A stretch of DNA of 64,000 nt from an uncultured Pseudomonadota bacterium (GTDB taxonomy: Bacteria > Pseudomonadota > Gammaproteobacteria > Methylococcales > Methylomonadaceae). Position numbers and translations under genes: made by a program. The stretch covers positions 1 through 64,000 of the forward strand of contig CAIYSZ010000114.1 of the NCBI GenBank assembly GCA_903928965.1. Direction: 5' to 3'. How positions within the stretch are numbered: the stretch's first letter is position 1; each line of letters opens with the position of its first letter. Below, in pieces: positions 1 through 64,000 of this stretch. The notes below the pieces were generated by a model. That model did not search any database. It saw only the letters and a list, made by a program, of their open reading frames with translations, and was not told where the DNA came from.

Positions 1-9
1 ACCGGGGGG

Positions 10-477
10 TTACCAGAATTCCGGCTCCGGCCGGTTGTGCGGTTGGCAGTCGATTAGCAAAATATTGGCGTGTTCGTCAAAATGGACGGTCACGGTTTGT
101 TGCGTCCGGGCTTGCATTAATTTAGCGGCGTCCACGTGGAACACGGCGCATAATTCGCCGTCGCTGACCACCGACCGCGGCTGAATGCGCCGGCCGGCGC
201 GCAACCAAGACCGTCCAAGGGTCCAGATCAGCCAACATAGGCCTATGGCGACGATGATCACGCCGTAGAGCTCCAGCAACTCTAATAACGTCTTGTAGCC
301 GCCGAACCAGCGAATTTCGTCGGACAGGTGTTTGACGCCCATCAGCCAGCCGCCCAGCGTGAACAGCGGAAATAGGAAATACAACCAAAGCAGCCAGCTG
401 ATTACAGAAAGCAGGACCGAGGCCAGCTTTTGGCGGAAGCTTTGTAGATGAGGTTGGTTGATGATGATGTCTTTCAT
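10..477 (-). CDS. pgaD: PgaD-like inner-membrane subunit of poly-GlcNAc synthase
   Basis: A 155-residue protein with two membrane segments (about residues 19-43 and 71-88) and a short cytoplasmic C-terminal tail, the size and layout of PgaD. In known systems PgaD is the small partner of the glycosyltransferase PgaC and is needed for c-di-GMP-stimulated synthesis of beta-1,6-N-acetylglucosamine polymer. The identification leans on pgaC and pgaB nearby on the same strand. Unusually it is not directly behind pgaC: about 3.6 kb carrying two opposite-strand genes separates them, so it needs its own promoter in the 478-765 gap. PgaD diverges strongly between species, so the match is by topology and context. 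Confidence 0.8.
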   Translation of the reverse strand: MKDIIINQPHLQSFRQKLASVLLSVISWLLWLYFLFPLFTLGGWLMGVKHLSDEIRWFGGYKTLLELLELYGVIIVAIGLCWLIWTLGRSWLRAGRRIQPRSVVSDGELCAVFHVDAAKLMQARTQQTVTVHFDEHANILLIDCQPHNRPEPEFW

Positions 478-765
478 TTAATTTCTTTCTTTTTTGTGTG
501 CCGCACACCCGTTATTGAATGCCGGTTCCTCTCGCCAGCAACGGGAAATGTTTCTTTGTTTAGTCTCGACTGCCGGCGTTGCGCTATCTACTAATTGTGG
601 CAATATACGGTAAGCGCATCGCTGGCGGCGGAAATAGCTGCCCGGCAGGGCGGCCACTAATCTTGCGGTTATACGGAGTTTATGCTATATTGAAGAAAAA
701 AGCATATTTATTTACTTCCGTCTCGCGTTCGCGGATGCCGATTCCTTGGTATACAACTGATCTTT
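478..765. other. Divergent intergenic region between pgaD and the 766 gene
   Basis: A 288-base gap separating pgaD (leftward) from the two-gene unit starting at 766 (rightward). Both would be promoted from here. An AT-rich stretch with a TATATT element near 685 could be a -10 box for the rightward gene, but I see no convincing -35 partner. No RNA gene or repeat seen. Confidence 0.4.
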
Positions 766-1764
766 ATGTATCTTAGCCCTTCCATCGAACAGCTTGCAAC
801 GGACGATGTCGCGGCGTGCGCGGGCGTTACGGAGCGTTGCGAAGCAAGTAATTTTCGTTGGGAGCGCGCGGTTACGGATGAACGGGCGAGGGAGTATTGT
901 AATTATGTCGAGGCCGTGGTTGAGCATAAGGATTGGAAAGCTGGGCATAAGGAATATGTAGGCGAGTATGTCCAAATTGCCAAGGATTTGCCGCGCAGTT
1001 CCGAAAGTTTTCTAGCGCTCAATCATGCGGCGCATTTGCATGAATTAATGGACGATACATGGTTATTGCGCTTGGAGTCGATAGATCGTTTATTTGGCGA
1101 CCCATTGATAGCTGACGTCACTGATAATTTTTGGTGGCGTTTTTATAGATCCCAAAATGACCTGCTTAAGGATAACTTGCCTGATGAGGCCGAGGCGTTA
1201 AGAAGTGAGTTTGTGACGCAATGGAATGGCTTGCGCACACAAGCACGGCCACAGTTCGCGACTTTTTTGAACGATTTTGGCGGCAATTTAAAGGATTTGT
1301 TAAGACAAGATTGGCCACATATGCTGCGTGATCGTCTGGGATTGACGCATTGGCCTAGTACCCCTGGCAAACCGTTGCCGGTTGCCTTAGTAAGCTATAG
1401 TGTGCAAGAGGTGCGCGCGGCGCGATTATTGGCCGAGAACAAAGGAGCCGTTGCCGGTTTTTGCCGGCCCACGGCGCTTGACGCGGAAATGTCTGCCGCC
1501 TTTATTCCCGCGCCTTTATCCACTGGAAACCAAAGTTACGGTTATACCCTGGATTTATCGAATCCAGGTATTCCAGAAAGCTTTAGCCCGGAATTGCTGA
1601 CTTTTCCGATTGAGTATTTGCCTCGGCATATCAAAGGGCTGGGGTTTATCTCGCGCCAGCATGCGCTGCTAGAGCCGCAAGCCATGCTAGAAGCGCGCAA
1701 TCGGCATGTGCAAGGGCTGCGGAAATTATCCAGTGGCGCGGACTTTGGCGAGGTGTTGGCGTGA
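766..1764 (+). CDS. Uncharacterised protein, first gene of a two-gene unit
   Basis: A 332-residue soluble protein with no signal peptide or membrane segment and a mixed charged composition. I do not recognise a family. The N-terminal half looks largely helical, with many Trp/Leu/Asp residues in short stretches (about residues 60-190). The stop codon overlaps the GTG start of the next gene by four bases (GTGA), so the two are very probably co-transcribed and translationally coupled. There is no clear Shine-Dalgarno before the ATG at 766. The pair lies in opposite orientation between pgaC and pgaD, which suggests later insertion into the pga locus, although codon use does not look foreign. Confidence 0.7.
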   Translation: MYLSPSIEQLATDDVAACAGVTERCEASNFRWERAVTDERAREYCNYVEAVVEHKDWKAGHKEYVGEYVQIAKDLPRSSESFLALNHAAHLHELMDDTWLLRLESIDRLFGDPLIADVTDNFWWRFYRSQNDLLKDNLPDEAEALRSEFVTQWNGLRTQARPQFATFLNDFGGNLKDLLRQDWPHMLRDRLGLTHWPSTPGKPLPVALVSYSVQEVRAARLLAENKGAVAGFCRPTALDAEMSAAFIPAPLSTGNQSYGYTLDLSNPGIPESFSPELLTFPIEYLPRHIKGLGFISRQHALLEPQAMLEARNRHVQGLRKLSSGADFGEVLA

Positions 1765-3950
1765 GTTGGCGGCAATGGGCGGATGAGTTGCGCGCCGTGC
1801 CAAGCCAGGCCGTGGCGGACTTATTGCGCGGCGCGGCGGATATTAGCCCGTTTGAACGAGTGGAAGCGCATGAGTTTTTGCTCGCGGTATTGCCGCGCGG
1901 CGCTCGGGTTCAACAACGTGCACCGCTAGGTCACCCTAGTGACGATATTCTGGAAACCGACGCCGATTTGCTTAGCTTTTTAGACTCCGGGTTGAAGGCT
2001 TGGTTTTTGGAGCAACGCGACGGACTACCGCCCGTGGCGCGAAGACTAAGCGCTTATGCGGCGCGGGTGTGCGCAGCCTTGCAATGGCCTATGTATTTTG
2101 ACTTGCCGCAAACCCGCGCCGTTTTAGCGGCTGACCGCGCCGTCTGGTTGCGCTGGTTAGCTTCGCTGACGGTTTCGGTTTACCGCGATCCTGAATACGA
2201 TTATTGGCAGGTGTTGGCTTCGGTTCAGGCGGACGATAGGTTGCAGTTTTTTTGGCAATCGTTTGTGGTGGAAGCCGGACGCACCCGCTCCGCGCGCTAT
2301 TTGAATTTAGGCTTGCTGGCCTTGGCTAAATTGCCGTTGTCGCAGGAAGACAGTTTGCGCAATTTGCGCTTGCAAGCGCAGGCCTTGCTTAATCGCTATA
2401 AAACCCGCCAAGCTTGGGGCGCGCCGGCGCAAGAAGAATTGGCGCAAGGCTTGCGCGGGGTGATGGCGCGTAATCCCAGCTTGAGCGCCGGGAATTACCA
2501 GGAATTTTTGCGCGGTTTGCTAGAGCCGTTGGGTCAAGACAAGATGCTTTCCATATTAAGTTTGTTGGGGTTTGTCCCATCACAACCTGGGCGTTCCGGT
2601 AATAATTATAAAAGGCCTGAACCTCCAGGCTTGGCAGATGACACCGATCAGGCCGTCGAGAGGGTGCGTAAATCACCTAGTTTATTGCAAGCGTGGGATG
2701 AAGTCCGTCCTTTGCTGAGCGTGCACGAGGCATACGTGCATAAATCCGGTGATGCTTATTACTTTGTGCGCAATCTGGACCGCTGCGGGCGAGCGTTGTG
2801 TAATAAATACGAGATTCGCGAACCGGAAGTGCGAGACAGTTTGTTGCAATGGGTGCGGCTGGCCTTGTGCCTGGATGCCGAGGACCAAAGACTTTGGATG
2901 CTGTGGCAACTGGTATTACGCAAGAGTGGCTATGCGCGCCGCGCGCAATGGGTGTTGTGGGAGATGACGCGGCGGTTTCCGGATCATTTGCCTTGCCGGG
3001 TGGAGTTGGCGCGCTTATTGGCGGAGTCCGCTATTGAAAATGACTGGGCGCAAGCCCAGCGATTGTTGCGGCAAGTGTTGAAAATGGATACCAACAACTT
3101 GTATGCCTATTCTACCTTGGCGCAGTTGGCGATACGGCGCGAGGATTGGGCGCAGGCTTTGGATTATGCGCGACAGGGATTGCAGATTGATGAATCCGAT
3201 GGGAGTAGCGCGGTATTATTGGCCACCGCCTTGTCGCGGCGCAATGAAGCTGGTGATTTGCAACGGGCGATTGAAGGTTTACAGCGCTTTGTAGACCGTT
3301 TTTCAGGGCAATTGAACCCTGAAGGTTATCTTCGCAAGTTGTTGAAGCGGCAAGAATTGTTAGAGCAAGGTCAATTCCTGCCTTTCGAGGATGATGTTGA
3401 GGGGCAACATGCCGCCGCCGTGCAACCGGAAGAAACCAACGCGGCTTGGTTGGCTTTCGCCGAGTCGGTTCGTGGAGTAGCGGACGATTCAGCGGTGGCG
3501 GAACTTGCCCAGCCAAATAATCAAGTATCTAGAGTATTGCCGTTGCCGCAATTCTTACGTTTAGCCGTGGAGCGCGGGGAGTGGGGAAGCGATCCGTTGC
3601 TTCATTACGATGAAGCCGCTAAAAGAGAGTTTGCTTTGGAAATTGGGTTATGGCGTTATTTGCAAGTAATACAATCGCCAATATCCAGTGCGGCGGACCA
3701 AGAGCGGGCTAGGGAGGCGGTGCAAGCGTGGATTGATAAAGAGCAGCGGACGCACGGGGAAAAGAAATCAGCGTCCGCGGAATTAAATGCCGCGAGCCAG
3801 GAAAAAAATTCTTGGATTACCTATTTGAGTCATGAATGGTTGGAATTAAACGCCGCTAGCGAGGATCGGTTAGCGACCGGCGCGGCATGGCTGAAGGATT
3901 TATTGGCCAGATATCAACCCTTGCCCGCGCCGGTGCTGGCGGCGGTTTGA
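1761..3950 (+). CDS. Large TPR-containing protein of unknown function
   Basis: A 729-residue protein starting at a GTG that overlaps the previous stop. Residues about 390-530 contain helical repeats of tetratricopeptide type (pattern of paired helices with W-A-Q-A-L/Y-A and L-A-x-L-A signatures), while the N-terminal 300 residues and the C-terminal 200 are Leu/Ala/Trp-rich helices without a recognised family. There is no signal peptide and no C-terminal beta-barrel, so it is not PgaA, although PgaA is the TPR protein one would expect in a pga locus. It may be a cytoplasmic scaffold working with the 766 gene product; that is inference. Confidence 0.75.
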   Translation: MSWRQWADELRAVPSQAVADLLRGAADISPFERVEAHEFLLAVLPRGARVQQRAPLGHPSDDILETDADLLSFLDSGLKAWFLEQRDGLPPVARRLSAYAARVCAALQWPMYFDLPQTRAVLAADRAVWLRWLASLTVSVYRDPEYDYWQVLASVQADDRLQFFWQSFVVEAGRTRSARYLNLGLLALAKLPLSQEDSLRNLRLQAQALLNRYKTRQAWGAPAQEELAQGLRGVMARNPSLSAGNYQEFLRGLLEPLGQDKMLSILSLLGFVPSQPGRSGNNYKRPEPPGLADDTDQAVERVRKSPSLLQAWDEVRPLLSVHEAYVHKSGDAYYFVRNLDRCGRALCNKYEIREPEVRDSLLQWVRLALCLDAEDQRLWMLWQLVLRKSGYARRAQWVLWEMTRRFPDHLPCRVELARLLAESAIENDWAQAQRLLRQVLKMDTNNLYAYSTLAQLAIRREDWAQALDYARQGLQIDESDGSSAVLLATALSRRNEAGDLQRAIEGLQRFVDRFSGQLNPEGYLRKLLKRQELLEQGQFLPFEDDVEGQHAAAVQPEETNAAWLAFAESVRGVADDSAVAELAQPNNQVSRVLPLPQFLRLAVERGEWGSDPLLHYDEAAKREFALEIGLWRYLQVIQSPISSAADQERAREAVQAWIDKEQRTHGEKKSASAELNAASQEKNSWITYLSHEWLELNAASEDRLATGAAWLKDLLARYQPLPAPVLAAV

Positions 3951-4084
3951 ATTGCCGGTTGCCGGTTGCCTAAGCGTTTTGCGGCCAAGCACCGGGTTTA
4001 GCTATTCAGTACAAGAGCATAAATATCGGCTACCAAGGCTTAAGCCGGGACAACCCTAAAGTCACCAAATAGTTATATTTAAGT

Positions 4085-5434
4085 TTATTTTTTTCTCAGT
4101 CCGCGGTCCAGAGTCACCCAGACCGCGCGTTGTCCGCGTTTTTTGCGCAAGGCCTTGACGCAGCCGTTGAGGGTGGCACCGACTTGAATGAACCAGTAGA
4201 CGATGGGATACCAAATCATCCAGTAATAACGCCTTGCCGCGCCGCTGTTTTGACTTTCGTAGCGCGAGTCTATGCTCAAGCTGACGCCGAATTGGATTAA
4301 ACAGGTGATGCACAGCAGCATGCTGGTCCAGCGCGGGGATAAATCGGCTAGGGCTTCATTGGCTTGGTTGGCGAACAGCCATTGCAGAGGCGCGGCCAGA
4401 ATATAGGCGGTCACGATAAAAGCCCAGGTCAGGCTGACGCAGCATTCCAGATACAGGGGCCACATGCCGCGCGAACGCCAATGCCATAGCCGCCGGAAAT
4501 AGCGCAGCATGACTTCGACGCCGCCTTGCGCCCAGCGGCTGCGTTGTTTCCACAAGCCGGGCAGGGTTTCCGGCATCAACACCCAGCACAGGGCGTTGGG
4601 TTCAAAGTGGATGCTCCAGCCGGCCAGTTGTAATTTCCAGCTGATGTCTATGTCCTCGGTCACCATGTCCGGGCTCCAATAGCCGACATCATGCAGCGCG
4701 GTTTTACGGAAGCCGGCGATGACGCCGGAGACGGTGAAGATTTGGCCGTAGGTGCGTTGCGCGCGTTTAATCATGCCAACGATGGCGGAAAACTCGCCGA
4801 CCTGGACTTTACCAAGCAAGGTGGAGCGGTTGCGGATGCGCGGATTGCCGGTCACCGCGCCGACGTGCGGGTTTTCCAGAAAATGTTTGACCATCCAGGC
4901 GGTGGCATTAGGCGCCAGCAGGGCGTCGCCGTCTATGCCGATCAAGATTTCGCTGTTGGACAGCAAGGCCGCGGTGCGCAGTCCGACCGCCTTGCCTTGG
5001 TTTTTGGCCAGATTGACCACCCGGATTTTCGGGTGCTTCACCGCCAATTCGTGCAATATGGCCAGCGTGTTGTCTTTGCTGCCGTCGTTGATGGCGATGA
5101 TTTCATAGTTGGGATATTGCTGGTGCAGCAGGTATTCGATGGTTTCGCGCACGTTTTCGCCTTCGTTATAGCACGGAACCAGAATAGATACCGGCGGATA
5201 CGCCGGCAAGGAGGGGAGGCTGCCCAGGCCGCCGCCTTGCCGCCGCTCCCAGCGAAAATAATAGATAATGCCGCCCAGCATCCAGACATAGGCCATTAGC
5301 AGCGGGTAGTAAAATATGAAACGGGACAAATATTCGTCCAGTTGCTCCCACGGCAGCTCTTCCAGGCGCTCTTGCCAAATGAGGCGCCAATCGATCAACT
5401 GCTGAATCCAGGGGTGGTCGGTGATCGATTCCAT
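4085..5434 (-). CDS. pgaC: Poly-beta-1,6-N-acetylglucosamine synthase (GT2)
   Basis: A 449-residue family 2 processive glycosyltransferase that would polymerise UDP-GlcNAc at the inner membrane. The catalytic set is complete: NDGS with Asp near residue 117, the DGD metal site at 168-170, TED at 259-261 and QRSRW at 297-301. One hydrophobic helix lies at about residues 38-60 and more follow the catalytic domain (about 310-420), the topology of PgaC. It lies 25 bases downstream of pgaB on the same strand, so the two form an operon. PgaD, the usual partner, is encoded separately at 10-477. Confidence 0.95.
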   Translation of the reverse strand: MESITDHPWIQQLIDWRLIWQERLEELPWEQLDEYLSRFIFYYPLLMAYVWMLGGIIYYFRWERRQGGGLGSLPSLPAYPPVSILVPCYNEGENVRETIEYLLHQQYPNYEIIAINDGSKDNTLAILHELAVKHPKIRVVNLAKNQGKAVGLRTAALLSNSEILIGIDGDALLAPNATAWMVKHFLENPHVGAVTGNPRIRNRSTLLGKVQVGEFSAIVGMIKRAQRTYGQIFTVSGVIAGFRKTALHDVGYWSPDMVTEDIDISWKLQLAGWSIHFEPNALCWVLMPETLPGLWKQRSRWAQGGVEVMLRYFRRLWHWRSRGMWPLYLECCVSLTWAFIVTAYILAAPLQWLFANQANEALADLSPRWTSMLLCITCLIQFGVSLSIDSRYESQNSGAARRYYWMIWYPIVYWFIQVGATLNGCVKALRKKRGQRAVWVTLDRGLRKK

Positions 5435-5459
5435 TTAGTCCGCTCTAGCGCGATCCTGC

Positions 5460-7364
5460 TTAGTATTGAACATTAACAGGAAAAAATTGTTTCAATTCGG
5501 AGAGGCGCGGCTGATCGCGGTATACGTTGTCCGGGTAATAGCCGATGTGCTTGGCGCCAAGTTTTTTCAGCAATTCAAATTGTTCGCTGATTACCGAGAT
5601 CGGTATGTCTTGCCGCCGCGCCCAATCCACGGTTTGCAATTCAAATACCATTTTGTCCATGCCTTGCGGATAGGCGGCGGTTTTCGTCGCCAGTTCGGTT
5701 AGCCAGGAGCGCGGGTCGGCGGCGTTTTCCATGAATGGCATGGCCTCGACCGCGATATAGTCATAATGCTTTAGAAACGCCGGGAAGGATTGGGCGTACC
5801 ATTCCTCGCTGTCGGGCATTAGCAGCGGCAGAGAGTAGAAATTGCGCGCGGTTTTGATATTGGGCCGGTAATAACGCACCCGGTCGGCTAAATAATCGGT
5901 GAATTGGCCGATCAGTTCGGTTTTATGCCGCGCCCATTGTAAACGCATGTCGCTGGTGGCGTGCAGTTGGCCGAAGTCGGCCGGTAGGCCCCAAACATCG
6001 CGGGTATAATCCAGCGCCAGCGGCGACACGTCTTCGTAGTCGGACAGTATGCCGTCGTCGTGGAACAGTAGGCCGTTGAACACGCAATATTTGGCCAAGT
6101 CTTCATACAGCTCGCCGACGAATTGGCGGGCTTCCGGGTTGAACGGCGACAACCGGGTGTATATGTGGCGGGATAGCTGAGCCTCGCCGTCGCGCCATTC
6201 CTTGACATACCATTTCAAGGGTACGTCGGCTTTGAAGGCCATGATCGGCATCCAGGCGTAAACCTTGACGGAAGCGCGGCTGCGCAGTTGCCAGGCCACG
6301 TGGTTGAACAGGTCGCGGCGCACCGGCAGATGGCGGTTGGGGAAATAGAGTTGGTCTGCGTTTCCGTCGCCGTCCGGGTCTGAATAGGCTTGCAGAAACA
6401 CCGTGTTGGCTCCGCTGGCCTTGACCCGCTCCACTAGCGCGGACAAATTGCGTTGGGTTTGCTCCTGGTCGGCGTCGTAGATGTAGTCCATGTCCACGTG
6501 CATCACCCGCATTTGCAGGTTTTGGCGTTGGTTTTTCATGATGCCGGCGAATTGCTCGGTATTCGGATCGTCGGTGATCATCATGCGTTTGACGACGTTT
6601 AAATCGGCTAGGGTGTTGACGCCATCGTTTAGGCCCATGGTGATGGACATGCCGTTCAATTTCGCCGCTTCCAGCGCCACGGCGTTGTATTCCCCATAAG
6701 GCCAGACCATGACGCGCGGCCGCTGGCCTATCAGTTGCAATAAGCCGTCGGAGCTTTTTTGCAAAGCCTCGAATAGGCGTTTGCGGTAAGCTTCGTCGGT
6801 TTCATATTCGTCGTATTCGGCGCTATACAGACGGGCGGTCACCGCGCTTTGCTGATTGCCCTGCGGATTGGCCGGGATGCTATGGTGCAGGTCGTGGCTG
6901 TGAGAGGCGACTTCCACCAGGCCGGTTTGCATCACTTCGCGGATTTGCGCCGCGTTCATGATCGGTTTGCCTTCGTGCGCGCCGTTTTCCTCCAGCCAGG
7001 AGCCGACGACGCCGAGCAGGGCCGGGTAATGATATTTTTTCAACAATGGCAAGGCGCGGGTGTAAAAGCTGAGGTAGCCGTCATCGAAAGTCAGCAACAC
7101 GGCCTTGGCCGGCAGCGGTTTCACCCCGTTGCGGGCGTCCAGTAAATCTTGAATGCTGATCGGATGATAGCTGTTTTTCTTAAGCCAGGCGAAATGCTGG
7201 TCCAAGTGTTCGCGGCTGACGCCAATGCGGTCGAACGGCGGCGTGCGTTCCTCTTCTTCCAGAATGTCGTGGTAATTCAGGGCCAGAAATTCGCCGGCGA
7301 CGGGATCGGCGGCGGCGGTCAGGCACCCAAAAATCAATGCAATATAGGCAAGATAGCGCGGCAT
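5460..7364 (-). CDS. pgaB: Poly-GlcNAc deacetylase / hydrolase
   Basis: A 634-residue two-domain protein. The N-terminal part is a polysaccharide deacetylase (NodB homology) with the TFDDGY metal/catalytic motif at about residues 92-97 and a later SHSHD-type His motif. The C-terminal half (from about residue 290) is the glycoside-hydrolase-like domain found in PgaB. In E. coli PgaB partially de-N-acetylates the polymer in the periplasm so that it can be exported by PgaA. The N-terminus is a short signal peptide with Phe-Gly-Cys at residues 12-14, compatible with a lipoprotein. First gene of the pgaBC operon here; the outer-membrane porin gene pgaA, normally upstream, is absent. Confidence 0.93.
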   Translation of the reverse strand: MPRYLAYIALIFGCLTAAADPVAGEFLALNYHDILEEEERTPPFDRIGVSREHLDQHFAWLKKNSYHPISIQDLLDARNGVKPLPAKAVLLTFDDGYLSFYTRALPLLKKYHYPALLGVVGSWLEENGAHEGKPIMNAAQIREVMQTGLVEVASHSHDLHHSIPANPQGNQQSAVTARLYSAEYDEYETDEAYRKRLFEALQKSSDGLLQLIGQRPRVMVWPYGEYNAVALEAAKLNGMSITMGLNDGVNTLADLNVVKRMMITDDPNTEQFAGIMKNQRQNLQMRVMHVDMDYIYDADQEQTQRNLSALVERVKASGANTVFLQAYSDPDGDGNADQLYFPNRHLPVRRDLFNHVAWQLRSRASVKVYAWMPIMAFKADVPLKWYVKEWRDGEAQLSRHIYTRLSPFNPEARQFVGELYEDLAKYCVFNGLLFHDDGILSDYEDVSPLALDYTRDVWGLPADFGQLHATSDMRLQWARHKTELIGQFTDYLADRVRYYRPNIKTARNFYSLPLLMPDSEEWYAQSFPAFLKHYDYIAVEAMPFMENAADPRSWLTELATKTAAYPQGMDKMVFELQTVDWARRQDIPISVISEQFELLKKLGAKHIGYYPDNVYRDQPRLSELKQFFPVNVQY

Positions 7365-8004
7365 GTCTTATTTTTTATTCTTAAAATTCCGAACTGTATA
7401 TTTTACCAAACCCGCGCCTGGCCGGGATGATTTAACCGACGGCGGCCGGCATGCCGCTTGGCGTGCGCCGAGTACCGAACCCTTAAACCTCAAGATCAAT
7501 TGTTTTTTGCTTTGGATATTGTGTTGGAGATTGATCAAACAGAACTGATCGAACGGAACTGATCATACAAATGGGATTGATCATGCCTAAATCCATGTTG
7601 ACGATTGAGCTACGCTCAAACTTTTCGCGCTTGGGTATAAAACCGGTGTTAATGATTGTGTGATTTAACGGGCCGCCTAAATTTTTTATGGCATATGCCG
7701 CAGTCTTAGCCGCGTTAAAGGCCTGGTTTTAGACATTATGTTTAATTACACGTTGATTACTAATCAATTTTGAAAATTGGCGTGGCTTGTGCAAATTAAA
7801 ATCGGGCCGAGGCGTTTGAAGCTGTCAAGAGACAGGTTTGGGGCAGGGATAGTCCTGGAACGCCCCCGGTCTGAAATGCTTAGTTGATTTGGCCTCTGTT
7901 CAGGCGGAAACGGATTTTCGACGATTGAATAATGGATTAGCCATGCCTGGGTTAGTCGGCCGTTGTATCTGTGTTGTAAAAAAACGAATATTGAGGATAA
8001 CTAA
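7365..8004. other. Intergenic region between pgaB and a PEP-CTERM-like gene
   Basis: A 640-base AT-rich divergent region. It should hold the leftward pgaBC promoter and, nearer the right end, the sigma-54-type promoter of the 8005 gene. It also contains four TGATC cores at 7532, 7546, 7560 and 7578, three of them exactly 14 bases apart, which could be a regulator-binding array. The roughly 200 bases between the sigma-54-like site and 8005 form a long 5' leader in which I could not identify a known riboswitch. Confidence 0.5.
7778..7793 (+). promoter_or_regulatory. Sigma-54-type promoter for the 8005 gene
   Basis: TGGCGTGGCTTGTGCA matches the -24/-12 consensus TGGCACG-N4-TTGCW with the invariant GG and GC at the correct ten-base separation; one mismatch lies in the -12 element and two in the -24 element. 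Transcription would start near 7804, giving a leader of about 200 bases before the PEP-CTERM-like gene. RpoN control of PEP-CTERM genes with PrsK/PrsR is known in other bacteria; a link here is inference. Confidence 0.55.
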
Positions 8005-9177
8005 ATGAAATTATTGAAATTACTGTCGATGTCAGCAGCGGTGGTCGCGGCTATGTCGGCTTCGCAAGCGGTTTATGCGCATGCCTCCTTTGACATCGGT
8101 TCTTCCGCCGGTAATCCGGTTTGGTTGAACGGTCTGCCGGCTTCCGGCGTGGAAACCCCGCAATACCCGAACAGTTCGATCAACATTCCGCAAATCGCGT
8201 TCGCCGGTATTCACGGCGCGACCGCCAGCAACGCGCGGGTTATTGAAACCGGCGCCTATGGCCCGGCCTATAACGCAAGCACCGCGCCTACCGGCGTGAC
8301 CGCCGCGCAATTGGGTGGCGTGATTCATAACGGCGTGACTCCTGCTCAAGGCAATACCTTGTTCGGCCAAGCCTATAACTTGACTCTCGCCTCCGCTTCT
8401 TCAAAACTCGGTGGCCCTAGCGTCAATGAGCCATCCAGCGCGCCTAGCCAAGCTAGCTTGCCAACCGTATCGGTAACCCAAGGTTCCGCGGCTAACGGCA
8501 TTTACAACGCCGGCAACAATACCTTCAACACCGGTAACTTGTACTTGAACCCTTACGCCGGTTCCGGTAGCGTGGCGGGCACTTCCGCGGCCGACGGCGA
8601 ATACAACATCATTCAAAGCACCCATGCGCAGTATTTGAACTTCGCCATTGCGCCGGATACTTCATCGGCCTTGGTCTCGGATGGTTTGTCTTCCCAGGCG
8701 GGCCAAGACTTGTTGACTTACACCTTGTATCAAGGCGTGGCCACCGGCGCCGGCTTGAGCGGTTTGGTGGAGTTGGGCAGCGGTCAAGCCAGCAGTATCG
8801 GCGGTGAAGTTGACTTCTCGGTTAATTTGCAAGGCGATTATTTGAACAATGATCCAACCACCGGCGGTCAATTCACCTTGGTGGTCGGCGACGCCAGCCA
8901 AAGCAGCGATTCAACAAACAGCGCCACCTATGTTTCCGCCGCGAACTATGACCCATACATCAGTATCGCCATGTGGGAAACCGGTACCGGTTCCGCCAAC
9001 ACCACCGCCGGCTACGACCAATTCGTGGGCGCGGGTTACACCACTTATCAAGAAACCGGCGCCAATCCTTTGACCAACCCGTTGATCAATCCATCCGCGG
9101 TGCCTGTACCAGGCGCGGTGTGGATGTTCGGCTCCGTGTTGGCTGGTTGGATGGGTTTCCGCCGCCGTCAAGCTTAA
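8005..9177 (+). CDS. Exported PEP-CTERM-like surface protein
   Basis: A 390-residue protein with a clear signal peptide (about residues 1-25, cleavage after A-Y-A) and a C-terminal sorting-type tail: a VPVPGAVW motif, a hydrophobic helix and a terminal RRR cluster. This tripartite tail is the PEP-CTERM arrangement in its V-P variant, processed by exosortase in bacteria making exopolysaccharide. The mature part is rich in Ala, Gly, Ser, Asn and Thr with no Cys, typical of surface beta-structure; no enzymatic domain is recognised. A good GAGGAT ribosome site precedes the ATG, a sigma-54-type promoter lies 212 bases upstream and a terminator lies downstream. No exosortase gene is in the window. 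Confidence 0.85.
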   Translation: MKLLKLLSMSAAVVAAMSASQAVYAHASFDIGSSAGNPVWLNGLPASGVETPQYPNSSINIPQIAFAGIHGATASNARVIETGAYGPAYNASTAPTGVTAAQLGGVIHNGVTPAQGNTLFGQAYNLTLASASSKLGGPSVNEPSSAPSQASLPTVSVTQGSAANGIYNAGNNTFNTGNLYLNPYAGSGSVAGTSAADGEYNIIQSTHAQYLNFAIAPDTSSALVSDGLSSQAGQDLLTYTLYQGVATGAGLSGLVELGSGQASSIGGEVDFSVNLQGDYLNNDPTTGGQFTLVVGDASQSSDSTNSATYVSAANYDPYISIAMWETGTGSANTTAGYDQFVGAGYTTYQETGANPLTNPLINPSAVPVPGAVWMFGSVLAGWMGFRRRQA

Positions 9178-9280
9178 TCCTTTGGATTATTAGACTAGAC
9201 TGCTTCTTGGTTGGAAGTCAGGTTTGACAGGAACGCGGCGATGGAACGCCGCCGGCTAAGGATGCCATGAGTAAATGAAA

Positions 9281-9313
9281 CCCCGTTCCGGTTTTTCCGG
9301 CGCGGGGTTTTTT
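9281..9313 (+). terminator. Rho-independent terminator of the 8005 gene
   Basis: CCCCG-TT-CCGG, a five-T loop, then CCGG-CG-CGGGG followed by six T residues. It forms a two-part GC stem with a small internal mismatch and lies about 100 bases after the stop codon of the PEP-CTERM-like gene. Confidence 0.8.
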
Positions 9314-9355
9314 GTGTTTTAATAGTTATTTATTGTTTTGATTATTATAAAAATT

Positions 9356-10924
9356 ATGTCAAAAAAACAAGCGGTGGCCGCGCCTCTGGCCCGGCCGAAA
9401 GCAGCCGGCGTGAGTAAGTGGTTGTTATTATTTACCGTCAGCATTACCGGCGGCGTGGTAATGATTTTAGAATTGTTGGGCACCCGGATTATCGCGCCGT
9501 ATTACGGCGCTAGTTTATATGTATGGTCGGCGCTGATATCGGTGACTATGTTCGCCTTGGCGCTGGGCTATTATGCCGGAGGTTGGTTGAGCGATCGGTT
9601 TCCGCGTCTGCGTTTGCCGCATATTTTGTTGGCGGCGGCGTTAAGCGCCGTATTGATTCCATTTTTCAGCGGCCCGGTGATGGAGTTCTGCAATCCGGCC
9701 GGCCTGCGTCTGGGCGCTTTTGCCAGCGCCTTTATTTTATTTACCCCGGCCTTGACCGCGCTGGCCATGGTCGGGCCATTTACGATTAAACTGGCTACCG
9801 AGGATTTGCAAGGAGTCGGCACGGTGGCGGGTTCTGTTTACGCCATCAGTACCTTGGGCAGTGTGTTGGCGACCTTGTTATTAAGTTTTTATTTGCTGCC
9901 GGCCTTTGGCGCGCGCGCCATTATTTTTAGCGCCAGTTTGATTTTATTGGCCCTGGCCGGTTTTTTGATGTTTCGGGATAATCAAGGCTTTGTAAAGCCC
10001 GCCAGCATTTTGCCGATGTTGCTAACCGGGGCTTTGATCGGCGCATTGGCGATCAACGGCTTTGCCTTGGCCCGGCCGCAAGCGGCCGAATTTAAGGTTA
10101 TTCATGCCGAGGAAAGCAATTACGGCTGGGTGCGGGTGGTGGATAATCAAAAGTATGGCGCGCGCTTGCTGTTGTCGGACGCGTCGGTTTTGAGCGCTCA
10201 GGCCTTGAATAATGGCAGGACCTTGCTGAATTATCAAAACGTCATCGCACAATTGCCGCTGTTCCGGCCCGACGCCAAGCAGGCGTTGTTGATCGGCTTG
10301 GGCGGCGGGCATATTGCTTTAGGTTTTAACGCCGCCGGTTTGACCACCGATACCATAGAAATAGATCCGGCTATCGCGCAAGCGGCGCTGGACTATTTCA
10401 ATTTTAAGCCGAACGGCGAGTTTTTGGTCGGCGATGCCCGCTACGAAATCAAGAAATTGCATAAGCAATACGATTTTATCATCCACGATTGTTTTACCGG
10501 CGGCACCGAGCCGACGCATTTATTGACCGTGGAGATGTTGACGCAGTTGCGCGGCATGTTGAGCGAGCAAGGGGTGTTGGCCTTGAATTACGTAGGGTTT
10601 ACCCAGGGCGAGGGTACGCAGGCGGTGGCCTCGGTGTATAGAACCTTGCGCCATGTTATGCCGGAAGTGCGGGTGTTTATTACCGATAAGGCGGAGTTCA
10701 CCGATTTTATTTTTCTGGCTTCGCGGCAACCAATCAACTTGGACCCTAGGCAGCCGGACCCGCGCGTAAATTGGTTGTTGGATCATGAATATCACCTGGA
10801 CGAAACGCAAGGCATTTTGATCACCGACAATTACAATCCCTTGGAGTCCATGCAGGTTCGCAAGTCCGAGCATTACCGGCAGGTGTTTATGCAGCGAATT
10901 AGTCCGGAATTGTTGATTTTGTAG
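9356..10924 (+). CDS. Membrane-anchored spermidine-synthase-like protein
   Basis: About 522 residues. The first about 230 residues hold roughly seven membrane helices with the GxxALELxGxR-type start typical of fused MFS/spermine-synthase proteins. The C-terminal part is a Rossmann methyltransferase fold with GLGGGH in the nucleotide-binding loop, an acidic EID at the end of strand two and a GDAR motif, as in the SpeE superfamily. The proton-acceptor segment reads DCFTGG rather than the standard aminopropyltransferase motif, so the substrate is uncertain. The start is set at the ATG at 9356; an in-frame TTG at 9338 is less likely. Its 3' end overlaps the convergent 10899 gene by 26 bases. Polyamine or small-molecule alkyl transfer at the membrane is inference. 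Confidence 0.8.
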   Translation: MSKKQAVAAPLARPKAAGVSKWLLLFTVSITGGVVMILELLGTRIIAPYYGASLYVWSALISVTMFALALGYYAGGWLSDRFPRLRLPHILLAAALSAVLIPFFSGPVMEFCNPAGLRLGAFASAFILFTPALTALAMVGPFTIKLATEDLQGVGTVAGSVYAISTLGSVLATLLLSFYLLPAFGARAIIFSASLILLALAGFLMFRDNQGFVKPASILPMLLTGALIGALAINGFALARPQAAEFKVIHAEESNYGWVRVVDNQKYGARLLLSDASVLSAQALNNGRTLLNYQNVIAQLPLFRPDAKQALLIGLGGGHIALGFNAAGLTTDTIEIDPAIAQAALDYFNFKPNGEFLVGDARYEIKKLHKQYDFIIHDCFTGGTEPTHLLTVEMLTQLRGMLSEQGVLALNYVGFTQGEGTQAVASVYRTLRHVMPEVRVFITDKAEFTDFIFLASRQPINLDPRQPDPRVNWLLDHEYHLDETQGILITDNYNPLESMQVRKSEHYRQVFMQRISPELLIL

Positions 10925-13745
10925 GGCTGTTCGCAATAAAACCGCTCAGCCAAGCGCTCAATTCGGGCGCGCCGGTTATCAGCGCCAATTGTTCGGCTTG
11001 TAAATCGCCATTTAACGCGTGCAATACGCAGAACAAGCGGAGCACGGTTTGGTTGGCGGCCATGGCCGGGTTGGCGCGCACGCCTTGCGCTAATGCGGCT
11101 AGGGCGACCGGGTAGTCGCGCTGGACGACCGCGGCCGCGATCGATTCATTGATATATTCGGGGCTTGCGTTGGGCGGAATCCGCGTCAATAGCTTTTGGC
11201 TGTCCGGCGTCGCGCCCAGTATTAACAAGGGAGTGACTTTAAGCGGCGGGACGGATTGCAGTTCGGTCGCCAATTCGCGCCAAAAAAACAGGTCCGGGTC
11301 GGTTACCGGCCGGTAATATTCCGCATGCTTGACGTTGAGCATGGTGATGATGTGCTCGGCGTTGAAATAGGCGGCTGCCGCGGCGATGTGTTCCGCGTCT
11401 AGCCAGGCTCGGCTTTCCTCGCTGTTGGCCAAGTTTCGCCGGCGCGCGTCCAAGTCCAATAAATCCGCGTATAACGGAAAAACGCCGCGGAAATTTTGGT
11501 AATCCGGCGACAAGCGGTGCGGAAAATCGTCGGTCAGGGGAGCGGTGTTTTGGGTCAATCGTTTTAATTCCGCGCTGCCGGCGACATAGGTCGCGGCGAT
11601 TTGCCCCGGCTGTTCAAAACCGAGGTCGCGCAGGCGCTCACCCAGCGGCGAGCGCCACAGACGCTCCCAACGCGCGGGGTCCATGGGTGACGGCGCTTGT
11701 TTACCGCCGAGCAAAATAAATTCCAGGCCGCCGCCGTTCCACAAACTGCAGTGCGTGAACACGTTGCAGAAGGCTTTGATGATGGCCAGGCTGTCGTCGG
11801 CGGTCAACTCGTGCGCCGGCAGCCAATAACTGGTCATGCCGTTCGGCTTCAGGCGGTCGAAAATCAGTTGAAAATATTCTTGGGTATACAAGTTGACCAC
11901 GCCGGCGGTTTTCGGCGGCGGCGGTTCGCCGGTGATTAAATCGTACCGGGCGGTCTCGGTTTGCAAAAAGAAGCGGCCGTCCTCGATATGCACCCGGGTT
12001 CTAGGGTCTTGCAGCGGATGCACGCCGCGCGCCTGATGCACGATTTGGCTCAGGTCGAGAATGTCGCGCGAGATATCCACCACGTCGTAACGGCGCAAGC
12101 TGTCCAGACTGACCACCGCCTCGGCGGTCATGCCGACGCCATAGGAAATTTGCAGCACGTCTTGCAAGTCGTCCCGTAATAGGTGCGGCAGGTAAACGAA
12201 CAGTTTCATGTAGCGTTGCGCCGGAAAGCTGGTGCCGGACATGCTAAGGCTATTGGTGGCCAAGCGATACCATAGCGGCTGTCCCATTTTTTCGACGGCG
12301 AAATATTGAATGGTTTCGTTTAGTCCTTCCTTGACCGCCAGCGGTTTTTCGCCGGGATACAGTTGTTGCCCGTAAGCCGCGTAGATTTTAGGCAAGGCGG
12401 AATAAGGGAATAAGCCGAGCGTGGCTATCAAAGCGGCGCAGCCTGCCGCGCGCGGCCAGGCGGAAGCGGATGGGGCGGTGAGGCGCGGTAAGGCGGCGAG
12501 CAGATAAACGCAGGCCAAGGCCAGCAATGAGTATTCGACGCCGAGATGGGGCAAGAGTATAAACGTCGCGGCGGCGGAGCCCAGCGCCGCGCCCAGGGTA
12601 TTGACCAGCGTCAGCCAGCCGGCGCTGGCGGCGCTTGCCAAGCGCTGGCGCAAATCCTGTCCGAACAAGGGAAACAGAATGCCGGATAGGCAGGCGGTCG
12701 GAGTCATCAGCAGCGCGGAACAGTAAATCAGGGCGCGCGGATTGAAACTTAAGGATTTGAAATCCTGTTCATACAACCAGGCCAGCAGCCTGAAACTGAC
12801 AGCCACGCAGCAAGCCGCCGCCAGACAAAAATAGGCGATGCGGGCGTCCAGGCCGCCGGCGGCCGGTTTTAGCCGCGAGGCGATGAATCCGCCCAGGGCC
12901 AGACCGGCCAGGATCAGGCTGAGCATGACCGCGAAAACGCTGGAGCTGCCGGATTGGCTTAACAGCAGCAAGCGGAACCATACCACTTCCAAGGCCAGCA
13001 GGGTAAATCCGGTCAGGAATGGCCCGGCCAGCAGGCCGAGCGGAGGCATGCCTCGTGGGCTAGGCGTTTCCGCGGCGGGCAGGATATGCGGTTGGCGGAG
13101 GAAGCCGACATAAATCAAGCCGGCGGCCAGCCAGTTGAGGCCGGCGGAGAATACCGCGGCGCCGTTAATTCCAAAATAGGTGATAAAAACATATTCCGCG
13201 GCCAAGGCGCCGGCGACCGCGCCGAGGGTATTCCAGCCGTAAAGGCGGCCCATGGCGCGCAGAAAGTCCGGGTCATGCCGGGTCACGGCTTGCTGTAGCA
13301 AGGGCAGGGTCAAGCCCATGCCGAAGGCCGGCGGCAGGAAGGCGCAAAACGCCAGGCTGAAGCGCAGGCCGGCCAATAGCGGCGGCGAGCCGGCCGCCGC
13401 GCCTAGCAAGGGGCCGAGCGCCGGCGAGAGATAAGGCGGCAAATAAACCGCCAGCAAACCGCCGCCGCCGATCAATAGTTCGCAATACAGATACCAGCGG
13501 AATGGGCGGCTCAGCTTGTTTTCATGGCGGATGATCCAGGCCGCGCCCAAGGCCAGGCCGGACATGAAGGCGGTCAATACCGCGGCGGCGCTGTACACCG
13601 AAGAGCCCAGCATGCGGCCGGCGACGCGGAACCATAAGGTCTCGAACATCAGCGCGGAAAAACCGGATAGAAAATACGCCAGCATGGCTAGCGGCAGCTG
13701 GCGCGGCTTGAAGCCGGCGCCGGCGGAGGGATTGGATTCTTCCAT
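10899..13745 (-). CDS. Large fused MFS/spermidine-synthase-like membrane protein
   Basis: About 948 residues from the ATG at 13745; the reading frame stays open to 13970, but the family-like sequence begins here. Two homologous membrane blocks (about residues 15-220 and 240-430, each starting with an F-x-x-ALxxExxWFR signature) give around 14 helices. They are followed by a spermidine-synthase-like Rossmann domain (GVGMTAEA loop, VVDIS, GEPPPP segment) and a helical C-terminal extension of about 200 residues. Proteins of this fused type are widespread and mostly uncharacterised. It faces the related but shorter 9356 gene tail to tail, and the two coding regions overlap by 26 bases. Whether it makes a polyamine or acts on another membrane substrate cannot be told from sequence. 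Confidence 0.85.
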   Translation of the reverse strand: MEESNPSAGAGFKPRQLPLAMLAYFLSGFSALMFETLWFRVAGRMLGSSVYSAAAVLTAFMSGLALGAAWIIRHENKLSRPFRWYLYCELLIGGGGLLAVYLPPYLSPALGPLLGAAAGSPPLLAGLRFSLAFCAFLPPAFGMGLTLPLLQQAVTRHDPDFLRAMGRLYGWNTLGAVAGALAAEYVFITYFGINGAAVFSAGLNWLAAGLIYVGFLRQPHILPAAETPSPRGMPPLGLLAGPFLTGFTLLALEVVWFRLLLLSQSGSSSVFAVMLSLILAGLALGGFIASRLKPAAGGLDARIAYFCLAAACCVAVSFRLLAWLYEQDFKSLSFNPRALIYCSALLMTPTACLSGILFPLFGQDLRQRLASAASAGWLTLVNTLGAALGSAAATFILLPHLGVEYSLLALACVYLLAALPRLTAPSASAWPRAAGCAALIATLGLFPYSALPKIYAAYGQQLYPGEKPLAVKEGLNETIQYFAVEKMGQPLWYRLATNSLSMSGTSFPAQRYMKLFVYLPHLLRDDLQDVLQISYGVGMTAEAVVSLDSLRRYDVVDISRDILDLSQIVHQARGVHPLQDPRTRVHIEDGRFFLQTETARYDLITGEPPPPKTAGVVNLYTQEYFQLIFDRLKPNGMTSYWLPAHELTADDSLAIIKAFCNVFTHCSLWNGGGLEFILLGGKQAPSPMDPARWERLWRSPLGERLRDLGFEQPGQIAATYVAGSAELKRLTQNTAPLTDDFPHRLSPDYQNFRGVFPLYADLLDLDARRRNLANSEESRAWLDAEHIAAAAAYFNAEHIITMLNVKHAEYYRPVTDPDLFFWRELATELQSVPPLKVTPLLILGATPDSQKLLTRIPPNASPEYINESIAAAVVQRDYPVALAALAQGVRANPAMAANQTVLRLFCVLHALNGDLQAEQLALITGAPELSAWLSGFIANSPTKSTIPD

Positions 13746-14144
13746 GAGGTTGGTGCAAAAAAGTTGAGTTACGCTCGAATCGCGTATTTTAACCTTGATC
13801 GCACAATATTGAAGAACTTTTGCGGATGATCCCGCGGCGCGGTCGAGAATGGACCGAAGCGGCCGTGACGGGGAGTGCGGGATATCCCCTATTGTGTATG
13901 CAATTAGGGGAATTAACCTATTTTTCCAAAAGTCTTTGGTTTGGCCGGAGCCGGTATTTTGGGTGCTCACGGTTTTAAATTAAATTAAATCAATTACCTA
14001 GGTGTTGAATAATAATTTTGGCCCGTTGTTTGCTTTTATAATGCCATGAATAGACGGCGCTGACCGGTTACACGGCGGCGCGGGATGCCAGTCAGGCAGT
14101 TTCAACATATTGTCATGTTGACTTGCTAAGCTAGCGTTAATTTT
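13746..14144. other. Gene-free upstream region of the candidate Csr-type RNA
   Basis: About 400 bases between the spermidine-synthase-like gene and the GGA-rich RNA region. It holds a TATAAT box at 14037-14042 with only a weak -35, a 7-base inverted repeat TCAACAT-N6-ATGTTGA, and a TTGACT hexamer at 14118-14123 overlapping the right arm. Either could promote the RNA; the second lies closer to the onset of GGA motifs. Confidence 0.4.
14102..14121. promoter_or_regulatory. Inverted repeat TCAACAT-N6-ATGTTGA, candidate activator site
   Basis: Perfect 7-base arms with a 6-base spacer just upstream of the GGA-rich RNA. Csr RNAs are usually activated by GacA/UvrY through an inverted repeat with 6-base arms and a 6-base spacer (TGTAAG-N6-CTTACA). 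The layout matches, the letters do not, so assignment to a GacA-type regulator is inference. A TTGACT hexamer overlaps its right arm. Confidence 0.4.
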
Positions 14145-14179
14145 TAAGGAAGTTGGAACCGGTGCGGATGGTTTCGCAC

Positions 14180-14202
14180 GCTCGCGTTAAATTAACGCGA
14201 GC
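14180..14202. repeat. Perfect 11-base palindrome
   Basis: Arms GCTCGCGTTAA and its exact complement flank a single A. It lies near the 5' side of the candidate Csr RNA. In RNA it would fold to a stable stem lacking GGA; in DNA it could be a protein-binding site. It follows directly after a GTGCG hairpin (14162-14179) with a GGA at the stem-loop junction. Confidence 0.6.
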
Positions 14203-14890
14203 AAGCCGGGTTCGCGAATTGAAGGGATAGGGAGAGAACATGAGGTTCTATGCGCCACGGAAGGAAGTGGGATCGGCGGCGCGGGATGGAAGCCCGCAAT
14301 AGGGATAGGGATAGCGAGCGGGATGCTTTAGGGAGGCGGCAGGGACGCCCCAGGCTGGAAGCCTGTCAAAGGGATGCCGGCGGCATTGACGCCGCTTTAG
14401 GATAAGGATGTAAGTGGGACGCGGGCCGGCATGGGTAATGCCGCTTAGGGAATGAGGGACGCGGCGGGGAAAGCCGTGGTCAAGGATGAAAGATGGACGC
14501 CATGCGGGCTGGAAGCCCTGAAGCATGGCCGTTGCGCAGGCGGCGGTCATGACGGAATTTAAACTAGGAAATGGCCAAGGAATCAGGCGCGGGCAAGGAT
14601 GCGCCGGGCAAGGAAGTCCGGTTTAGTGAGCCGTTCGGACGCAACAGGCCGGGCGGGAGCCAGGGAGGGAAGTGGGATCGCTGGCGGAAAGGAAACCCAA
14701 GGCCATGCACGCTGGTTGTACGGCGGCATTTAAGGCGTTAAGGAATGGGACGATAAGCGGATTATTGAGAAGCCAGGGATGGGCGTTGGACGGTTTTAGG
14801 GGCTGGAAGCCCAATTAGAATCAAACCATGACGAGGATGGACAGAATAAACGGATTATCATGCGCTAGGGATGGTTGAGGGAGCGATGTT

Positions 14891-14912
14891 GGGCTGGATG
14901 CCCTTTCTTTTT
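14891..14912 (+). terminator. Terminator of the Csr-type RNA, loop also carries GGA
   Basis: GGGC, loop TGGAT, GCCC, then TTTCTTTTT. A short GC stem directly followed by a T-rich tract, with the same loop type as the upstream hairpins, closes the RNA 30 bases before the convergent modC stop. Csr RNAs commonly end in such a terminator. Confidence 0.75.
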
Positions 14913-14942
14913 AGCTTGGTCAGGTTGTTTTGATTGTTAGAG

Positions 14943-16037
14943 TCAGGCTTGGCAAGCTATTGCGGTCGCCTTGATCAAGGCAAATACTCGCATGCCTGCC
15001 TTCAATTCCAGTGTCCGCGCCGACTTACGGCTGATTTGCGCAATCAATAGTGACATCCCTGATCCAGGCTCGCCTATGCGCAGGCGCGCCAAGGCGTGTC
15101 CGTCATTTTGCTCGGTCAAGCTCGTCACCGTCGCCGGCAGGCAGTTGAGTATGCTGGTTTTATCCAAGGCTTGTAAACTCAGGCTAACATCCCGCGCCAG
15201 CAATTGCAGCCTAATCTTGGTTCCCGGCGCGGCTTGCGGCAGGGGTAGTTCCAGAACGCCGCCGGAAAAAGCGACTTCACTGATAGAGTGTTCCGGACTA
15301 TGCCTAATCACGTTGGCAGGCCAAATGCAGCCGATTTCTCCGGATTCGGTGAGCGGCAGCGGATGTTGATTGAGAACGGTTTGTAATTCGCCGTGAATGT
15401 GCACCCCGCCTTGCGCCAGCACCACCAAATAATCGGCCAATTGCGCCAATTCGTGTCCGGAATGAGTAACGTAAAGCAACGGAATTTTCAGGCCGCGGTG
15501 TAATTGCTGTAAATAGGGCAAAATTTCGCGCTTGCGCGCTTGGTCCAAGGCCGCCAATGGCTCGTCAAGCAATAGTATTTCCGGATTCAGCGCCAAGGCC
15601 CTGGCGATGGCTACGCGTTGCCGCTCTCCGCCGCTTAGATGCCGCGGCATGCGCGGCAGCAGATTTTCCAGGCCCAGCAGCCCGCATATTTCGTCCGGAT
15701 GCCGTCTTGAAGCGGATTTAGGCAGGCGTTTGAGTCCGAATTGTAAATTTTCCGCGACATTCAAATGCGGAAACAGATTGGCCTCTTGAAATACGTAGCC
15801 TAAGGCCCGGCGGTGAGTAGGGACGAACAGTTTCCGGCCGCTGTCTTGCCACACTTGACCGTTGACTTGCAAAAAACCGGGTTCCGCCTGATGCAAACCC
15901 GCGATGCAGCGTAACAACGTGGATTTGCCGGAGCCGGACGGGCCGAATAACACGGTGACGCCGGCTCCCGGTAATTCGAGGTCCGCATGCAGCCGGAAGT
16001 CCGGATAATCGACGCGAAAACGGGCGATAACACTCAT
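14943..16037 (-). CDS. modC: Molybdate ABC transporter ATP-binding protein
   Basis: A 364-residue ABC ATPase of the ModC type that would power molybdate import. Walker A GPSGSGKS is at residues 32-39, the LSGGE signature at 134-138 and Walker B LLLDEP at 155-160. The C-terminal 70 or so residues look like a TOBE domain, which binds the oxyanion in ModC. The start overlaps the modB stop by four bases (ATGA), so the two are translationally coupled. ModA, the periplasmic binding protein, is not found beside them. A related oxyanion such as tungstate is possible. Confidence 0.88.
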   Translation of the reverse strand: MSVIARFRVDYPDFRLHADLELPGAGVTVLFGPSGSGKSTLLRCIAGLHQAEPGFLQVNGQVWQDSGRKLFVPTHRRALGYVFQEANLFPHLNVAENLQFGLKRLPKSASRRHPDEICGLLGLENLLPRMPRHLSGGERQRVAIARALALNPEILLLDEPLAALDQARKREILPYLQQLHRGLKIPLLYVTHSGHELAQLADYLVVLAQGGVHIHGELQTVLNQHPLPLTESGEIGCIWPANVIRHSPEHSISEVAFSGGVLELPLPQAAPGTKIRLQLLARDVSLSLQALDKTSILNCLPATVTSLTEQNDGHALARLRIGEPGSGMSLLIAQISRKSARTLELKAGMRVFALIKATAIACQA

Positions 16038-16720
16038 GCCAAGGGATGCGCGGCGGGGCGGGTTTTCAGTAGACTATATAATATCAGCAGCACGCAAAAC
16101 GAAAACAGTAACAGCCCGCCGGCCAAGGCGTGCGCTTCGGAGTATTCCATGGCTTCGACATGGTTATAGATTTGCACCGACACCAAGCGGGTTTTGCCGG
16201 GAATATTGCCGCCGACCATTAATACCACGCCGAATTCGCCCACGGTATGCGCGAAGCCGAGTACGGCCGCCGTCAAGATGCCGGGTTTGGCCATGGGCAG
16301 CGCCACGGAAAAAAATCGGTCCATGGGTCCGGCCCGCAATGCGGCGGCGGCCTCCAGAGGTTGCCGGCCGATGGCGGCGAATGAGGATTGTAAAGGTTGC
16401 ACCACAAACGGCAAGGAATATAGACAGGAAGCGACCACTAGGCCGGAAAAACTGAACGGCAGCACGCCTAGGCCAAGTTGTTGCGTGATGCGGCCCAAGG
16501 GCCCGTTAGGTCCGAGCATGACCAATAAATAAAATCCCAAAACGGAAGGCGGCAGCACCAGCGGCAAGGCTATTAAGGCGTTCAATAGGCTTTTCCAGCG
16601 GGTTCGGGTTTGCGCCAGCCACCATGCCAAGGGCGCGCCGAGCAATAAAAGTATGCCGGTGGTGAGTGCCGCGACTTGAAAGGTAAGTTGCAGGGTTTGC
16701 AGGTCGGCTTGGTTGAGCAT
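16034..16720 (-). CDS. modB: Molybdate ABC transporter permease
   Basis: A 228-residue inner-membrane permease with about five helices and the EAA-type cytoplasmic loop EAAAALRAGPMDRF at about residues 121-134, which contacts ModC. Length matches ModB. It lies upstream of and coupled to modC. Upstream on the same strand, 87 bases away, is a histidine kinase rather than modA, so the binding protein must be encoded elsewhere or has been lost. Confidence 0.88.
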   Translation of the reverse strand: MLNQADLQTLQLTFQVAALTTGILLLLGAPLAWWLAQTRTRWKSLLNALIALPLVLPPSVLGFYLLVMLGPNGPLGRITQQLGLGVLPFSFSGLVVASCLYSLPFVVQPLQSSFAAIGRQPLEAAAALRAGPMDRFFSVALPMAKPGILTAAVLGFAHTVGEFGVVLMVGGNIPGKTRLVSVQIYNHVEAMEYSEAHALAGGLLLFSFCVLLILYSLLKTRPAAHPLA

Positions 16721-16807
16721 AGTGGGTCGGCGTTAAATGCGATGGGTTTGGCGGATTATAACGCTTAACCTGGAGCGGATGGGCCGGTTTTGCTTAAAGC
16801 CGGTGAG

Positions 16808-19576
16808 TTAAATAACCCCCGTCTGTTGGCGCGTATGTTTTCCTATCCAATATTCTATTTTCGAGTTTAGATCCTCGCGTAGTATCGGCTTGCTGAGAAA
16901 GTCGTCCATGCCGGCGGCGAAGCAACTGTCGCGCGCCTCGGAGGTGGCGTGGGCGGTGAGCGCTATGATGGGAACGCGCCGGGTATTCTTTTGCCGCTCC
17001 AGGGAGCGGAAGATGCGAGTAGTTTCAATGCCGTCCAGTCCGGGCATTTGGCAGTCCATCAGGATTAAATCGTATTCGCGTTCTTGCAGCAGCTCCAGGG
17101 CTTGCTCGCCATTCTCGGCCAGGTCCGGAGACAACAGCAATTTATGCAACATGGCCAGCACCACTTTTTGGTTGATTTTATTATCTTCGACCAGCAACAC
17201 GCGTTTGTCCTTGTAATCGGCTGCCGGGCGCGGCGGCGCTAATATTGGGGCTGCGGAAACTAAAGCGTCGAAGGCGGGGCCGGAGCTTGCTTGGTATCCG
17301 GCGTCGGCCGGTTTGCAAGGCACGTTGAACCAGAAGCAGGAGCCTTGGTTTTGTTGGCTGGATACGCCGATTTGTCCGCCCATTAATTCGATCAGATTTT
17401 TACAAATGGAGAGACCCAGACCCGAGCCGCCGAAACGCCGGGTAATCGAGTTGTCGGCCTGTGCGAAGGCTTTAAATAGGCGCTGTTGTTGCGCTTCGGA
17501 TATGCCGATGCCGGTGTCGCGCACCTCGAAGTTAAGCATGGCCGGCGGCTCAGGGCTGATCGTTACACTGACGGCGACCCCGCCCTGTTCGGTAAATTTT
17601 ATGGCATTGCCGATGATGTTGATGAGAATCTGCCGCAGGCGCGCCGGATCGCCGGTGCAGGCGGCAGGCGTTTGCGGGTCCAGGCGCAGAGTTAAATACA
17701 GATTTTTATTGCGCGCGGACTCACCGAGCAAGGCAATGACTTCTTCAAGCAGTTCGCGGAGATTGAAGTTGATTTTTTCCAGTTCGATTTTACCGGCTTC
17801 CAGTTTGGAAAAGTCCAGTATGTCGTTAATGATGAGCAGCAAGGAGGCGGCGGAATTATAGGCGGTGTGCAACAGATCGTGTTGCGACGGGCTTAGCCCG
17901 GTATCCTTCAATAGCTCAAGCATGCCGAGCACGCCGTTCATCGGGGTGCGAATTTCATGACTCATGTTGCTGAGAAAAGTGGATTTCATTTGTGAGGTTT
18001 GCAGCGCTAGATCGCGCGCGTGACTCAATTCTTGCTTGATTTTTTCCTGTTGCAAGGCGAGTGAAATCAATTCGGCGACGCGCATGCACATTTCGCGCTG
18101 GATAAAATCCGATTCCGTATACGGCAGGGTGTACAGAAACATGACGCCAAAAGTGAGGCCGTTTGAGGTTATAGGGACTATATAATGGCCGTGTTCGGGA
18201 TGAGAGGCGAGTTGTTCGCAATCGCAATGGTCGCGGACTAAAAATTCGTTTTGACTCCAGGCTTGGTTGCACAGTTTCGCCAAAGAGTCGGGAATTTCGG
18301 CCGGGCCGCCGTTGGCCAGGGGATTGTACGGCAAGTAGAGTTCAAGATCGCCGCCATCCGCGTCGGCGAGAAAAAATCCCCCTTTGTCAATTAGGTTTAA
18401 ATATTTTAGGGCGGACAAAATGGTCAATGCCTGGCGGAGCCGGTCACGCAACGGGTGATCTTGTTGCAGCGCCTTGGAAACAGCCGCGCGGGCCAGATTG
18501 TTGCGCAATTCTTGTTGTAATGAGTTTTCCTGAGCCACTTGCTTGCTGACGTCGCGCATCAAATGCACAAAGCCGGAGTTTTTATTCTCGGCGTCTATGA
18601 TGGGCGTGATATGCAAATCACTCCAAAAATAGTAGGGGTCATTGGGCGCTAGCGAGGCGGTGACGGGAGGCGCGGGCGGGGGAACCACGCTGCGTTGGCC
18701 GAGCAAACGGCCGGTCCAGGGCTTGTTTTGGCGTAATTTGGCGTCTATGATGGGCCAAAGCGCTTGATTGACCGGCAGATTGTTGAAAAATTGCGCCGAA
18801 CGCCCGATAATCTCATCGGGCGTAAAGCCGAAAAAATTCAAAAACGCGGGGTTGGCGTATTCAATCAGATTGTGGGTATCGGTAATCAGCACCATTTCCC
18901 CGCAGCTTTCCAAAGCCAGTTTGAAGCGTTGCAGTTCCCGTTCTTGTTGTTTGATGCGGGTGACGTCTTGATAAAAGGAGATGTATTTCAGAGGTTTTCC
19001 CTGCTGATCCAGCATGGGCGCCATGGTAGTCTCCAGCCAGCGCTCGTCTCCGGTTTTATGTTGCAGGCGCTTGACGCCTTGCCACATTTCACCTTGGGTT
19101 ATGGTGTTGACCAAGCTCTTGGTTTGATCGTTGCTTTCCGCGTCGAGGTTGGCTAGGATTTGATAGTGCATGCCAAGCAATTCATCTTGCTCGTAGCCTA
19201 AAGTCTCATAAAATTTATCGTTGGCGTAGGTGATATTGCCATTCAAATCGGTGGCGCTGACGATGCAATGTTTGTTTAATACCGAATTGAGCTCGCTGTT
19301 GATGCGAGATTGTTCCGAATTGCGTTGAAATTCGGCGTCCAGTTTTTTATTCAAAGGTTTTACAACCAGCCACCACAGGCTAAAGGTGCTGACCACGGCG
19401 AGTAAAGCGCCGTCCAGCACCGCTTCCTGCCACGGCGTCAGATTGACATTGTAGTTTCGCAGTTGATCCAAGGCGAACATGATCAAGATTTCAAATGCCG
19501 TGGACAGGAAAACGATTTGGGCGAGCAAACGGATAAAAATATAAGTCCTTTTGGTCTTGTCTGATTTTTGCATCAT
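16808..19576 (-). CDS. Hybrid sensor histidine kinase with PAS and GAF domains
   Basis: A 922-residue membrane-bound kinase. Two N-terminal helices (about residues 14-36 and 55-73) enclose a very short periplasmic loop, then come two PAS domains (about 100-210 and 220-345), a GAF-like domain (about 365-510), HisKA with the phospho-His at residue 540 (SHEIRTPMN), HATPase_c (about 640-760) and a C-terminal receiver (about 790-910) with the LLVEDN start and a DCQMP phospho-Asp site. No Hpt domain follows, so it is not a complete BarA/GacS-type kinase; phosphate would have to move to a separate Hpt protein. The ligand is unknown. The gene starts at the edge of a divergent region shared with the RND operon and may be co-transcribed with modBC. 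Confidence 0.9.
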   Translation of the reverse strand: MMQKSDKTKRTYIFIRLLAQIVFLSTAFEILIMFALDQLRNYNVNLTPWQEAVLDGALLAVVSTFSLWWLVVKPLNKKLDAEFQRNSEQSRINSELNSVLNKHCIVSATDLNGNITYANDKFYETLGYEQDELLGMHYQILANLDAESNDQTKSLVNTITQGEMWQGVKRLQHKTGDERWLETTMAPMLDQQGKPLKYISFYQDVTRIKQQERELQRFKLALESCGEMVLITDTHNLIEYANPAFLNFFGFTPDEIIGRSAQFFNNLPVNQALWPIIDAKLRQNKPWTGRLLGQRSVVPPPAPPVTASLAPNDPYYFWSDLHITPIIDAENKNSGFVHLMRDVSKQVAQENSLQQELRNNLARAAVSKALQQDHPLRDRLRQALTILSALKYLNLIDKGGFFLADADGGDLELYLPYNPLANGGPAEIPDSLAKLCNQAWSQNEFLVRDHCDCEQLASHPEHGHYIVPITSNGLTFGVMFLYTLPYTESDFIQREMCMRVAELISLALQQEKIKQELSHARDLALQTSQMKSTFLSNMSHEIRTPMNGVLGMLELLKDTGLSPSQHDLLHTAYNSAASLLLIINDILDFSKLEAGKIELEKINFNLRELLEEVIALLGESARNKNLYLTLRLDPQTPAACTGDPARLRQILINIIGNAIKFTEQGGVAVSVTISPEPPAMLNFEVRDTGIGISEAQQQRLFKAFAQADNSITRRFGGSGLGLSICKNLIELMGGQIGVSSQQNQGSCFWFNVPCKPADAGYQASSGPAFDALVSAAPILAPPRPAADYKDKRVLLVEDNKINQKVVLAMLHKLLLSPDLAENGEQALELLQEREYDLILMDCQMPGLDGIETTRIFRSLERQKNTRRVPIIALTAHATSEARDSCFAAGMDDFLSKPILREDLNSKIEYWIGKHTRQQTGVI

Positions 19577-19762
19577 GGTTCCGCTGCTACGTTAGCGTCG
19601 ATTGTAAATGTAGCCCAGGAAGGCGCTTTGTCGGCGGTCGCCATTTTATATTGGCGGCGGCGACATTTAACGTTAAGATTTCATAAAAGTATACCTTTAT
19701 AAAATGGTATTGATCAATGGATTTAAAATCGCTAAAACTTCCGATTTTACATTATTATTTGT
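19577..19762. promoter_or_regulatory. Divergent promoter region with a small inverted repeat
   Basis: A 186-base region between the hybrid kinase and the RND operon. It contains ATACC (19691-19695) and GGTAT (19706-19710) arms around an AT-rich centre with a TATAAA-like element, compatible with an operator over a promoter of the efflux genes. No regulator gene is adjacent, and the assignment is tentative. Confidence 0.3.
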
Positions 19763-21223
19763 ATGGGATTTAGATTGAATCGGGAGTATTTCGGCCGGCT
19801 CCTGCTGCTTGCGGCGGCGCTGGCGGCAGGGGCCGGCTGCGGCCGGGGTTTGATCGCTACCTTAGGGCCGGATTACCAGGGCGTGGAATCCGGGGTGGCC
19901 GCCGATTGGCGCCCCGCCCCCCCGGAAGCGGCGCTGGAACGCGACACGGCGCCCAAGGACGCCGCGGATTGGTGGCGGCGGTTCAACGATCCCCTGCTAA
20001 TTAAGCTATTGGCCGCCGCCGACGCCGCCAGCGGCTCGGTGGCGCAAGCCCAGGCGCGCATCGCTTCCGCGCGCGCCGATTTAACCGGCGCCGTCGCCGC
20101 CGGATTGCCGGCGGTGGACGGTAATTTTGGCGCGGGCAGTACAGCGTTTAGTTTCGGCGGCCCGGTGTATAACCGCAATCAATTTTTCATTGGCGCGCAA
20201 ACCAGTTGGGAAATCGATTTATTCGGCGGCTTGGCTCGGCAGCGGGAGGCGGACGTCAGCCGTCTAGCGGCGCGTCAGGCCGATTGGCGCGCGGCGCGGG
20301 CCGCGGCGGCGGCGGAAACCGCCAACGCCTATTTGGCGTTTCGGCATTGTGAGCGTTTGCGCGAGTTGGCGGCTATGGACGCCTCGGCGCGGCGCAACGC
20401 CGCCGGTTTGGTGGCGACGGCGGCCGGTTTCGGTTTGCGTTCCGCGGCCGATGCCGCTTTGAGCCGGGCAAGCGCGGCGGATGGCGAGAGTTTATGCTTG
20501 CAACGCGGCTTGCAATGTGATCAGGCCATCAAGGCGTTGGCGACGCTAACCGCCGTGGACGAGTCTCGGTTGCGGAACTGGTTGACGGAGAGCGCGGGCT
20601 TGCCGGAGCCGCCCCCGTTGGCTCTGCCCGCCATGCCGGCGGAATTGTTGTTGCGCCGGCCCGACGTGGCCGCCGCGGAACGGGCGGTGGCCGAGGCCGG
20701 CGCCTTGGTCGGGGTGGCCGAGGCGGCGCGCTATCCACGGCTCACTCTCACCGGCAGCATTCAATACGCTATCCAAAATATCAGCCCATCGCCGTTGGCC
20801 TTGGCGCAGACTTGGTCGGTCGGCCCTACTATTAGCTTACCGATTTTCGATGCCGGCAAGCGGGCGGCGAATCAAGCGGCGGCGGAGGTGCAATACCGGG
20901 CGGCGGAAACGGCGTTCCGGCAATCCGCTAGGCAGGCGGTGCGCGAGGTGGAAGAGGCTTTGCTGCGCATACATGCCGCCGTGGACCGGCTGCCGCAGGC
21001 GCGCATCGCGACGGAAGGGTATAGGCGAAACGTGGCGGCCAGCGAGGAATTATACCGGGCCGGACTTGGCAGTTTGTTGTCGGTGGAGGAAAACCGGCGC
21101 AGCGCCATCGCCGCCGAAACCGCGCTGGCGGAACTGCGGCAGGAACGGGTCGCGGCTTGGATTGCATTGTATCGGGCCACCGGCGGCGGTTGGCGGAATG
21201 AGGAATGGGAGTGTTGCCAGTGA
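19763..21223 (+). CDS. Outer-membrane efflux lipoprotein (NodT/OprM family)
   Basis: A 486-residue outer-membrane channel of the TolC-like OMF family that would form the outer duct of the RND pump encoded downstream. The N-terminus is a signal sequence ending in AGAGC, compatible with a lipoprotein Cys although the -3 residue is not the usual Leu. The body shows the two long Ala/Arg-rich helical repeats with the DWWRRF start and the LLRRPDV motif near residue 295 characteristic of NodT-type channels. It overlaps the adaptor gene by 19 bases. First gene of the operon. Confidence 0.9.
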   Translation: MGFRLNREYFGRLLLLAAALAAGAGCGRGLIATLGPDYQGVESGVAADWRPAPPEAALERDTAPKDAADWWRRFNDPLLIKLLAAADAASGSVAQAQARIASARADLTGAVAAGLPAVDGNFGAGSTAFSFGGPVYNRNQFFIGAQTSWEIDLFGGLARQREADVSRLAARQADWRAARAAAAAETANAYLAFRHCERLRELAAMDASARRNAAGLVATAAGFGLRSAADAALSRASAADGESLCLQRGLQCDQAIKALATLTAVDESRLRNWLTESAGLPEPPPLALPAMPAELLLRRPDVAAAERAVAEAGALVGVAEAARYPRLTLTGSIQYAIQNISPSPLALAQTWSVGPTISLPIFDAGKRAANQAAAEVQYRAAETAFRQSARQAVREVEEALLRIHAAVDRLPQARIATEGYRRNVAASEELYRAGLGSLLSVEENRRSAIAAETALAELRQERVAAWIALYRATGGGWRNEEWECCQ

Positions 21224-22302
21224 GGATTTCGATAGCTTGGTTCAGCGGATGGCTGGCGCTTGGTCTGTCGGTTGCCGGCGCGCAGGCGGGTGAGGACGCG
21301 CCGGGACGGCCGGCGCTGACGGTCTCGGCGGTCAGGCCGCGGCAGTTGCAAATGCCGCGGCTATTGGCGGTTAACGGTTCGGTCGCGGCTTGGCAGGAGG
21401 CGAGTATTTGCAGTGACGTCAGCGGCTTGCGTATTTTGCGCATTAACGCGCAAGTCGGCGACAACGTCAAACAAGGCCAGGTGTTGGCCTTATTGGATGA
21501 CGAGCGCTTGGTTGCCGAGGTTGATCAGGCCGCCGCCGCCGTGGCCGAAGCGGAGGCTAATCTGGCCGACGCCGAGGCGAATGCGGTGCGGGCGCGGGCG
21601 GTGGCTGGTTCCGGCGCGTTTAGCGAACAGCAGGTGAATCAGTATTTGACGGCGGCGAAAACCGCGCGGGCGCGGCTGCAATCGGCCAAGGCGAGTCTGG
21701 CGGCGGCGCAGTTGCGCTTGAAGCATACGCGCTTAATTGCCAACGACGATGGGGTGGTATCGGCCAATCGGGCCATCTTGGGAGCGGCCCCGGCGGAAGG
21801 GCAGGAATTGTTCCGCTTGATCCGGCAATGGCGCCTGGAATGGCGCGGCGAGGTCACCGGCGATGAGTTGCTGCGCTTGCATCCGGGTATGCCGGTGACG
21901 GTGCGGGCGGCGGGCGCGCCCGACGTGGCCGGTAAGATACGCGCCCTGGCCCCGGCCTTGGATGCGCAAAGCCGCAATGCTTTGGTGTACGCCGATTTGC
22001 CAAACGCCTATCCGGCCGGTTTGCGGCCGGGCATGTTCGCCCGCGGCGAGATTTTACTGGGCGAACAGTCGGCCTGGGCCGCGCCGGCGGAGGCTTTGGC
22101 CTTGCGGGACGGATTTTCGTACGTTTATCGACTGGAGCAGCGGCAAGGCGATTTGGCGCGGGTGCGGCAAATCAAGGTGGAGGTGGTTTCCATCAGCGGA
22201 GATTTGGCGGAATTGCGCGGCGTCGGCGCGGACGATGAATTAGTCGCCGCCGGCGGCGGGTTTTTGGTTGACGGCGATTGGGTTAGGGTGGTCGAGAAAT
22301 GA
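21205..22302 (+). CDS. RND efflux periplasmic adaptor (membrane fusion protein)
   Basis: A 365-residue adaptor of the HlyD/AcrA type linking pump and outer-membrane channel. A signal peptide (about residues 1-28) is followed by a split biotinyl-lipoyl domain, an Ala-rich helical hairpin (about 105-175) with the GxxSEQQ hinge, and a beta-barrel domain with the GMFARGEI motif. The start is uncertain: the ATG at 21205 overlaps the upstream gene, and GTG codons at 21211 or 21220 are alternatives. The stop overlaps the pump gene start (ATGA). Confidence 0.88.
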   Translation: MGVLPVRISIAWFSGWLALGLSVAGAQAGEDAPGRPALTVSAVRPRQLQMPRLLAVNGSVAAWQEASICSDVSGLRILRINAQVGDNVKQGQVLALLDDERLVAEVDQAAAAVAEAEANLADAEANAVRARAVAGSGAFSEQQVNQYLTAAKTARARLQSAKASLAAAQLRLKHTRLIANDDGVVSANRAILGAAPAEGQELFRLIRQWRLEWRGEVTGDELLRLHPGMPVTVRAAGAPDVAGKIRALAPALDAQSRNALVYADLPNAYPAGLRPGMFARGEILLGEQSAWAAPAEALALRDGFSYVYRLEQRQGDLARVRQIKVEVVSISGDLAELRGVGADDELVAAGGGFLVDGDWVRVVEK

Positions 22303-25300
22303 CGGTTTCCACTTGGTGCATCCGCAATCCGTTGCCGGCGGTGATGTTTTTCGTATTATTGACGTTTTTGGGCGGTTCCGGATTTGTAGCCATGAAGGTG
22401 CAGAATTTTCCGGATTTGGATCTGCCTACCGTGCTGGTCAACGCTGATTGGCCCGGCGCTTCGCCGGCGCAGCTGGAAACCGAGGCGGTGCGGAGAATGG
22501 AAAACGCGCTGGCCAATCTGCAAGGCCTGAAACATATTAGTACCGCCATCCGCGAGGGTAATGCGACGCTCAGGGTTGAGTTCCGTCTGGAGAAGCCCGC
22601 GCAAGAGGCGGTGGAGGACGTACGCTCGGCCATCGCCAAGGTGCGCGCGGATTTGCCGGAAGACATGCGCGAGCCGGTGGTTGGCAAGCTGGATTTGGCC
22701 GGCACGCCGATTTTGGCCTATACCGTGGGTTCACGGCGGCTGGATGATGTGGCCCTGTCCTGGTTTATCGACGACGCCTTAAATAAGCGTTTGTTGCGTA
22801 TTAACGGCGTCGGCGCGGTGCGCCGGGTCGGCGGCGTGGACCGGCGGGTGCTGGTGGAGTTGGACGCGGTTAAGTTGCAGGCGCTGGGGGTGTCGGCGGC
22901 GGATATATCTCGTCAATTGCGGCAAATGCAGCGCGATAGTTCCGGCGGCCGCACCGATCTCGGCGGCGGCGAACAATCGGTGCGTACCTTAGGCGCGGCG
23001 GCCACGGCGGCGGAATTGCGGCGCATGCAAATCGGGTTGACGGATGGGCGCAACCTGCGTTTGGAATCGGTGGCGGCGGTGTCCGACGCTTACGCCGAGC
23101 CGCGTTCCTTGGCGCTGTTGGACGGAAAGCCGGTCATCGGCTTTGAGGTCAGCCGCAGCCGCGGCGCTAGCGAAGTGGAGGTAGGCGCGGCGGTGCGCAA
23201 AGCCTTGGCCGAATTGGTGGCCGAGCAGCCGGACTTACAGTTGACCGAGGCCTTCGATTTCGTGACCCCGGTAGAGGAGGAGTTCTCGGGTTCCATGTCC
23301 TTGCTGTATGAAGGGGCCTTGCTGGCGGTGGTGGTGGTGTGGCTGTTTCTTCGCGACTGGCGGGCTACCTTGATTGTTGCGCTGGCCTTGCCGCTATCGG
23401 TAGCGCCGAGTTTTGCCGGCATGCAGTATTTCGGGTTTTCATTAAACGTGGTTACCTTGCTGGCCTTGTCGCTGGTGGTGGGCATTTTGGTGGATGACGC
23501 CATTGTCGAGGTGGAAAACATCGTCCGCCATTTGCGCATGGGAAAATCGGCTTTTACCGCGGCGTTGGATGCGGCCGAGGAAATTGGTCTGGCGGTGGTG
23601 GCCACCACGTTCACCCTGATTGCGGTGTTTTTGCCGACCGCGTTCATGAGCGGAATTCCGGGCCGCTTTTTCAAGCAGTTCGGTTGGACCGCCGCTCTGG
23701 CCGTGTTTGCTTCCCTGTTGGTGGCGCGTATGTTGACGCCAATGATGGCGGCTTACTTTCTTAAGGACGAGCCCGAGGGGCAAGGCGGCGAAGGCTGGCT
23801 AATGAGGCGATATTTGCGGTTGGCGGCGTTTTGCTTGCGGCGGCGAGGTTTGACCTTGGCGATGGCGCTGTTGTTTTTTTTCGGCACTCTGGCCTTGGTT
23901 CCGCTGTTGCCGACCGGATTCATACCGGCGGACGATAATCCGCAAACCCAAATATTCGTGGAGTTGCCGCCGGGAGCGACGTTGGCGCGGACGCGGGAGG
24001 CGGCGGAGCAGGCGCGGGCATTGGCGCGACAAGTGGACTACGTGCGCACGGTGTATACCACTATAGGCGGCGGCTCGGCCGGCGCCGACCCTATGGCGGG
24101 CGGCGGCGGCGCGGAAGTGCGCAAAGCGGTGTTGACGTTGACCTTGGCGGCGCGGGGGGACAGGCCGGTGCGCAAGCAGGCCATTGAACGGGCGTTGCGC
24201 GACAAGTTAACAGCCTTGCCCGGCGCGCGCACCAAGGTAGGCTTGGGCGCTTCCGGCGAGAAATATATGCTGGTGCTGCGTAGCGATAATGCGCAAGCGC
24301 TGCAACAGGCGGCGTTAAGAGTGGAGCGTGATTTGCGCGCCCTGCCCGGCATAGGCGGGGTGCAGTCCAGCGCGGCCTTGGCGCGGCCGGAGATCGTGGT
24401 GCGTCCGGATTACGCGCGCGCCGCCGATTTGGGGGTCAGTTCCGCGGCTATTGCCGAGACTTTGCGCATTGCCACGGTGGGCGATTATGAATGGGTGTTG
24501 CCGAAATTGAATCTGGAGCAGAGGCAGACTCCGGTGGAGGTGCGCTTGCAAAGCGGCGGCCGGCGGGATTTGTCGGTATTGCAGCGTTTAAGCGTGCCGG
24601 CCAATAATGCCGGCGGCGGGCCGGTGTTATTGGCGCAGGTGGCGGACGTGAGTTTGTCCAGCGGGCCGGTGGTCATTGATCGCTATGACCGGTCGCGGAA
24701 TGTGACTTTTGAGGTAGAATTGGCGGAATCTCCATTGGGCGAGGTGGCCAAGGCCGCCGCCGTCATGCCGAGCATCAGGGAGTTGCCGGCGGATGTGACG
24801 GTGGCCAATTTGGGCGACGCCGAAATGATGGCGGAATTGTTTTCTAGTTTTGGTTTGGCGATGTTGACCGGCGTGTTGTGCATTTTCATGGTGTTGGTGC
24901 TGTTGTTCAAGGATTTTTTGCAGCCGGTGACGATATTGGCGGCTTTGCCGCTGTCTTTCGGCGGCGGCTTCATCGCGTTGTTGTTGGCCGGCAAGGCCTT
25001 GTCCATGCCGTCGATGATCGGTTTGGTGATGTTAATGGGCATCGCCACCAAGAATTCTATTTTATTGGTCGAGTACGCCATCACCGCTTGGCGAGAGCAG
25101 GGTTTGACCCGCGGCGAGGCCTTGTTGGACGCTTGCCGCAAGCGGGCCAGGCCGGTGGTGATGACGACCATCGCCATGGGCGCTGGCATGGCTCCGGTGG
25201 CTTTGGGGCTAGGTAACGCCGATTCCTCATTCCGCGCGCCGATGGCGATTGCGGTGATCGGCGGCTTGGTCACCTCTACGGTACTCAGTTTGTTGGTGAT

Positions 25301-25370
25301 TCCGGCCGCGTTTACCTATGTGGACGATTTCGGGCGCTGGCTGGGCGGGTTGCGGCGGCGCGGCGGTTAA
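22299..25370 (+). CDS. RND family efflux pump
   Basis: A 1023-residue proton-driven transporter with the usual duplicated layout: a helix at residues 13-30, a large periplasmic domain, six helices (about 335-540), a second periplasmic domain and six helices (about 860-1010). The transmembrane-4 motif with two adjacent Asp residues (VDDAIVEVEN, about residue 400) needed for proton relay is present. The lack of metal-site Met clusters and the general sequence point to an HAE1-type drug or hydrophobe exporter rather than a metal pump. It forms one operon with the OMF and adaptor genes upstream. Substrate not inferable. Confidence 0.92.
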   Translation: MTVSTWCIRNPLPAVMFFVLLTFLGGSGFVAMKVQNFPDLDLPTVLVNADWPGASPAQLETEAVRRMENALANLQGLKHISTAIREGNATLRVEFRLEKPAQEAVEDVRSAIAKVRADLPEDMREPVVGKLDLAGTPILAYTVGSRRLDDVALSWFIDDALNKRLLRINGVGAVRRVGGVDRRVLVELDAVKLQALGVSAADISRQLRQMQRDSSGGRTDLGGGEQSVRTLGAAATAAELRRMQIGLTDGRNLRLESVAAVSDAYAEPRSLALLDGKPVIGFEVSRSRGASEVEVGAAVRKALAELVAEQPDLQLTEAFDFVTPVEEEFSGSMSLLYEGALLAVVVVWLFLRDWRATLIVALALPLSVAPSFAGMQYFGFSLNVVTLLALSLVVGILVDDAIVEVENIVRHLRMGKSAFTAALDAAEEIGLAVVATTFTLIAVFLPTAFMSGIPGRFFKQFGWTAALAVFASLLVARMLTPMMAAYFLKDEPEGQGGEGWLMRRYLRLAAFCLRRRGLTLAMALLFFFGTLALVPLLPTGFIPADDNPQTQIFVELPPGATLARTREAAEQARALARQVDYVRTVYTTIGGGSAGADPMAGGGGAEVRKAVLTLTLAARGDRPVRKQAIERALRDKLTALPGARTKVGLGASGEKYMLVLRSDNAQALQQAALRVERDLRALPGIGGVQSSAALARPEIVVRPDYARAADLGVSSAAIAETLRIATVGDYEWVLPKLNLEQRQTPVEVRLQSGGRRDLSVLQRLSVPANNAGGGPVLLAQVADVSLSSGPVVIDRYDRSRNVTFEVELAESPLGEVAKAAAVMPSIRELPADVTVANLGDAEMMAELFSSFGLAMLTGVLCIFMVLVLLFKDFLQPVTILAALPLSFGGGFIALLLAGKALSMPSMIGLVMLMGIATKNSILLVEYAITAWREQGLTRGEALLDACRKRARPVVMTTIAMGAGMAPVALGLGNADSSFRAPMAIAVIGGLVTSTVLSLLVIPAAFTYVDDFGRWLGGLRRRGG

Positions 25371-25403
25371 CGGTTTTATTTTTGTTATTTATCCTTGGTG
25401 CAC

Positions 25404-27095
25404 ATGTCTACTACTGAAAACACGGTTTCTTCTAATTTTATCCGGCATATTATCGCCGCCGACCTAGCGGCGAACAAACATGGCGGCAAGGTGGCGACCC
25501 GGTTTCCGCCGGAGCCTAACGGTTATTTACATATCGGGCACGCGAAATCGATTTGTCTGAATTTTACCTTGGCGGCGGAAAATCAGGGCGGCTGCAATTT
25601 GCGTTTTGACGATACTAACCCGGAAAAAGAGAGCGTGGAGTACATGGAGGCCATAGAACGCGATGTGGCTTGGCTGGGTTTCACGTGGGCCGGTCTGTAT
25701 CATGCCTCGGATTATTTTGATAAGTTGTATGAATATGCGGTGGAGTTAATCAAACTGGGCTTGGCTTACGTGGACAGTTCCACCCCGGAGCAAATGCGCG
25801 CCGACCGCGGCACCTTGACCGAGCCCGGCAAGGCGAGCGCGGATCGCGGCCGTTCCATCGAGGAAAATTTGGCTTTGTTCGAGCGCATGCGCTCAGGCGA
25901 GTTCGCCGACGGGGAATATGTATTGCGGGCCAAAATCGACATGGCTTCGCCTAACATCAATATGCGCGATCCGACTATTTACCGCATTCGCAAGGTGCCG
26001 CATCCGAATCCGCGCGTGGGGGATAAATGGTGCGTGTATCCAATGTACGATTATACGCACTGTCTGTCGGACGCCTTTGAGGGTATTACGCATTCGATCT
26101 GCACCTTGGAGTTTGAGGATCATCGCCCTTTGTACGATTGGGTGTTGGAAAAATTACGCCATAAACTGGAACAGGATTTTCCGTGGACTTGGTTGCCGCA
26201 ACAAATCGAATTCGCGCGCTTGCAATTGGAGTACACCATAGTCAGCAAGCGTAAATTGCTGCAATTGGTCAAGGAAAATATCGTCAGAGGTTGGGATGAT
26301 CCGCGCTTGCCGACTATTTCCGGCCTGCGCCGCGCCGGCTTTACGCCGGAGGCGATTCGGGATTTTTGCGAGCGCATCGGCGTCACCAAGAAAGATGCCT
26401 GGATTGAAATGGCGGTGCTGGAGAATTGCATCCGCGAGGATTTGAACGAGCGGGCGTTGCGGGCGATGGCCGTGCTGCGGCCGTTAAAGCTGGTGATTGA
26501 AAATTGGCCGGAGGATGCCAGCGAAACGTATCAATTGGCGAATCATCCGCAAAAACCGGCGTTGGGCGAGCGGGCGGTGACGTTTGCGCGGGAGATTTTT
26601 ATCGAGCAAGATGATTTTGAAGAGCATCCGCCTAAGGATTTTAAGCGCTTAATTCCCGGCGGAGAGGTGCGGTTGCGCGGGTCTTATGTGATTAAGTGCG
26701 AGCAGGTGATTAAGGATGAGGCTGGTAATGTGGTGGAGCTGCGCGGGTCTTATGATCCGGCCACTTTAGGGAAAAACCCGGAGGGACGCAAGGTGAAGGG
26801 GGTGATTCATTGGGTGGCGGCGGCGCATTCGGTTGCGGCCGAGGTACGCTTGTATGATCGCTTGTTCGCGCATCCGCAGCCGGACACTTTGGATAATTTT
26901 TTGGACGGCTTGAATCCGGATTCGCTGGAGGTGTTGACGGATTGCCGTTTGGAAGCTTCCTTGGCGCTAGCTTCTCCCGAGACGCGTTATCAGTTTGAGC
27001 GGGTGGGGTATTTTTGCGTGGATGCGGTGGATAGCAGGCCGGAGGCTTTGGTGTTTAATCGTACCGTGACGTTGCGGGATGGGTGGACGCGCTAG
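25404..27095 (+). CDS. glnS: Glutaminyl-tRNA synthetase
   Basis: About 563 residues, the usual length for bacterial GlnRS, which charges tRNA-Gln with glutamine. The class I signature [15 protein letters not shown] is near residues 35-49 and the KMSKS-equivalent VSKRKL near 280; the C-terminal half shows the two anticodon-binding beta-barrel segments of GlnRS. The DTNPEKE motif that contacts the acceptor end is also visible. The start is placed at the ATG at 25404; an in-frame TTG lies nine bases upstream. It follows the RND operon by 33 bases but is probably independently expressed. Housekeeping gene, ordinary in composition. Confidence 0.97.
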
Positions 27096-27373
27096 TTTAA
27101 AGCGCTATTCGAGGTGAGGTTCCTAGCCTGTGTTGTGGAGTTTGGGGACTACTTCGTTTCCTGAATTTGCCGGTAGTTTAGGCATGCGCTTGAATTTCAA
27201 ACACACGAACAGTCTATTCCAACAAATCTTGCTGTAAATAAAACTGCTTTAAGCTTTGTCTTTTTTAAGCGATGGGTTTTGGCGTGGGGGTATGGTTTAA
27301 ACATAGCTATTTAGTTATTTAAAGTCTATAATCAACAAAATTCCGTTGAAAAACGACTTTTAAGGTCTTTTTT
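27096..27373. other. Intergenic region before the ATPase/RloB pair
   Basis: A 278-base gap, AT-rich in its second half. A TATAAT box at 27327-27332 lies 41 bases before the ATG of the ATPase gene and is a plausible -10 element; no good -35 is visible. No RNA gene or repeat seen. Confidence 0.35.
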
Positions 27374-28555
27374 ATGTTACATAGCTATGCGTTCTCTAAT
27401 TTTCAGTCGTTTGCCGAGCGGGTAGAGGTTGATCTAACCATCAAGCGCAATACGGCCTTGACCGATTGGATGGTGGACGATGCTTGCGGCAGCCGGGTTT
27501 CCAAGCTAGTCGGCATTGTGGGTCACAATGCTAGCGGTAAAACGGGCTTGCTCAAGCCCTTAGCTTTTTTGTCTTGGTTCATCGGTTATTCGTTTGCTGG
27601 CCAGCCTGATTCGGGTATCCCCATTTCACCGCATTTGGCGCATCCCGATTCTCCGACCGAGTTTGAATTGGTGTTGGATTTTGAAGGCAGTATGTGGCGA
27701 TATGTGCTGATTGCCACGCCAAAGAGGGTGTTACACGAAGCCTTGTATCAAAAAAAGGAACGCTTCAATTATGTGTTTGTGCGTGACTGGGATGAAGCCA
27801 GCAATAGTTATTTGGTCAGGCAGCAAAATTTTGGTTTGCCGGCTAAATCGGCTAAAAAAGTCCGCCAGAATGTTTCATTTATTGCTTGGGCGGCGCAATA
27901 CGATATTCCGTTGGCGAAGCGGTTAATTCCCAGCGGGGTGGTCACGAATGTGAATGTGGTTGGCCGTTTACCCATTAGCGACCAAGCCATTATGCAGGCG
28001 GCGGAACATTTTTCGGCTTATCCTAACCAGCAGATAATAATGAATAGCCTGTTATCGAACTGGGATTTTGGTTTGTCCGGGGTTCGGTTGCAGGAAATTC
28101 AGCCAAACCCTATTGAAGCGCCCGAGCTGAGGTCTTGGATTGCATTTGGCGAGCATTCAAGTGGCAATATCAATTTTAGCCTTCCCTTTCATATGGAATC
28201 TAGCGGTACGCAAGGCGCATTTTTACTCTTGTCGCGCTTATTGCCGGTTTTGGATTGCGGCGGATTGGCTGTCATTGATGAATTTGAGAATGACTTGCAT
28301 CCGCACATGCTTGAGCCTATTTTGGATTTGTTCGCTAATCCGACAACCAATCCGCGCAACGCGCAATTGATTTTTTCAACTCATGCTCTTGAAGTGCTTA
28401 ATCTGCTTGAAAAATCGCAAATCATGCTGGTTGAGAAAGACGAACACTGCGTCAGCGCGGCTTATCGTTTAGACACCGTGGATGGTATCCGGAATGATGA
28501 TAATTTTTACGCTAAATATATGGCGGGCGCATACGGCGCGGTGCCCAATTTATGA
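27374..28555 (+). CDS. AAA ATPase (OLD/AbiL-like), first gene of a candidate defence pair
   Basis: A 393-residue ABC/SMC-class ATPase. Walker A GHNASGKT is at residues 50-57, Walker B with AVIDEFENDLHP at about 296-308 and a final FSTHALE His-switch at about 334-340. Between them there is no long coiled coil, which places it with the AAA_15/AAA_21 ATPases that act with nucleases. The downstream gene overlaps by four bases (ATGA) and encodes an RloB-like TOPRIM protein; ATPase plus RloB pairs are known as AbiL-type abortive-infection systems. The anti-phage role here is inference from family and context. It lies next to other lineage-specific genes, between glnS and a membrane module. Confidence 0.85.
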   Translation: MLHSYAFSNFQSFAERVEVDLTIKRNTALTDWMVDDACGSRVSKLVGIVGHNASGKTGLLKPLAFLSWFIGYSFAGQPDSGIPISPHLAHPDSPTEFELVLDFEGSMWRYVLIATPKRVLHEALYQKKERFNYVFVRDWDEASNSYLVRQQNFGLPAKSAKKVRQNVSFIAWAAQYDIPLAKRLIPSGVVTNVNVVGRLPISDQAIMQAAEHFSAYPNQQIIMNSLLSNWDFGLSGVRLQEIQPNPIEAPELRSWIAFGEHSSGNINFSLPFHMESSGTQGAFLLLSRLLPVLDCGGLAVIDEFENDLHPHMLEPILDLFANPTTNPRNAQLIFSTHALEVLNLLEKSQIMLVEKDEHCVSAAYRLDTVDGIRNDDNFYAKYMAGAYGAVPNL

Positions 28556-29052
28556 GCAAACCCAGGACGCGGAAACAGACTTTGCTTTTGGTTGGCGAGG
28601 GCCATGACGAAGAAGCGTTTTTAAAATATTTGAAATCACAACTGGTTGCTAGAGAATCCGGTCTACATGTAAAAATCAAAAACGCCAAGGGTAAAGGCGC
28701 TAAGCATGTTATTGAATGGACGGTTCGGCAAGCCAAGTTAGCTGAATATGACGTGGTGGCGGCTCTTTTGGATACCGATACCGATTGGACGCCAACTACT
28801 GAAAAGCAAGCTAAGTCGCAAAAGATTATTGTTCTAAAATCCGATCCGTGTTTTGAAGCCATGCTGCTCAGGCTGTATGGCGTTACGCCGGAGCAGGATG
28901 GCAAAAAACTGAAAAAGCAGTTTGAGCCCTATGTCAATGTTGCCGCGACGGTTCCAGATAATTATGCCAAGTATTTCAATCCAGACGCCTTGAAAAGTAA
29001 GCGCCATTTGGAAAAAACTATTGATGATTTATTAAAACTTTTCAATATATAA
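28552..29052 (+). CDS. RloB-like TOPRIM-fold protein
   Basis: A 166-residue protein with the landmarks of the RloB family: a first strand ending in Glu (LLVGEGHDEE, Glu16), a LLDTDTDW acidic motif at residues 72-79, and an SDPCFE box at 97-102 followed by Leu-rich helices. The Glu and the DxD are the metal-binding residues of TOPRIM domains, so it may be a nuclease triggered by the partner ATPase. The start overlaps the ATPase stop, giving equal expression. RloB proteins are often found near restriction and abortive-infection genes. Target and trigger are unknown. Confidence 0.82.
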   Translation: MSKPRTRKQTLLLVGEGHDEEAFLKYLKSQLVARESGLHVKIKNAKGKGAKHVIEWTVRQAKLAEYDVVAALLDTDTDWTPTTEKQAKSQKIIVLKSDPCFEAMLLRLYGVTPEQDGKKLKKQFEPYVNVAATVPDNYAKYFNPDALKSKRHLEKTIDDLLKLFNI

Positions 29053-29213
29053 TTAAGTAAGAGTGCGCAACCATTTTTAAATTTACCTTATGTGAAGCAC
29101 GCCGTCAACCAAAATCTCAATGCACTGTTGATGTGGCGCTATTTAAAAACGATTACACGTTTTTACTTTGTTTGACTTGAATTTTTTAGGTCACTTGCTA
29201 TTCCGTGGCCAAA

Positions 29214-30128
29214 TTAGCTTAGGTCTTGATTGCAAAATTCTTCCGGACTCTGGCTGTCTTTCCCTGCGTCAGCGGGTATGTCGGCTTCGTCGATTATGAA
29301 TTCCGATACTCCAATATGATTTTCACGCTCCGGGTCCCAATTATAGGTCCAGCCCATGCCGGTAAAAGGAAAGCCGTATGCATCGCTTTGCTGCTCCGGC
29401 GCTCCGGCCCTGCTGAAGCCGTCCCGCCATGAAGTCAACATTTGCTCGTTCAAAAAACGCAACCTTTTATAGTCCTCAATTAATTTTTCCACTTCCTCCT
29501 CCGAATAGGATTTACCTTCCGCCGGTTTAGGCAAGACCGGCGGCTCGGGCAAGTTAAACGTGCAAAACTTATCCTGCAAATTACTACCGCTAAAACAGGG
29601 CCGACGAACTTTATCAAGCTTGAGCCGTAGCTTAAACAGCTTAAAATCCCGCTTGTCCTCCGGTAGGCCTAGGATTTGTTGTATGGTTTTCAGTGAATTT
29701 GTTTTGTCCCGGCATTGTTTTTTTAACTCACTAGGTATGGTCAACCAAATGTAATTGGCGACGGCAGGTTTTGTTGTCGGCGTTGAGTCCTTGTTTTGCT
29801 GGGCGTTGGCGGCATTAGTCTTGTCGCAGTTATCTGTTAAAGCGGGATCGGGATGCCAACAATTATGCTTAAGGGTAACGAAAGTTTCCTCTTTCGTGGT
29901 ATCGGGGAAAGTGGACAACTCGACTTTTAGATGCGGAGGTTTCCTAACCGCGGCGTCCAAAATAGCCGCTTGATAGGGAGTGACGGCTTGTTGAGTATCG
30001 GAGACAAAAACAAGCAAGACGATTAGAACGAAGCAACCGGTTGGAATTAGCAGATACCAATCCAGGGTTTGCCACCAATCGCCCAAAATTCGGGGCAACC
30101 GTTTTATAATGCTAGGCCACTGTATCAT
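29214..30128 (-). CDS. Membrane-anchored protein of unknown function
   Basis: A 304-residue protein with one helix near the N-terminus (about residues 27-44) and a large, polar, mostly extracytoplasmic domain containing six Cys residues after the anchor, with a Pro/Lys/Glu-rich segment around residues 195-225. I do not recognise a family. The start overlaps the stop of the 30125 gene by four bases, so the two are one unit with the CBS-type gene first. The Cys content suggests disulphides in the periplasm; otherwise no function can be assigned. Confidence 0.7.
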   Translation of the reverse strand: MIQWPSIIKRLPRILGDWWQTLDWYLLIPTGCFVLIVLLVFVSDTQQAVTPYQAAILDAAVRKPPHLKVELSTFPDTTKEETFVTLKHNCWHPDPALTDNCDKTNAANAQQNKDSTPTTKPAVANYIWLTIPSELKKQCRDKTNSLKTIQQILGLPEDKRDFKLFKLRLKLDKVRRPCFSGSNLQDKFCTFNLPEPPVLPKPAEGKSYSEEEVEKLIEDYKRLRFLNEQMLTSWRDGFSRAGAPEQQSDAYGFPFTGMGWTYNWDPERENHIGVSEFIIDEADIPADAGKDSQSPEEFCNQDLS

Positions 30129-30874
30129 GACTGACTCAAGGCGTTAAATAAATCGATATTGCTCAGCCAGCCCAGCATTTCGCCGGTGCGTTCGCCGTTA
30201 TCGGTGATAATCACATCCTGCGCGCCCTTGATTTTTTCCAACGCGTTCTTGGCATCGTTCAAGGTCTCGGATTGCTTGACGAACACGACTTTTTCCTTTA
30301 TCAACGGGCCGATTTCATGGTCATTGAGCATGCCGTCCAGAACTTTTTCCGCATCTTTGGATGGATCATTCTCATTGTAATCTTGTTTAGCCAAATAAGA
30401 TTTATAGGCAGAAATATGAATTATGAAACTGAATTTGTTATTTTCAGTACCAATGATACGGGTAACTTTGCCGCCATCCACCCCTGGTTTAAATCGATCA
30501 TCCAAGTCTTTTTTGATCCATTGGTCTGTAACTTTCGAGGACAAATCCAACTTGCCTTGAATTTTATTTATGGGTATCATGACCTCGCCCACACTAGTTT
30601 TTGGAGTATCTCCTGATTGCCTATTAATGGCTTCGGCCACGGCCGCCGTGTTATGGGAGGAAAAATAGAACGCCAGTACCGTACCGACCCAACTGGCCAA
30701 TACCGGCAAAAGGACATTAAACACTTCCTTGACGGTTTCGATTTTGGCATCGTCGCGATAGTGTATCATCACAGCGCATAGCGAAAATATGCTAAGAAAG
30801 GAGCAAATAATTACCAGCCGCGCCAGACTCTCTCTATCGTAGGAGTTGTTTATACGGTTTTTGTTATCTTTCAT
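30125..30874 (-). CDS. Two-helix membrane protein with CBS-like domain
   Basis: A 249-residue protein with two membrane helices (about residues 19-38 and 54-71) and a soluble cytoplasmic region. Residues about 195-245 resemble a CBS motif (alternating strands, then a helix with LGWLSNIDLFNAL at the end); CBS modules sense adenine nucleotides or similar ligands. The region before it (about 90-190) could be a degenerate first CBS repeat. A GAGGA ribosome site precedes the ATG. It is first in a two-gene unit with the 29214 protein. Possible sensor of a membrane module; unknown role. Confidence 0.7.
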   Translation of the reverse strand: MKDNKNRINNSYDRESLARLVIICSFLSIFSLCAVMIHYRDDAKIETVKEVFNVLLPVLASWVGTVLAFYFSSHNTAAVAEAINRQSGDTPKTSVGEVMIPINKIQGKLDLSSKVTDQWIKKDLDDRFKPGVDGGKVTRIIGTENNKFSFIIHISAYKSYLAKQDYNENDPSKDAEKVLDGMLNDHEIGPLIKEKVVFVKQSETLNDAKNALEKIKGAQDVIITDNGERTGEMLGWLSNIDLFNALSQS

Positions 30875-31266
30875 AAGTCCTCATAATTATTGTGATACCG
30901 GCAACCGACACTTGACAAGGCAACAATTTGAGGCGCGCCACTCGCCCGCACCTATTGTAGACAACTTTTTACCTCGGCCACCAGATTTTTCCGTCCTAAA
31001 TCAAACAGATATCTTAAGTAAAAACGCCAGGCTAGGCGCTAGTTGGCCGGCTGAAAGGAAGTTCAGGGCTATGAGCTTTCTTAGCCGAGTTAACTAAAAT
31101 TGGGTCAGGAGTATATAGTAAAAATATGCTGAAAACCAGAAAATTCGCGCATGGGCTGATTCAAAAGCGCACGCTTAAACAGGCTTATCATCTTAAGTCG
31201 AGGCAATTGTAAAATTACCTATCACCCAAGGCCGTAAAGGTAAGTCATAACCTAATTAGTGATTCC

Positions 31267-31473
31267 ATGACAAAAACAAAGCGTTTTCGGCATTATGACG
31301 TTTTCGAGATGTATCGACGCACGGCCAAAAACCAAGGTGCACGGCAAAAAATCAAGGTAGGGATAAATTCGATTTGCGGGCATGGTTTCATGCGCATGGA
31401 TCAAGCTAAGAATGCCGTCATGTTGGGGACACAGCTCAAAAGGCGCAATTTTTTGGTAGTGCGTAAGTTTTAA
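31267..31473 (+). CDS. Possible small basic protein
   Basis: A 68-residue frame rich in Lys and Arg, with no recognised domain and no good ribosome site. It lies in the otherwise empty 30.9-31.7 kb stretch. It may be a real small DNA- or RNA-binding protein, the remnant of a transposase-type gene, or chance. Confidence 0.2.
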   Translation: MTKTKRFRHYDVFEMYRRTAKNQGARQKIKVGINSICGHGFMRMDQAKNAVMLGTQLKRRNFLVVRKF

Positions 31474-31660
31474 TTTGTTGAAGATGCCGTCAATTCCTTA
31501 CGAATAATCAAATGGCAGGGTCTTACCCGATTACCCGATTCGCGGGAGGAGTGTTTGGGGGGTAGCTTTAAAGCGCCAGATAATGCGGAGGGCCTTAGCC
31601 GTGCCGCCGCCGAAGGGGCTGGAAAGCTTTTCCGAAAGATGTGGCGAATTCGTCCGTGGA

Positions 31661-31694
31661 GGTTTGGAGCCCGTATTTTATGCGGGCTCCGGAA
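31661..31694. repeat. Strong hairpin, GGAGCCCG stem
   Basis: Arms GGAGCCCG (31666-31673) and CGGGCTCC (31683-31690) around a 9-base AT loop, extended by GGTT/AACC after a small bulge. It lies about 60 bases beyond the stop of the minus-strand gene at 31748. There is no T-tract on either side, so it may be an RNA-stabilising or REP-like hairpin rather than a typical terminator. Confidence 0.5.
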
Positions 31695-31747
31695 CCCGGA
31701 CGCCTTAAACTTGAGTTTAAATTTTCGAGCTCGGCTTGGCGCTTGAC

Positions 31748-32521
31748 TTAGGCGGCAGCCGCGGATTGACGTTTTTTGAATCCGGCAAACCCTAGCAGGG
31801 CGCTGCCGAATAACCAGACCGCTCCGGGGACCGGCACGGTTGCGGGGGTTAATAATCTGACATCGCCGTTGTATACGGCCCAAACATTAGGGGTGGAGGT
31901 GTTTATGCTGGCTGTTGCCGCCGCATAAACGGCTTGCCCAGGGTTGCTGAGAGTGTAGTCTACATACCATGCGGTATTCGTGGCGCCGCTGACGTTGTCG
32001 GTAACCGAGATTTTCGGTAACACATAGCTAAACGGTGAAACATCCACGGTAGAGGCGGTAGGATATTCCGCCGCCAAGGCGGAGCCGGTATTCAGTCCGT
32101 ATGTGCCTAGCTGGTTCCATAAGCTTTGCAAATCGGCAATTGAGGGTAAGGTCCAATTGCTTACATTGACGCCGTTATAGTCGTAGACCAGATTTTGGGC
32201 ATAGGCGGTTGCACCCCACCAAGTCGCTACCTCGGCGTGCGGTCCGAAACTAGGGATATTTCTGAAGTCGCTGGTGGTAACGGTGTGCGTATAACCGTCC
32301 GGCGTGGTGACATGCGCGCCGATTAAACCGTCGTCGGTGGCGCTATTAAAGCTGGTGGTGAAATAACTGCCGTCGGTCCAGGTTACATTGGTGGCGGTAT
32401 CGTAAACCAAACCGTCCCCGATGCCAATTAAATTGGCTTGCGCGGCGCCGGCGCACATTAGGGTTAGCGCTGAAACCGCAATCGGAGCGTATCTACTTTT
32501 TAATATTGATTTCATGGTCAT
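31748..32521 (-). CDS. Exported DUF1566-type PEP-CTERM-like protein
   Basis: A 257-residue secreted protein. A signal peptide (about residues 1-29, ending A-Q-A) is followed by a domain with the DxxTxxTWTDGSYF start and repeated Trp/Tyr segments seen in DUF1566/Lcl C-terminal-like proteins, which are surface modules of unknown function. The C-terminus is a PEP-CTERM-like tail: VPVPGAVWLFGSALLG, hydrophobic helix, then KKRQ. An in-frame ATG six bases downstream is an equal alternative start. A sigma-54-type promoter lies 37 bases upstream. The tail is nearly identical to that of the 8005 protein, so both are likely processed by the same exosortase. Confidence 0.83.
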   Translation of the reverse strand: MTMKSILKSRYAPIAVSALTLMCAGAAQANLIGIGDGLVYDTATNVTWTDGSYFTTSFNSATDDGLIGAHVTTPDGYTHTVTTSDFRNIPSFGPHAEVATWWGATAYAQNLVYDYNGVNVSNWTLPSIADLQSLWNQLGTYGLNTGSALAAEYPTASTVDVSPFSYVLPKISVTDNVSGATNTAWYVDYTLSNPGQAVYAAATASINTSTPNVWAVYNGDVRLLTPATVPVPGAVWLFGSALLGFAGFKKRQSAAAA

Positions 32522-32557
32522 ATCTGTAGGTGTGTGAAAGTATAGTCACAAAATATG

Positions 32558-32573
32558 AGCAATATTTGCGCCT
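32558..32573 (-). promoter_or_regulatory. Sigma-54-type promoter for the 31748 gene
   Basis: Read on the minus strand, AGGCGCAAATATTGCT carries the -24 GG and the full -12 TTGCT at the correct separation. The predicted start near 32547 leaves a leader of about 26 bases before the ATG. It is the second PEP-CTERM-like gene in the window with such a site. Confidence 0.55.
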
Positions 32574-32813
32574 GATTTATTATTTGCTTAATAACAATGG
32601 CTTAGTTTGATTTTGATTTAAGTAAACTGAGCGCTTCTAGCAATCATGCGTTAAATAACACAGTTTTTTTAATGTTATTGTGGCATTTGCCGTATAAAGC
32701 TAGTTCCTAGCGTGATGTGGCTGGGTTGACGCTAGCGCCCTAGGCTGGCGATGCCTTTGCCAAACATCTTGCGTTCACAAGACCGTCTAAATTTCATTAA
32801 CAAAGTTTTTTTG
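32574..32813. other. Intergenic region between two minus-strand surface genes
   Basis: About 240 bases of AT-rich sequence between the 3' end of the propeller gene (32814) and the promoter of the 31748 gene. I see no gene, RNA or clear terminator; AACAAA/TTTGTT arms near 32800-32816 are weak. Confidence 0.3.
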
Positions 32814-35800
32814 TTAGTTGCTTAAAACACGTCCATTGAACATGGCCTGAGTTTCGTCGAGTACGCCGGTTAGTTGTACCGGAGCGGCGGCGGTCTGGGC
32901 GGCGTCTAGTCCGCCGCCGTTGACGATTGGGGCCGGTGATAGGGTTAACACGGTGGCGCTATTCTGGTATGTCGCGCTGGGCAATGGGGGGAAGATTTCC
33001 ACGCTGCCCGATTCGCCGTTCAAGACGCCGACGTTGGCGACGATAAGATCGCCTTGGGCGTCTAGGGCTAGGTCTTGCGGACGGACGATACCGGTGGACA
33101 GCACGCGCATCAAGACGCCGTTGGGTGCGTATTCCGTGACGGTATTGTTGCCTATGTCGGCGACGTAAAGATCGCCTTTGGCGTCGAGCACAAGTTTCGC
33201 CGCGTCTGATAGGCCGGTGTGATAGGTTTTTATTAGGGCGCCGCCGGTGGAATATTCGTCTATCGTGGCGCCGGGGCCGTTGGCGATGAAGATGTCGCCC
33301 TGGTTGTCGACGGCTAGAGCGGATGGGCTATAGGACAGTTTGTCGGAGAAGGCCTGCAATAAGCCGCCGCTGGCGCTGTATTCACTGATGACGCCGGTAT
33401 TGGCGGCGATGAAGATGTCGCCTTGCGCGTCGAAGGCGACCGAGGCGCTGGCGTGCATGTCGTTTTGAATCAGGTTGCCGCTGGCGGAGAATTCAATGAC
33501 GTTATTGTGGTTCATGGCGAATACGTCGCCGCGAGGGTCGACGGCTAAACCGGTCAAGGCGCTAAGTCCGGTATGGAGGGTTTGTAACGGTGTTCCTGCG
33601 TTGGAGAATTCCAGGATGTCGCCATTGCTCCCAAGCGCGTAGAGCGCGCCCCGGCTATCCACCGCGATGAGTTGTTGATTCGCGCCATAGTTGTAAGGAG
33701 CGGCGGGCAAACTGAGTTGGCTGCTAAAGGTTTTAAGCAAGACGCCGGCGGCTGAATATTCCTTGAGGGTGTTATCCAGGCTTGCGACATAGATATCGCC
33801 TTGAGCATCAATTGCCACGCCGTCGGGGTGGTTCAGGCCGCTGCTCAGGGTCAGCGTCGGGGCTTCGCCGCCGAATAGGCTAAGCGTGATCCGCGTGGTT
33901 TGGGCGGGTCCTGGGTTGGGGGTGAAAGTCAAATCGCGCAGTTCTTGCTGCAAGGCGGCCGGAGAGGCGGGGGATAAGGTGTAGACGGCGATGCCGCCTA
34001 CGCTGGCGTTGGCGCTGATAGCGTCGCTGCTCAAGCCGCCTCTGTTGGCGGGAAAGGAGATTTGGGCGTAGGGACGGTCGTTCAATAAGCCGTCGGCCAG
34101 GCTTAGGTTGGCGAAAGGATGGATGACGGCGGTGTCCGTAAACTTGCCTTGTGTGGTAAAACCAGTTGCGCTAAAGGCTGAGATGACGTCAATATGGTCG
34201 GTGGCGACGGCGCTGAGTTGCGTGCCGGCGTCGGTGACGCTGATTCGGATATTGTCCGCGCCAAGTTTGGCATGGGCGTCGGTGAGGGTGGCTAACGCGG
34301 CGTTGACGGCGGCTAGGGATCCGGTTAAGGTCAGTTGGCGGCTGTGTTCCCCGCGGCCGTCAACGCCGGGCGCGGCGGCGTTCAATATGCCCGAGCCGTC
34401 GCTGAGTTGTACGCTAATGGGGGCTGAGCCGGCGGCGGCGTCGTGGATGGAGAGGCCGCTAATGTTGGCGACCGAGCCGGCATAGAGGGTTTGCGCCGCG
34501 CCGAGCGCGACCTTGGGCGGCGCAATGGCGGCGGCGGTGACGGTGACGTCGGGGCCGGTTTGGCTGACGACATAGTTTTGGATGGCTTGCGTCGCGTATT
34601 CTTGTACGTTTTCAATAGAATTGGTTTCGCTAATCGAGTTGGCGACAAACAAGTCGCCTTTGCCGTCGACGGTTAGGGCGGCGGGGTTGGCGAGGCTGGC
34701 GCTCCAAACATGGGCCAAGACGCCGCTGGCGCTGAATTCCCAGACCTTGGGCGGCGCGTCAGGGAGGGGATAGGCGGAGGAGACGTATAGATTGCCCGCC
34801 GAATCGACGCTTATGTCGCCGGGGCTGAAATGATTGGAGCCGTCGCTTAAGGTGCGAAGTAGAACGCCGGCGCTGGAAAATTCCGCCACGCCGCCGAGAT
34901 TGGATACGAATAGGTCGCCGTTGCGGTCGATGGCTAGCTTGGCAGGCTGGTCTAAGCCTTGACCCAGGGTTTGCAGCAACACGCCGCTGTTGGAGAATTC
35001 TTGAATATAGCCGCCGGCCTCGTCGGCGACGAATAAATGGCCGGCTTGGTCGATGGCAAGCGCCGCGGGGTAGGCGATGCCCGCGCCGAGGGCGCGGATC
35101 AAGACGCCTTGGCGAGAGAATTCCTCGACGGTGTTCGCGCCGGCATTGGCGACGAATAATTCGCCTTTGGAGTCTAAGGCGAGCGCGTCGGGGTAGGATA
35201 CGCCTGTGCTTAGGGTATGCAATAAAACGCCGCCGGGGGTGTATTCCAGCACCGTATTGTTAGTGCTATCGGTAACGAATAGATCGCCTTGGACGTCGGT
35301 GGTTAGCGCCATTAAATTAGAAACTCCGGCGCTGAGAATGCGCAGCAGCGAGCCGCTAGCGGAGTATTCTTCTATGGTTTGATTGCCGCCGTAGGCGACG
35401 AATAGGTCCCCATTTTTGTCCAGAGTCAGCGCTAGCGGGCTGGTGAAGCCGTTGTCGCCGCCGCCGAAGGTGCGCTCGGGTTTGTCCAGGAGGCTGATGC
35501 CGCCGCCGTGAAAGGTCAGCTTAAATGGGGTGTCGACGGTCGCGCCGGGCTTGACTTGGTGCGGCGCGGGCGAGAATACCAAGGCGTTGAGTTCTTGTTG
35601 CAATTGGGTCGGCGTAACGGCGGCCAGATTGACGACGGTTTGGCCGTTGATGAGGGTTGCGGCGGATAGATTGGGGCCGCTGAGTTGGCCGTTACCGGCG
35701 GTGAAACTGATTTGGGCGCTGACTAGATCCCAGGGCTGTTTATCGTTTAGCGTTAGATTGGCGAACGGATTTATGCTGGAGACGTCGCTCAAGGCTTGGT

Positions 35801-35882
35801 TGGCGGCGATTCCGGTGATGGTGAGCGGAGGCGTGACGGCGCTAGCCAAGCCGTCGTGGTTTTTGGCATGGGTTGTACTCAT
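32814..35882 (-). CDS. Large NHL/Vgb-type propeller repeat protein, internally duplicated
   Basis: A 1022-residue protein of two similar halves. Each begins with a module (about residues 25-130 and 590-680) containing PFANLxLxD, AQISF and LQQEL..LxFxP signatures, followed by many propeller blades of about 42 residues with the pattern L-A-x-D-x-x-G-[DN]-[LI]-F/Y-V-[AS] ... E-[YF]-S-x-x-G-x-L-L. Such NHL/Vgb propellers bind proteins or glycans at the surface. There is no N-terminal signal peptide and no PEP-CTERM tail, so if secreted it would use a type I or other leaderless route; no RTX repeats are visible. The start has a good AAGGAA site. A cadherin-like segment joins the halves (about 450-580). 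Confidence 0.8.
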   Translation of the reverse strand: MSTTHAKNHDGLASAVTPPLTITGIAANQALSDVSSINPFANLTLNDKQPWDLVSAQISFTAGNGQLSGPNLSAATLINGQTVVNLAAVTPTQLQQELNALVFSPAPHQVKPGATVDTPFKLTFHGGGISLLDKPERTFGGGDNGFTSPLALTLDKNGDLFVAYGGNQTIEEYSASGSLLRILSAGVSNLMALTTDVQGDLFVTDSTNNTVLEYTPGGVLLHTLSTGVSYPDALALDSKGELFVANAGANTVEEFSRQGVLIRALGAGIAYPAALAIDQAGHLFVADEAGGYIQEFSNSGVLLQTLGQGLDQPAKLAIDRNGDLFVSNLGGVAEFSSAGVLLRTLSDGSNHFSPGDISVDSAGNLYVSSAYPLPDAPPKVWEFSASGVLAHVWSASLANPAALTVDGKGDLFVANSISETNSIENVQEYATQAIQNYVVSQTGPDVTVTAAAIAPPKVALGAAQTLYAGSVANISGLSIHDAAAGSAPISVQLSDGSGILNAAAPGVDGRGEHSRQLTLTGSLAAVNAALATLTDAHAKLGADNIRISVTDAGTQLSAVATDHIDVISAFSATGFTTQGKFTDTAVIHPFANLSLADGLLNDRPYAQISFPANRGGLSSDAISANASVGGIAVYTLSPASPAALQQELRDLTFTPNPGPAQTTRITLSLFGGEAPTLTLSSGLNHPDGVAIDAQGDIYVASLDNTLKEYSAAGVLLKTFSSQLSLPAAPYNYGANQQLIAVDSRGALYALGSNGDILEFSNAGTPLQTLHTGLSALTGLAVDPRGDVFAMNHNNVIEFSASGNLIQNDMHASASVAFDAQGDIFIAANTGVISEYSASGGLLQAFSDKLSYSPSALAVDNQGDIFIANGPGATIDEYSTGGALIKTYHTGLSDAAKLVLDAKGDLYVADIGNNTVTEYAPNGVLMRVLSTGIVRPQDLALDAQGDLIVANVGVLNGESGSVEIFPPLPSATYQNSATVLTLSPAPIVNGGGLDAAQTAAAPVQLTGVLDETQAMFNGRVLSN

Positions 35883-36051
35883 GTTTTATTTCCTTATGGT
35901 CCAGAATTCGTTTGATTTTGGCTAGCTTTAGGGTTAAATTTAGCGGCCCGTAATGGGTTTGCAGGCCGCGTTGAGGTATTGACCCGCGCTCGAACCTTGG
36001 CGTTTAACGGCGTCTCAAAGAATTATAATTATAACTTTAGGAAGGATAAGC
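35883..36051. other. Divergent promoter region
   Basis: About 170 bases separating the propeller gene (leftward) from the repeat protein gene (rightward). It should hold both promoters; an AT-rich stretch at 36015-36050 precedes the AGGAAGGA ribosome site of the 36052 gene. No further element recognised. Confidence 0.3.
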
Positions 36052-37860
36052 ATGTCTTTTCAAGAATATCTGCCCTTTATTCTGGCGCAGTTTCAGCTAT
36101 TTTATCAATATTCCGTGGACAATCCGCTGTACGCCGTAAGCCTGGGCGGCGCGGTATGGTTGGCGACCGCGGTTATTTACGGCTTTAGAATCGGCGGTTT
36201 GAAACGGGAAATCCGTAAACAGGTGCAAGTCTTAGAGCGTAGCCATGCCGAATTGGAGGCGGCGCGTTCCGATTTGGCCGGCTTAGGCTCTGAATTGGAG
36301 CTGAGCCGGGCGGATACCCTGGAGCAGGCGCGGCGCGCGGAAGCCTTGCAACGCCGGATTGACGACGCCGCGGCGCAAATCAGCGCGGCGATTTTGCATT
36401 TGGCGGCGCAGCCCGACCTTGGACAACAAGGTTTGACCGTGCATCCGGATTTAAGTATTGAACAATTATGGCAGCGTTTTAGTATTGCCGTGCAACAATT
36501 GGAGGAAACTCTATCCGGCGAGAAAAGAGCCAAGACCCAATTACAAGCCGAACTCCGCGCCGAAGAGGCAAAATCGGCGGAAAAAGATTTGCAACTCCAA
36601 GCCGCTCAGTTACGGTTTGAGGAACAGCGAAAAGCGGTCGCCCTTTTGCAGGCCGCGGTGGATGAATCCGAGATCCGTTTGCGGCAGGCGCTGGAAGAAC
36701 AGGAAGCGCGTTTGTTGCGCGAACAGCAGCGGGCCGCGCGCGAGCAGGCGGCGAATTTGGCTGTTCTGAATCGAGCGGAGTTGAATCGAACGGAGTCGAC
36801 GCGCATGGCGGAGTTGGAGCGGCAAGCCGCGCCCGCCGCAGATGGCGAACCGGCCGCGGCCGCGGCGTCGATGCCGGCCGTTGAAACAAGCGCGCCGACG
36901 CCGAGAGCGCCGGGACCGATGGCGGCGGAAATCTTGTCTGAGGTGTTGAATCGCGCGCCTGGCGAGCGGCCTGCGCCGGCCGCGGAGCCGACGCCGACGC
37001 CGGTTCCCCCGGTCGCACCGGTCGAAGCGCCGCCAGCCGCGGCGGAAGCGGCGGCTGGCGGGCTTAAGTCTTTGCTGTCCCGGTTTTCCGGCGCCCGCTC
37101 GAAAATAGAGCAATTGGACCGGAAATTGGAGGAGCGGCAGCCGCGGGCGCAAGAGATTAGTCAGGCGGCGGCTTTGTATGATGCCTTGCGTCAACCCGAG
37201 CCGGCGCCCGCGCCGGCCGCTCCGGAGCCGCGTGTTGAGCCGGCCGCGCCGCCGGTTGCGGCGGCGGAGCCGGAAAAACCGAAAGGCGGAAAATTAGGCG
37301 GTTTTTTCAGCAGCGCCCGGCAAAAAATTGGCAAGCTGGACTCTATGCTGGGTCAACCTGACGTTAAGCCCGTTGAATCCGAGCCGGACGCCGAGGTTCA
37401 GCGTCCGGAACCGCGTGTTGAGCCCGCCGCGCCGCCGCCGGTCGCCGCCAAGGAGCCGGCAAAACCTCAAGCCGAAAAAAAGGGCGGTTTTTTCAGCAGC
37501 GCCCGGCAAAAAATTGGCCAACTGGACGCCATGCTGGGTCAGCCGGACGCTAAGGTTGTCGAACCTGAGCCGGACGCTCCGGTTCGTAGCGCTGAATCGC
37601 GGGTTGAGCCGGCCGCGCCGCCGCCGGTCGCCGCCATGGAGCCGGTGAAGCCGCTTAAAGAGCAGGCTGGAAAATCGGGCGGGTTTTTCAGCAACGCCCG
37701 GCAAAAAATTAGTAAACTGGACGCCATGCTGGGCTTGTCCGATGATAAGCCCGCCATAGAACCCGAACCTGAGCCCGAACCGCCCGCGCCAGTTCCCGCG
37801 CCGGAAGCGGAACCCGCCGCGGACAAGCCCAAAGGTATGTTCGGCCGGTTTAAACGCTGA
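36052..37860 (+). CDS. Membrane-anchored coiled-coil protein with Ala/Pro-rich repeats
   Basis: A 602-residue protein preceded by a strong AGGAAGGA site. One N-terminal helix (about residues 26-45) anchors it, then a coiled coil extends over about residues 50-265 (Glu/Gln/Arg/Ala heptads), then a low-complexity Ala/Pro/Glu region. Within that region a helical motif of the form GGFFS-x-ARQKI-x-KLD-x-MLG occurs three times, at residues 416, 478 and 543, with a more diverged copy near 340; the units are 62 and 65 residues apart. The C-terminus ends in a basic GMFGRFKR. No known family is recognised. The build (anchor, long coil, flexible spacers, repeated amphipathic motifs) suggests a cytoplasmic scaffold or cell-architecture protein; this is inference. 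Confidence 0.75.
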   Translation: MSFQEYLPFILAQFQLFYQYSVDNPLYAVSLGGAVWLATAVIYGFRIGGLKREIRKQVQVLERSHAELEAARSDLAGLGSELELSRADTLEQARRAEALQRRIDDAAAQISAAILHLAAQPDLGQQGLTVHPDLSIEQLWQRFSIAVQQLEETLSGEKRAKTQLQAELRAEEAKSAEKDLQLQAAQLRFEEQRKAVALLQAAVDESEIRLRQALEEQEARLLREQQRAAREQAANLAVLNRAELNRTESTRMAELERQAAPAADGEPAAAAASMPAVETSAPTPRAPGPMAAEILSEVLNRAPGERPAPAAEPTPTPVPPVAPVEAPPAAAEAAAGGLKSLLSRFSGARSKIEQLDRKLEERQPRAQEISQAAALYDALRQPEPAPAPAAPEPRVEPAAPPVAAAEPEKPKGGKLGGFFSSARQKIGKLDSMLGQPDVKPVESEPDAEVQRPEPRVEPAAPPPVAAKEPAKPQAEKKGGFFSSARQKIGQLDAMLGQPDAKVVEPEPDAPVRSAESRVEPAAPPPVAAMEPVKPLKEQAGKSGGFFSNARQKISKLDAMLGLSDDKPAIEPEPEPEPPAPVPAPEAEPAADKPKGMFGRFKR

Positions 37861-37875
37861 CGCGGCGGTTGCTTT

Positions 37876-37896
37876 TGGCGGGTTTAAGGCCCGCCA
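37876..37896. terminator. Hairpin between convergent genes
   Basis: TGGCGGG and CCCGCCA arms enclose a 7-base loop in the 47-base gap between the convergent 36052 and aguB genes. No T-tract on either side, so it is only a possible terminator. Confidence 0.35.
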
Positions 37897-37907
37897 GGGC
37901 GGCGGGT

Positions 37908-38792
37908 CTAGTCCAAATAACGCCGGTTAAGGTCTTGATAGGCATCTATGCGCCGGTCGCGCAAGAACGGCCAGATGCGTCTTACTTCTTCAATACGCGC
38001 GCCATGCAGTTCGGCGAATAGTAATATGTCTTGATTATGGCCGGCCGCGGCGAGTATTTCGCCTTGCGGCCCGGCTATGAAACTGTTGCCCCAAAAATCT
38101 ATGCCGTCGCCATGATCGGGCGACGCCTCGAAGCCGATGCGGTTGCATGCGACGACCGGGATGCCGTTGGCGACGGCATGCCCGCGCTGAATGGTGCGCC
38201 AGGCGTCCAGCTGGCGTTGTTTTTCGGCGACGTCGTCATGAGGATTCCAACCGATGGCGGTGGGATAGATCAGTATTTCGGCTCCGGCCAAGGCCATGAG
38301 TCTGGCTGCCTCGGGATACCATTGGTCCCAGCAGATCAATACTCCGAGCTTGCCCAAGGACGTGGTTATTGGGGTGAAGCCCAGATCGCCGGGAGTAAAA
38401 TAAAATTTTTCGTAAAATCCGGGATCGTCGGGAATGTGCATTTTCCTAAATTTGCCGGCTAGGCTGCCATCTTTGTCGAATACGACGGCGGTGTTGTGAT
38501 AAAGTCCAGGCGCTCTTTTTTCAAATAGCGTGGAGACGATAATGACTTGGTGGGTTTTCGCCGCCTCGCTAAGTTGTTCGCAGGTGGGGCCGGGTATGGC
38601 TTGCGCCAGATCGAAGGCGGCGGTATCTTCGTTTTGGCAAAAGTAATGGTCCAGGTGCAGTTCGGGCAAAACCACCAAGTCGGCGCCGCGTGCGGCGGCG
38701 GCGGCGATTTGAGCCAATGAATAGGCCAGGTTTACCTCCCGGCCCCGGTTGCAGGGTTGTTGCACGGCGCAGATGATGAGGTTCTTTTTCAT
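37908..38792 (-). CDS. aguB: N-carbamoylputrescine amidase
   Basis: A 294-residue nitrilase-superfamily hydrolase that converts N-carbamoylputrescine to putrescine, ammonia and CO2. The catalytic triad is in place: Glu44 (LPELHLDHY), Lys117 (FRKMHIPD) and Cys154 (LICWDQWYPE), the last motif being characteristic of AguB. It lies four bases after the stop of aguA, forming the two-step agmatine-to-putrescine pathway. Together with the spermidine-synthase-like genes upstream in the window it indicates arginine-derived polyamine synthesis. Confidence 0.95.
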   Translation of the reverse strand: MKKNLIICAVQQPCNRGREVNLAYSLAQIAAAAARGADLVVLPELHLDHYFCQNEDTAAFDLAQAIPGPTCEQLSEAAKTHQVIIVSTLFEKRAPGLYHNTAVVFDKDGSLAGKFRKMHIPDDPGFYEKFYFTPGDLGFTPITTSLGKLGVLICWDQWYPEAARLMALAGAEILIYPTAIGWNPHDDVAEKQRQLDAWRTIQRGHAVANGIPVVACNRIGFEASPDHGDGIDFWGNSFIAGPQGEILAAAGHNQDILLFAELHGARIEEVRRIWPFLRDRRIDAYQDLNRRYLD

Positions 38793-38796
38793 GGTG

Positions 38797-39831
38797 TTAA
38801 CTCAGATTTAACGGGACGAAAGCCGGAATCTGCATGCTGGCGCAATGCAGGCTGCCGTATTGATGCACCAACGGGCGGCAGGGAGCGGCAATGATTTCGC
38901 GGTTTGGAAATACTTCTTGCAGCCGGTTAAGGGTGACGGCGTCCATCGGGTCGTCGTAGACGGGAACCAGCACGGTGCCGTTGATGATGAGAAAATTGGC
39001 GTAATTGGCCGGTAATTGTTGGCCGGATTCGTCATAGATGGGCTCAGGCAGCGGCAACGGTATTAACCGGTATGCCAAGCCGTTTTCCTGGCGTAGGGCT
39101 TGGAGTTGAGCTTCCATGTTTTTCAATCCCGCATAATGCGGGTCCGCGGGGTTTTCACAGCTGGAATAGGCGATCGTGGCGTGATCGACGAAGCGGGCAA
39201 GAGTGTCTATGTGGGCATCGGTGTCGTCGCCGGCAAGTTTGTCTTGTTCTATCCAGAGAATCCGGTTGGCTCCGAGATAGGCTTTCAGCTGGCTTTCAAT
39301 GGCTGCTTCGGAGTGATGCGGATTGCGGTTGGGATGCAACAGGCAATTTTTGGTGGTCAATAGCGTGCCTTGTCCGTCGGACTCCAGACTGCCGCCTTCC
39401 AGAACGAAATCCACGCTGGCGTTAGGTATGCCGTGGAATATCGGATGGGCGAATAAACTTAAGTTTAATTCGTTGTCGGCGGCGTGCGGATATTTCCCCC
39501 CCCAGCCGTTAAAGCGGAAGTTAAGCAATTGCGTATTGACTTTAGGATGCTCCCAAGCTAGGCTTAGAAAAAGGGTATCGCGCACCCAGATGTCATTGTA
39601 TTCAGCTTGAATGAAGTAGATATTTTGATTTTCGGTTAATTGCGCGGATATGCGGCTTTGGTGGGCTTCGTCCTTGCATAGAACGATTAACGGTTGGTAG
39701 CGGCTGATGGCGGTGGAGATAAAGTGGTAGGCGTCTTCAACCTCGGGAAGATTGGTGAAGTCGCCGCTAGCGTGCGGCCATGCGATGACGACGGCCGCCT
39801 GCGGCTCCCATTCGGCTGGAAAACGTATCAT
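38797..39831 (-). CDS. aguA: Agmatine deiminase
   Basis: A 344-residue guanidino-modifying enzyme (PPADPAD/agmatine deiminase family) that hydrolyses agmatine to N-carbamoylputrescine. Visible features are the N-terminal P-x-E-W-x-P-x-x-A start, a WxRDT substrate segment near residue 83, GGSLESDG around 145-152, a DTDAHIDT His site and the nucleophilic Cys at about residue 330 in GSLHCASM. Length is normal. An AAAGGAG site lies just upstream of the ATG. First gene of the aguA-aguB operon. Confidence 0.95.
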   Translation of the reverse strand: MIRFPAEWEPQAAVVIAWPHASGDFTNLPEVEDAYHFISTAISRYQPLIVLCKDEAHQSRISAQLTENQNIYFIQAEYNDIWVRDTLFLSLAWEHPKVNTQLLNFRFNGWGGKYPHAADNELNLSLFAHPIFHGIPNASVDFVLEGGSLESDGQGTLLTTKNCLLHPNRNPHHSEAAIESQLKAYLGANRILWIEQDKLAGDDTDAHIDTLARFVDHATIAYSSCENPADPHYAGLKNMEAQLQALRQENGLAYRLIPLPLPEPIYDESGQQLPANYANFLIINGTVLVPVYDDPMDAVTLNRLQEVFPNREIIAAPCRPLVHQYGSLHCASMQIPAFVPLNLS

Positions 39832-40943
39832 GTGTTAGCTCCTTTTGCTTAATTCTTGATTATTGATGGCTAAAGTCAAGCGTTACGCCTGATTGAGCCA
39901 GTCACGGCGCTGTGCTTTCCGGCCTGCCCTCGGACGAAGGCGGCATGGTATTTTTTAGCGGATTCGCTAAAATATGCACAGTCGCAGTGAAATACAACCT
40001 ATTTTAGCATGCGGCAGGCTGTTGCCGGCGCTCTGCTATCGCTTGTTAGCAGGTTGCGGATCAATCCGTTGATGTTTATGCCATTGATGTATATATCGGA
40101 GTGAATATGGATGACGTTCCCGCGCTAGCGCTGCTGTTGCGAGGATGCGGCCGGCGGAGGGAATTCATGACGAGTCAAGCTTATCGACATTTTGGATTAT
40201 CCTCATTCAGGAGGATTGACAGTTGGATGTTCAATTCCCAGGACCGCTCGGTTCTTAGCTGCGCTATCCCGTTGTTTGCGGGAGTTCGGGGTTTAGCCGA
40301 AGAACCCCAATTATTGCCCAAGCCCGCTACACTCTGGTTTGTTACCTGCCTTGGCCATGCATACGCCTATTTGCCGGCTGTCGGCAGGCGGGGTGATTGA
40401 TGGAAATGCAATTAAATGTTGTCATCAAATTGTATTAAATTCTTGTTAAGATAAGATAGGGGTCCGGTTTGCTTGTAAAGCATGGCGATTGTGCAAATTG
40501 AATGCACGGCGGTTCAACGCGCGACGATGGGTAAGGAGGCGGGCCGCGAAGCGCATGACCTGGAAGGGAATGAGTAACGATATTCGCGGATTGGAAGCAA
40601 CCTATTGCGCAATGAGTTGTCTTTTTATTAGCTTCTTGCCTTGGCTGGCATGGCGGGTTTCGAGCGTCAGGGATTTTCGCCGGGCGAGCGATTAGATGTT
40701 TTCATTTTTTCAGGGATTGTGCTTGAACTCATTTAGTTTGATTAACTCGGCAAATCGGGCGGCGCGCTTTAATTGGGCCGCGGAGGGTTATATCGCGTTG
40801 CTCCGGCTTTTCGGCGGATTTTGCTACGCCTTGGCGTCTCCGGCGTGGTTAATTCATGCGCGCGCGGGCCGGATGCCGTCATTGGTTCCTGTTTTATGCG
40901 TTTCCATTTGCCGCCGCTGGCCTGGATATCGTCGGTGAGCGGG
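39832..40943. other. Long leader region upstream of the exopolysaccharide operon
   Basis: About 1.1 kb without a convincing gene; a 99-codon frame at 40101-40400 and others nearby have no family look or ribosome site. A hairpin with GGGGTT/AACCCC arms lies at 40288-40308 and a sigma-54-like site at 40458-40473. The size suggests a regulated promoter with a long untranslated leader for the operon that starts at 40944. I found no JUMPstart/ops element. Confidence 0.45.
40458..40473 (+). promoter_or_regulatory. Possible sigma-54-type promoter upstream of the EPS operon
   Basis: AGGGGTCCGGTTTGCT has the GG and a perfect TTTGCT -12 element at the correct spacing, but the -24 element departs from consensus after GG. 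It would give a leader of about 460 bases to the 40944 gene. Weaker than the two sites upstream of PEP-CTERM-like genes. Confidence 0.3.
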
Positions 40944-42257
40944 ATGGCGATTCGTTTGCGGCGTTTTTCCGTCAGTTTAGTGTTGGCTTGGATGGGGTTG
41001 GCGCCATCCGCCTCCGAGGCGGATACCGATCCTTTGTTGCTGCCCGAACTGCGCAATAAAACGGAAATTAAAAGAAAGCCGGTGACTTTCGATATCGGCG
41101 CTTTTAAGTTTTCGCCGTTGCTTGAAGTTTCCGAAGCCTATAACGATAATATCTTCGCCAATAATCTATTGCGCAAGGGTTCGTTTGTCACGCAGATTCA
41201 CGCCGGCGGGGAGTTGTCGTTGCAGAGGCGCTTAAACCGTTATTCACTGACCTATGCCTTACAAAGCACGCAGTTTCAATCCAGCCCCACCGATGATTAT
41301 GTGGATAATTACGTGGGTTTCAATTCGTTTACCGTGTTCGATAGCCGCAAACGCTTAGAGTTTAACCTGAATTATTTGGACAGCCACTATTTTCGGGGTT
41401 ATTTTTTCGATAGGGGTTTGTTGTCCGTGCCGATGAAACCTCAGCCGGATACTTATAACCGTTACGAGGCGGTGGCTAATTTCCGCTATGGTGGTGAAAA
41501 CGCTAGGGGAAATCTGGAATTAAAAACCAGTTATGATGATTATACGTTTACCGATAACTTTTTTTCCACCGATTATCAAGATAGAACCGCTTATAATATT
41601 ACTCCGGGTTTCTACGTTAAAGTGGCTCCAAAAACGCGGTTGTTGGCTCAGGTGGAAAATACGCTTAATACTTATAAAAACGAGCCTTGGTATAAATATG
41701 AATATCTCAAGGAAAGATATTTGGCCGGCGTTAATTTTGATTATACTGACTATTTGCGTGGACTTGTGCGCGGCGGTTACTTGCAACAATCTTTTTTTTC
41801 AAAAGATATTAAGAGTCTTACCGGGTTTACCTGGGATGTTAATGTGTTGTGGTTTCCAGTCAGCTATTCCAGGCTGGAAGTCGGCGCTTCGCGCGACATC
41901 CGGCCTTTGATCGGCAACGCCTTCGCCGGGGTTTCGGAGCGTTACCATATCGGTTGGTTGCATGATTGGTCGCCGCGCTTGAACACCAAATTGTTCGCCG
42001 GAACGGAAAACGTCACTTACCAAAACTTAATTGTCGGCGGTAGTCCTTTTTCAAGGGTGGATAATTATGATATCTACGGAGTTGACATCAATTATAGTGC
42101 AAGAAAGTGGCTGGGTTTCAGTTTGAGCTATACCCGGCGAGATTTGACCTCAACTACAAATGTGCTGAATTTTAATCAGGATGTGTTAATGTTTTATGTT
42201 ACCCTCAATCCGCGTATAGCCGACGATATAAAAGCGCCTTGGTCTACATGGTATTAA
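40944..42257 (+). CDS. Outer-membrane beta-barrel protein of EPS operon (EpsL-like)
   Basis: About 437 residues from the ATG at 40944, which gives a signal peptide of about 26 residues (ending S-A-S-E-A-D); the frame is open further upstream to 40773 but that part lacks protein character. The mature protein is rich in alternating aromatic/polar strands (FNLNYLDSHYF, NISLSYTRRDL-type) typical of BBP2-like outer-membrane barrels found as first or early gene in PEP-CTERM-associated exopolysaccharide operons (EpsL). It would assist polymer secretion or retention at the outer membrane. It is followed four bases later by the Wza-family gene. Confidence 0.8.
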   Translation: MAIRLRRFSVSLVLAWMGLAPSASEADTDPLLLPELRNKTEIKRKPVTFDIGAFKFSPLLEVSEAYNDNIFANNLLRKGSFVTQIHAGGELSLQRRLNRYSLTYALQSTQFQSSPTDDYVDNYVGFNSFTVFDSRKRLEFNLNYLDSHYFRGYFFDRGLLSVPMKPQPDTYNRYEAVANFRYGGENARGNLELKTSYDDYTFTDNFFSTDYQDRTAYNITPGFYVKVAPKTRLLAQVENTLNTYKNEPWYKYEYLKERYLAGVNFDYTDYLRGLVRGGYLQQSFFSKDIKSLTGFTWDVNVLWFPVSYSRLEVGASRDIRPLIGNAFAGVSERYHIGWLHDWSPRLNTKLFAGTENVTYQNLIVGGSPFSRVDNYDIYGVDINYSARKWLGFSLSYTRRDLTSTTNVLNFNQDVLMFYVTLNPRIADDIKAPWSTWY

Positions 42258-42261
42258 CTGA

Positions 42262-42816
42262 ATGAATGTATTGAAACTTATTGGAATTGTATTTTTATTG
42301 TGCGCTTCCGTTCTCGGCCGTGCGCAGGTATTGGCCTTGCATGGCGGTGAGTTGTTGTCCACTTATGAGCTGGGGCCGGGAGATAAGATTCGCATCAATG
42401 TCTATCGCGAACCTGATTTGTCTTTCGATACCAGGTTGACCGATGCCGGCACTATCATTTATCCTTTTTTGGGTGAGATTAATGTCGCGGGTTACACGGT
42501 AGGTAAATTGTCCGAGAAAATCGCCAAGGGGCTTAACGGCCGCTATTTGATTGATCCCTTGGTGAGTATTTCGGTTTTGGAATACCGGGAGTTTTTTGTG
42601 CAAGGGGAAGTTAAAAGTCCGGGCGCTTTTCCCTATTTCCCCGGTTTGACCGTGCGGAAAGCCGTTTCGATGGCCGGGGGGTTTTCGGAACGCGCCTCGC
42701 AATCCTCGGTATTATTGAGCCGTGAGAAAGACAGAACCGTGGAACCGAGCGAGGTGGGTCTGGACGCCTTGGTGGAACCGGGCGATGTCGTGATTATCGA
42801 GGAGAGTTTTTTTTGA
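42262..42816 (+). CDS. Polysaccharide export protein (Wza/SLBB family)
   Basis: A 184-residue periplasmic or outer-membrane export protein. A signal peptide (about 1-22) is followed by a polysaccharide-export domain (YELGPGDKIRINVYREPDLS start) and one SLBB domain (about 110-180, VQGEVKSPGAFPY). It is much shorter than E. coli Wza (379 residues) and lacks the C-terminal outer-membrane helix and the lipobox, as in the short EpsA/EpsE-type homologues that pair with a separate barrel protein; the 40944 product may be that partner. Its stop overlaps the kinase start. Confidence 0.9.
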   Translation: MNVLKLIGIVFLLCASVLGRAQVLALHGGELLSTYELGPGDKIRINVYREPDLSFDTRLTDAGTIIYPFLGEINVAGYTVGKLSEKIAKGLNGRYLIDPLVSISVLEYREFFVQGEVKSPGAFPYFPGLTVRKAVSMAGGFSERASQSSVLLSREKDRTVEPSEVGLDALVEPGDVVIIEESFF

Positions 42817-45080
42817 TGCGTGAGTCCACGGATTACCCAAATTCGCCGTTGCCGAGCAATATGGTGGCCGGCCGTTATCCTGATCAGCGTGTGCTTAACC
42901 CTGATCCGATCAATCTGAAAAAATATTGGTTGGTGATCAGTCACTATTTTTTGCGCATTCTGGCGTTGAGCGCGGTGGTGAGTGTTATTGTGTCGCTGTT
43001 TGTGTATACGGTGAAGCCGATTTACAGTTCTTCCGCCACGCTATTGGTGGAAAGCAAGCAAGCCAAGCTGTTATCCATTGAAGAAGTCTATTCAATGGAC
43101 ACCAGCCGCACGGAATATTTTCAGACCCAGTTCGAGATTTTAAAGTCGCACGATTTGCTGTTGAAGGTCATCAAGAAAATTAAGTTGGCGGAGTATCCGG
43201 AATTCAAACGCGATTCCAATAGCGAAGGCATTTTACATAACACATTGAAAAAAATTGGTTTGTTGTCCGAGGCCGATGTGACCGCCGCGGCGGCGGCGCA
43301 AGATCCCGATTTGACCGATCGGTTATTGGTGCCGGCGGCATTGTCGCGCCTGACGGTTAAACCGCGCTTGAAAACGCAATTGGTGGATGTCAGTTTTGAG
43401 GCCCAGGACCCGGCCTTGGCGCGGGAGTTTGTGAACACCTTGGGCGAGTTGTTCATTGAATCTAATTTGGATGCACGCATGGAGGCTACGCGCAAGGCCG
43501 CCGAATGGCTGTCCAGCCGCTTGCAATCATTAAAGGACAAATTGACCGACTCTGAAAACCGCTTGCAGGATTTTTTGGCGGTGGAGCATTTGGTGGATTT
43601 GGAAGGGGTGTTGACCATCACCGGTAAGGAGATCGAGCAGAACAATCAACGCTTGGCCGCCGCCAGACAAGCGCGCATCGAAGCGGAAAGCACGTATAAC
43701 AAGCTTAAATCCGGCACGGATATCGAGCAAATTCCCGAGGTGTTGAAGGACGGGGTGATTCAGGATTTGAAGCAAAAGGAGGCGGAAATCGCGCGCAAGG
43801 CTTCGGATTTGTCTAAGCATTACGGGCCGGAGCATCCGTCGATTTTGTCGGTGCAATCCGAATACGCCGCTATTCATAAATTATTGGAGCAGCATTTACA
43901 GGGCATCGCGGTCGGCATTAAAAACCGCTACGACATAGCCAAGGCGAACGAGGCCGCGGTGGCGGCGAGTATTGAGACCAACAAGTCTCAGGTGCAGAAC
44001 ATCGGCCGTAAGCAAACCCGATTGAGCGAATTGCAACGCGAGGTGGAGTCGAACAAAAAACTGTACGAGACGTTTTTCACCCGCTTTAAGGAAGCCAGCG
44101 AAGCAGCGGAAATCAGCGCCGCCAATATCCGGTTTATCGACCGGGCCAGCATGCCCTTGGTTCCGATTAAACCGAATAAGCAGATGATTATCACTTCGGC
44201 TTTTTTCACCAGTTTCTTTGTCGGCGTGCTGTTGGCGTTTATATTGGATTATCTGGATTCAACCTTCAAAACGCCCGATGACGTGGAGAAGAAATTGAAT
44301 AAACCTTTATTGGGAATCGTGCCTTTCTTGGCTGAATTGAAGTTCAGACCGGAAAAAATTGCCAGGGTGGTGCTTGACGCGCCGACGGGTAATTTTTCTG
44401 AAACCATACGTACCGTGCGTACCGGATTGGTGTTGTCTTCGCTGGATAATAGTACGAATGTATGGATGATTACCTCTTCATTCATCGGCGAGGGTAAATC
44501 GACCTTAGGCTTGAATTTGGCGCAGTCGTTGGCGCAAATCGCCGGCGAGGGCAGCCGGGTTTTATTGGTGGAGACCGATATGCGGCGGCCTAATGTCGCC
44601 AAACGCCTGGGGTTCGCCACTAAGCAGGGTTTATCGCAAATTTTGGGTGAGAATCAAGCCGTGGGCGATTGCGTGTTCGCCCCGTTTCCGGATTTGCCGC
44701 TAGACGTATTGCCGGCCGGCACGCCGCCTTCAAACCCTCAGGAATTGCTGGCATCCAAGAAATTCGATGAGTTGATCACCGAGTTGGAAAAAAATTACAG
44801 CACCATTTTGCTGGACGCGCCGCCGGTGCACGCGGTTAGCGACGCGCAATGGCTGGTGCAGCACGTGCATTCGGTCATCTACGTGGTCAAGGCGGACGCG
44901 ACTTCGGTTTCAGCGGTGCGTAGCGGTTTGACCTTGATAGAGCGTTTCGGCGCTCCGTTGGCCGGCGTCGTGCTGGCGCAATTGGATTTGGCCAAGAGCA
45001 ACCGTTATGGCTATGGCTACGGCAACTATGACGGTTATTATTATTATCAATCGGCTTATTACAGCCAAGACCCAGAGTAA
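42816..45080 (+). CDS. Chain-length regulator / tyrosine autokinase (Wzc family)
   Basis: About 754 residues from the ATG at 42816, which overlaps the previous stop as TGATG and has a GGAGAG site; an in-frame TTG at 42813 is less likely. Architecture: Wzz domain with helix at about 45-68, long periplasmic coiled coil (about 210-450), second helix (about 455-475), and a cytoplasmic BY-kinase domain with Walker A FIGEGKS (about 558), Walker A-prime LLVETDMRRPN (about 584) and Walker B ILLDAPP (about 663). The last about 20 residues form a Tyr-rich tail with roughly ten Tyr, the autophosphorylation cluster that controls polymer length. The cognate phosphatase is the next gene. Confidence 0.93.
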   Translation: MRESTDYPNSPLPSNMVAGRYPDQRVLNPDPINLKKYWLVISHYFLRILALSAVVSVIVSLFVYTVKPIYSSSATLLVESKQAKLLSIEEVYSMDTSRTEYFQTQFEILKSHDLLLKVIKKIKLAEYPEFKRDSNSEGILHNTLKKIGLLSEADVTAAAAAQDPDLTDRLLVPAALSRLTVKPRLKTQLVDVSFEAQDPALAREFVNTLGELFIESNLDARMEATRKAAEWLSSRLQSLKDKLTDSENRLQDFLAVEHLVDLEGVLTITGKEIEQNNQRLAAARQARIEAESTYNKLKSGTDIEQIPEVLKDGVIQDLKQKEAEIARKASDLSKHYGPEHPSILSVQSEYAAIHKLLEQHLQGIAVGIKNRYDIAKANEAAVAASIETNKSQVQNIGRKQTRLSELQREVESNKKLYETFFTRFKEASEAAEISAANIRFIDRASMPLVPIKPNKQMIITSAFFTSFFVGVLLAFILDYLDSTFKTPDDVEKKLNKPLLGIVPFLAELKFRPEKIARVVLDAPTGNFSETIRTVRTGLVLSSLDNSTNVWMITSSFIGEGKSTLGLNLAQSLAQIAGEGSRVLLVETDMRRPNVAKRLGFATKQGLSQILGENQAVGDCVFAPFPDLPLDVLPAGTPPSNPQELLASKKFDELITELEKNYSTILLDAPPVHAVSDAQWLVQHVHSVIYVVKADATSVSAVRSGLTLIERFGAPLAGVVLAQLDLAKSNRYGYGYGNYDGYYYYQSAYYSQDPE

Positions 45081-45086
45081 TTTGCC

Positions 45087-45827
45087 ATGATGGACGTGCA
45101 TTGCCATATGTTGCCAGCAATCGACGACGGGCCGGATAGCATGGAAGAGTCTCTATCCATGGCGCGGCATGCGGTTGAGGCCGGGTTTAGCCACGTCATT
45201 TTAACGCCGCATATTTTACCCGGCGCTTATGATAACGATGCCGCCGGCATTGCCAAGACTTTTGCCGAGTTTGAGTCCGAGTTGCGGGCGAATGGCATAC
45301 CGTTAAGCATCAGCATGGCGGCCGAGGTGAGGGTATGCGGCGAGTTGCCGGAAATGATCGCCGCGGATACAGTGCCTTTTTTAGGTCTTTGGCAGGGCCG
45401 GCGGGCGCTGTTGCTGGAATGGCCGTTCGATGCGGCGCCTATCGGTTTTGAGCGCTTGATCGCTTGGCTGTTGGCGCGAGATATCGTGCCGGTGGTGGCG
45501 CATCCGGAACGGAATAAGGACATCATTTTAAATCCAGAGAAAATCGGGCATTACGTGCAACTGGGGTGTTTGTTTCAAATTACCGGCAGTTCGGTAACCG
45601 GTTTGTTCGGCAAGGCTAGTCAGGCTTGCGCCTTGTTTTTATTGTACCGGGATTGGGTGGCGTTCATCGCGACCGATGCGCATAATATGCATAAAAGATC
45701 ACCCTCGCTGGTGGATGCGCGGCGAATGTTGCAAGCGCTGATCGGCATACCCAATACTCGGCGGCTATTTGATAATGCTCACGGTTTGATCCCGACCGGT
45801 TTTACCTCTCTCGGTTTGATCAAATGA
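45087..45827 (+). CDS. Tyrosine-protein phosphatase, PHP family (CpsB/YwqE-like)
   Basis: A 246-residue PHP-domain metal-dependent phosphatase. Metal ligands are visible in the DVHCHMLPAIDDGP start, the LTPHIL motif near 37-41, HPERN near 139-143 and the final ATDAHN segment. CpsB/YwqE-type enzymes dephosphorylate the Wzc Tyr tail and so set the kinase cycle; the gene directly after the kinase supports that. ATG at 45087 or 45090. The stop overlaps the flippase start by four bases. Confidence 0.92.
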   Translation: MMDVHCHMLPAIDDGPDSMEESLSMARHAVEAGFSHVILTPHILPGAYDNDAAGIAKTFAEFESELRANGIPLSISMAAEVRVCGELPEMIAADTVPFLGLWQGRRALLLEWPFDAAPIGFERLIAWLLARDIVPVVAHPERNKDIILNPEKIGHYVQLGCLFQITGSSVTGLFGKASQACALFLLYRDWVAFIATDAHNMHKRSPSLVDARRMLQALIGIPNTRRLFDNAHGLIPTGFTSLGLIK

Positions 45828-47236
45828 GTCGATGGGATGCGCGCCGGCTGTTGCAAATCGGCGCCTCCCAGCTTTTGGTCGCCATGATTGCGCTGGGGAC
45901 GATACGAATTTATTCCGAGTTGCTGAACAAAGAGCAATTGGGCGAGGCGATGTTGTGCCTAGGGGGGGTCGCCTTGCTGGACGCCATGTTCATGGCGGCG
46001 GTGAACCAAACCGTTTTTTTCTTTTGTAATCAAGAACACGGCGAAGCGTGTGTAAGATATTATCTAGTCCGGTTCGGTTGGCGGGTTTTGATTTTGGCGA
46101 CGGTTTTGCTGTTGCCCGTGGCGTGGGTGGAATGGCGATTAGCCTATTGCTTGCAGGCGTTGGCGCTTTGGACTGAGCGCTGGGGCGGCGTTTTCGCTTG
46201 GCATGCGCCGTTCGGGTTTGACGTATACGCCGGCAAAGCGTTTGGCGCGGGCTCCGCTTGGGCCTTTAGGCCGGGGGAGATGGCGTTGTTTCTTATCGGC
46301 GCGCTTAAATTGCCGTTGCTGATCGCCGCCTACTTGTCGGTGGAAACCAGCCGTACCGCGCTCATGGCGGTGTTGAACGCCAAGGACTTGCGCGCGGCGC
46401 ATTCCCGGCAGATTGTAGCCGATGCGCTGCTCACCCTGGGCTGGACGGTGTTGCTGTTGAGCTGGCGGCCGGATTGGGCCGGTTTGTTGTTGGGCGTGGT
46501 TGCGGCAAGAATGTGCTCGTGGTTGTTGGCATGGCCGCAATATATCAAGGCCTGCGCCGGCAGTGGACCGCCGGCGCTGGAACCCGCCCGGCGGAATGAG
46601 TTTCCGGCGCTGTTTGGGCGGCATTTACAGCCGTTTATCGGTTTAGGCGTCGTCGGTTGGTGCGCCGCGTTTTTTGACCGTTATGTGGTGGCCTGGTTCG
46701 CGGGCGTGGGGAATGCGGGAATTTACACCTTGGCGTATGGTTTAGCGGGTCGTCCGTATAATGTGGTGGATATGGCTTTGACTACTCACTTTCGGCCGCA
46801 ATTGTTCCAATGCGCCGCGCAAGCGGAAACCCGCCGGGTGCGGGGGCTGTCGCGGCAATGGTTGCTGGCCGCCTTGGCGGTTGGAGCGGGCGGTTGGGCG
46901 GCGATGATTCCGTTGGCGCCGGTTTTGGCGCAAGCGTTGTTGGCGGCGGATTACAGGGATAGCGTGGCGCCTTTGTTGCCCTTGTTTTGCGCGCTATCGA
47001 CCTTAATTCTGTTGACTCACGCTTTTGATAATGCGGTGCTGGCGTTTGGCGGCGCCAGACGCTTGTTGTTGATCCAAATCGCCGTCCTACCCTTGATTTT
47101 GCTGTGCCTTGGTTTAGCGGCGTCACGATTGGGCTTGTCTGGCGCGGCATATGGGCGCTTGGCCGCGGAATGCTTGCGCTTGGTTTTGGCGGCGGGTTTA
47201 ATGCGGCTGACTCTGGCTAAGGCTGGGCGGGCATGA
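45824..47236 (+). CDS. Polysaccharide flippase-like membrane protein (Wzx-type)
   Basis: A 470-residue protein with about 12 to 14 membrane helices and few charged residues in them, the shape of Wzx/MATE-superfamily repeat-unit flippases. Nothing in sequence gives the substrate. It would move the lipid-linked repeat unit across the inner membrane for polymerisation by the Wzy-like protein at 51534. Both its ends overlap the neighbouring genes by four bases, so it sits firmly in the operon. Confidence 0.8.
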   Translation: MSRWDARRLLQIGASQLLVAMIALGTIRIYSELLNKEQLGEAMLCLGGVALLDAMFMAAVNQTVFFFCNQEHGEACVRYYLVRFGWRVLILATVLLLPVAWVEWRLAYCLQALALWTERWGGVFAWHAPFGFDVYAGKAFGAGSAWAFRPGEMALFLIGALKLPLLIAAYLSVETSRTALMAVLNAKDLRAAHSRQIVADALLTLGWTVLLLSWRPDWAGLLLGVVAARMCSWLLAWPQYIKACAGSGPPALEPARRNEFPALFGRHLQPFIGLGVVGWCAAFFDRYVVAWFAGVGNAGIYTLAYGLAGRPYNVVDMALTTHFRPQLFQCAAQAETRRVRGLSRQWLLAALAVGAGGWAAMIPLAPVLAQALLAADYRDSVAPLLPLFCALSTLILLTHAFDNAVLAFGGARRLLLIQIAVLPLILLCLGLAASRLGLSGAAYGRLAAECLRLVLAAGLMRLTLAKAGRA

Positions 47237-48405
47237 AAATCGTTATCGCTACCAGCAGGCCATTTCATTTGCTGCATTTGGGCCGGGAGCTAGCCGCCCT
47301 GGGGCATCAGGTTACCGTTTTCGGTTACATGCCGGAATTCAATCTGCGCCGGTATCGGCCTGGCGACGTGGAGTATAGGGATTTGTTTTGGCGTTTGGCC
47401 CCGGATTCCGCTTTGGCCTTGCAGCGTTGGTCTTTGGCGGCGCAACGAGTGGCGACCTTCCGCTTATTTTCCCGGCTTGACGCTTACGTCGGGGAACATC
47501 TACCTGAGTGCGATGTGTTTATCGGCTTGTCCGGGGCCATAGTGAATGCGTTTACGTCAGCCAAACAAAAACATCAGGCTCTGACCATTATTGATCGAGG
47601 CTTGTCTCACGTGCTGACGCAACTGGAGAAGCAAGCTGACAAGCAAGCCGCGCCCTGGCAGTCTGATTACGTTAGCCGGGAGCTGGCAGGGTATGAGTTG
47701 GCGGATTATATTGCCGCGCCCTCTATTTATGCGCGGGATTCATTTGTTAGCCAAGGCGTGCCGGGCAATAAAGTCTTTTTGAATCAATACGGCGTGGATC
47801 TCAAGCGTTTTACCTCCGGTAAAGCAAGCCGGGAATCCGAAAATCAAATCCCCGAAACTGAAATTTCCGAAAATCACATTTCCGAAACCCCAATCAATGC
47901 GCTTTTTGTCGGTAATTGGTCGTACCGCAAGGGTTGTGATTTACTGAGCGCCGCGTTAGCGCGCAATCATGATCTGCATTTAACGCATATCGGCATGCAG
48001 GGGGATTGTCCGTTTCCGGATAGCGAAAATTTTAAGTCGCTGGGAAGAATTGCGAACGAACAGCTTGCCGCTTATTACCGGCAGTATGAGTTGTTTATAT
48101 TTTTATCCCGCGACGATGGTTTTGGGATGGTGTTGCTGGAGGCAATGGCCTGCGGTCTGGCCTGTATTTGCAGTTCATCCTGCGGCGGACCGGACATTAA
48201 ATCGGTGGTCGGCAATCAAGATAGCGTGCGGTTGGTGGAGGCGGAGAATGCGGAAGCGGTTGATTCGGCGATTGATTATTACCGACGCCGCCGGCATATG
48301 GCGTCGATGCGGGCTAACCGCGATGAAATTACCGCTTTTTTTTCCTGGGAACAATACGCACGGCGTTATGACGCATTTTTGCGCGGGAAAATTGGAATGT
48401 CTTAA
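47233..48405 (+). CDS. Family 4 glycosyltransferase with a pentapeptide repeat linker
   Basis: A 390-residue GT-B retaining glycosyltransferase: an N-terminal Rossmann domain, then a C-terminal domain with ALFVGNWSYRKG and the GT4 signature SRDDGFGMVLLEAMACG with the E-x7-E-type glutamates near residues 296-304. Residues 202-221 between the two domains are four tandem copies of a five-residue unit of the form [SP]E[NT]xI, encoded by a 15-base direct repeat; this is not a usual feature of the fold. It adds a sugar to the lipid-linked repeat unit; donor not inferable. Confidence 0.88.
   Translation: MKIVIATSRPFHLLHLGRELAALGHQVTVFGYMPEFNLRRYRPGDVEYRDLFWRLAPDSALALQRWSLAAQRVATFRLFSRLDAYVGEHLPECDVFIGLSGAIVNAFTSAKQKHQALTIIDRGLSHVLTQLEKQADKQAAPWQSDYVSRELAGYELADYIAAPSIYARDSFVSQGVPGNKVFLNQYGVDLKRFTSGKASRESENQIPETEISENHISETPINALFVGNWSYRKGCDLLSAALARNHDLHLTHIGMQGDCPFPDSENFKSLGRIANEQLAAYYRQYELFIFLSRDDGFGMVLLEAMACGLACICSSSCGGPDIKSVVGNQDSVRLVEAENAEAVDSAIDYYRRRRHMASMRANRDEITAFFSWEQYARRYDAFLRGKIGMS
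47836..47895 (+). repeat. 15-base tandem repeat, four copies, inside a glycosyltransferase gene
   Basis: Units at 47836, 47851, 47866 and 47881 share the pattern [CT]CCGAAANNNNNATY and encode SENQI, PETEI, SENHI and SETPI in frame. The copies differ at several positions, so it is an old rather than recent expansion, but a length change would stay in frame. Confidence 0.8.
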
Positions 48406-48435
48406 ATTGGATTGTCTTAGTATGAGCGGCGCGCC

Positions 48436-49413
48436 ATGGACCTGAAAACGCCAAAAATTTGGTTGGTGACGATTTATATCGGCAAGACTCCGGATTATCT
48501 TGGCTTGTGGTTGCGTTCCTGCGCCTGGAATCCCCGGTTTAATTGGCTGCTATTGACCGAACACCCGCCGGAAGGCATGCGCTTGCCGGACAACGTGCTT
48601 TGGCGGCCTACGGCCTTATCCGAAATTAAGCGCATTTTGGAGGCGGGGAGCCAGCGTTCCATTTGCCTTTCCGCCCCGTATAAGCTGTGCGATTACCGGC
48701 CCTTGTTTTGGTTGCTGTTACAGCATTACCGCTTGCATTTTGATTTTTGGGGTTATTGCGATTTGGATGTGGTGTTCGGCCGATTGGAACGGTTTATCAC
48801 CCCAGGCATCTTATCTGCTTATGACAAAATATATGCCTACGGACACTTGACTCTGTTTAGAAATTCGCCGCTGAACAACATCGCTTTTGTTTTTAATACC
48901 GATGGCTTGGCCTGGGAAAACGTGCGGCGTCAGGAGAACAATGCGGGCTTTGACGAGAGATCGGGCGTAAACCATATTTGGCGGCGTTACGGCTTGCCGT
49001 GCTGGCGGGATGCAGCGGCCGCCGCGGATATTGATCCGCAATTCAATGCCTTGCGTGTGACTAGGCTGTTCGGCAACCGGGAGCCGCAATTGTTTTTCGT
49101 GGAGAACGGTGCGGTATGGCAAGGTTTTTTCGATGGTCTTGGGCGTTGGCGGGTAGTGGAATACGCTTATATTCATTTTCAAAAGCGAAGCCTTAGGGTG
49201 CGGCCCGCGAGTTTGCAGGCTGATAGGTTTTATTTTTCCGCCGACGCCATTGACGCCTTGCCGCGCATGCCAAGCGGAAAGCGGGAATTGCGCGCCTTAT
49301 TGGGTGACGCCGCCGGTTTGACATGGCGCGAACGGCTTAAACTGCCGCGCGCGAGTCTCAGGCGCTTAAAAAATCATTTTGTCGATGCGTGGCGTGAATT
49401 TGAATCTGGTTAA
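48436..49413 (+). CDS. DUF6625-type glycosyltransferase
   Basis: A 325-residue protein resembling the DUF6625 glycosyltransferase-like family: a P-K-I-W-L-V-T-I-Y-I-G start, conserved APYKLCDYRPLF and a GYCDLDVVFGRL motif near residues 100-112 that holds the DxD metal/sugar-nucleotide site. No membrane helix. Found in many exopolysaccharide clusters; donor and linkage unknown. Its 3' end overlaps the acyltransferase gene by about 29 bases. Confidence 0.82.
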   Translation: MDLKTPKIWLVTIYIGKTPDYLGLWLRSCAWNPRFNWLLLTEHPPEGMRLPDNVLWRPTALSEIKRILEAGSQRSICLSAPYKLCDYRPLFWLLLQHYRLHFDFWGYCDLDVVFGRLERFITPGILSAYDKIYAYGHLTLFRNSPLNNIAFVFNTDGLAWENVRRQENNAGFDERSGVNHIWRRYGLPCWRDAAAAADIDPQFNALRVTRLFGNREPQLFFVENGAVWQGFFDGLGRWRVVEYAYIHFQKRSLRVRPASLQADRFYFSADAIDALPRMPSGKRELRALLGDAAGLTWRERLKLPRASLRRLKNHFVDAWREFESG

Positions 49414-50485
49414 TAACGAGGCGATAATTTTCGATTGGCTGAAATTTTTTTTGCTCGGCCAGGTGGTGCTCGGCCATATCGTCGCCCTAGGGATGCCAAG
49501 CATGGCGCAGATCGACGGACTCGGCGGATTCGCTTATTGGGTGATCATGGCGAAAGCGGCGGCCGGTTTCGGCCGCGAATCGGCTTTTCAATTTATCTTT
49601 TTATCCGGTTTTTTTTCAGCGCCTAGTTTACTCGGAATTCACGATGCGCCATCGCTGCTGGCGGCGTTGCGCAAACGCGGGCGGCGTTTGTATCCGGCGC
49701 TGGTGATCAGCTTGGTTTTCACCGCGGCCTTGGATAGCTTGGGCGGGCTATTTACCGGTGACGTCTACGCCGTCAACGGCCTGCATTATAATGCGGCCTT
49801 GCATCAAGGCATGCGTTTGTTTTGGGCCAACGTCCTGGGCTTGCAACCGACTTGGGCGCGGACTTATGGTTCAAATGGGGCCTTGTGGACCTTGGGTTAT
49901 TTGATTCAATATTATTTTCTGACCGCGCTGGCGCTGCATGGCGGCGGCAGCCGCTTTGTGGCCGCCATTCTGACCGCCTTGATTTTATTGGCGTTGGCGT
50001 TGTTACCGGCCGAGTTCGGCGCGCTTTATTTGTTATGGTTGTTAGGCCTAGGGATGCGCCGCCGCTTTGCTTCTCCGCTTTTGAAGGTCTATCCTGGGTT
50101 GGCTGTGTTACTGGCGGCGTTATTATTCGGTTTGTCGAAATGGGGCGGTTATGTTTACTCGCTTGCCTTGTCGCCGCTCTTGGGTTTGGTTTTATTGGCG
50201 GCGGTTAAAGCGTTTGCTCGCCAGTTTGTTCGCATATTTGCTCTCATGTCTGCTCGCCGCGGCGAAAATCGGTTGTATAATCCGCGCCGCTGGGCGGATT
50301 GGATGTTTTTGATCTATGTGACGCATTTGCCGGTTCTGTTTTTTGCGGCGGCGGCGGCGGCGGAGCTGCGTTGGCCGGCGCCCGGCTTTTTCGTGGGATT
50401 TGCGGTTGTCGCGGCGTTCGGGATAGTCGCGGCGGCGAGTATTTCGCATAAACTGCTGGCCTTGGCCGGACCGGAGAGCGGCTGA
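49385..50485 (+). CDS. Membrane acyltransferase, family 3
   Basis: About 366 residues with around ten membrane helices. The N-terminus has the acyltransferase-3 layout (a first helix with an H in GHIVALG, followed by the FLSGFF segment and an R-rich loop KRGRRLYPAL). Such proteins add acetyl or succinyl groups to sugars in the polymer repeat unit. Start uncertain: ATG at 49385 is used; GTG/TTG codons a few residues on are possible. The stop overlaps the next start as TGATG. Confidence 0.85.
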   Translation: MRGVNLNLVNNEAIIFDWLKFFLLGQVVLGHIVALGMPSMAQIDGLGGFAYWVIMAKAAAGFGRESAFQFIFLSGFFSAPSLLGIHDAPSLLAALRKRGRRLYPALVISLVFTAALDSLGGLFTGDVYAVNGLHYNAALHQGMRLFWANVLGLQPTWARTYGSNGALWTLGYLIQYYFLTALALHGGGSRFVAAILTALILLALALLPAEFGALYLLWLLGLGMRRRFASPLLKVYPGLAVLLAALLFGLSKWGGYVYSLALSPLLGLVLLAAVKAFARQFVRIFALMSARRGENRLYNPRRWADWMFLIYVTHLPVLFFAAAAAAELRWPAPGFFVGFAVVAAFGIVAAASISHKLLALAGPESG

Positions 50486-51528
50486 TGACGGCGACGCCTT
50501 TGATTTCCGTATTGTTGCCGGTGCATAATGGCATGCCTTTTCTACCGGCGGCGGTGGAGAGTATATTAGGCCAGAGTCTGACGGATTTCGAGCTGGTGCT
50601 GGTGAATAATGGCGGCGATGACGGCAGCTTGCACTATTTAACCTCATTGAAGGATAAGCGGGCGCGCCTTTACGATATCGGCGGGGTGGGTTTGATCGCC
50701 GCGTTGAATTTCGGTTTGCGCCACTGCCGGGGAAAATATTTGGCGCGCATGGACGCGGACGATATCAGCGCCCCGGAACGTTTGGCGTGTCAGGCGGAGT
50801 GGCTGGAACGCCATCCGCAAGTGGGCATGGTTTGCACTAATGTGTTAAAAATTGATTCAGCCGGGCTGGTTATTGGCGCTGAAAGCGGCGAAATAAGCAA
50901 CCGGGAGGCCTTGGTCGAGCAATTGGTATACCGGCGTTTGGCAAAGCCGATTATTCACCCGAGCGTGATGCTGCGCGCCCATCTGATAAAACAAATTGGG
51001 GGCTACCGGAATTACCAGGCGGCCGAGGATCGGGATGTCTGGTTGCGTTTAAGCGAATGGTGCGATGTTTACCGCATGCAGCAGCGTTTATTGCATTATA
51101 GGGTATCCCAGCGCGGAATCAGCCGGAGCCAGCGCACGGCGCAGAAAGCCAATAGTTTGCTGGCCGCCTTCAATTATTTGGCGCTGAAGCGTTTTCAGGT
51201 GGATTTTTACGTCGAGCATCCAGAATATTGGGCGGATTTCCAAAGATTATTTCATTTATACGCCTTGCGTCAAGCCCAGCCGGCGGCTGCTTTTGAGCAT
51301 TTCAAGGAAGGCTTGCGGCAGCGGCGCTATAAACAGGCGTTGGTTTGTTTCCTTGAAAACGGAATCTTTGACGCCAAGCAGTTTTTTCCGGCGTGGCGGG
51401 TGAGACGAGACGGGGCCAAGATCATGCGCATGCTGGATTTGGCCGAGCAATTGTGTTTGTGTTGGGGCGCGGCGGACAATTCGGGCCAAACCGGGAATCT
51501 TAATCTCGGCGGTCTTGGGAAGGAATAG
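50485..51528 (+). CDS. Family 2 glycosyltransferase
   Basis: A 347-residue GT-A glycosyltransferase. The N-terminus shows ISVLLPVHNG, a NNGGDDGS stretch and the catalytic RMDADDISAP around residue 90 with the DxD. A second half with a helical C-terminal extension of about 100 residues has no membrane helix. Inverting mechanism expected; donor not inferable. Starts inside the previous stop, and the Wzy-like gene follows five bases after its own. Confidence 0.9.
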   Translation: MTATPLISVLLPVHNGMPFLPAAVESILGQSLTDFELVLVNNGGDDGSLHYLTSLKDKRARLYDIGGVGLIAALNFGLRHCRGKYLARMDADDISAPERLACQAEWLERHPQVGMVCTNVLKIDSAGLVIGAESGEISNREALVEQLVYRRLAKPIIHPSVMLRAHLIKQIGGYRNYQAAEDRDVWLRLSEWCDVYRMQQRLLHYRVSQRGISRSQRTAQKANSLLAAFNYLALKRFQVDFYVEHPEYWADFQRLFHLYALRQAQPAAAFEHFKEGLRQRRYKQALVCFLENGIFDAKQFFPAWRVRRDGAKIMRMLDLAEQLCLCWGAADNSGQTGNLNLGGLGKE

Positions 51529-51533
51529 GATAC

Positions 51534-52871
51534 ATGAGTGTATTATTGATTGGTTTTTTTCTGTTCATGTTTACGTCGGGTATTTATCTGATGTATTTGC
51601 ATTCGGACGGCAGGTATTTGATTTTGGGATTGCTTTCCTTGTTCTCCCTGGGCTATTACGTGTTGCCGGTCTTTTTCATGCATTTATCCGACCTGAGCGT
51701 GCAGACCAATTACGATATTATGGCCATGCTCTTGTTGAACATACTGTTTTTTGTCGCTTTGTTCTCAGGTTATATTTTGGTTACCGAGAGGTATTGTTTA
51801 AACACTACTTTTAGAATCCGCTTTGATGTATTCGATCTTTGGATTTCCAAATATCCGGTTATTTTTTTCTCGATAGCGTATGCGATTTGGATGGCTTATT
51901 TTTTACGCGGCGGTTTGACCAGCTACGGTTCCGAGGATATCGAGAGTTACTTTAGCGATCGCGATCCATTGGAAGGTTTTTTGGCTCGGGCAGCCGCCAC
52001 GAGTATCAGTATGATGTCGCTGACATTGGTGATTTGTTTCTTGCAACGTCGTAAGCTATTCATTTTACTAGGGCTGTTATATTTAAGCTGTGTGGCGCTA
52101 TTGTTGACCACGGCGCAGCGCTTGGCGGTTATCGGCCCTTTGTTTATGTTGATTGCGACTTTGTCGGTGTTCGGTTATCAACGATCCGCCAATCGGATTA
52201 TTTTGTTCGCGGTGATGTTGCTATTGTTAATCAGTCCCTTGATGGTATTCGTACGCGAGTTCCAGGGCGCTACAGGCTACAATAAATTCTTTTTGGCCTC
52301 CGAGTCTTTTAGTTACGGCGCGGGCAGCATAGTCGAAAGTTTGCTGGCGTCCATTTTGGGACGCGCCGATTTGTTGAATGTTTCCATTTACTTGAAAAAC
52401 TATATAGACGCCAATGGTTTTGTCCAGGGTTTGTATTATGAGTCTATACTCGCCAGTTTTGTGCCAAAGTTTATTTGGGCGGATAAACCGTATCCCTTAA
52501 GCGATGACGGTACGATTTGGGGCGAAATTTCGGTGTTGGCCTGGCAGTTAATGAAGGGTAACTCCACCGGTAGTTTGTCGGCTTTCGGCGCTATTTCGGC
52601 TTATCGGGAAGGCGGTTGGTGGTGGACCCCGATTAACGGTTTTTTTACCGGCGCTTTACTGGCTTATTTGTATTTTTTGCTCACGCGTTGCGGTTTGTTC
52701 GGACGGATGATTTTTTCTTCGCTCATTGTGGTGATGTGCATCAGAAACGTGCCGCCGAGTTTTTTTCAATTGCTGGTGTTTTTGGTCGCGCCGCTGTATG
52801 TGATGGTTGTTATGTATCTACTGGATAAATATCTTTCTATTTTAGTTTTTAAAGTCGGGAGCGATGCGTAG
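51534..52871 (+). CDS. Wzy-like repeat-unit polymerase
   Basis: A 445-residue membrane protein with about 11 to 12 helices and a larger periplasmic loop between later helices (about residues 235-345), the pattern of O-antigen/exopolysaccharide polymerases. Conserved motifs in the family are poor, but the loop includes the FVPKFIWADKP and NSTGSLSAFG segments seen in oligosaccharide repeat-unit polymerase (Wzy, O-antigen polysaccharide polymerase) proteins. With the Wzx-type and Wzc-type genes it completes a Wzy-dependent pathway. Confidence 0.82.
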   Translation: MSVLLIGFFLFMFTSGIYLMYLHSDGRYLILGLLSLFSLGYYVLPVFFMHLSDLSVQTNYDIMAMLLLNILFFVALFSGYILVTERYCLNTTFRIRFDVFDLWISKYPVIFFSIAYAIWMAYFLRGGLTSYGSEDIESYFSDRDPLEGFLARAAATSISMMSLTLVICFLQRRKLFILLGLLYLSCVALLLTTAQRLAVIGPLFMLIATLSVFGYQRSANRIILFAVMLLLLISPLMVFVREFQGATGYNKFFLASESFSYGAGSIVESLLASILGRADLLNVSIYLKNYIDANGFVQGLYYESILASFVPKFIWADKPYPLSDDGTIWGEISVLAWQLMKGNSTGSLSAFGAISAYREGGWWWTPINGFFTGALLAYLYFLLTRCGLFGRMIFSSLIVVMCIRNVPPSFFQLLVFLVAPLYVMVVMYLLDKYLSILVFKVGSDA

Positions 52872-54048
52872 TTCCCGTATTCTGTTTTTGATCGCTACCT
52901 TGAATCCGGAATGCGGCGGACCGATTGAGGCTTTGCGGCAGTTGGTCGATTATTATCAAACCAACGGCGTCGCGGCTGAAATTCTTTGTCTTGATGCTCC
53001 CGACGCGATTTGGCTGCGCGACTACCGGGTTCCGGTCGTGGCCTTGGGGCCTTCGTACGGCGTATACGCCTTGAATTTCAAGTTATTGCCCTGGTTGCGG
53101 CGAAATCGCGGCCGGTATGATTTTTTTGTGGTGCGCGGCTTGTGGCAATTTATTGGTTTAGCGGTTCGGCTGGCGTTGGCCGGAACTTCAACTCCGTATT
53201 TCGTGTTTCCGCACGGCATGCTGGACCCGTGGTTCAAGCATCGTTATCCGCTGAAACATTTGAAAAAATGCTTTTATTGGTTGTTGGTGGAGTATTGGGT
53301 GTTGCGCAATGCCCGCGCGGTTATTTTCACTAGCGAGGAGGAGCGGGCCGCCGCCGGTGATACGTTTAGGCCTTACCGTTGCCGTCAGGCGGTGGTCAGT
53401 TACGGGACGGCGCCGGCTCCCGCCGATGCCGACTTTTACCGCTCATTGTTTTATTCTCAATTTCCGCATCTGCGCTCTAAGCGCATTTTGCTATTTTTGA
53501 GCCGAATTCATGAAAAGAAAGGATGCGACTTATTGCTGCGCGCCTATGCCGAAGCGGTTGGCGCGGATTCAGACGCGCATTTGTTGATCGCCGGTCCCGG
53601 CAGCGGGGACTACATGGCTCAATTACGCCGTCTGGCCGAGGAATTGGGCCTGGAACAGGCGGTGACCTGGATGGGCATGGCGCGGGGGGATATGAAATGG
53701 GCGGCGTTTCATGCCGCGGAGATTTTTATCCTGCCTTCGCATCAAGAAAATTTCGGCGTGGCGGTCGCCGAGTCCCTAGCCTGCTCCACGCCGGTGTTGA
53801 TTAGCGATAAAGTGAATATTTGGCGGGAAGTGACGTCGGCCGGGGCCGGATTGGTGGACTCGGACTCCGTGGCGGGCGCGCGCCGCTTGCTGGGCAGTTG
53901 GTTGGCTTTAAGCGAGGCCGAATACGCGGCCATGGCGCGCAACGCTTCCGCGTGCTTTGGCAAGTATTTTCACATCCAGGCCGCGGCCACGCATTTGTTG
54001 GCGATTTTACTCGCCCCCCCAGTACCCGCGTCGAAGCGAAGGTATTGA
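52864..54048 (+). CDS. Family 4 glycosyltransferase
   Basis: A 394-residue GT-B enzyme. The N-terminal domain begins ILFLIATLNPECGGPIEAL and contains FPHGMLDPWFK; the C-terminal domain has LLFLSRIHEKKGCDLL and the donor-binding PSHQENFGVAVAESLAC with two Glu residues seven apart. WcaL/WbaZ-like in general character. Overlaps the Wzy-like gene by eight bases. Confidence 0.9.
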   Translation: MRSSRILFLIATLNPECGGPIEALRQLVDYYQTNGVAAEILCLDAPDAIWLRDYRVPVVALGPSYGVYALNFKLLPWLRRNRGRYDFFVVRGLWQFIGLAVRLALAGTSTPYFVFPHGMLDPWFKHRYPLKHLKKCFYWLLVEYWVLRNARAVIFTSEEERAAAGDTFRPYRCRQAVVSYGTAPAPADADFYRSLFYSQFPHLRSKRILLFLSRIHEKKGCDLLLRAYAEAVGADSDAHLLIAGPGSGDYMAQLRRLAEELGLEQAVTWMGMARGDMKWAAFHAAEIFILPSHQENFGVAVAESLACSTPVLISDKVNIWREVTSAGAGLVDSDSVAGARRLLGSWLALSEAEYAAMARNASACFGKYFHIQAAATHLLAILLAPPVPASKRRY

Positions 54049-54284
54049 AAAAGATTGACGAATTGATGCATATCATGTTTAATTACCAAACGGACGCGAT
54101 CCAATATCGTGATTATGTGTAAACTGGTTGATGTCTTTAGAAGCTGATTCTTGGCTTACATTTAAAATCAGGCGATTTTAAGCTGTTTGTAGGGGATTTT
54201 CACAGCGATAAGACCGCGTCTTAGTCTGTTTTTCGAGGCCGGCTTGGCCGCATTAGAATTGCTTCCCTTTGAAATTCTGGCTAT
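54049..54284. other. Gap inside the EPS operon with an inverted repeat
   Basis: A 236-base gap between a glycosyltransferase and the acetyltransferase gene, the largest within the operon. It carries TTAAAATC-AGGC-GATTTTAA at 54162-54181, a perfect 8-base AT-rich hairpin that might be a weak terminator or a regulator site, so the distal genes may have their own promoter. Confidence 0.35.
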
Positions 54285-54839
54285 ATGGATATATTACATA
54301 ATAAAATTGGATTTGTCGGACCTTCCTTTTCCTTGCACAATCGCTTGCGGCGTTTTCTATTTAATGCCGTATGGCTGTTTTTTTGCCGTTTTTCCCCGAA
54401 TTTTCTGCATTTGTGGCGCATATGGGTCTTGAATCAATTTGGGGCCGATATTTCATATAAGGCTTATGTGTACCCTAGCGTTTCAATTTGGGCGCCCTGG
54501 AATTTGGCCATGGCTGAGTTTGCTACCCTAGGGCCTAAAGTCATATGCTATAACATAGCTGAAATCATTCTGCACCGTTGCGCGGTGGTTTCTCAGTCCG
54601 CTTTTTTATGCACCGGCACCCATGATTACGCATCGGCCGATTTTGATTTGCGGGCTTACCCGATTGAATTGCACGCCAATGCCTGGATTGGCGCCGAGGC
54701 GTTTGTCGGTCCCGGCGTGGCGATAGGCGAGGGAGCGATTTTGGGCGCGCGTGGCGTGGCATTTAAAAATTTGCAGCCCTGGGGAATCTATATCGGAAAT
54801 CCGGCTGTTTATCTTAAGGACCGCGTGTTACGGCGATGA
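54285..54839 (+). CDS. Hexapeptide-repeat acetyltransferase (WcaF-like)
   Basis: A 184-residue left-handed beta-helix acetyltransferase of the WcaF/maltose-acetyltransferase type: the C-terminal half shows the hexad pattern [LIV]-G-x4 (WIGAEAFVGPGVAIGEGAILGARG) and the TGTHDYAS segment with the catalytic His. It would O-acetylate a sugar of the repeat unit using acetyl-CoA. The N-terminal 60 residues are hydrophobic-basic, as in WcaF. Overlaps the next gene by four bases. Confidence 0.88.
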   Translation: MDILHNKIGFVGPSFSLHNRLRRFLFNAVWLFFCRFSPNFLHLWRIWVLNQFGADISYKAYVYPSVSIWAPWNLAMAEFATLGPKVICYNIAEIILHRCAVVSQSAFLCTGTHDYASADFDLRAYPIELHANAWIGAEAFVGPGVAIGEGAILGARGVAFKNLQPWGIYIGNPAVYLKDRVLRR

Positions 54840-55756
54840 TGAGTTCAGTCCTGGACATTTCCGTCATTATATTAACTTATAACGAAAGCTTGCATATCGC
54901 GCGGGCTATCGAAAGCGTGAGCGGCTTGGCCAAACGCGTGTTTGTGATTGACGCTCATTCCAGCGACGACACGGCCGCCATTGCCAAATCCTTGGGGGCG
55001 CACGTCTACGTCAACGCCTGGATCAATTATTCGCGGCAATTTCAATGGGCGCTGGAGCATTGTCCAATCGACACCCAGTGGGTGTTGCGCCTGGATGCGG
55101 ACGAATATTTAGAGCCGGAATTGACGGCTGAAATTCGGGCTAAATTGCCGTTGCTGCCGCTCACCGTCACCGGGGTGATTTTAAAACGTAAGTATATATT
55201 TTTAAATAAATTAATCCGGCATGGCGATCGTTATCCCTTGCTGCTGCTTAGGTTGTGGCGGGTTGGGGCCGGCGGCTTGGAGCCGCGCTGGATGGACGAA
55301 CATGTGATATTATCGCGTGGTAAAAGCGTGGTGTTCGAGCATTTTTTTGTGGATCACAATTTGCGGTCGGTTAGTTGGTTCATAGATAAACATAATAAAT
55401 ACGCCAGCCGGGAAATGCTGGATATTTTGGGGGAAAAATACGGATTGTTTGAAAATAAATCCGTATTGCCAAAGGAAACCGGTCAGGTTTATTGGCGCCG
55501 TTTTTTGAAATTGCATTTATATAACAAATTGCCTGTATTTGTTAGGCCTATTTTTTATTTTATCTACCGTTATTTTTTTCGTTTAGGCTTTTTGGATGGG
55601 GCGGTCGGATTTGCATATCATTTTATGCAGGGTTTTTGGTACCGGGCTTTGGTGGATTTGAAATGCTTGGAAGCCGAGTTGGTTATTCGCGACGCCAAGG
55701 ATAAATCCGAAATTATAAGCAGATTGTCCGCTTTAACCGGTTTGTCTTTGCCATGA
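54836..55756 (+). CDS. Family 2 glycosyltransferase (WaaE/KdtX-like)
   Basis: A 306-residue GT-A enzyme with ISVIILTYNESLHIARAI at the N-terminus, the DAHSSDDTAAI segment and WVLRLDADEYLEPEL carrying the catalytic DxD near residue 85, all typical of the WaaE/KdtX-type subfamily. The C-terminal third is basic and aromatic, with a possible membrane-associated helix. Sugar donor not inferable. The stop overlaps the oxidoreductase start. Confidence 0.9.
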   Translation: MMSSVLDISVIILTYNESLHIARAIESVSGLAKRVFVIDAHSSDDTAAIAKSLGAHVYVNAWINYSRQFQWALEHCPIDTQWVLRLDADEYLEPELTAEIRAKLPLLPLTVTGVILKRKYIFLNKLIRHGDRYPLLLLRLWRVGAGGLEPRWMDEHVILSRGKSVVFEHFFVDHNLRSVSWFIDKHNKYASREMLDILGEKYGLFENKSVLPKETGQVYWRRFLKLHLYNKLPVFVRPIFYFIYRYFFRLGFLDGAVGFAYHFMQGFWYRALVDLKCLEAELVIRDAKDKSEIISRLSALTGLSLP

Positions 55757-57420
55757 TCGTAGATTCCCTGCTGTCCGCGCAAAAGTTGATAACGCCATTA
55801 TGGGATTTTTGCATTATCGGCTCAGGTTTTGCAGGCATGGCTTTGGCTTGGGAATTGACCGCCAAAAATTCAAATTATCGAATAGCCTTGATCGAGAGCG
55901 GCGAGTATCGGCCGCGGGCGGAAATTCAAGGCTTGTCCGATCTGGCCAATCATCCGGCCAACCATGCCCCGATGCGTTTGGCCGTAAACCGGCGCATAGG
56001 AGGCGCTTCGGGAGTATGGGGCGGGCGTTGCGTGCCGTATGACGAATATGATTTTTTAAAAAGGGATTACGTTCCAGATGCCGAATGGCCGATTTCTTAC
56101 GCCGAACTGTTTCAGTATTTGGATCGCGCTTGCGCCTTTCTTAAATGCGGGCGGGGTGATTTTACGGTCGCTTCCGGTTTACGCCAGATTTCGGAATATT
56201 GGCGGGATGGAGACGTATTGGCTTCGACCATAGAGCGGTGGAGTTTGCCCTTGGATTTGCGCCGGGAGTTTTATCATGATTTACGCTTGTCGCGGAGCAT
56301 CTTTTTATTTAGCGGCCTGACATGCGTTAATTTGAGTTATGATTTGGAAGCCGGAACTGTTCGCCATGCCGTGCTTTCCCGAATTGACGGCGAAAAACTT
56401 TCTATTCGCGCGCGGCGTTTTATTATTGCCGCCGGCGGTTTGGAGTCGGCGCGGTTATTGTTATATAGTAATCGAAAAAATGAATATACTGCTGGAGATT
56501 TCGGTCGGGCGTTGGGCCGATTTTATCAGGGGCATATTTCAGGTAAAATTGCCAATGTAGTATTTTCGGGCGATGCTCGGCAAACGATTTATCAGTTTGA
56601 AAAAGATCAGGATGGCGTTTATTTTCGCCGGCGTTTGACTTTTCCGGCGCGAGTGCTGAGCCAACACCGGTTGTTGAATTTTGCCGCATGGTTGGATAAT
56701 CCGCCGATTTTTTCGCCAGAACACGGTAACGGCGTGCTTTCGGCTGCTTATTTGGCATTATTGACGCCGGGCATCGGGGCGAAATTGGCGTCACCCGCAA
56801 TTAGAACCGCTATTTTGGACAACGCTTCCCATCATCCTGCCTTGGCCGGGCACTTGCGGAATGTGAGCTTTAATTTGCCGGCCACTTTGGCTTTTTGTTT
56901 AAGATTTGTTTTTCAAAGATATTGTCAAGCGCGTAAATTGCCGGGTTTTTTTGCGCCTGGCCGTAATAATGTTTACGCCTTGCATTATCACGCGGAACAG
57001 GCGCCGAGTTGGCAAAGTTTTGCCCGGCTTTCCGCCGAAACCGACCGGTTGGGCGTAAACAGGCTTGAAGTGCATCTACGTTATTCGGATCAAGATATGG
57101 ATAGCGTGGTTCGCGGCCATGGGTTGTTGGATCATTGGTTGCGCGGAAATGGCATCGGCCGCTTGGCGTATCATGCCAAGGACTTGCCGGCGCAAGTAGC
57201 GCGTCAGGCGGCGGACGGTTTTCATCAAATCGGGGTGACCCGTATGGCCGCGGACAGAAATCGCGGCGTGGTGGACGCTGATTGTAAGGTGTTTGGCTTG
57301 TCTAATTTATATATGTGCGGCAGCGGAGTGTTTCCAACCTCGGGTCAGGCGAATCCGACTTTGACTATTGTTTGCTTGGCCTTGCGTCTGGCGGATCATT
57401 TACATGCTAATAATGTTTGA
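55753..57420 (+). CDS. GMC-family FAD oxidoreductase in the EPS operon
   Basis: A 555-residue flavoprotein. An FAD-binding Rossmann motif GSGFAG is at residues 23-28, RIGGASGVWGGRC near 75-88 is the GMC-type GGSS/VWGG signature, and the C-terminal GSGVFPTSGQANPTLT motif is the substrate/FAD closing segment. GMC enzymes oxidise alcohols or sugars. Its place within a polysaccharide operon, translationally coupled to a glycosyltransferase, suggests oxidation of a sugar or lipid-linked intermediate, but the substrate is not known. No signal peptide, so a cytoplasmic role is likely. Confidence 0.88.
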   Translation: MIVDSLLSAQKLITPLWDFCIIGSGFAGMALAWELTAKNSNYRIALIESGEYRPRAEIQGLSDLANHPANHAPMRLAVNRRIGGASGVWGGRCVPYDEYDFLKRDYVPDAEWPISYAELFQYLDRACAFLKCGRGDFTVASGLRQISEYWRDGDVLASTIERWSLPLDLRREFYHDLRLSRSIFLFSGLTCVNLSYDLEAGTVRHAVLSRIDGEKLSIRARRFIIAAGGLESARLLLYSNRKNEYTAGDFGRALGRFYQGHISGKIANVVFSGDARQTIYQFEKDQDGVYFRRRLTFPARVLSQHRLLNFAAWLDNPPIFSPEHGNGVLSAAYLALLTPGIGAKLASPAIRTAILDNASHHPALAGHLRNVSFNLPATLAFCLRFVFQRYCQARKLPGFFAPGRNNVYALHYHAEQAPSWQSFARLSAETDRLGVNRLEVHLRYSDQDMDSVVRGHGLLDHWLRGNGIGRLAYHAKDLPAQVARQAADGFHQIGVTRMAADRNRGVVDADCKVFGLSNLYMCGSGVFPTSGQANPTLTIVCLALRLADHLHANNV

Positions 57421-57579
57421 TTTATGGTTTGTTTAATGCATTGTTTGATAGATGGCATGGTTCGTTTGCTTTTTTAATGTGACGAATAATTATTATCTGG
57501 TTTTTTTTGAAAGTTTTATATGGACGTTTGTTTTAAGTTTTATTCTTTTCTTGTTTATTAATTTCTTTGTATCATTGCT
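57421..57579. other. AT-rich gap before the last EPS glycosyltransferase
   Basis: About 160 bases of unusually AT-rich sequence with several poly-T runs. It separates the last gene from the rest of the operon and could hold a promoter, but I see no convincing -35/-10 pair. Confidence 0.3.
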
Positions 57580-57591
57580 ATGTGCCTGGAT

Positions 57592-58851
57592 ATGAGAATA
57601 TTAATTTACGGTATCAATTTCGCTCCGGAACTGACTGGTATAGGCAAGTATACCGGCGAGTTGGCCTGTTGGCTGCGTTCGCGCGGGCATGATATTGAGG
57701 TGGTCACTGCTCTGCCCTATTATCCTGAATGGCGTGTCGGCCAGGGATTTTCCAAGTGGCGCTATGTCAAGGAAGTGTTTGACGGATTTCAGGTCATTCG
57801 TTGTCCGCTTTATGTGCCTTCCAAACCCAATGGCTTGCAACGCATAGTGCATTTGTTGTCGTTTACGTTTTTCAGTTTTCCGGCCTTGCTTTGGTCGGCG
57901 CGGAAAAGGCCCGATGTAATCGTGGTGGTGGTGCCCGCTTCGTTTTGCGCGCCGGCGGCTTGGTTAACCGCGCGTCTGGTCGGCGCCAAGTGTTGGCTGC
58001 ACGTACAGGATTTTGAAATCGCCGCGGCTTTTGAAATTGGCGTGATTAAGGGCAAATGGTTTAAAAAACTATTATTACGTTTTGAAAATTGGATGATTCG
58101 ACGTTTCGACAGCCTGTCCACTATTTCCAACGAGATGCTTAAAGTGCTATTAGCTAAGAGCGACCGGGAGCAAACGGTTTCCTTGTTTCCCAATTGGATA
58201 GATTTAATGGAGATTTATCCTTTATCCGGCGCTAACCGATTGCGTCAGGAATTCAATATCGATCCGAATTGTATTGTCCTGCTGTATTCCGGCAATATGG
58301 GTTTAAAACAAGGTTTGGAAGTCGTGGTGCGAGCGGCGGAGCAATTGGCGGACGATCCGAATTTTGTGTTTCTGATGTGCGGCGATGGCGTGGCGCGCAC
58401 CGATTTGCAGCAAATGGCCGAGGGTTTGCCGAATATTCGTTGGCTGCCTTTGCAAGCCAACGAGCGTTATAATGAGCTGTTGAATTTGGCGGATATACAT
58501 TTGCTGCCGCAAAATTGCGATGTGGTGGATTTAGTGATGCCGTCCAAGCTGACCGGCATGCTGGCGAGCGGGCGTCCTGTCATCGCCACGACGTATCCGA
58601 ATTCCCAAGTGGCTAAATTTGTGCATACTGCCGGGTTTATTGTGGCTCCGGGCGATGTGAACGGGTTGGTGGAGGCGATTTTGCGTCTGGCGTCCGATCC
58701 TATTTTACGTCACCGCTTCGGTCTTGCCGGGCGGGCCATCGCGGAAGCCGAGTGGGAAAAAAACAAAGTGTTGCGTTCGTTTGAGGATGATTTGCTGGAT
58801 TTGCTGGCGGAGTCCGGCAAGGCGCATGCGGCGGCGGAAGAGTGTGATTGA
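57592..58851 (+). CDS. WcaI-type glycosyltransferase
   Basis: About 419 residues from the ATG at 57592 (an ATG at 57580 is also possible; the family normally begins MRILIYG). GT4 with the WcaI-like N-terminus MRILIYGINFAPELTGIGKY, an LHVQDFEIAAA segment near residue 140, and a C-terminal donor domain with LLYSGNMGLKQGLE and LPSKLTGMLASGRPV-type motif. In colanic acid synthesis WcaI transfers fucose; here the donor is inferred only as a sugar nucleotide. Last gene of the cluster. Confidence 0.88.
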   Translation: MRILIYGINFAPELTGIGKYTGELACWLRSRGHDIEVVTALPYYPEWRVGQGFSKWRYVKEVFDGFQVIRCPLYVPSKPNGLQRIVHLLSFTFFSFPALLWSARKRPDVIVVVVPASFCAPAAWLTARLVGAKCWLHVQDFEIAAAFEIGVIKGKWFKKLLLRFENWMIRRFDSLSTISNEMLKVLLAKSDREQTVSLFPNWIDLMEIYPLSGANRLRQEFNIDPNCIVLLYSGNMGLKQGLEVVVRAAEQLADDPNFVFLMCGDGVARTDLQQMAEGLPNIRWLPLQANERYNELLNLADIHLLPQNCDVVDLVMPSKLTGMLASGRPVIATTYPNSQVAKFVHTAGFIVAPGDVNGLVEAILRLASDPILRHRFGLAGRAIAEAEWEKNKVLRSFEDDLLDLLAESGKAHAAAEECD

Positions 58852-58858
58852 CTCCGGC

Positions 58859-58877
58859 GCGGCGTTCGCCGCTTCTT
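58859..58877 (+). terminator. Possible terminator of the EPS operon
   Basis: GCGGC-GTTC-GCCGC stem-loop followed by TTCTT, eight bases after the WcaI-type gene stop. The T-tract is short, so it is weak as an intrinsic terminator. Confidence 0.35.
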
Positions 58878-58918
58878 GGCTCGGGGCATAACGCCATTAA
58901 GTCCGGCGATTATGAAGT

Positions 58919-59434
58919 TTAATGGTTTGGATGATGTTGATGAGGCCCCGCCATTTCGGCGTCCGCGCCGTGGTCGTTGACTTGGGCGTTGAACCATTCA
59001 TGCAAGGCGTGGATGACGCCGGCGTCGGCGCTACGGTAGCTGATTTCGGCTCCGGAGGCGGTTTCTTGATAGTGGATGGCAAGTTGTTCCGGCTTGGCGG
59101 CTTGCAGGGCGTTTAATCCCGGCATGTCCGCGCCGTGTATCGCTCGCGGAGCGGAGAAATCGCGTTGCTGAAATTGTTGGGCGATGCGCTGTAAATGCGT
59201 ACGAATCAGAGCGATTTGTACGCTATCGTTTGGGTCGCGGGCGAGTACGCGTTGTATGCCGCCGTCTGCGTCCGGCACGAATTGATGCACGGTTTTGCTT
59301 AATGAAAAGGGCATGATCTTGGCGCCGCGTTCGGCGACCCGTTGCTGTTGCCGTTCCAAGTCGCCGCTGGCGGCCCATGCGGGACCGGTTAAGACTAATA
59401 GCAAAGCGCAAAGGCGGGTTGGGGTATTATGCAT
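58919..59434 (-). CDS. Small exported protein of unknown function
   Basis: About 171 residues from the ATG at 59434 (an upstream TTG is in frame). A signal peptide of about 20 residues (ending P-A-W-A-A-S) is followed by a soluble, acidic domain with the conserved-looking pieces MPFSLSKTVHQF, DFSAPRAIHGADMPGL and ALHEWFNAQVNDHG and a His-rich C-terminus. I know of uncharacterised periplasmic proteins with this motif order, some mislabelled aspartate carbamoyltransferase; the enzyme fold is not present. His residues may bind metal, but no function is established. Confidence 0.72.
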   Translation of the reverse strand: MHNTPTRLCALLLVLTGPAWAASGDLERQQQRVAERGAKIMPFSLSKTVHQFVPDADGGIQRVLARDPNDSVQIALIRTHLQRIAQQFQQRDFSAPRAIHGADMPGLNALQAAKPEQLAIHYQETASGAEISYRSADAGVIHALHEWFNAQVNDHGADAEMAGPHQHHPNH

Positions 59435-59451
59435 GCGTATCAAGGCTGAGC

Positions 59452-59489
59452 GTTTAGAAAACCGCCGCCGCTTAAAATCGCGGCGGCGG
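59452..59489 (-). terminator. Rho-independent terminator of the PstS-like gene
   Basis: On the minus strand a 10-base GC stem (59480-59489 with 59462-59471) around an AT loop is followed by TTTTCT. It lies 9 bases after the 59498 gene stop and overlaps only the region upstream of the 58919 gene, so those two are separate transcripts. Confidence 0.75.
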
Positions 59490-59497
59490 CGCTTACA

Positions 59498-61123
59498 TTA
59501 TTGCAACTGGATTGAGCCGTAGTTTAGGTTCGCGGTTGGGACCACGCAAGCGTTTGGATGGCCGCTGCTGTCAACCCGGCTGAACGGGCTGACCGGATTG
59601 CTTGGCGTCCATACCAGCGGCGGCGTAAAGCCATTGTCGCTCAGCGCGATATAACCGGCCTGACCGAAGCTTTGCAAGCTGAGCGTGCCGTTGCGCGAGG
59701 CGATGGTGCTAGGCAGTTTGCTGTAGGCGGCAATGGCGTTTAACGCCGCGTTTTGGCTGGCGCTGTTGCTGCCGCTATTCCAGGACAGAGCGTAGTTGCC
59801 GACTAAGCGGTAATGGCCTAGATAGGCTTCTTGACCGGTGGGAATGGCGCCGTCGATAGCGATAAAGCGGTAGTGGGCTTTATTACTGGCGTTGCGCTCG
59901 GTGCTTTGAATGCTAATGGCCCATTGGTTGCCGTGCGCAACCGTGGTGGCCGGCGGGTTTGGATACGGCGACGGATTAGTGGTGCCGAACCAGTTGTTGG
60001 TGCCGTCGTTGAAGTCGCCCAGGCAACTGTCCACCGCGCCCAAGCTGGTGGCGTACTCAATGTCGCCTAGCGGCGCGCTGGTCGGGGTGGCGATTTCCGG
60101 CGCCGCCGATCCCAGGCAAGGGTATTGCAAAATATTGGCCAACATGGCGACTTGCTGGCCGGCGCCGTTTTCGCGGCGGCAGACGTGCACCGTGGTGTCT
60201 CGCGGGTTGGCTAAACCGCTGACTCCCGCCGTAACGCCGGCCGCGGTGACGTCGGCTAGGGTTTGGGTGGCGGTAATCTGGAATTGGGTCCAGTCGGTGA
60301 TGGCGCCCGAGAAAATACTCGCCAGTTGTTCCTTGGTCAGAGTGGGCACGCAGGCGGCGGTTTCGTTGCCGACGGTGCAGGCGCTGGGCAGCAGGCCGCT
60401 TTGGATTTCAGCGTATTGCAAGGCGTTGCGCAACGCCAAGGTTACCGGAGTGCCGATAATGTGACCGGCCAAGGCATGGATGGTGTTGATTTGCGAGGCG
60501 TTGATCGGGGTGGACCCTGGGGTGACGTTGTCGGCGGCGTAAAAAACGTCCGGCGTTACGTCGGAGGTGGCGGCGGTGGCGGCGATGCTGCCGGTAACCG
60601 TGGTGCAGTTGTAGTTATAGTCGTAATTCGCGCCGCCGGAACTGAGATAAGTATCCGCCACGCTGCAATTGGCGGTGACCGGGTCTTTAAGATAGGTCAA
60701 CAAGGTGCCGTGATTGACGGCGTCCAAACCGACAAAGGAGGCGCCCAGGCGGCGGCGGGAAATCCACAACTTGGTCAAATGGTTGTTGCTGGGGTCGCCG
60801 CTGGTCAGACCGGGGATTTTTTGGTCGTTGGTGTAGCAATAAATCGCCGAATAATTGTTATTGGTGCCGCCTTGAAAATAAATATGGGTGGTGGTCAAGG
60901 TATCGCCGGTCGTTCCGCCGTTAGTTACCGCGTTGGTCAAACACACGGCGTTGGCCACGGTTTGTTCGTTGACCAAAAAGCCGAAAGCCGGGTCGTTGGC
61001 TTGTGAGCCGGGAATGTAAAGGGCTAGGTCGGGCTGGCCGTCGGCCGGAGTCAGCGCCCAGGCATGGGCGCTCAAGGCGCAGCCTACGGCGGCGGCTAAG
61101 AGAAGATTATAGTTTTTTTGCAT
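59498..61123 (-). CDS. Exported PstS-like substrate-binding protein
   Basis: A 541-residue protein with a signal peptide (about residues 1-23, ending H-A-W-A). The middle region resembles PBP-like phosphate-binding proteins: LTKEQLASIFSGAITDWTQF is close to the PstS segment that precedes the phosphate-binding site, and CRRENGAGQQ takes the place of the usual R-x-x-G-S-G-T loop. It has 10 or so Cys and long Asn/Thr/Gly-rich stretches, unlike transport PstS, and no ABC genes follow. It may be a surface or scavenging protein rather than part of a transporter. An AAGGAGA site precedes the ATG, and it follows the PEP-CTERM-like gene by 28 bases, probably as one transcript. Confidence 0.75.
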   Translation of the reverse strand: MQKNYNLLLAAAVGCALSAHAWALTPADGQPDLALYIPGSQANDPAFGFLVNEQTVANAVCLTNAVTNGGTTGDTLTTTHIYFQGGTNNNYSAIYCYTNDQKIPGLTSGDPSNNHLTKLWISRRRLGASFVGLDAVNHGTLLTYLKDPVTANCSVADTYLSSGGANYDYNYNCTTVTGSIAATAATSDVTPDVFYAADNVTPGSTPINASQINTIHALAGHIIGTPVTLALRNALQYAEIQSGLLPSACTVGNETAACVPTLTKEQLASIFSGAITDWTQFQITATQTLADVTAAGVTAGVSGLANPRDTTVHVCRRENGAGQQVAMLANILQYPCLGSAAPEIATPTSAPLGDIEYATSLGAVDSCLGDFNDGTNNWFGTTNPSPYPNPPATTVAHGNQWAISIQSTERNASNKAHYRFIAIDGAIPTGQEAYLGHYRLVGNYALSWNSGSNSASQNAALNAIAAYSKLPSTIASRNGTLSLQSFGQAGYIALSDNGFTPPLVWTPSNPVSPFSRVDSSGHPNACVVPTANLNYGSIQLQ

Positions 61124-61151
61124 GTTGTCTCCTTATGTTAAATTCAAAAAT

Positions 61152-61952
61152 TCAAGATTTGCGGGATTTCATTTTCATTAGGCCGAGCAGGCTGCCAAGA
61201 AACATCCATTCCGCGCCGGCGGGAATCGGAACCGCGGTAGCCGCGTTGCTGGTCCAAACCACGCCCGAGTTATCGCTGCTAATCGAAAAGTTGCCCGCAA
61301 GCACGCCTTCGGACACGGGAGTTGAGTTATGAATTGTGCCGCCTGGGGAGGCGAGATACTCAATGTACAAGTCATTGACGCCGCCTTGGCCTAGTTGAGT
61401 GCTGGCGCTGACCGAGGTGGACATGCCGGCGCCCGCGCCCCAGGGAGCGCTGATGGCGTTGAAGCTGCTTTCGTTTTGCGATGACGAGTCGCTAGGGACC
61501 AAGCCAGTGCCGGTCACGTTGATTTCCTCCACCCGGTTGCTGATTTTGGTTTGATCTTGGGAGAACTGACCAAAGTTGATCCCCGGAGCAAAAAAACCGC
61601 CGATGCCGGGGCCGCTGACCAATAAGCTATCGTTGGTGTCTTTATAGCTGGAGGTGACGTTTACGCCGGCGATGTTGAACTCTACATAGCCGTTAGCCGC
61701 AAGGGCCGCGTTGACCCAGGATTGGAAACTGGCCCCCAAACTTAAGGTTAGGCTGTCGCCTGCTTGAGCGTCGGCGAGGAAAGTAGGGACGCTAATGCCG
61801 AGATCCGCGTTATAGGAGGAGCCGGTGGCGGATTCCCAAGCGTTCAAGAAAACGTCATTGGCGGTAAGAGTGCTGGCGTGACCCGAACCGGCGGCCATGG
61901 CCAAGCCCAGCGCAAGCGCTAGCCGGTTTATGCTAGCAGTTGGTTTTAACAT
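61152..61952 (-). CDS. Exported PEP-CTERM-like protein
   Basis: A 266-residue protein with a signal peptide (about residues 1-26, ending S-G-H-A) and a C-terminal tail VPIPAGAEWMFLGSLLG, hydrophobic stretch and SRKS, a looser version of the tail on the 8005 and 31748 proteins. The mature region is Ser/Asn/Gly/Thr-rich with short beta-type repeats and no Cys. No enzymatic motif. AAGGTG precedes the ATG. No sigma-54-like site was found upstream, unlike the other two. Confidence 0.78.
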   Translation of the reverse strand: MLKPTASINRLALALGLAMAAGSGHASTLTANDVFLNAWESATGSSYNADLGISVPTFLADAQAGDSLTLSLGASFQSWVNAALAANGYVEFNIAGVNVTSSYKDTNDSLLVSGPGIGGFFAPGINFGQFSQDQTKISNRVEEINVTGTGLVPSDSSSQNESSFNAISAPWGAGAGMSTSVSASTQLGQGGVNDLYIEYLASPGGTIHNSTPVSEGVLAGNFSISSDNSGVVWTSNAATAVPIPAGAEWMFLGSLLGLMKMKSRKS

Positions 61953-62392
61953 AATTCACCTTGTGGGGTTACCACGATTTAGTTTCAAAGCTCCAGCGAG
62001 CGCATCCGTGCGTTCCTGGATGAAGTAAAGGGGGGGTTAAAGCTACGATATATCCCTATTTTCATAACCATATTATTTTTCATCCTTTATGTCAATCAGA
62101 ATATATCGAATGCATTGTTTCCTTATTGGGTTGACAACGATGCGTTGATCTATATTGGTGCATTATTGTATCTTTTTGGTGAATTTATTCGGCAAATCAG
62201 CCAAGCGCGTGCCGGGGTATTTGTCTAAATTGACTAAAATATTGCAGTTTTAGCAAAATTACGTTATGTTCTTAACGTGCATTTAATCAATGCATTGCCT
62301 GATTCGCAGCAGATTCTTGTTGATAGTGGTTGAGGATAGACAATGATATTCTTGTTTATACATATCGATTGGCGCAGGCCTAGGTAAAGCGC
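61953..62392. other. Divergent intergenic region before the TPS gene
   Basis: A 440-base AT-rich region separating the leftward PEP-CTERM-like gene from the rightward haemagglutinin gene. It should contain both promoters; no site could be identified with confidence, and I see no RNA gene or repeat. Confidence 0.35.
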
Positions 62393-64000
62393 ATGCCGAA
62401 ACCGAGTGTCCTGACGCGGGTTTTCCGCCTATGCGGCGCGGAAAATTATCCGGCGCTATACTTAGGGTTAGCGCTAGGCGGGGCTGCTTGCCCTGCCGGC
62501 GGGCAGGAATTCGGTTTGCCGGTGGTGGGCAATAATGAGCCCACGGGGCAAAGCGTACCTGATTTAACCAGCCCGGCTTTGCACGCCGCGGGCGTGGAAC
62601 TTGGCGCGGTGTCGGGACTCTATAGCGCCGACGGCAAGGATTTGACCATCAATCAAACCAGCGCCGAGGCGATCATCGATTGGAGCCAATTCAATATCGC
62701 CGCCGGCAATAGGGTGGATTTTCAGCAGCCCAGCGCGCAATCGATAACCTTGAATGATATTCATCAAGCCGACGCCAGCCAGATTTTGGGAGATGTCAAG
62801 GCCAACGGCCAGGTGTATTTAATTAACGCCAACGGTTTTTTGTTCGGTCCACGGAGCGATGTGAATGTGAATACCTTGGTGGCCAGCAGTCTCGGTGTTA
62901 GCGACAGCGTGTTTCAACAAGGCATCGTCAATGTGGTCAGCGACGGCGCGCCTGCCGTCAGCGTGGCCGGTAACGCCGCCGCCACGCCGGTGGCGGCGTT
63001 GACCGCCGATGGAAGTATTTACCGGCAAACCCCAACCGGGCCGGAAAAAATTAGGGTGTGGGTGGAGAAGGGCGCGCAAATCACCGCGCAAGACAGCGGG
63101 CGGGTTTTGCTGGCGGCGCCGGAAGTGGAAAACGATGGAGTCATCCAGGCCCCGGACGGTCAAGTGATTTTGGCGGCGGCGAGCGATAAAGTGTATTTGC
63201 AAGAGTCGAGTTCGTCTGATTTGCGCGGTTTGCTGGTAGAGGTGCAAACCGGGGGGGGCGTCAAGAATTTGGGCTCTATCTTGACTCAGCATGGCAACAC
63301 CACCATGATGGGTTTTGCGGTGGCGCAGCAAGGCTTGATTTCCGCCAGTACCTCGGTAGCTTTAAACGGCAGCGTACGTTTGTTGGCGCGGGAAGGGGCG
63401 CAGTTGGTCAACGTGTCGAACAGCACCGTCACTAATTATATTTTAGAGCCGGCGGCGGATGGAACGGTGCGGCGACAGGATTTGGGCGACGGTTTGGGCG
63501 AACAGGCCAGCGTGGCGTTGGCGTCGGGCAGTCAAACCCTGTCGCCGTTGGACGGTTCCGCGGGCGACGCGGCGGCTAGTCAGGCGCAGCCGCAATCGGT
63601 GATCGACATTGAGGGCGGCTTGGTGCAGATGCAATCAGGCGCCGTGATTACCGCGCATGGCGGCCAGGTTAATCTGGAGGCTAATCTTTCCCCGGTGTAT
63701 AGCAACCAGGATTTTCCGGATTTGCCGCCGGCTTTGCCGACCAGCGCCGCCAACCCAAGCCGGATTATCATGCAGCCGGGTAGCCGCATCGACGTGTCCG
63801 GGGTTAAAGACGTGCCGATGTCCATGTCTAGTAATCAGGTGTCGTTGACATTGTTCAGCAATGAGTTGCGCAACGATCCGTGGCAGAAAAACGGGGTTTT
63901 GTACGGCCAGAAAGTGTATTTGGATGCACGCGCGGGCACGGATTTGGCCGACATTTCCGGCGCGTTGGCCGAACGGCAGTATTCGGTGTTGTACCGCAAC
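62393..64000 (+). CDS. Two-partner-secretion haemagglutinin/adhesin (TpsA), 3' end outside window
   Basis: Reading frame open from the ATG at 62393 to the window edge (536 codons so far). After a short N-terminal region comes a TPS secretion domain (haemagglutination-activity type): the segment with WSQFNIAAG, VDFQQPS and then NGQVYLINANGFLFGP around residues 100-150 is the conserved filamentous-haemagglutinin start, followed by beta-helical repeats rich in Val, Ala, Gly and Asn. Such exoproteins need a TpsB porin, not visible here but possibly to the right. Large extracellular adhesin role inferred from family. The frame is incomplete, so total length is unknown. Confidence 0.85.
   Translation, partial: MPKPSVLTRVFRLCGAENYPALYLGLALGGAACPAGGQEFGLPVVGNNEPTGQSVPDLTSPALHAAGVELGAVSGLYSADGKDLTINQTSAEAIIDWSQFNIAAGNRVDFQQPSAQSITLNDIHQADASQILGDVKANGQVYLINANGFLFGPRSDVNVNTLVASSLGVSDSVFQQGIVNVVSDGAPAVSVAGNAAATPVAALTADGSIYRQTPTGPEKIRVWVEKGAQITAQDSGRVLLAAPEVENDGVIQAPDGQVILAAASDKVYLQESSSSDLRGLLVEVQTGGGVKNLGSILTQHGNTTMMGFAVAQQGLISASTSVALNGSVRLLAREGAQLVNVSNSTVTNYILEPAADGTVRRQDLGDGLGEQASVALASGSQTLSPLDGSAGDAAASQAQPQSVIDIEGGLVQMQSGAVITAHGGQVNLEANLSPVYSNQDFPDLPPALPTSAANPSRIIMQPGSRIDVSGVKDVPMSMSSNQVSLTLFSNELRNDPWQKNGVLYGQKVYLDARAGTDLADISGALAERQYSVLYRN

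What the first reader, a model, noticed from the sequence alone, without database searches (positions are those of the whole stretch)
14145..14912. Giant CsrB/RsmZ-type RNA with about 50 GGA motifs, many in hairpin loops
By eye the plus strand has about 50 GGA triplets in about 765 bases and only one TCC, a bias near 50 to 1. At least seven hairpins expose GGA in the loop, four sharing a GGC-TGGA[AT]-GCC form, and the last is an intrinsic terminator. Known Csr sponges are smaller (E. coli CsrB about 370 bases, about 20 motifs). Size, motif number and the repeated loop sequence would make it an unusually large CsrA sink, located among polysaccharide and surface genes that are typical Csr targets. 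Family assignment is inference; the motif count and folds are seen directly.
Basis: partly seen in the sequence, partly recalled or inferred. Interest (0 to 1): 0.85.

Follow-up and report, generated by a model that had tools for sequence, protein, structure and literature searches.

The report
Oversized CsrA-sponge RNA gene
A stretch of non-coding DNA in an uncultured, probably methane- or methanol-using bacterium looks like the gene for an unusually long RNA that soaks up the global regulator CsrA, with about twice as many CsrA-type motifs as E. coli CsrB; transcription and binding are untested.

Summary
In detail: 50 GGA and one TCC on the + strand of 14145-14912 (dinucleotide shuffles mean 30, sd 3.7, maximum 43 of 2000). 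Sixteen simple GGA-loop hairpins lie in 14045-14912 against 3.9 in dinucleotide shuffles. GGA triplets are predicted more unpaired than in GGA-preserving shuffles, as in E. coli csrB run as control. Contexts fit the published CsrA site: 17 ARGGAW against 2.6 in shuffles. The stretch is intergenic, converges on modC, has no convincing ORF and ends in a short terminator-like hairpin with GGA in its loop. The genome encodes a CsrA 51 of 58 residues identical to PDB 1y00 and a GacA/UvrY-like regulator. Best reading: a free-standing CsrB-like CsrA sponge of about 770-870 nt. It works like CsrB but matches no Rfam Csr family at the gathering score. No homologue was found in 60 relatives, so there is no between-species covariation. 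A sigma-54-like element lies at 14018-14034. Transcription and CsrA binding are untested.

The parts
14018..14034 (+). sigma-54-like -24/-12 element TTGGCCCGTTGTTTGCT
   Evidence: One mismatch to YTGGCACGN4TTGCW (consensus recalled); the only site with at most 1 mismatch in the window. Shuffles of 13746-14148: 0.0005 per shuffle; but whole-window shuffles give 0.2 per strand, so the weight comes from its position.
14037..14042 (+). TATAAT, a perfect -10 hexamer overlapping the sigma-54-like element
   Evidence: Read; no matching -35, and the promoter scan found no sigma-70-type site in 13770-15000.
14046..14912 (+). predicted non-coding RNA; 5' end inferred from the promoter-like elements
   Evidence: 51 GGA; 36 of 51 with predicted unpaired probability over 0.5.
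14148..14898 (+). GGA array (50 GGA, 1 TCC)
14281..14297 (+). hairpin GCGGG-atggaag-CCCGC
14351..14365 (+). hairpin CAGGC-tggaa-GCCTG
14460..14478 (+). hairpin CGCGGC-ggggaaa-GCCGTG
14506..14518 (+). hairpin GGGC-tggaa-GCCC
14586..14605 (+). hairpin GGCGCG-ggcaagga-TGCGCC
14604..14621 (+). hairpin CCGGGC-aaggaa-GTCCGG (six-base loop close to the published ANGGAN)
   Evidence: loop rule from PMC7652899. Overlaps the preceding hairpin by two bases, so both cannot be complete at once.
14800..14812 (+). hairpin GGGC-tggaa-GCCC
14891..14912 (+). terminator-like hairpin GGGC-tggat-GCCC plus TTTCTTTTT
   Evidence: not listed by the tool's scan
14943..16037 (-). convergent ABC transporter ATPase with TOBE domain (read as ModC); its stop lies 31 nt beyond the RNA end
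10899..13745 (-). divergent spermine-synthase-domain protein (start uncertain; the frame is open back to 13970)

Best explanation
14046-14912 (+) is the gene of a free-standing non-coding RNA that sequesters CsrA. Shown by sequence: about 50 GGA sites in CsrA-like context, many in hairpin loops or single strands of an otherwise well-paired RNA; no convincing ORF; a promoter-like element and a terminator-like end; a canonical CsrA gene and a GacA/UvrY-like regulator in the same genome. Inferred: it is transcribed as one unit of about 770-870 nt; CsrA dimers bridge pairs of sites (at most about 25 dimers if every site were used); when the RNA accumulates, free CsrA falls and CsrA-repressed mRNAs are released, as with CsrB. 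The sigma-54-like element would make the sink depend on an enhancer-binding activator that I could not identify.
For: GGA number against shuffles; ARGGAW 17 against 2.55, sd 1.57, maximum 8 of 1000; GGA-loop hairpins 16 against 3.9; GGA unpaired 0.615 against 0.462 (sd 0.028, maximum 0.528 of 100 GGA-kept shuffles) while GGC in the same RNA is 0.08; E. coli csrB as positive control 0.726 against 0.493; longest stop-free + frame 189 nt; convergent neighbour 31 nt beyond the end; CsrA gene, 51 of 58 residues identical to PDB 1y00 (counted from the alignment); GacA/UvrY-like regulator, 40% to E. coli UvrY.
Against: No Rfam Csr match at gathering score. No homologue in 60 relatives and none beside modC in 29 of 36 genus mates, so no between-species covariation. 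No GacA-box match (best 4 of 12 positions wrong; box recalled). The GGA-kept hairpin margin is modest. Terminator stem only 4 bp. No transcription or binding data. The genus also has GGA-dense mRNA leaders, so GGA density alone does not prove a trans-acting sponge. The best UvrY match is one of four at 34-40%, and the flanks I saw lack the uvrC that follows E. coli uvrY.
Confidence: 0.8

Rival explanations
1. It is the GGA-rich 5' leader or 3' UTR of an mRNA that CsrA controls in cis, or a leader that has lost its gene, not a trans-acting sponge.
For: In the genus, GGA-dense leaders exist upstream of secreted-protein genes, most of those seen with a c-di-GMP-I riboswitch (10 of 10; 4 of 13), and one lies in the own genome without a riboswitch match (L124). 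The region around the sigma-54-like element is 85% identical over 34 nt to that of a signal-peptide protein gene in G006.
Against: No + strand gene follows: the next gene converges 31 nt beyond the end, and the + strand ORFs within 13984-14912 reach 56 aa at most. The upstream neighbour diverges, so it is not its 3' UTR either.
Confidence: 0.08
2. It is a structured non-coding RNA with another function, in which GGA is a recurring structural element rather than a CsrA site.
For: Large size; stable fold (z -2.6 with 20 shuffles); a GGA-free perfect hairpin at 14179-14203 (-16.1 kcal/mol); no known family.
Against: No match to any of 4227 Rfam families at gathering score. GGA context and exposure are those expected of CsrA sites, and the genome has a canonical CsrA.
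Confidence: 0.07
3. It is non-functional sequence: decayed repeats or skewed intergenic DNA.
For: Fifteen short, weak internal repeat families; no relatives found.
Against: Composition and dinucleotides do not explain motif number, context or exposure.
Confidence: 0.04

Closest known systems
E. coli CsrB (and CsrC)
   Same: Many GGA motifs in hairpin loops and single strands, similar density (6.0 against 6.5 GGA per 100 nt), similar exposure of GGA, intergenic, terminator-like end, CsrA in the genome.
   Different: About 2.1-2.3 times as long with 50 instead of 22 GGA; loops often TGGAA/TGGAT where csrB has mostly AGGAN; no Rfam match; sigma-54-like element; no GacA-box match.
Pseudoalteromonas Pf1, Pf2, Pf3 Csr RNAs
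   Same: Recognised by multiple GGA motifs, promoter and terminator, with little sequence conservation (PMC11882849, passages).
   Different: 25, 21 and 9 GGA there; 50 here.
RsmY / RsmZ of pseudomonads
   Same: Same proposed mechanism of protein titration.
   Different: The Rfam models are only 121-133 positions long; RsmY matches here are far below gathering, and RF00166 did not match this RNA at E up to 1.

Membership tests
CsrB/RsmZ/RsmY (Rfam RF00018, RF00166, RF00195) | Covariance-model match at the gathering score | tested here: not met
   No match in the window; RsmY 11.9 and 11.7 bits, gathering 57; RF00166 in the own genome matched elsewhere only.
CsrB-type CsrA-sequestering RNAs (functional class) | Many GGA motifs beyond chance | tested here: met
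   50 against 30.1, sd 3.7
CsrB-type CsrA-sequestering RNAs (functional class) | GGA in CsrA-like context, in loops or single strands | tested here: met
   consensus from PMC7652899 (passages)
CsrB-type CsrA-sequestering RNAs (functional class) | Non-coding intergenic gene with its own promoter and terminator | tested here: inconclusive
   Intergenic and without convincing ORF; sigma-54-like element; no sigma-70 site and no terminator listed by the scan, 4-bp terminator-like hairpin by hand.
CsrB-type CsrA-sequestering RNAs (functional class) | CsrA/RsmA encoded in the genome | tested here: met
CsrB-type CsrA-sequestering RNAs (functional class) | Activation by GacA/UvrY through an upstream box | tested here: not met
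   A GacA/UvrY-like protein exists, but the best match to TGTAAGN6CTTACA (recalled) in 13761-14200 has 4 of 12 positions wrong.
CsrB-type CsrA-sequestering RNAs (functional class) | Transcribed, and binds several CsrA dimers | not testable with these tools
   needs RNA-seq and binding assays
CsrB-type CsrA-sequestering RNAs (functional class) | Conserved GGA hairpins in related species | tested here: inconclusive
   No homologue found; GGA clusters in relatives are mostly mRNA leaders and do not align convincingly.
PrsR/PEP-CTERM sigma-54 regulon | -24/-12 element with a motif ending TTTACA 32-92 nt upstream, and PrsR (TIGR02915) | tested here: not met
   Element present but no TTTACA in 13905-14017 (by eye); TIGR02915 best 353.5 bits, cut-off 502.6. 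Motif from PMC1569441 (passages).

The most novel reading that the evidence does not exclude
A single RNA with about 50 CsrA sites, twice the largest number I saw reported (25), fired by an enhancer-dependent sigma-54 promoter: a lineage-specific, switch-like CsrA sink that does in one molecule what other bacteria do with several smaller Csr RNAs.
Probability: 0.35. Interest if true: 0.7.

Novelty: new variant of a known kind. Interest (0 to 1): 0.55.

Why it matters
Csr RNAs change too fast for ordinary sequence search, and Rfam misses this one. If real, it about doubles the number of motifs seen in the CsrA sponges I read about, would tie CsrA titration to sigma-54 control, and gives a handle on global regulation in a methylotroph-like lineage. 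It also offers a natural test of how titration capacity scales with site number. I found no paper on a Csr RNA in this group in these searches, of which I saw listings only: Methylomonas + CsrA, 4 papers; methanotroph / CsrB / Methylococc / small regulatory RNA at two of four terms, 1,222 papers, 12 listed.

Tried and rejected
Rfam at gathering and E-value thresholds: no Csr family at gathering score. BLASTN of the RNA in 60 relatives, 36 genus mates at E up to 10, plasmids and phages: no relative, only short scraps. RF00166 in 61 genomes: 16 with a match at E up to 1, none over the cut-off, the control ringing in 5 of 14 genomes; none of the 22 loci fetched was GGA-dense, and the four I printed were terminator-like by eye. 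Synteny through the spermine-synthase-domain neighbour: full length only in the own genome; the genome-contig scan found no relative. Synteny through modC: loci came back for 29 of 36 genus mates, none with a GGA cluster within about 1.5 kb (some flanks shorter at contig ends).

GGA-cluster patterns in the genus: one search covered 37 genomes but listed rows for 12, with a tighter pattern, covered the own genome and the other 24, listing all but one row. These first looked like homologues of the RNA. They proved to be mostly leaders above c-di-GMP-I riboswitches and an element downstream of what reads as pstS. The densest other cluster, L122 of G021 (20 GGA in 200 nt), does not align beyond chance (score 31, shuffles 30.1), and its GGA are no more exposed than in shuffles (0.558 against 0.544). 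L123 aligned at 51 against a shuffle maximum of 50, and csrB itself at 47 against 49; I take these as shared GGA spacing, not homology. A PrsR-type control of the promoter was tested and not met. The loose sigma-54 pattern TTGGCN7TTGCW with 1 mismatch gives 33 sites in the window (16 expected) and is not informative.

Full report
Observation. The stretch 14145-14912 has 50 GGA and one TCC on the + strand. Its own dinucleotide shuffles give 30.1 (sd 3.7, maximum 43 of 2000), so composition and neighbour frequencies do not explain the number. E. coli csrB, fetched as yardstick, has 22 GGA and 2 TCC in 369 nt: 6.0 per 100 nt against 6.5 here. Of the 139 loci held at the end, the five that contain this stretch score 203 on a GGA-minus-TCC segment score; next come two loci of G021 (125, 123) and csrB (84).

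Motif context. An A stands two bases before GGA in 29 of 50. ARGGAW occurs 17 times against 2.55 (sd 1.57, maximum 8 of 1000) in shuffles. The published CsrA SELEX consensus is RUACARGGAUGU, and high-affinity sites have an ANGGAN loop (PMC7652899, passages seen). The fit is good but not uniform: several loops are TGGAA or TGGAT. The median spacing of neighbouring GGA is 12 nt; 18 nt is given as the optimum for one dimer bridging two sites (PMC3856055, passages).

Structure. Sixteen simple hairpins carry GGA in the loop, against 3.9 (sd 1.9) in dinucleotide shuffles and 8.9 (sd 2.9) when every GGA is kept; the second margin is modest. Some of the sixteen overlap and cannot all form at once. The stronger test is exposure: GGA triplets have a mean unpaired probability of 0.615, against 0.462 (sd 0.028, maximum 0.528) in 100 GGA-kept shuffles, while GGC in the same RNA is 0.08; 36 of 51 GGA are above 0.5. 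A repeat with 60 shuffles gave 0.457 (sd 0.024). E. coli csrB behaves alike (0.726 against 0.493, sd 0.044), the G021 leader L123 too (0.736 against 0.572, sd 0.042), and the G021 cluster L122 does not (0.558 against 0.544, sd 0.046). Two internal copies 405 nt apart (28 nt, 86%) show one stem pair changed on both sides and another lost (read by hand), which is only a hint of internal covariation.

Gene anatomy. The neighbour at 10899-13745 (-; spermine synthase domain) diverges, and the ABC ATPase at 14943-16037 (-; read as ModC) converges. The + strand ORFs within 13984-14912 reach 56 aa at most, the longest stop-free + stretch is 189 nt, and four small ORFs, two from each strand, have no Pfam match. 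A short terminator-like hairpin with GGA in its loop ends at 14912; the tool's scan, which demands 5 pairs, did not list it. The only internal run of four or more T after the array begins is TTTT at 14794, with no hairpin noticed before it. Upstream, TTGGCCCGTTGTTTGCT (14018-14034) has one mismatch to the recalled sigma-54 consensus. Shuffles of 13746-14148 give 0.0005 such sites, but whole-window shuffles give about 0.2 per strand, so the weight comes from its position. A 34-nt stretch around it is 85% identical to the region upstream of a signal-peptide protein gene in G006 (E 0.005 in a search of 37 genomes). TATAAT overlaps at 14037-14042, but the promoter scan lists no sigma-70 site. The inferred start is near 14046.

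Genome context. The genome (G000, 3.25 Mb, 116 contigs, 91.9% complete) gave one CsrA match; over residues 1-58 it is 51 of 58 identical to PDB 1y00 (E. coli CsrA, recalled). A GacA/UvrY-like regulator is 40% identical to E. coli UvrY, with KTVNTYRYRMYGKLQIKNDVELARLA near its C-terminus; three other LuxR-type regulators score 34-37%. E. coli uvrY is followed by uvrC, which I did not see in the flanks here. One LuxR-type regulator (L118) lies beside a gene that looks like a PQQ methanol dehydrogenase (by eye). A neighbour gene of G021 has its relative in an uncultured Methylococcaceae bacterium. I therefore take the organism to be a methylotroph of the Methylococcales; no tool named its genus.

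Search for relatives. BLASTN found the RNA in 1 of 61 genomes, its own. At E up to 10 the 36 genus mates gave only short scraps. The modC flanks of 29 of 36 genus mates hold no GGA cluster (highest GGA-minus-TCC 9 per 200 nt, here 17). GGA-cluster patterns (rows listed for 12 of 37 genomes, tighter, for the own genome and the other 24) are specific to AGGGA-type clusters, so absence of other Csr RNAs is not shown. They do show that the genus has other GGA-dense transcripts: leaders above c-di-GMP-I riboswitches (10 of 10 loci L100-L109; 4 of 13 further loci), one GGA-dense leader without a riboswitch match in the own genome (L124), and GGA elements downstream of what reads as pstS.

Mechanism. 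I read the stretch as a trans-acting CsrA sponge. Shown: sites, context, predicted exposure, anatomy, partner protein. Inferred: transcription, binding, titration and sigma-54 control. One CsrB binds about 18 CsrA subunits (PMC7652899, passages); simple scaling by motif number would give about 40 here, which is arithmetic, not data.

Comparison. It works like CsrB. It is not a member of an Rfam Csr family: that test was made and not met. The Csr RNAs for which I saw GGA numbers have 25 (Pf1), 22 (CsrB), 21 (Pf2), 14 (CsrC) and 9 (Pf3) (PMC11882849, passages); rsmB of soft-rot bacteria, about 479 nt, is recalled. That none is larger rests on the listings and on those passages, so it is a limited claim. 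That a sigma-54 promoter is unusual for this class is likewise recalled; one search (listing only, 34 papers at three of five terms) was not read further. Hence 'new variant of a known kind'.

Noticed in passing
L100-L109, L131, L132, L133, L138 (genus mates); L123, L124 without riboswitch match: A GGA-dense leader of about 60-310 nt lies just upstream of a c-di-GMP-I riboswitch (10 of 10 loci, 4 of 13) before a secreted-protein gene. By eye there are PhoB-box-like repeats further upstream (recalled consensus). Joint control by CsrA and c-di-GMP is a guess.
   Followed up: partly
L125, L126, L128, L129 (also L110-L113; matches only for L127, L130): Downstream of what reads as pstS lies a short GGA element, AGGGA then a hairpin GC-ARGGAT-GC then AAGGA, followed by a terminator-like hairpin; a possible CsrA site in the phosphate-uptake operon.
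   Followed up: partly
L122 (reverse strand, 2181-2440 in that orientation) and L139 5640-5759: G021 has 20 GGA and no TCC in 200 nt between a secreted-protein gene and a haemagglutinin-like gene; the corresponding gap in an uncultured Methylococcaceae contig has 7 GGA and no TCC in 120 nt. GGA exposure in L122 is not above shuffles.
   Followed up: partly
L069 and L083 (G006, G028): A signal-peptide protein gene (PEP-CTERM-like by guess) with a -24/-12 element; in L069 a TTTACA about 75 nt upstream fits the published PEP-CTERM regulatory site.
   Followed up: partly
14130-14143 and 14189-14202; 14180-14202: The segment 14189-14202 can pair with 14130-14143 (93%) or within its own perfect hairpin 14180-14202: two exclusive folds near the 5' end, possibly a switch.
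   Followed up: no
13885-13911 and 14102-14121: Two dyads, TCCCCTATT-N9-ATTAGGGGA and TCAACAT-N6-ATGTTGA, could be regulator sites for the RNA or for the divergent gene.
   Followed up: no
29302-29503 (-): Second-best GGA segment of the window, on the minus strand inside ORF 29214-30128.
   Followed up: no
L118: A LuxR-type response regulator lies beside a gene that looks like a PQQ methanol dehydrogenase.
   Followed up: no
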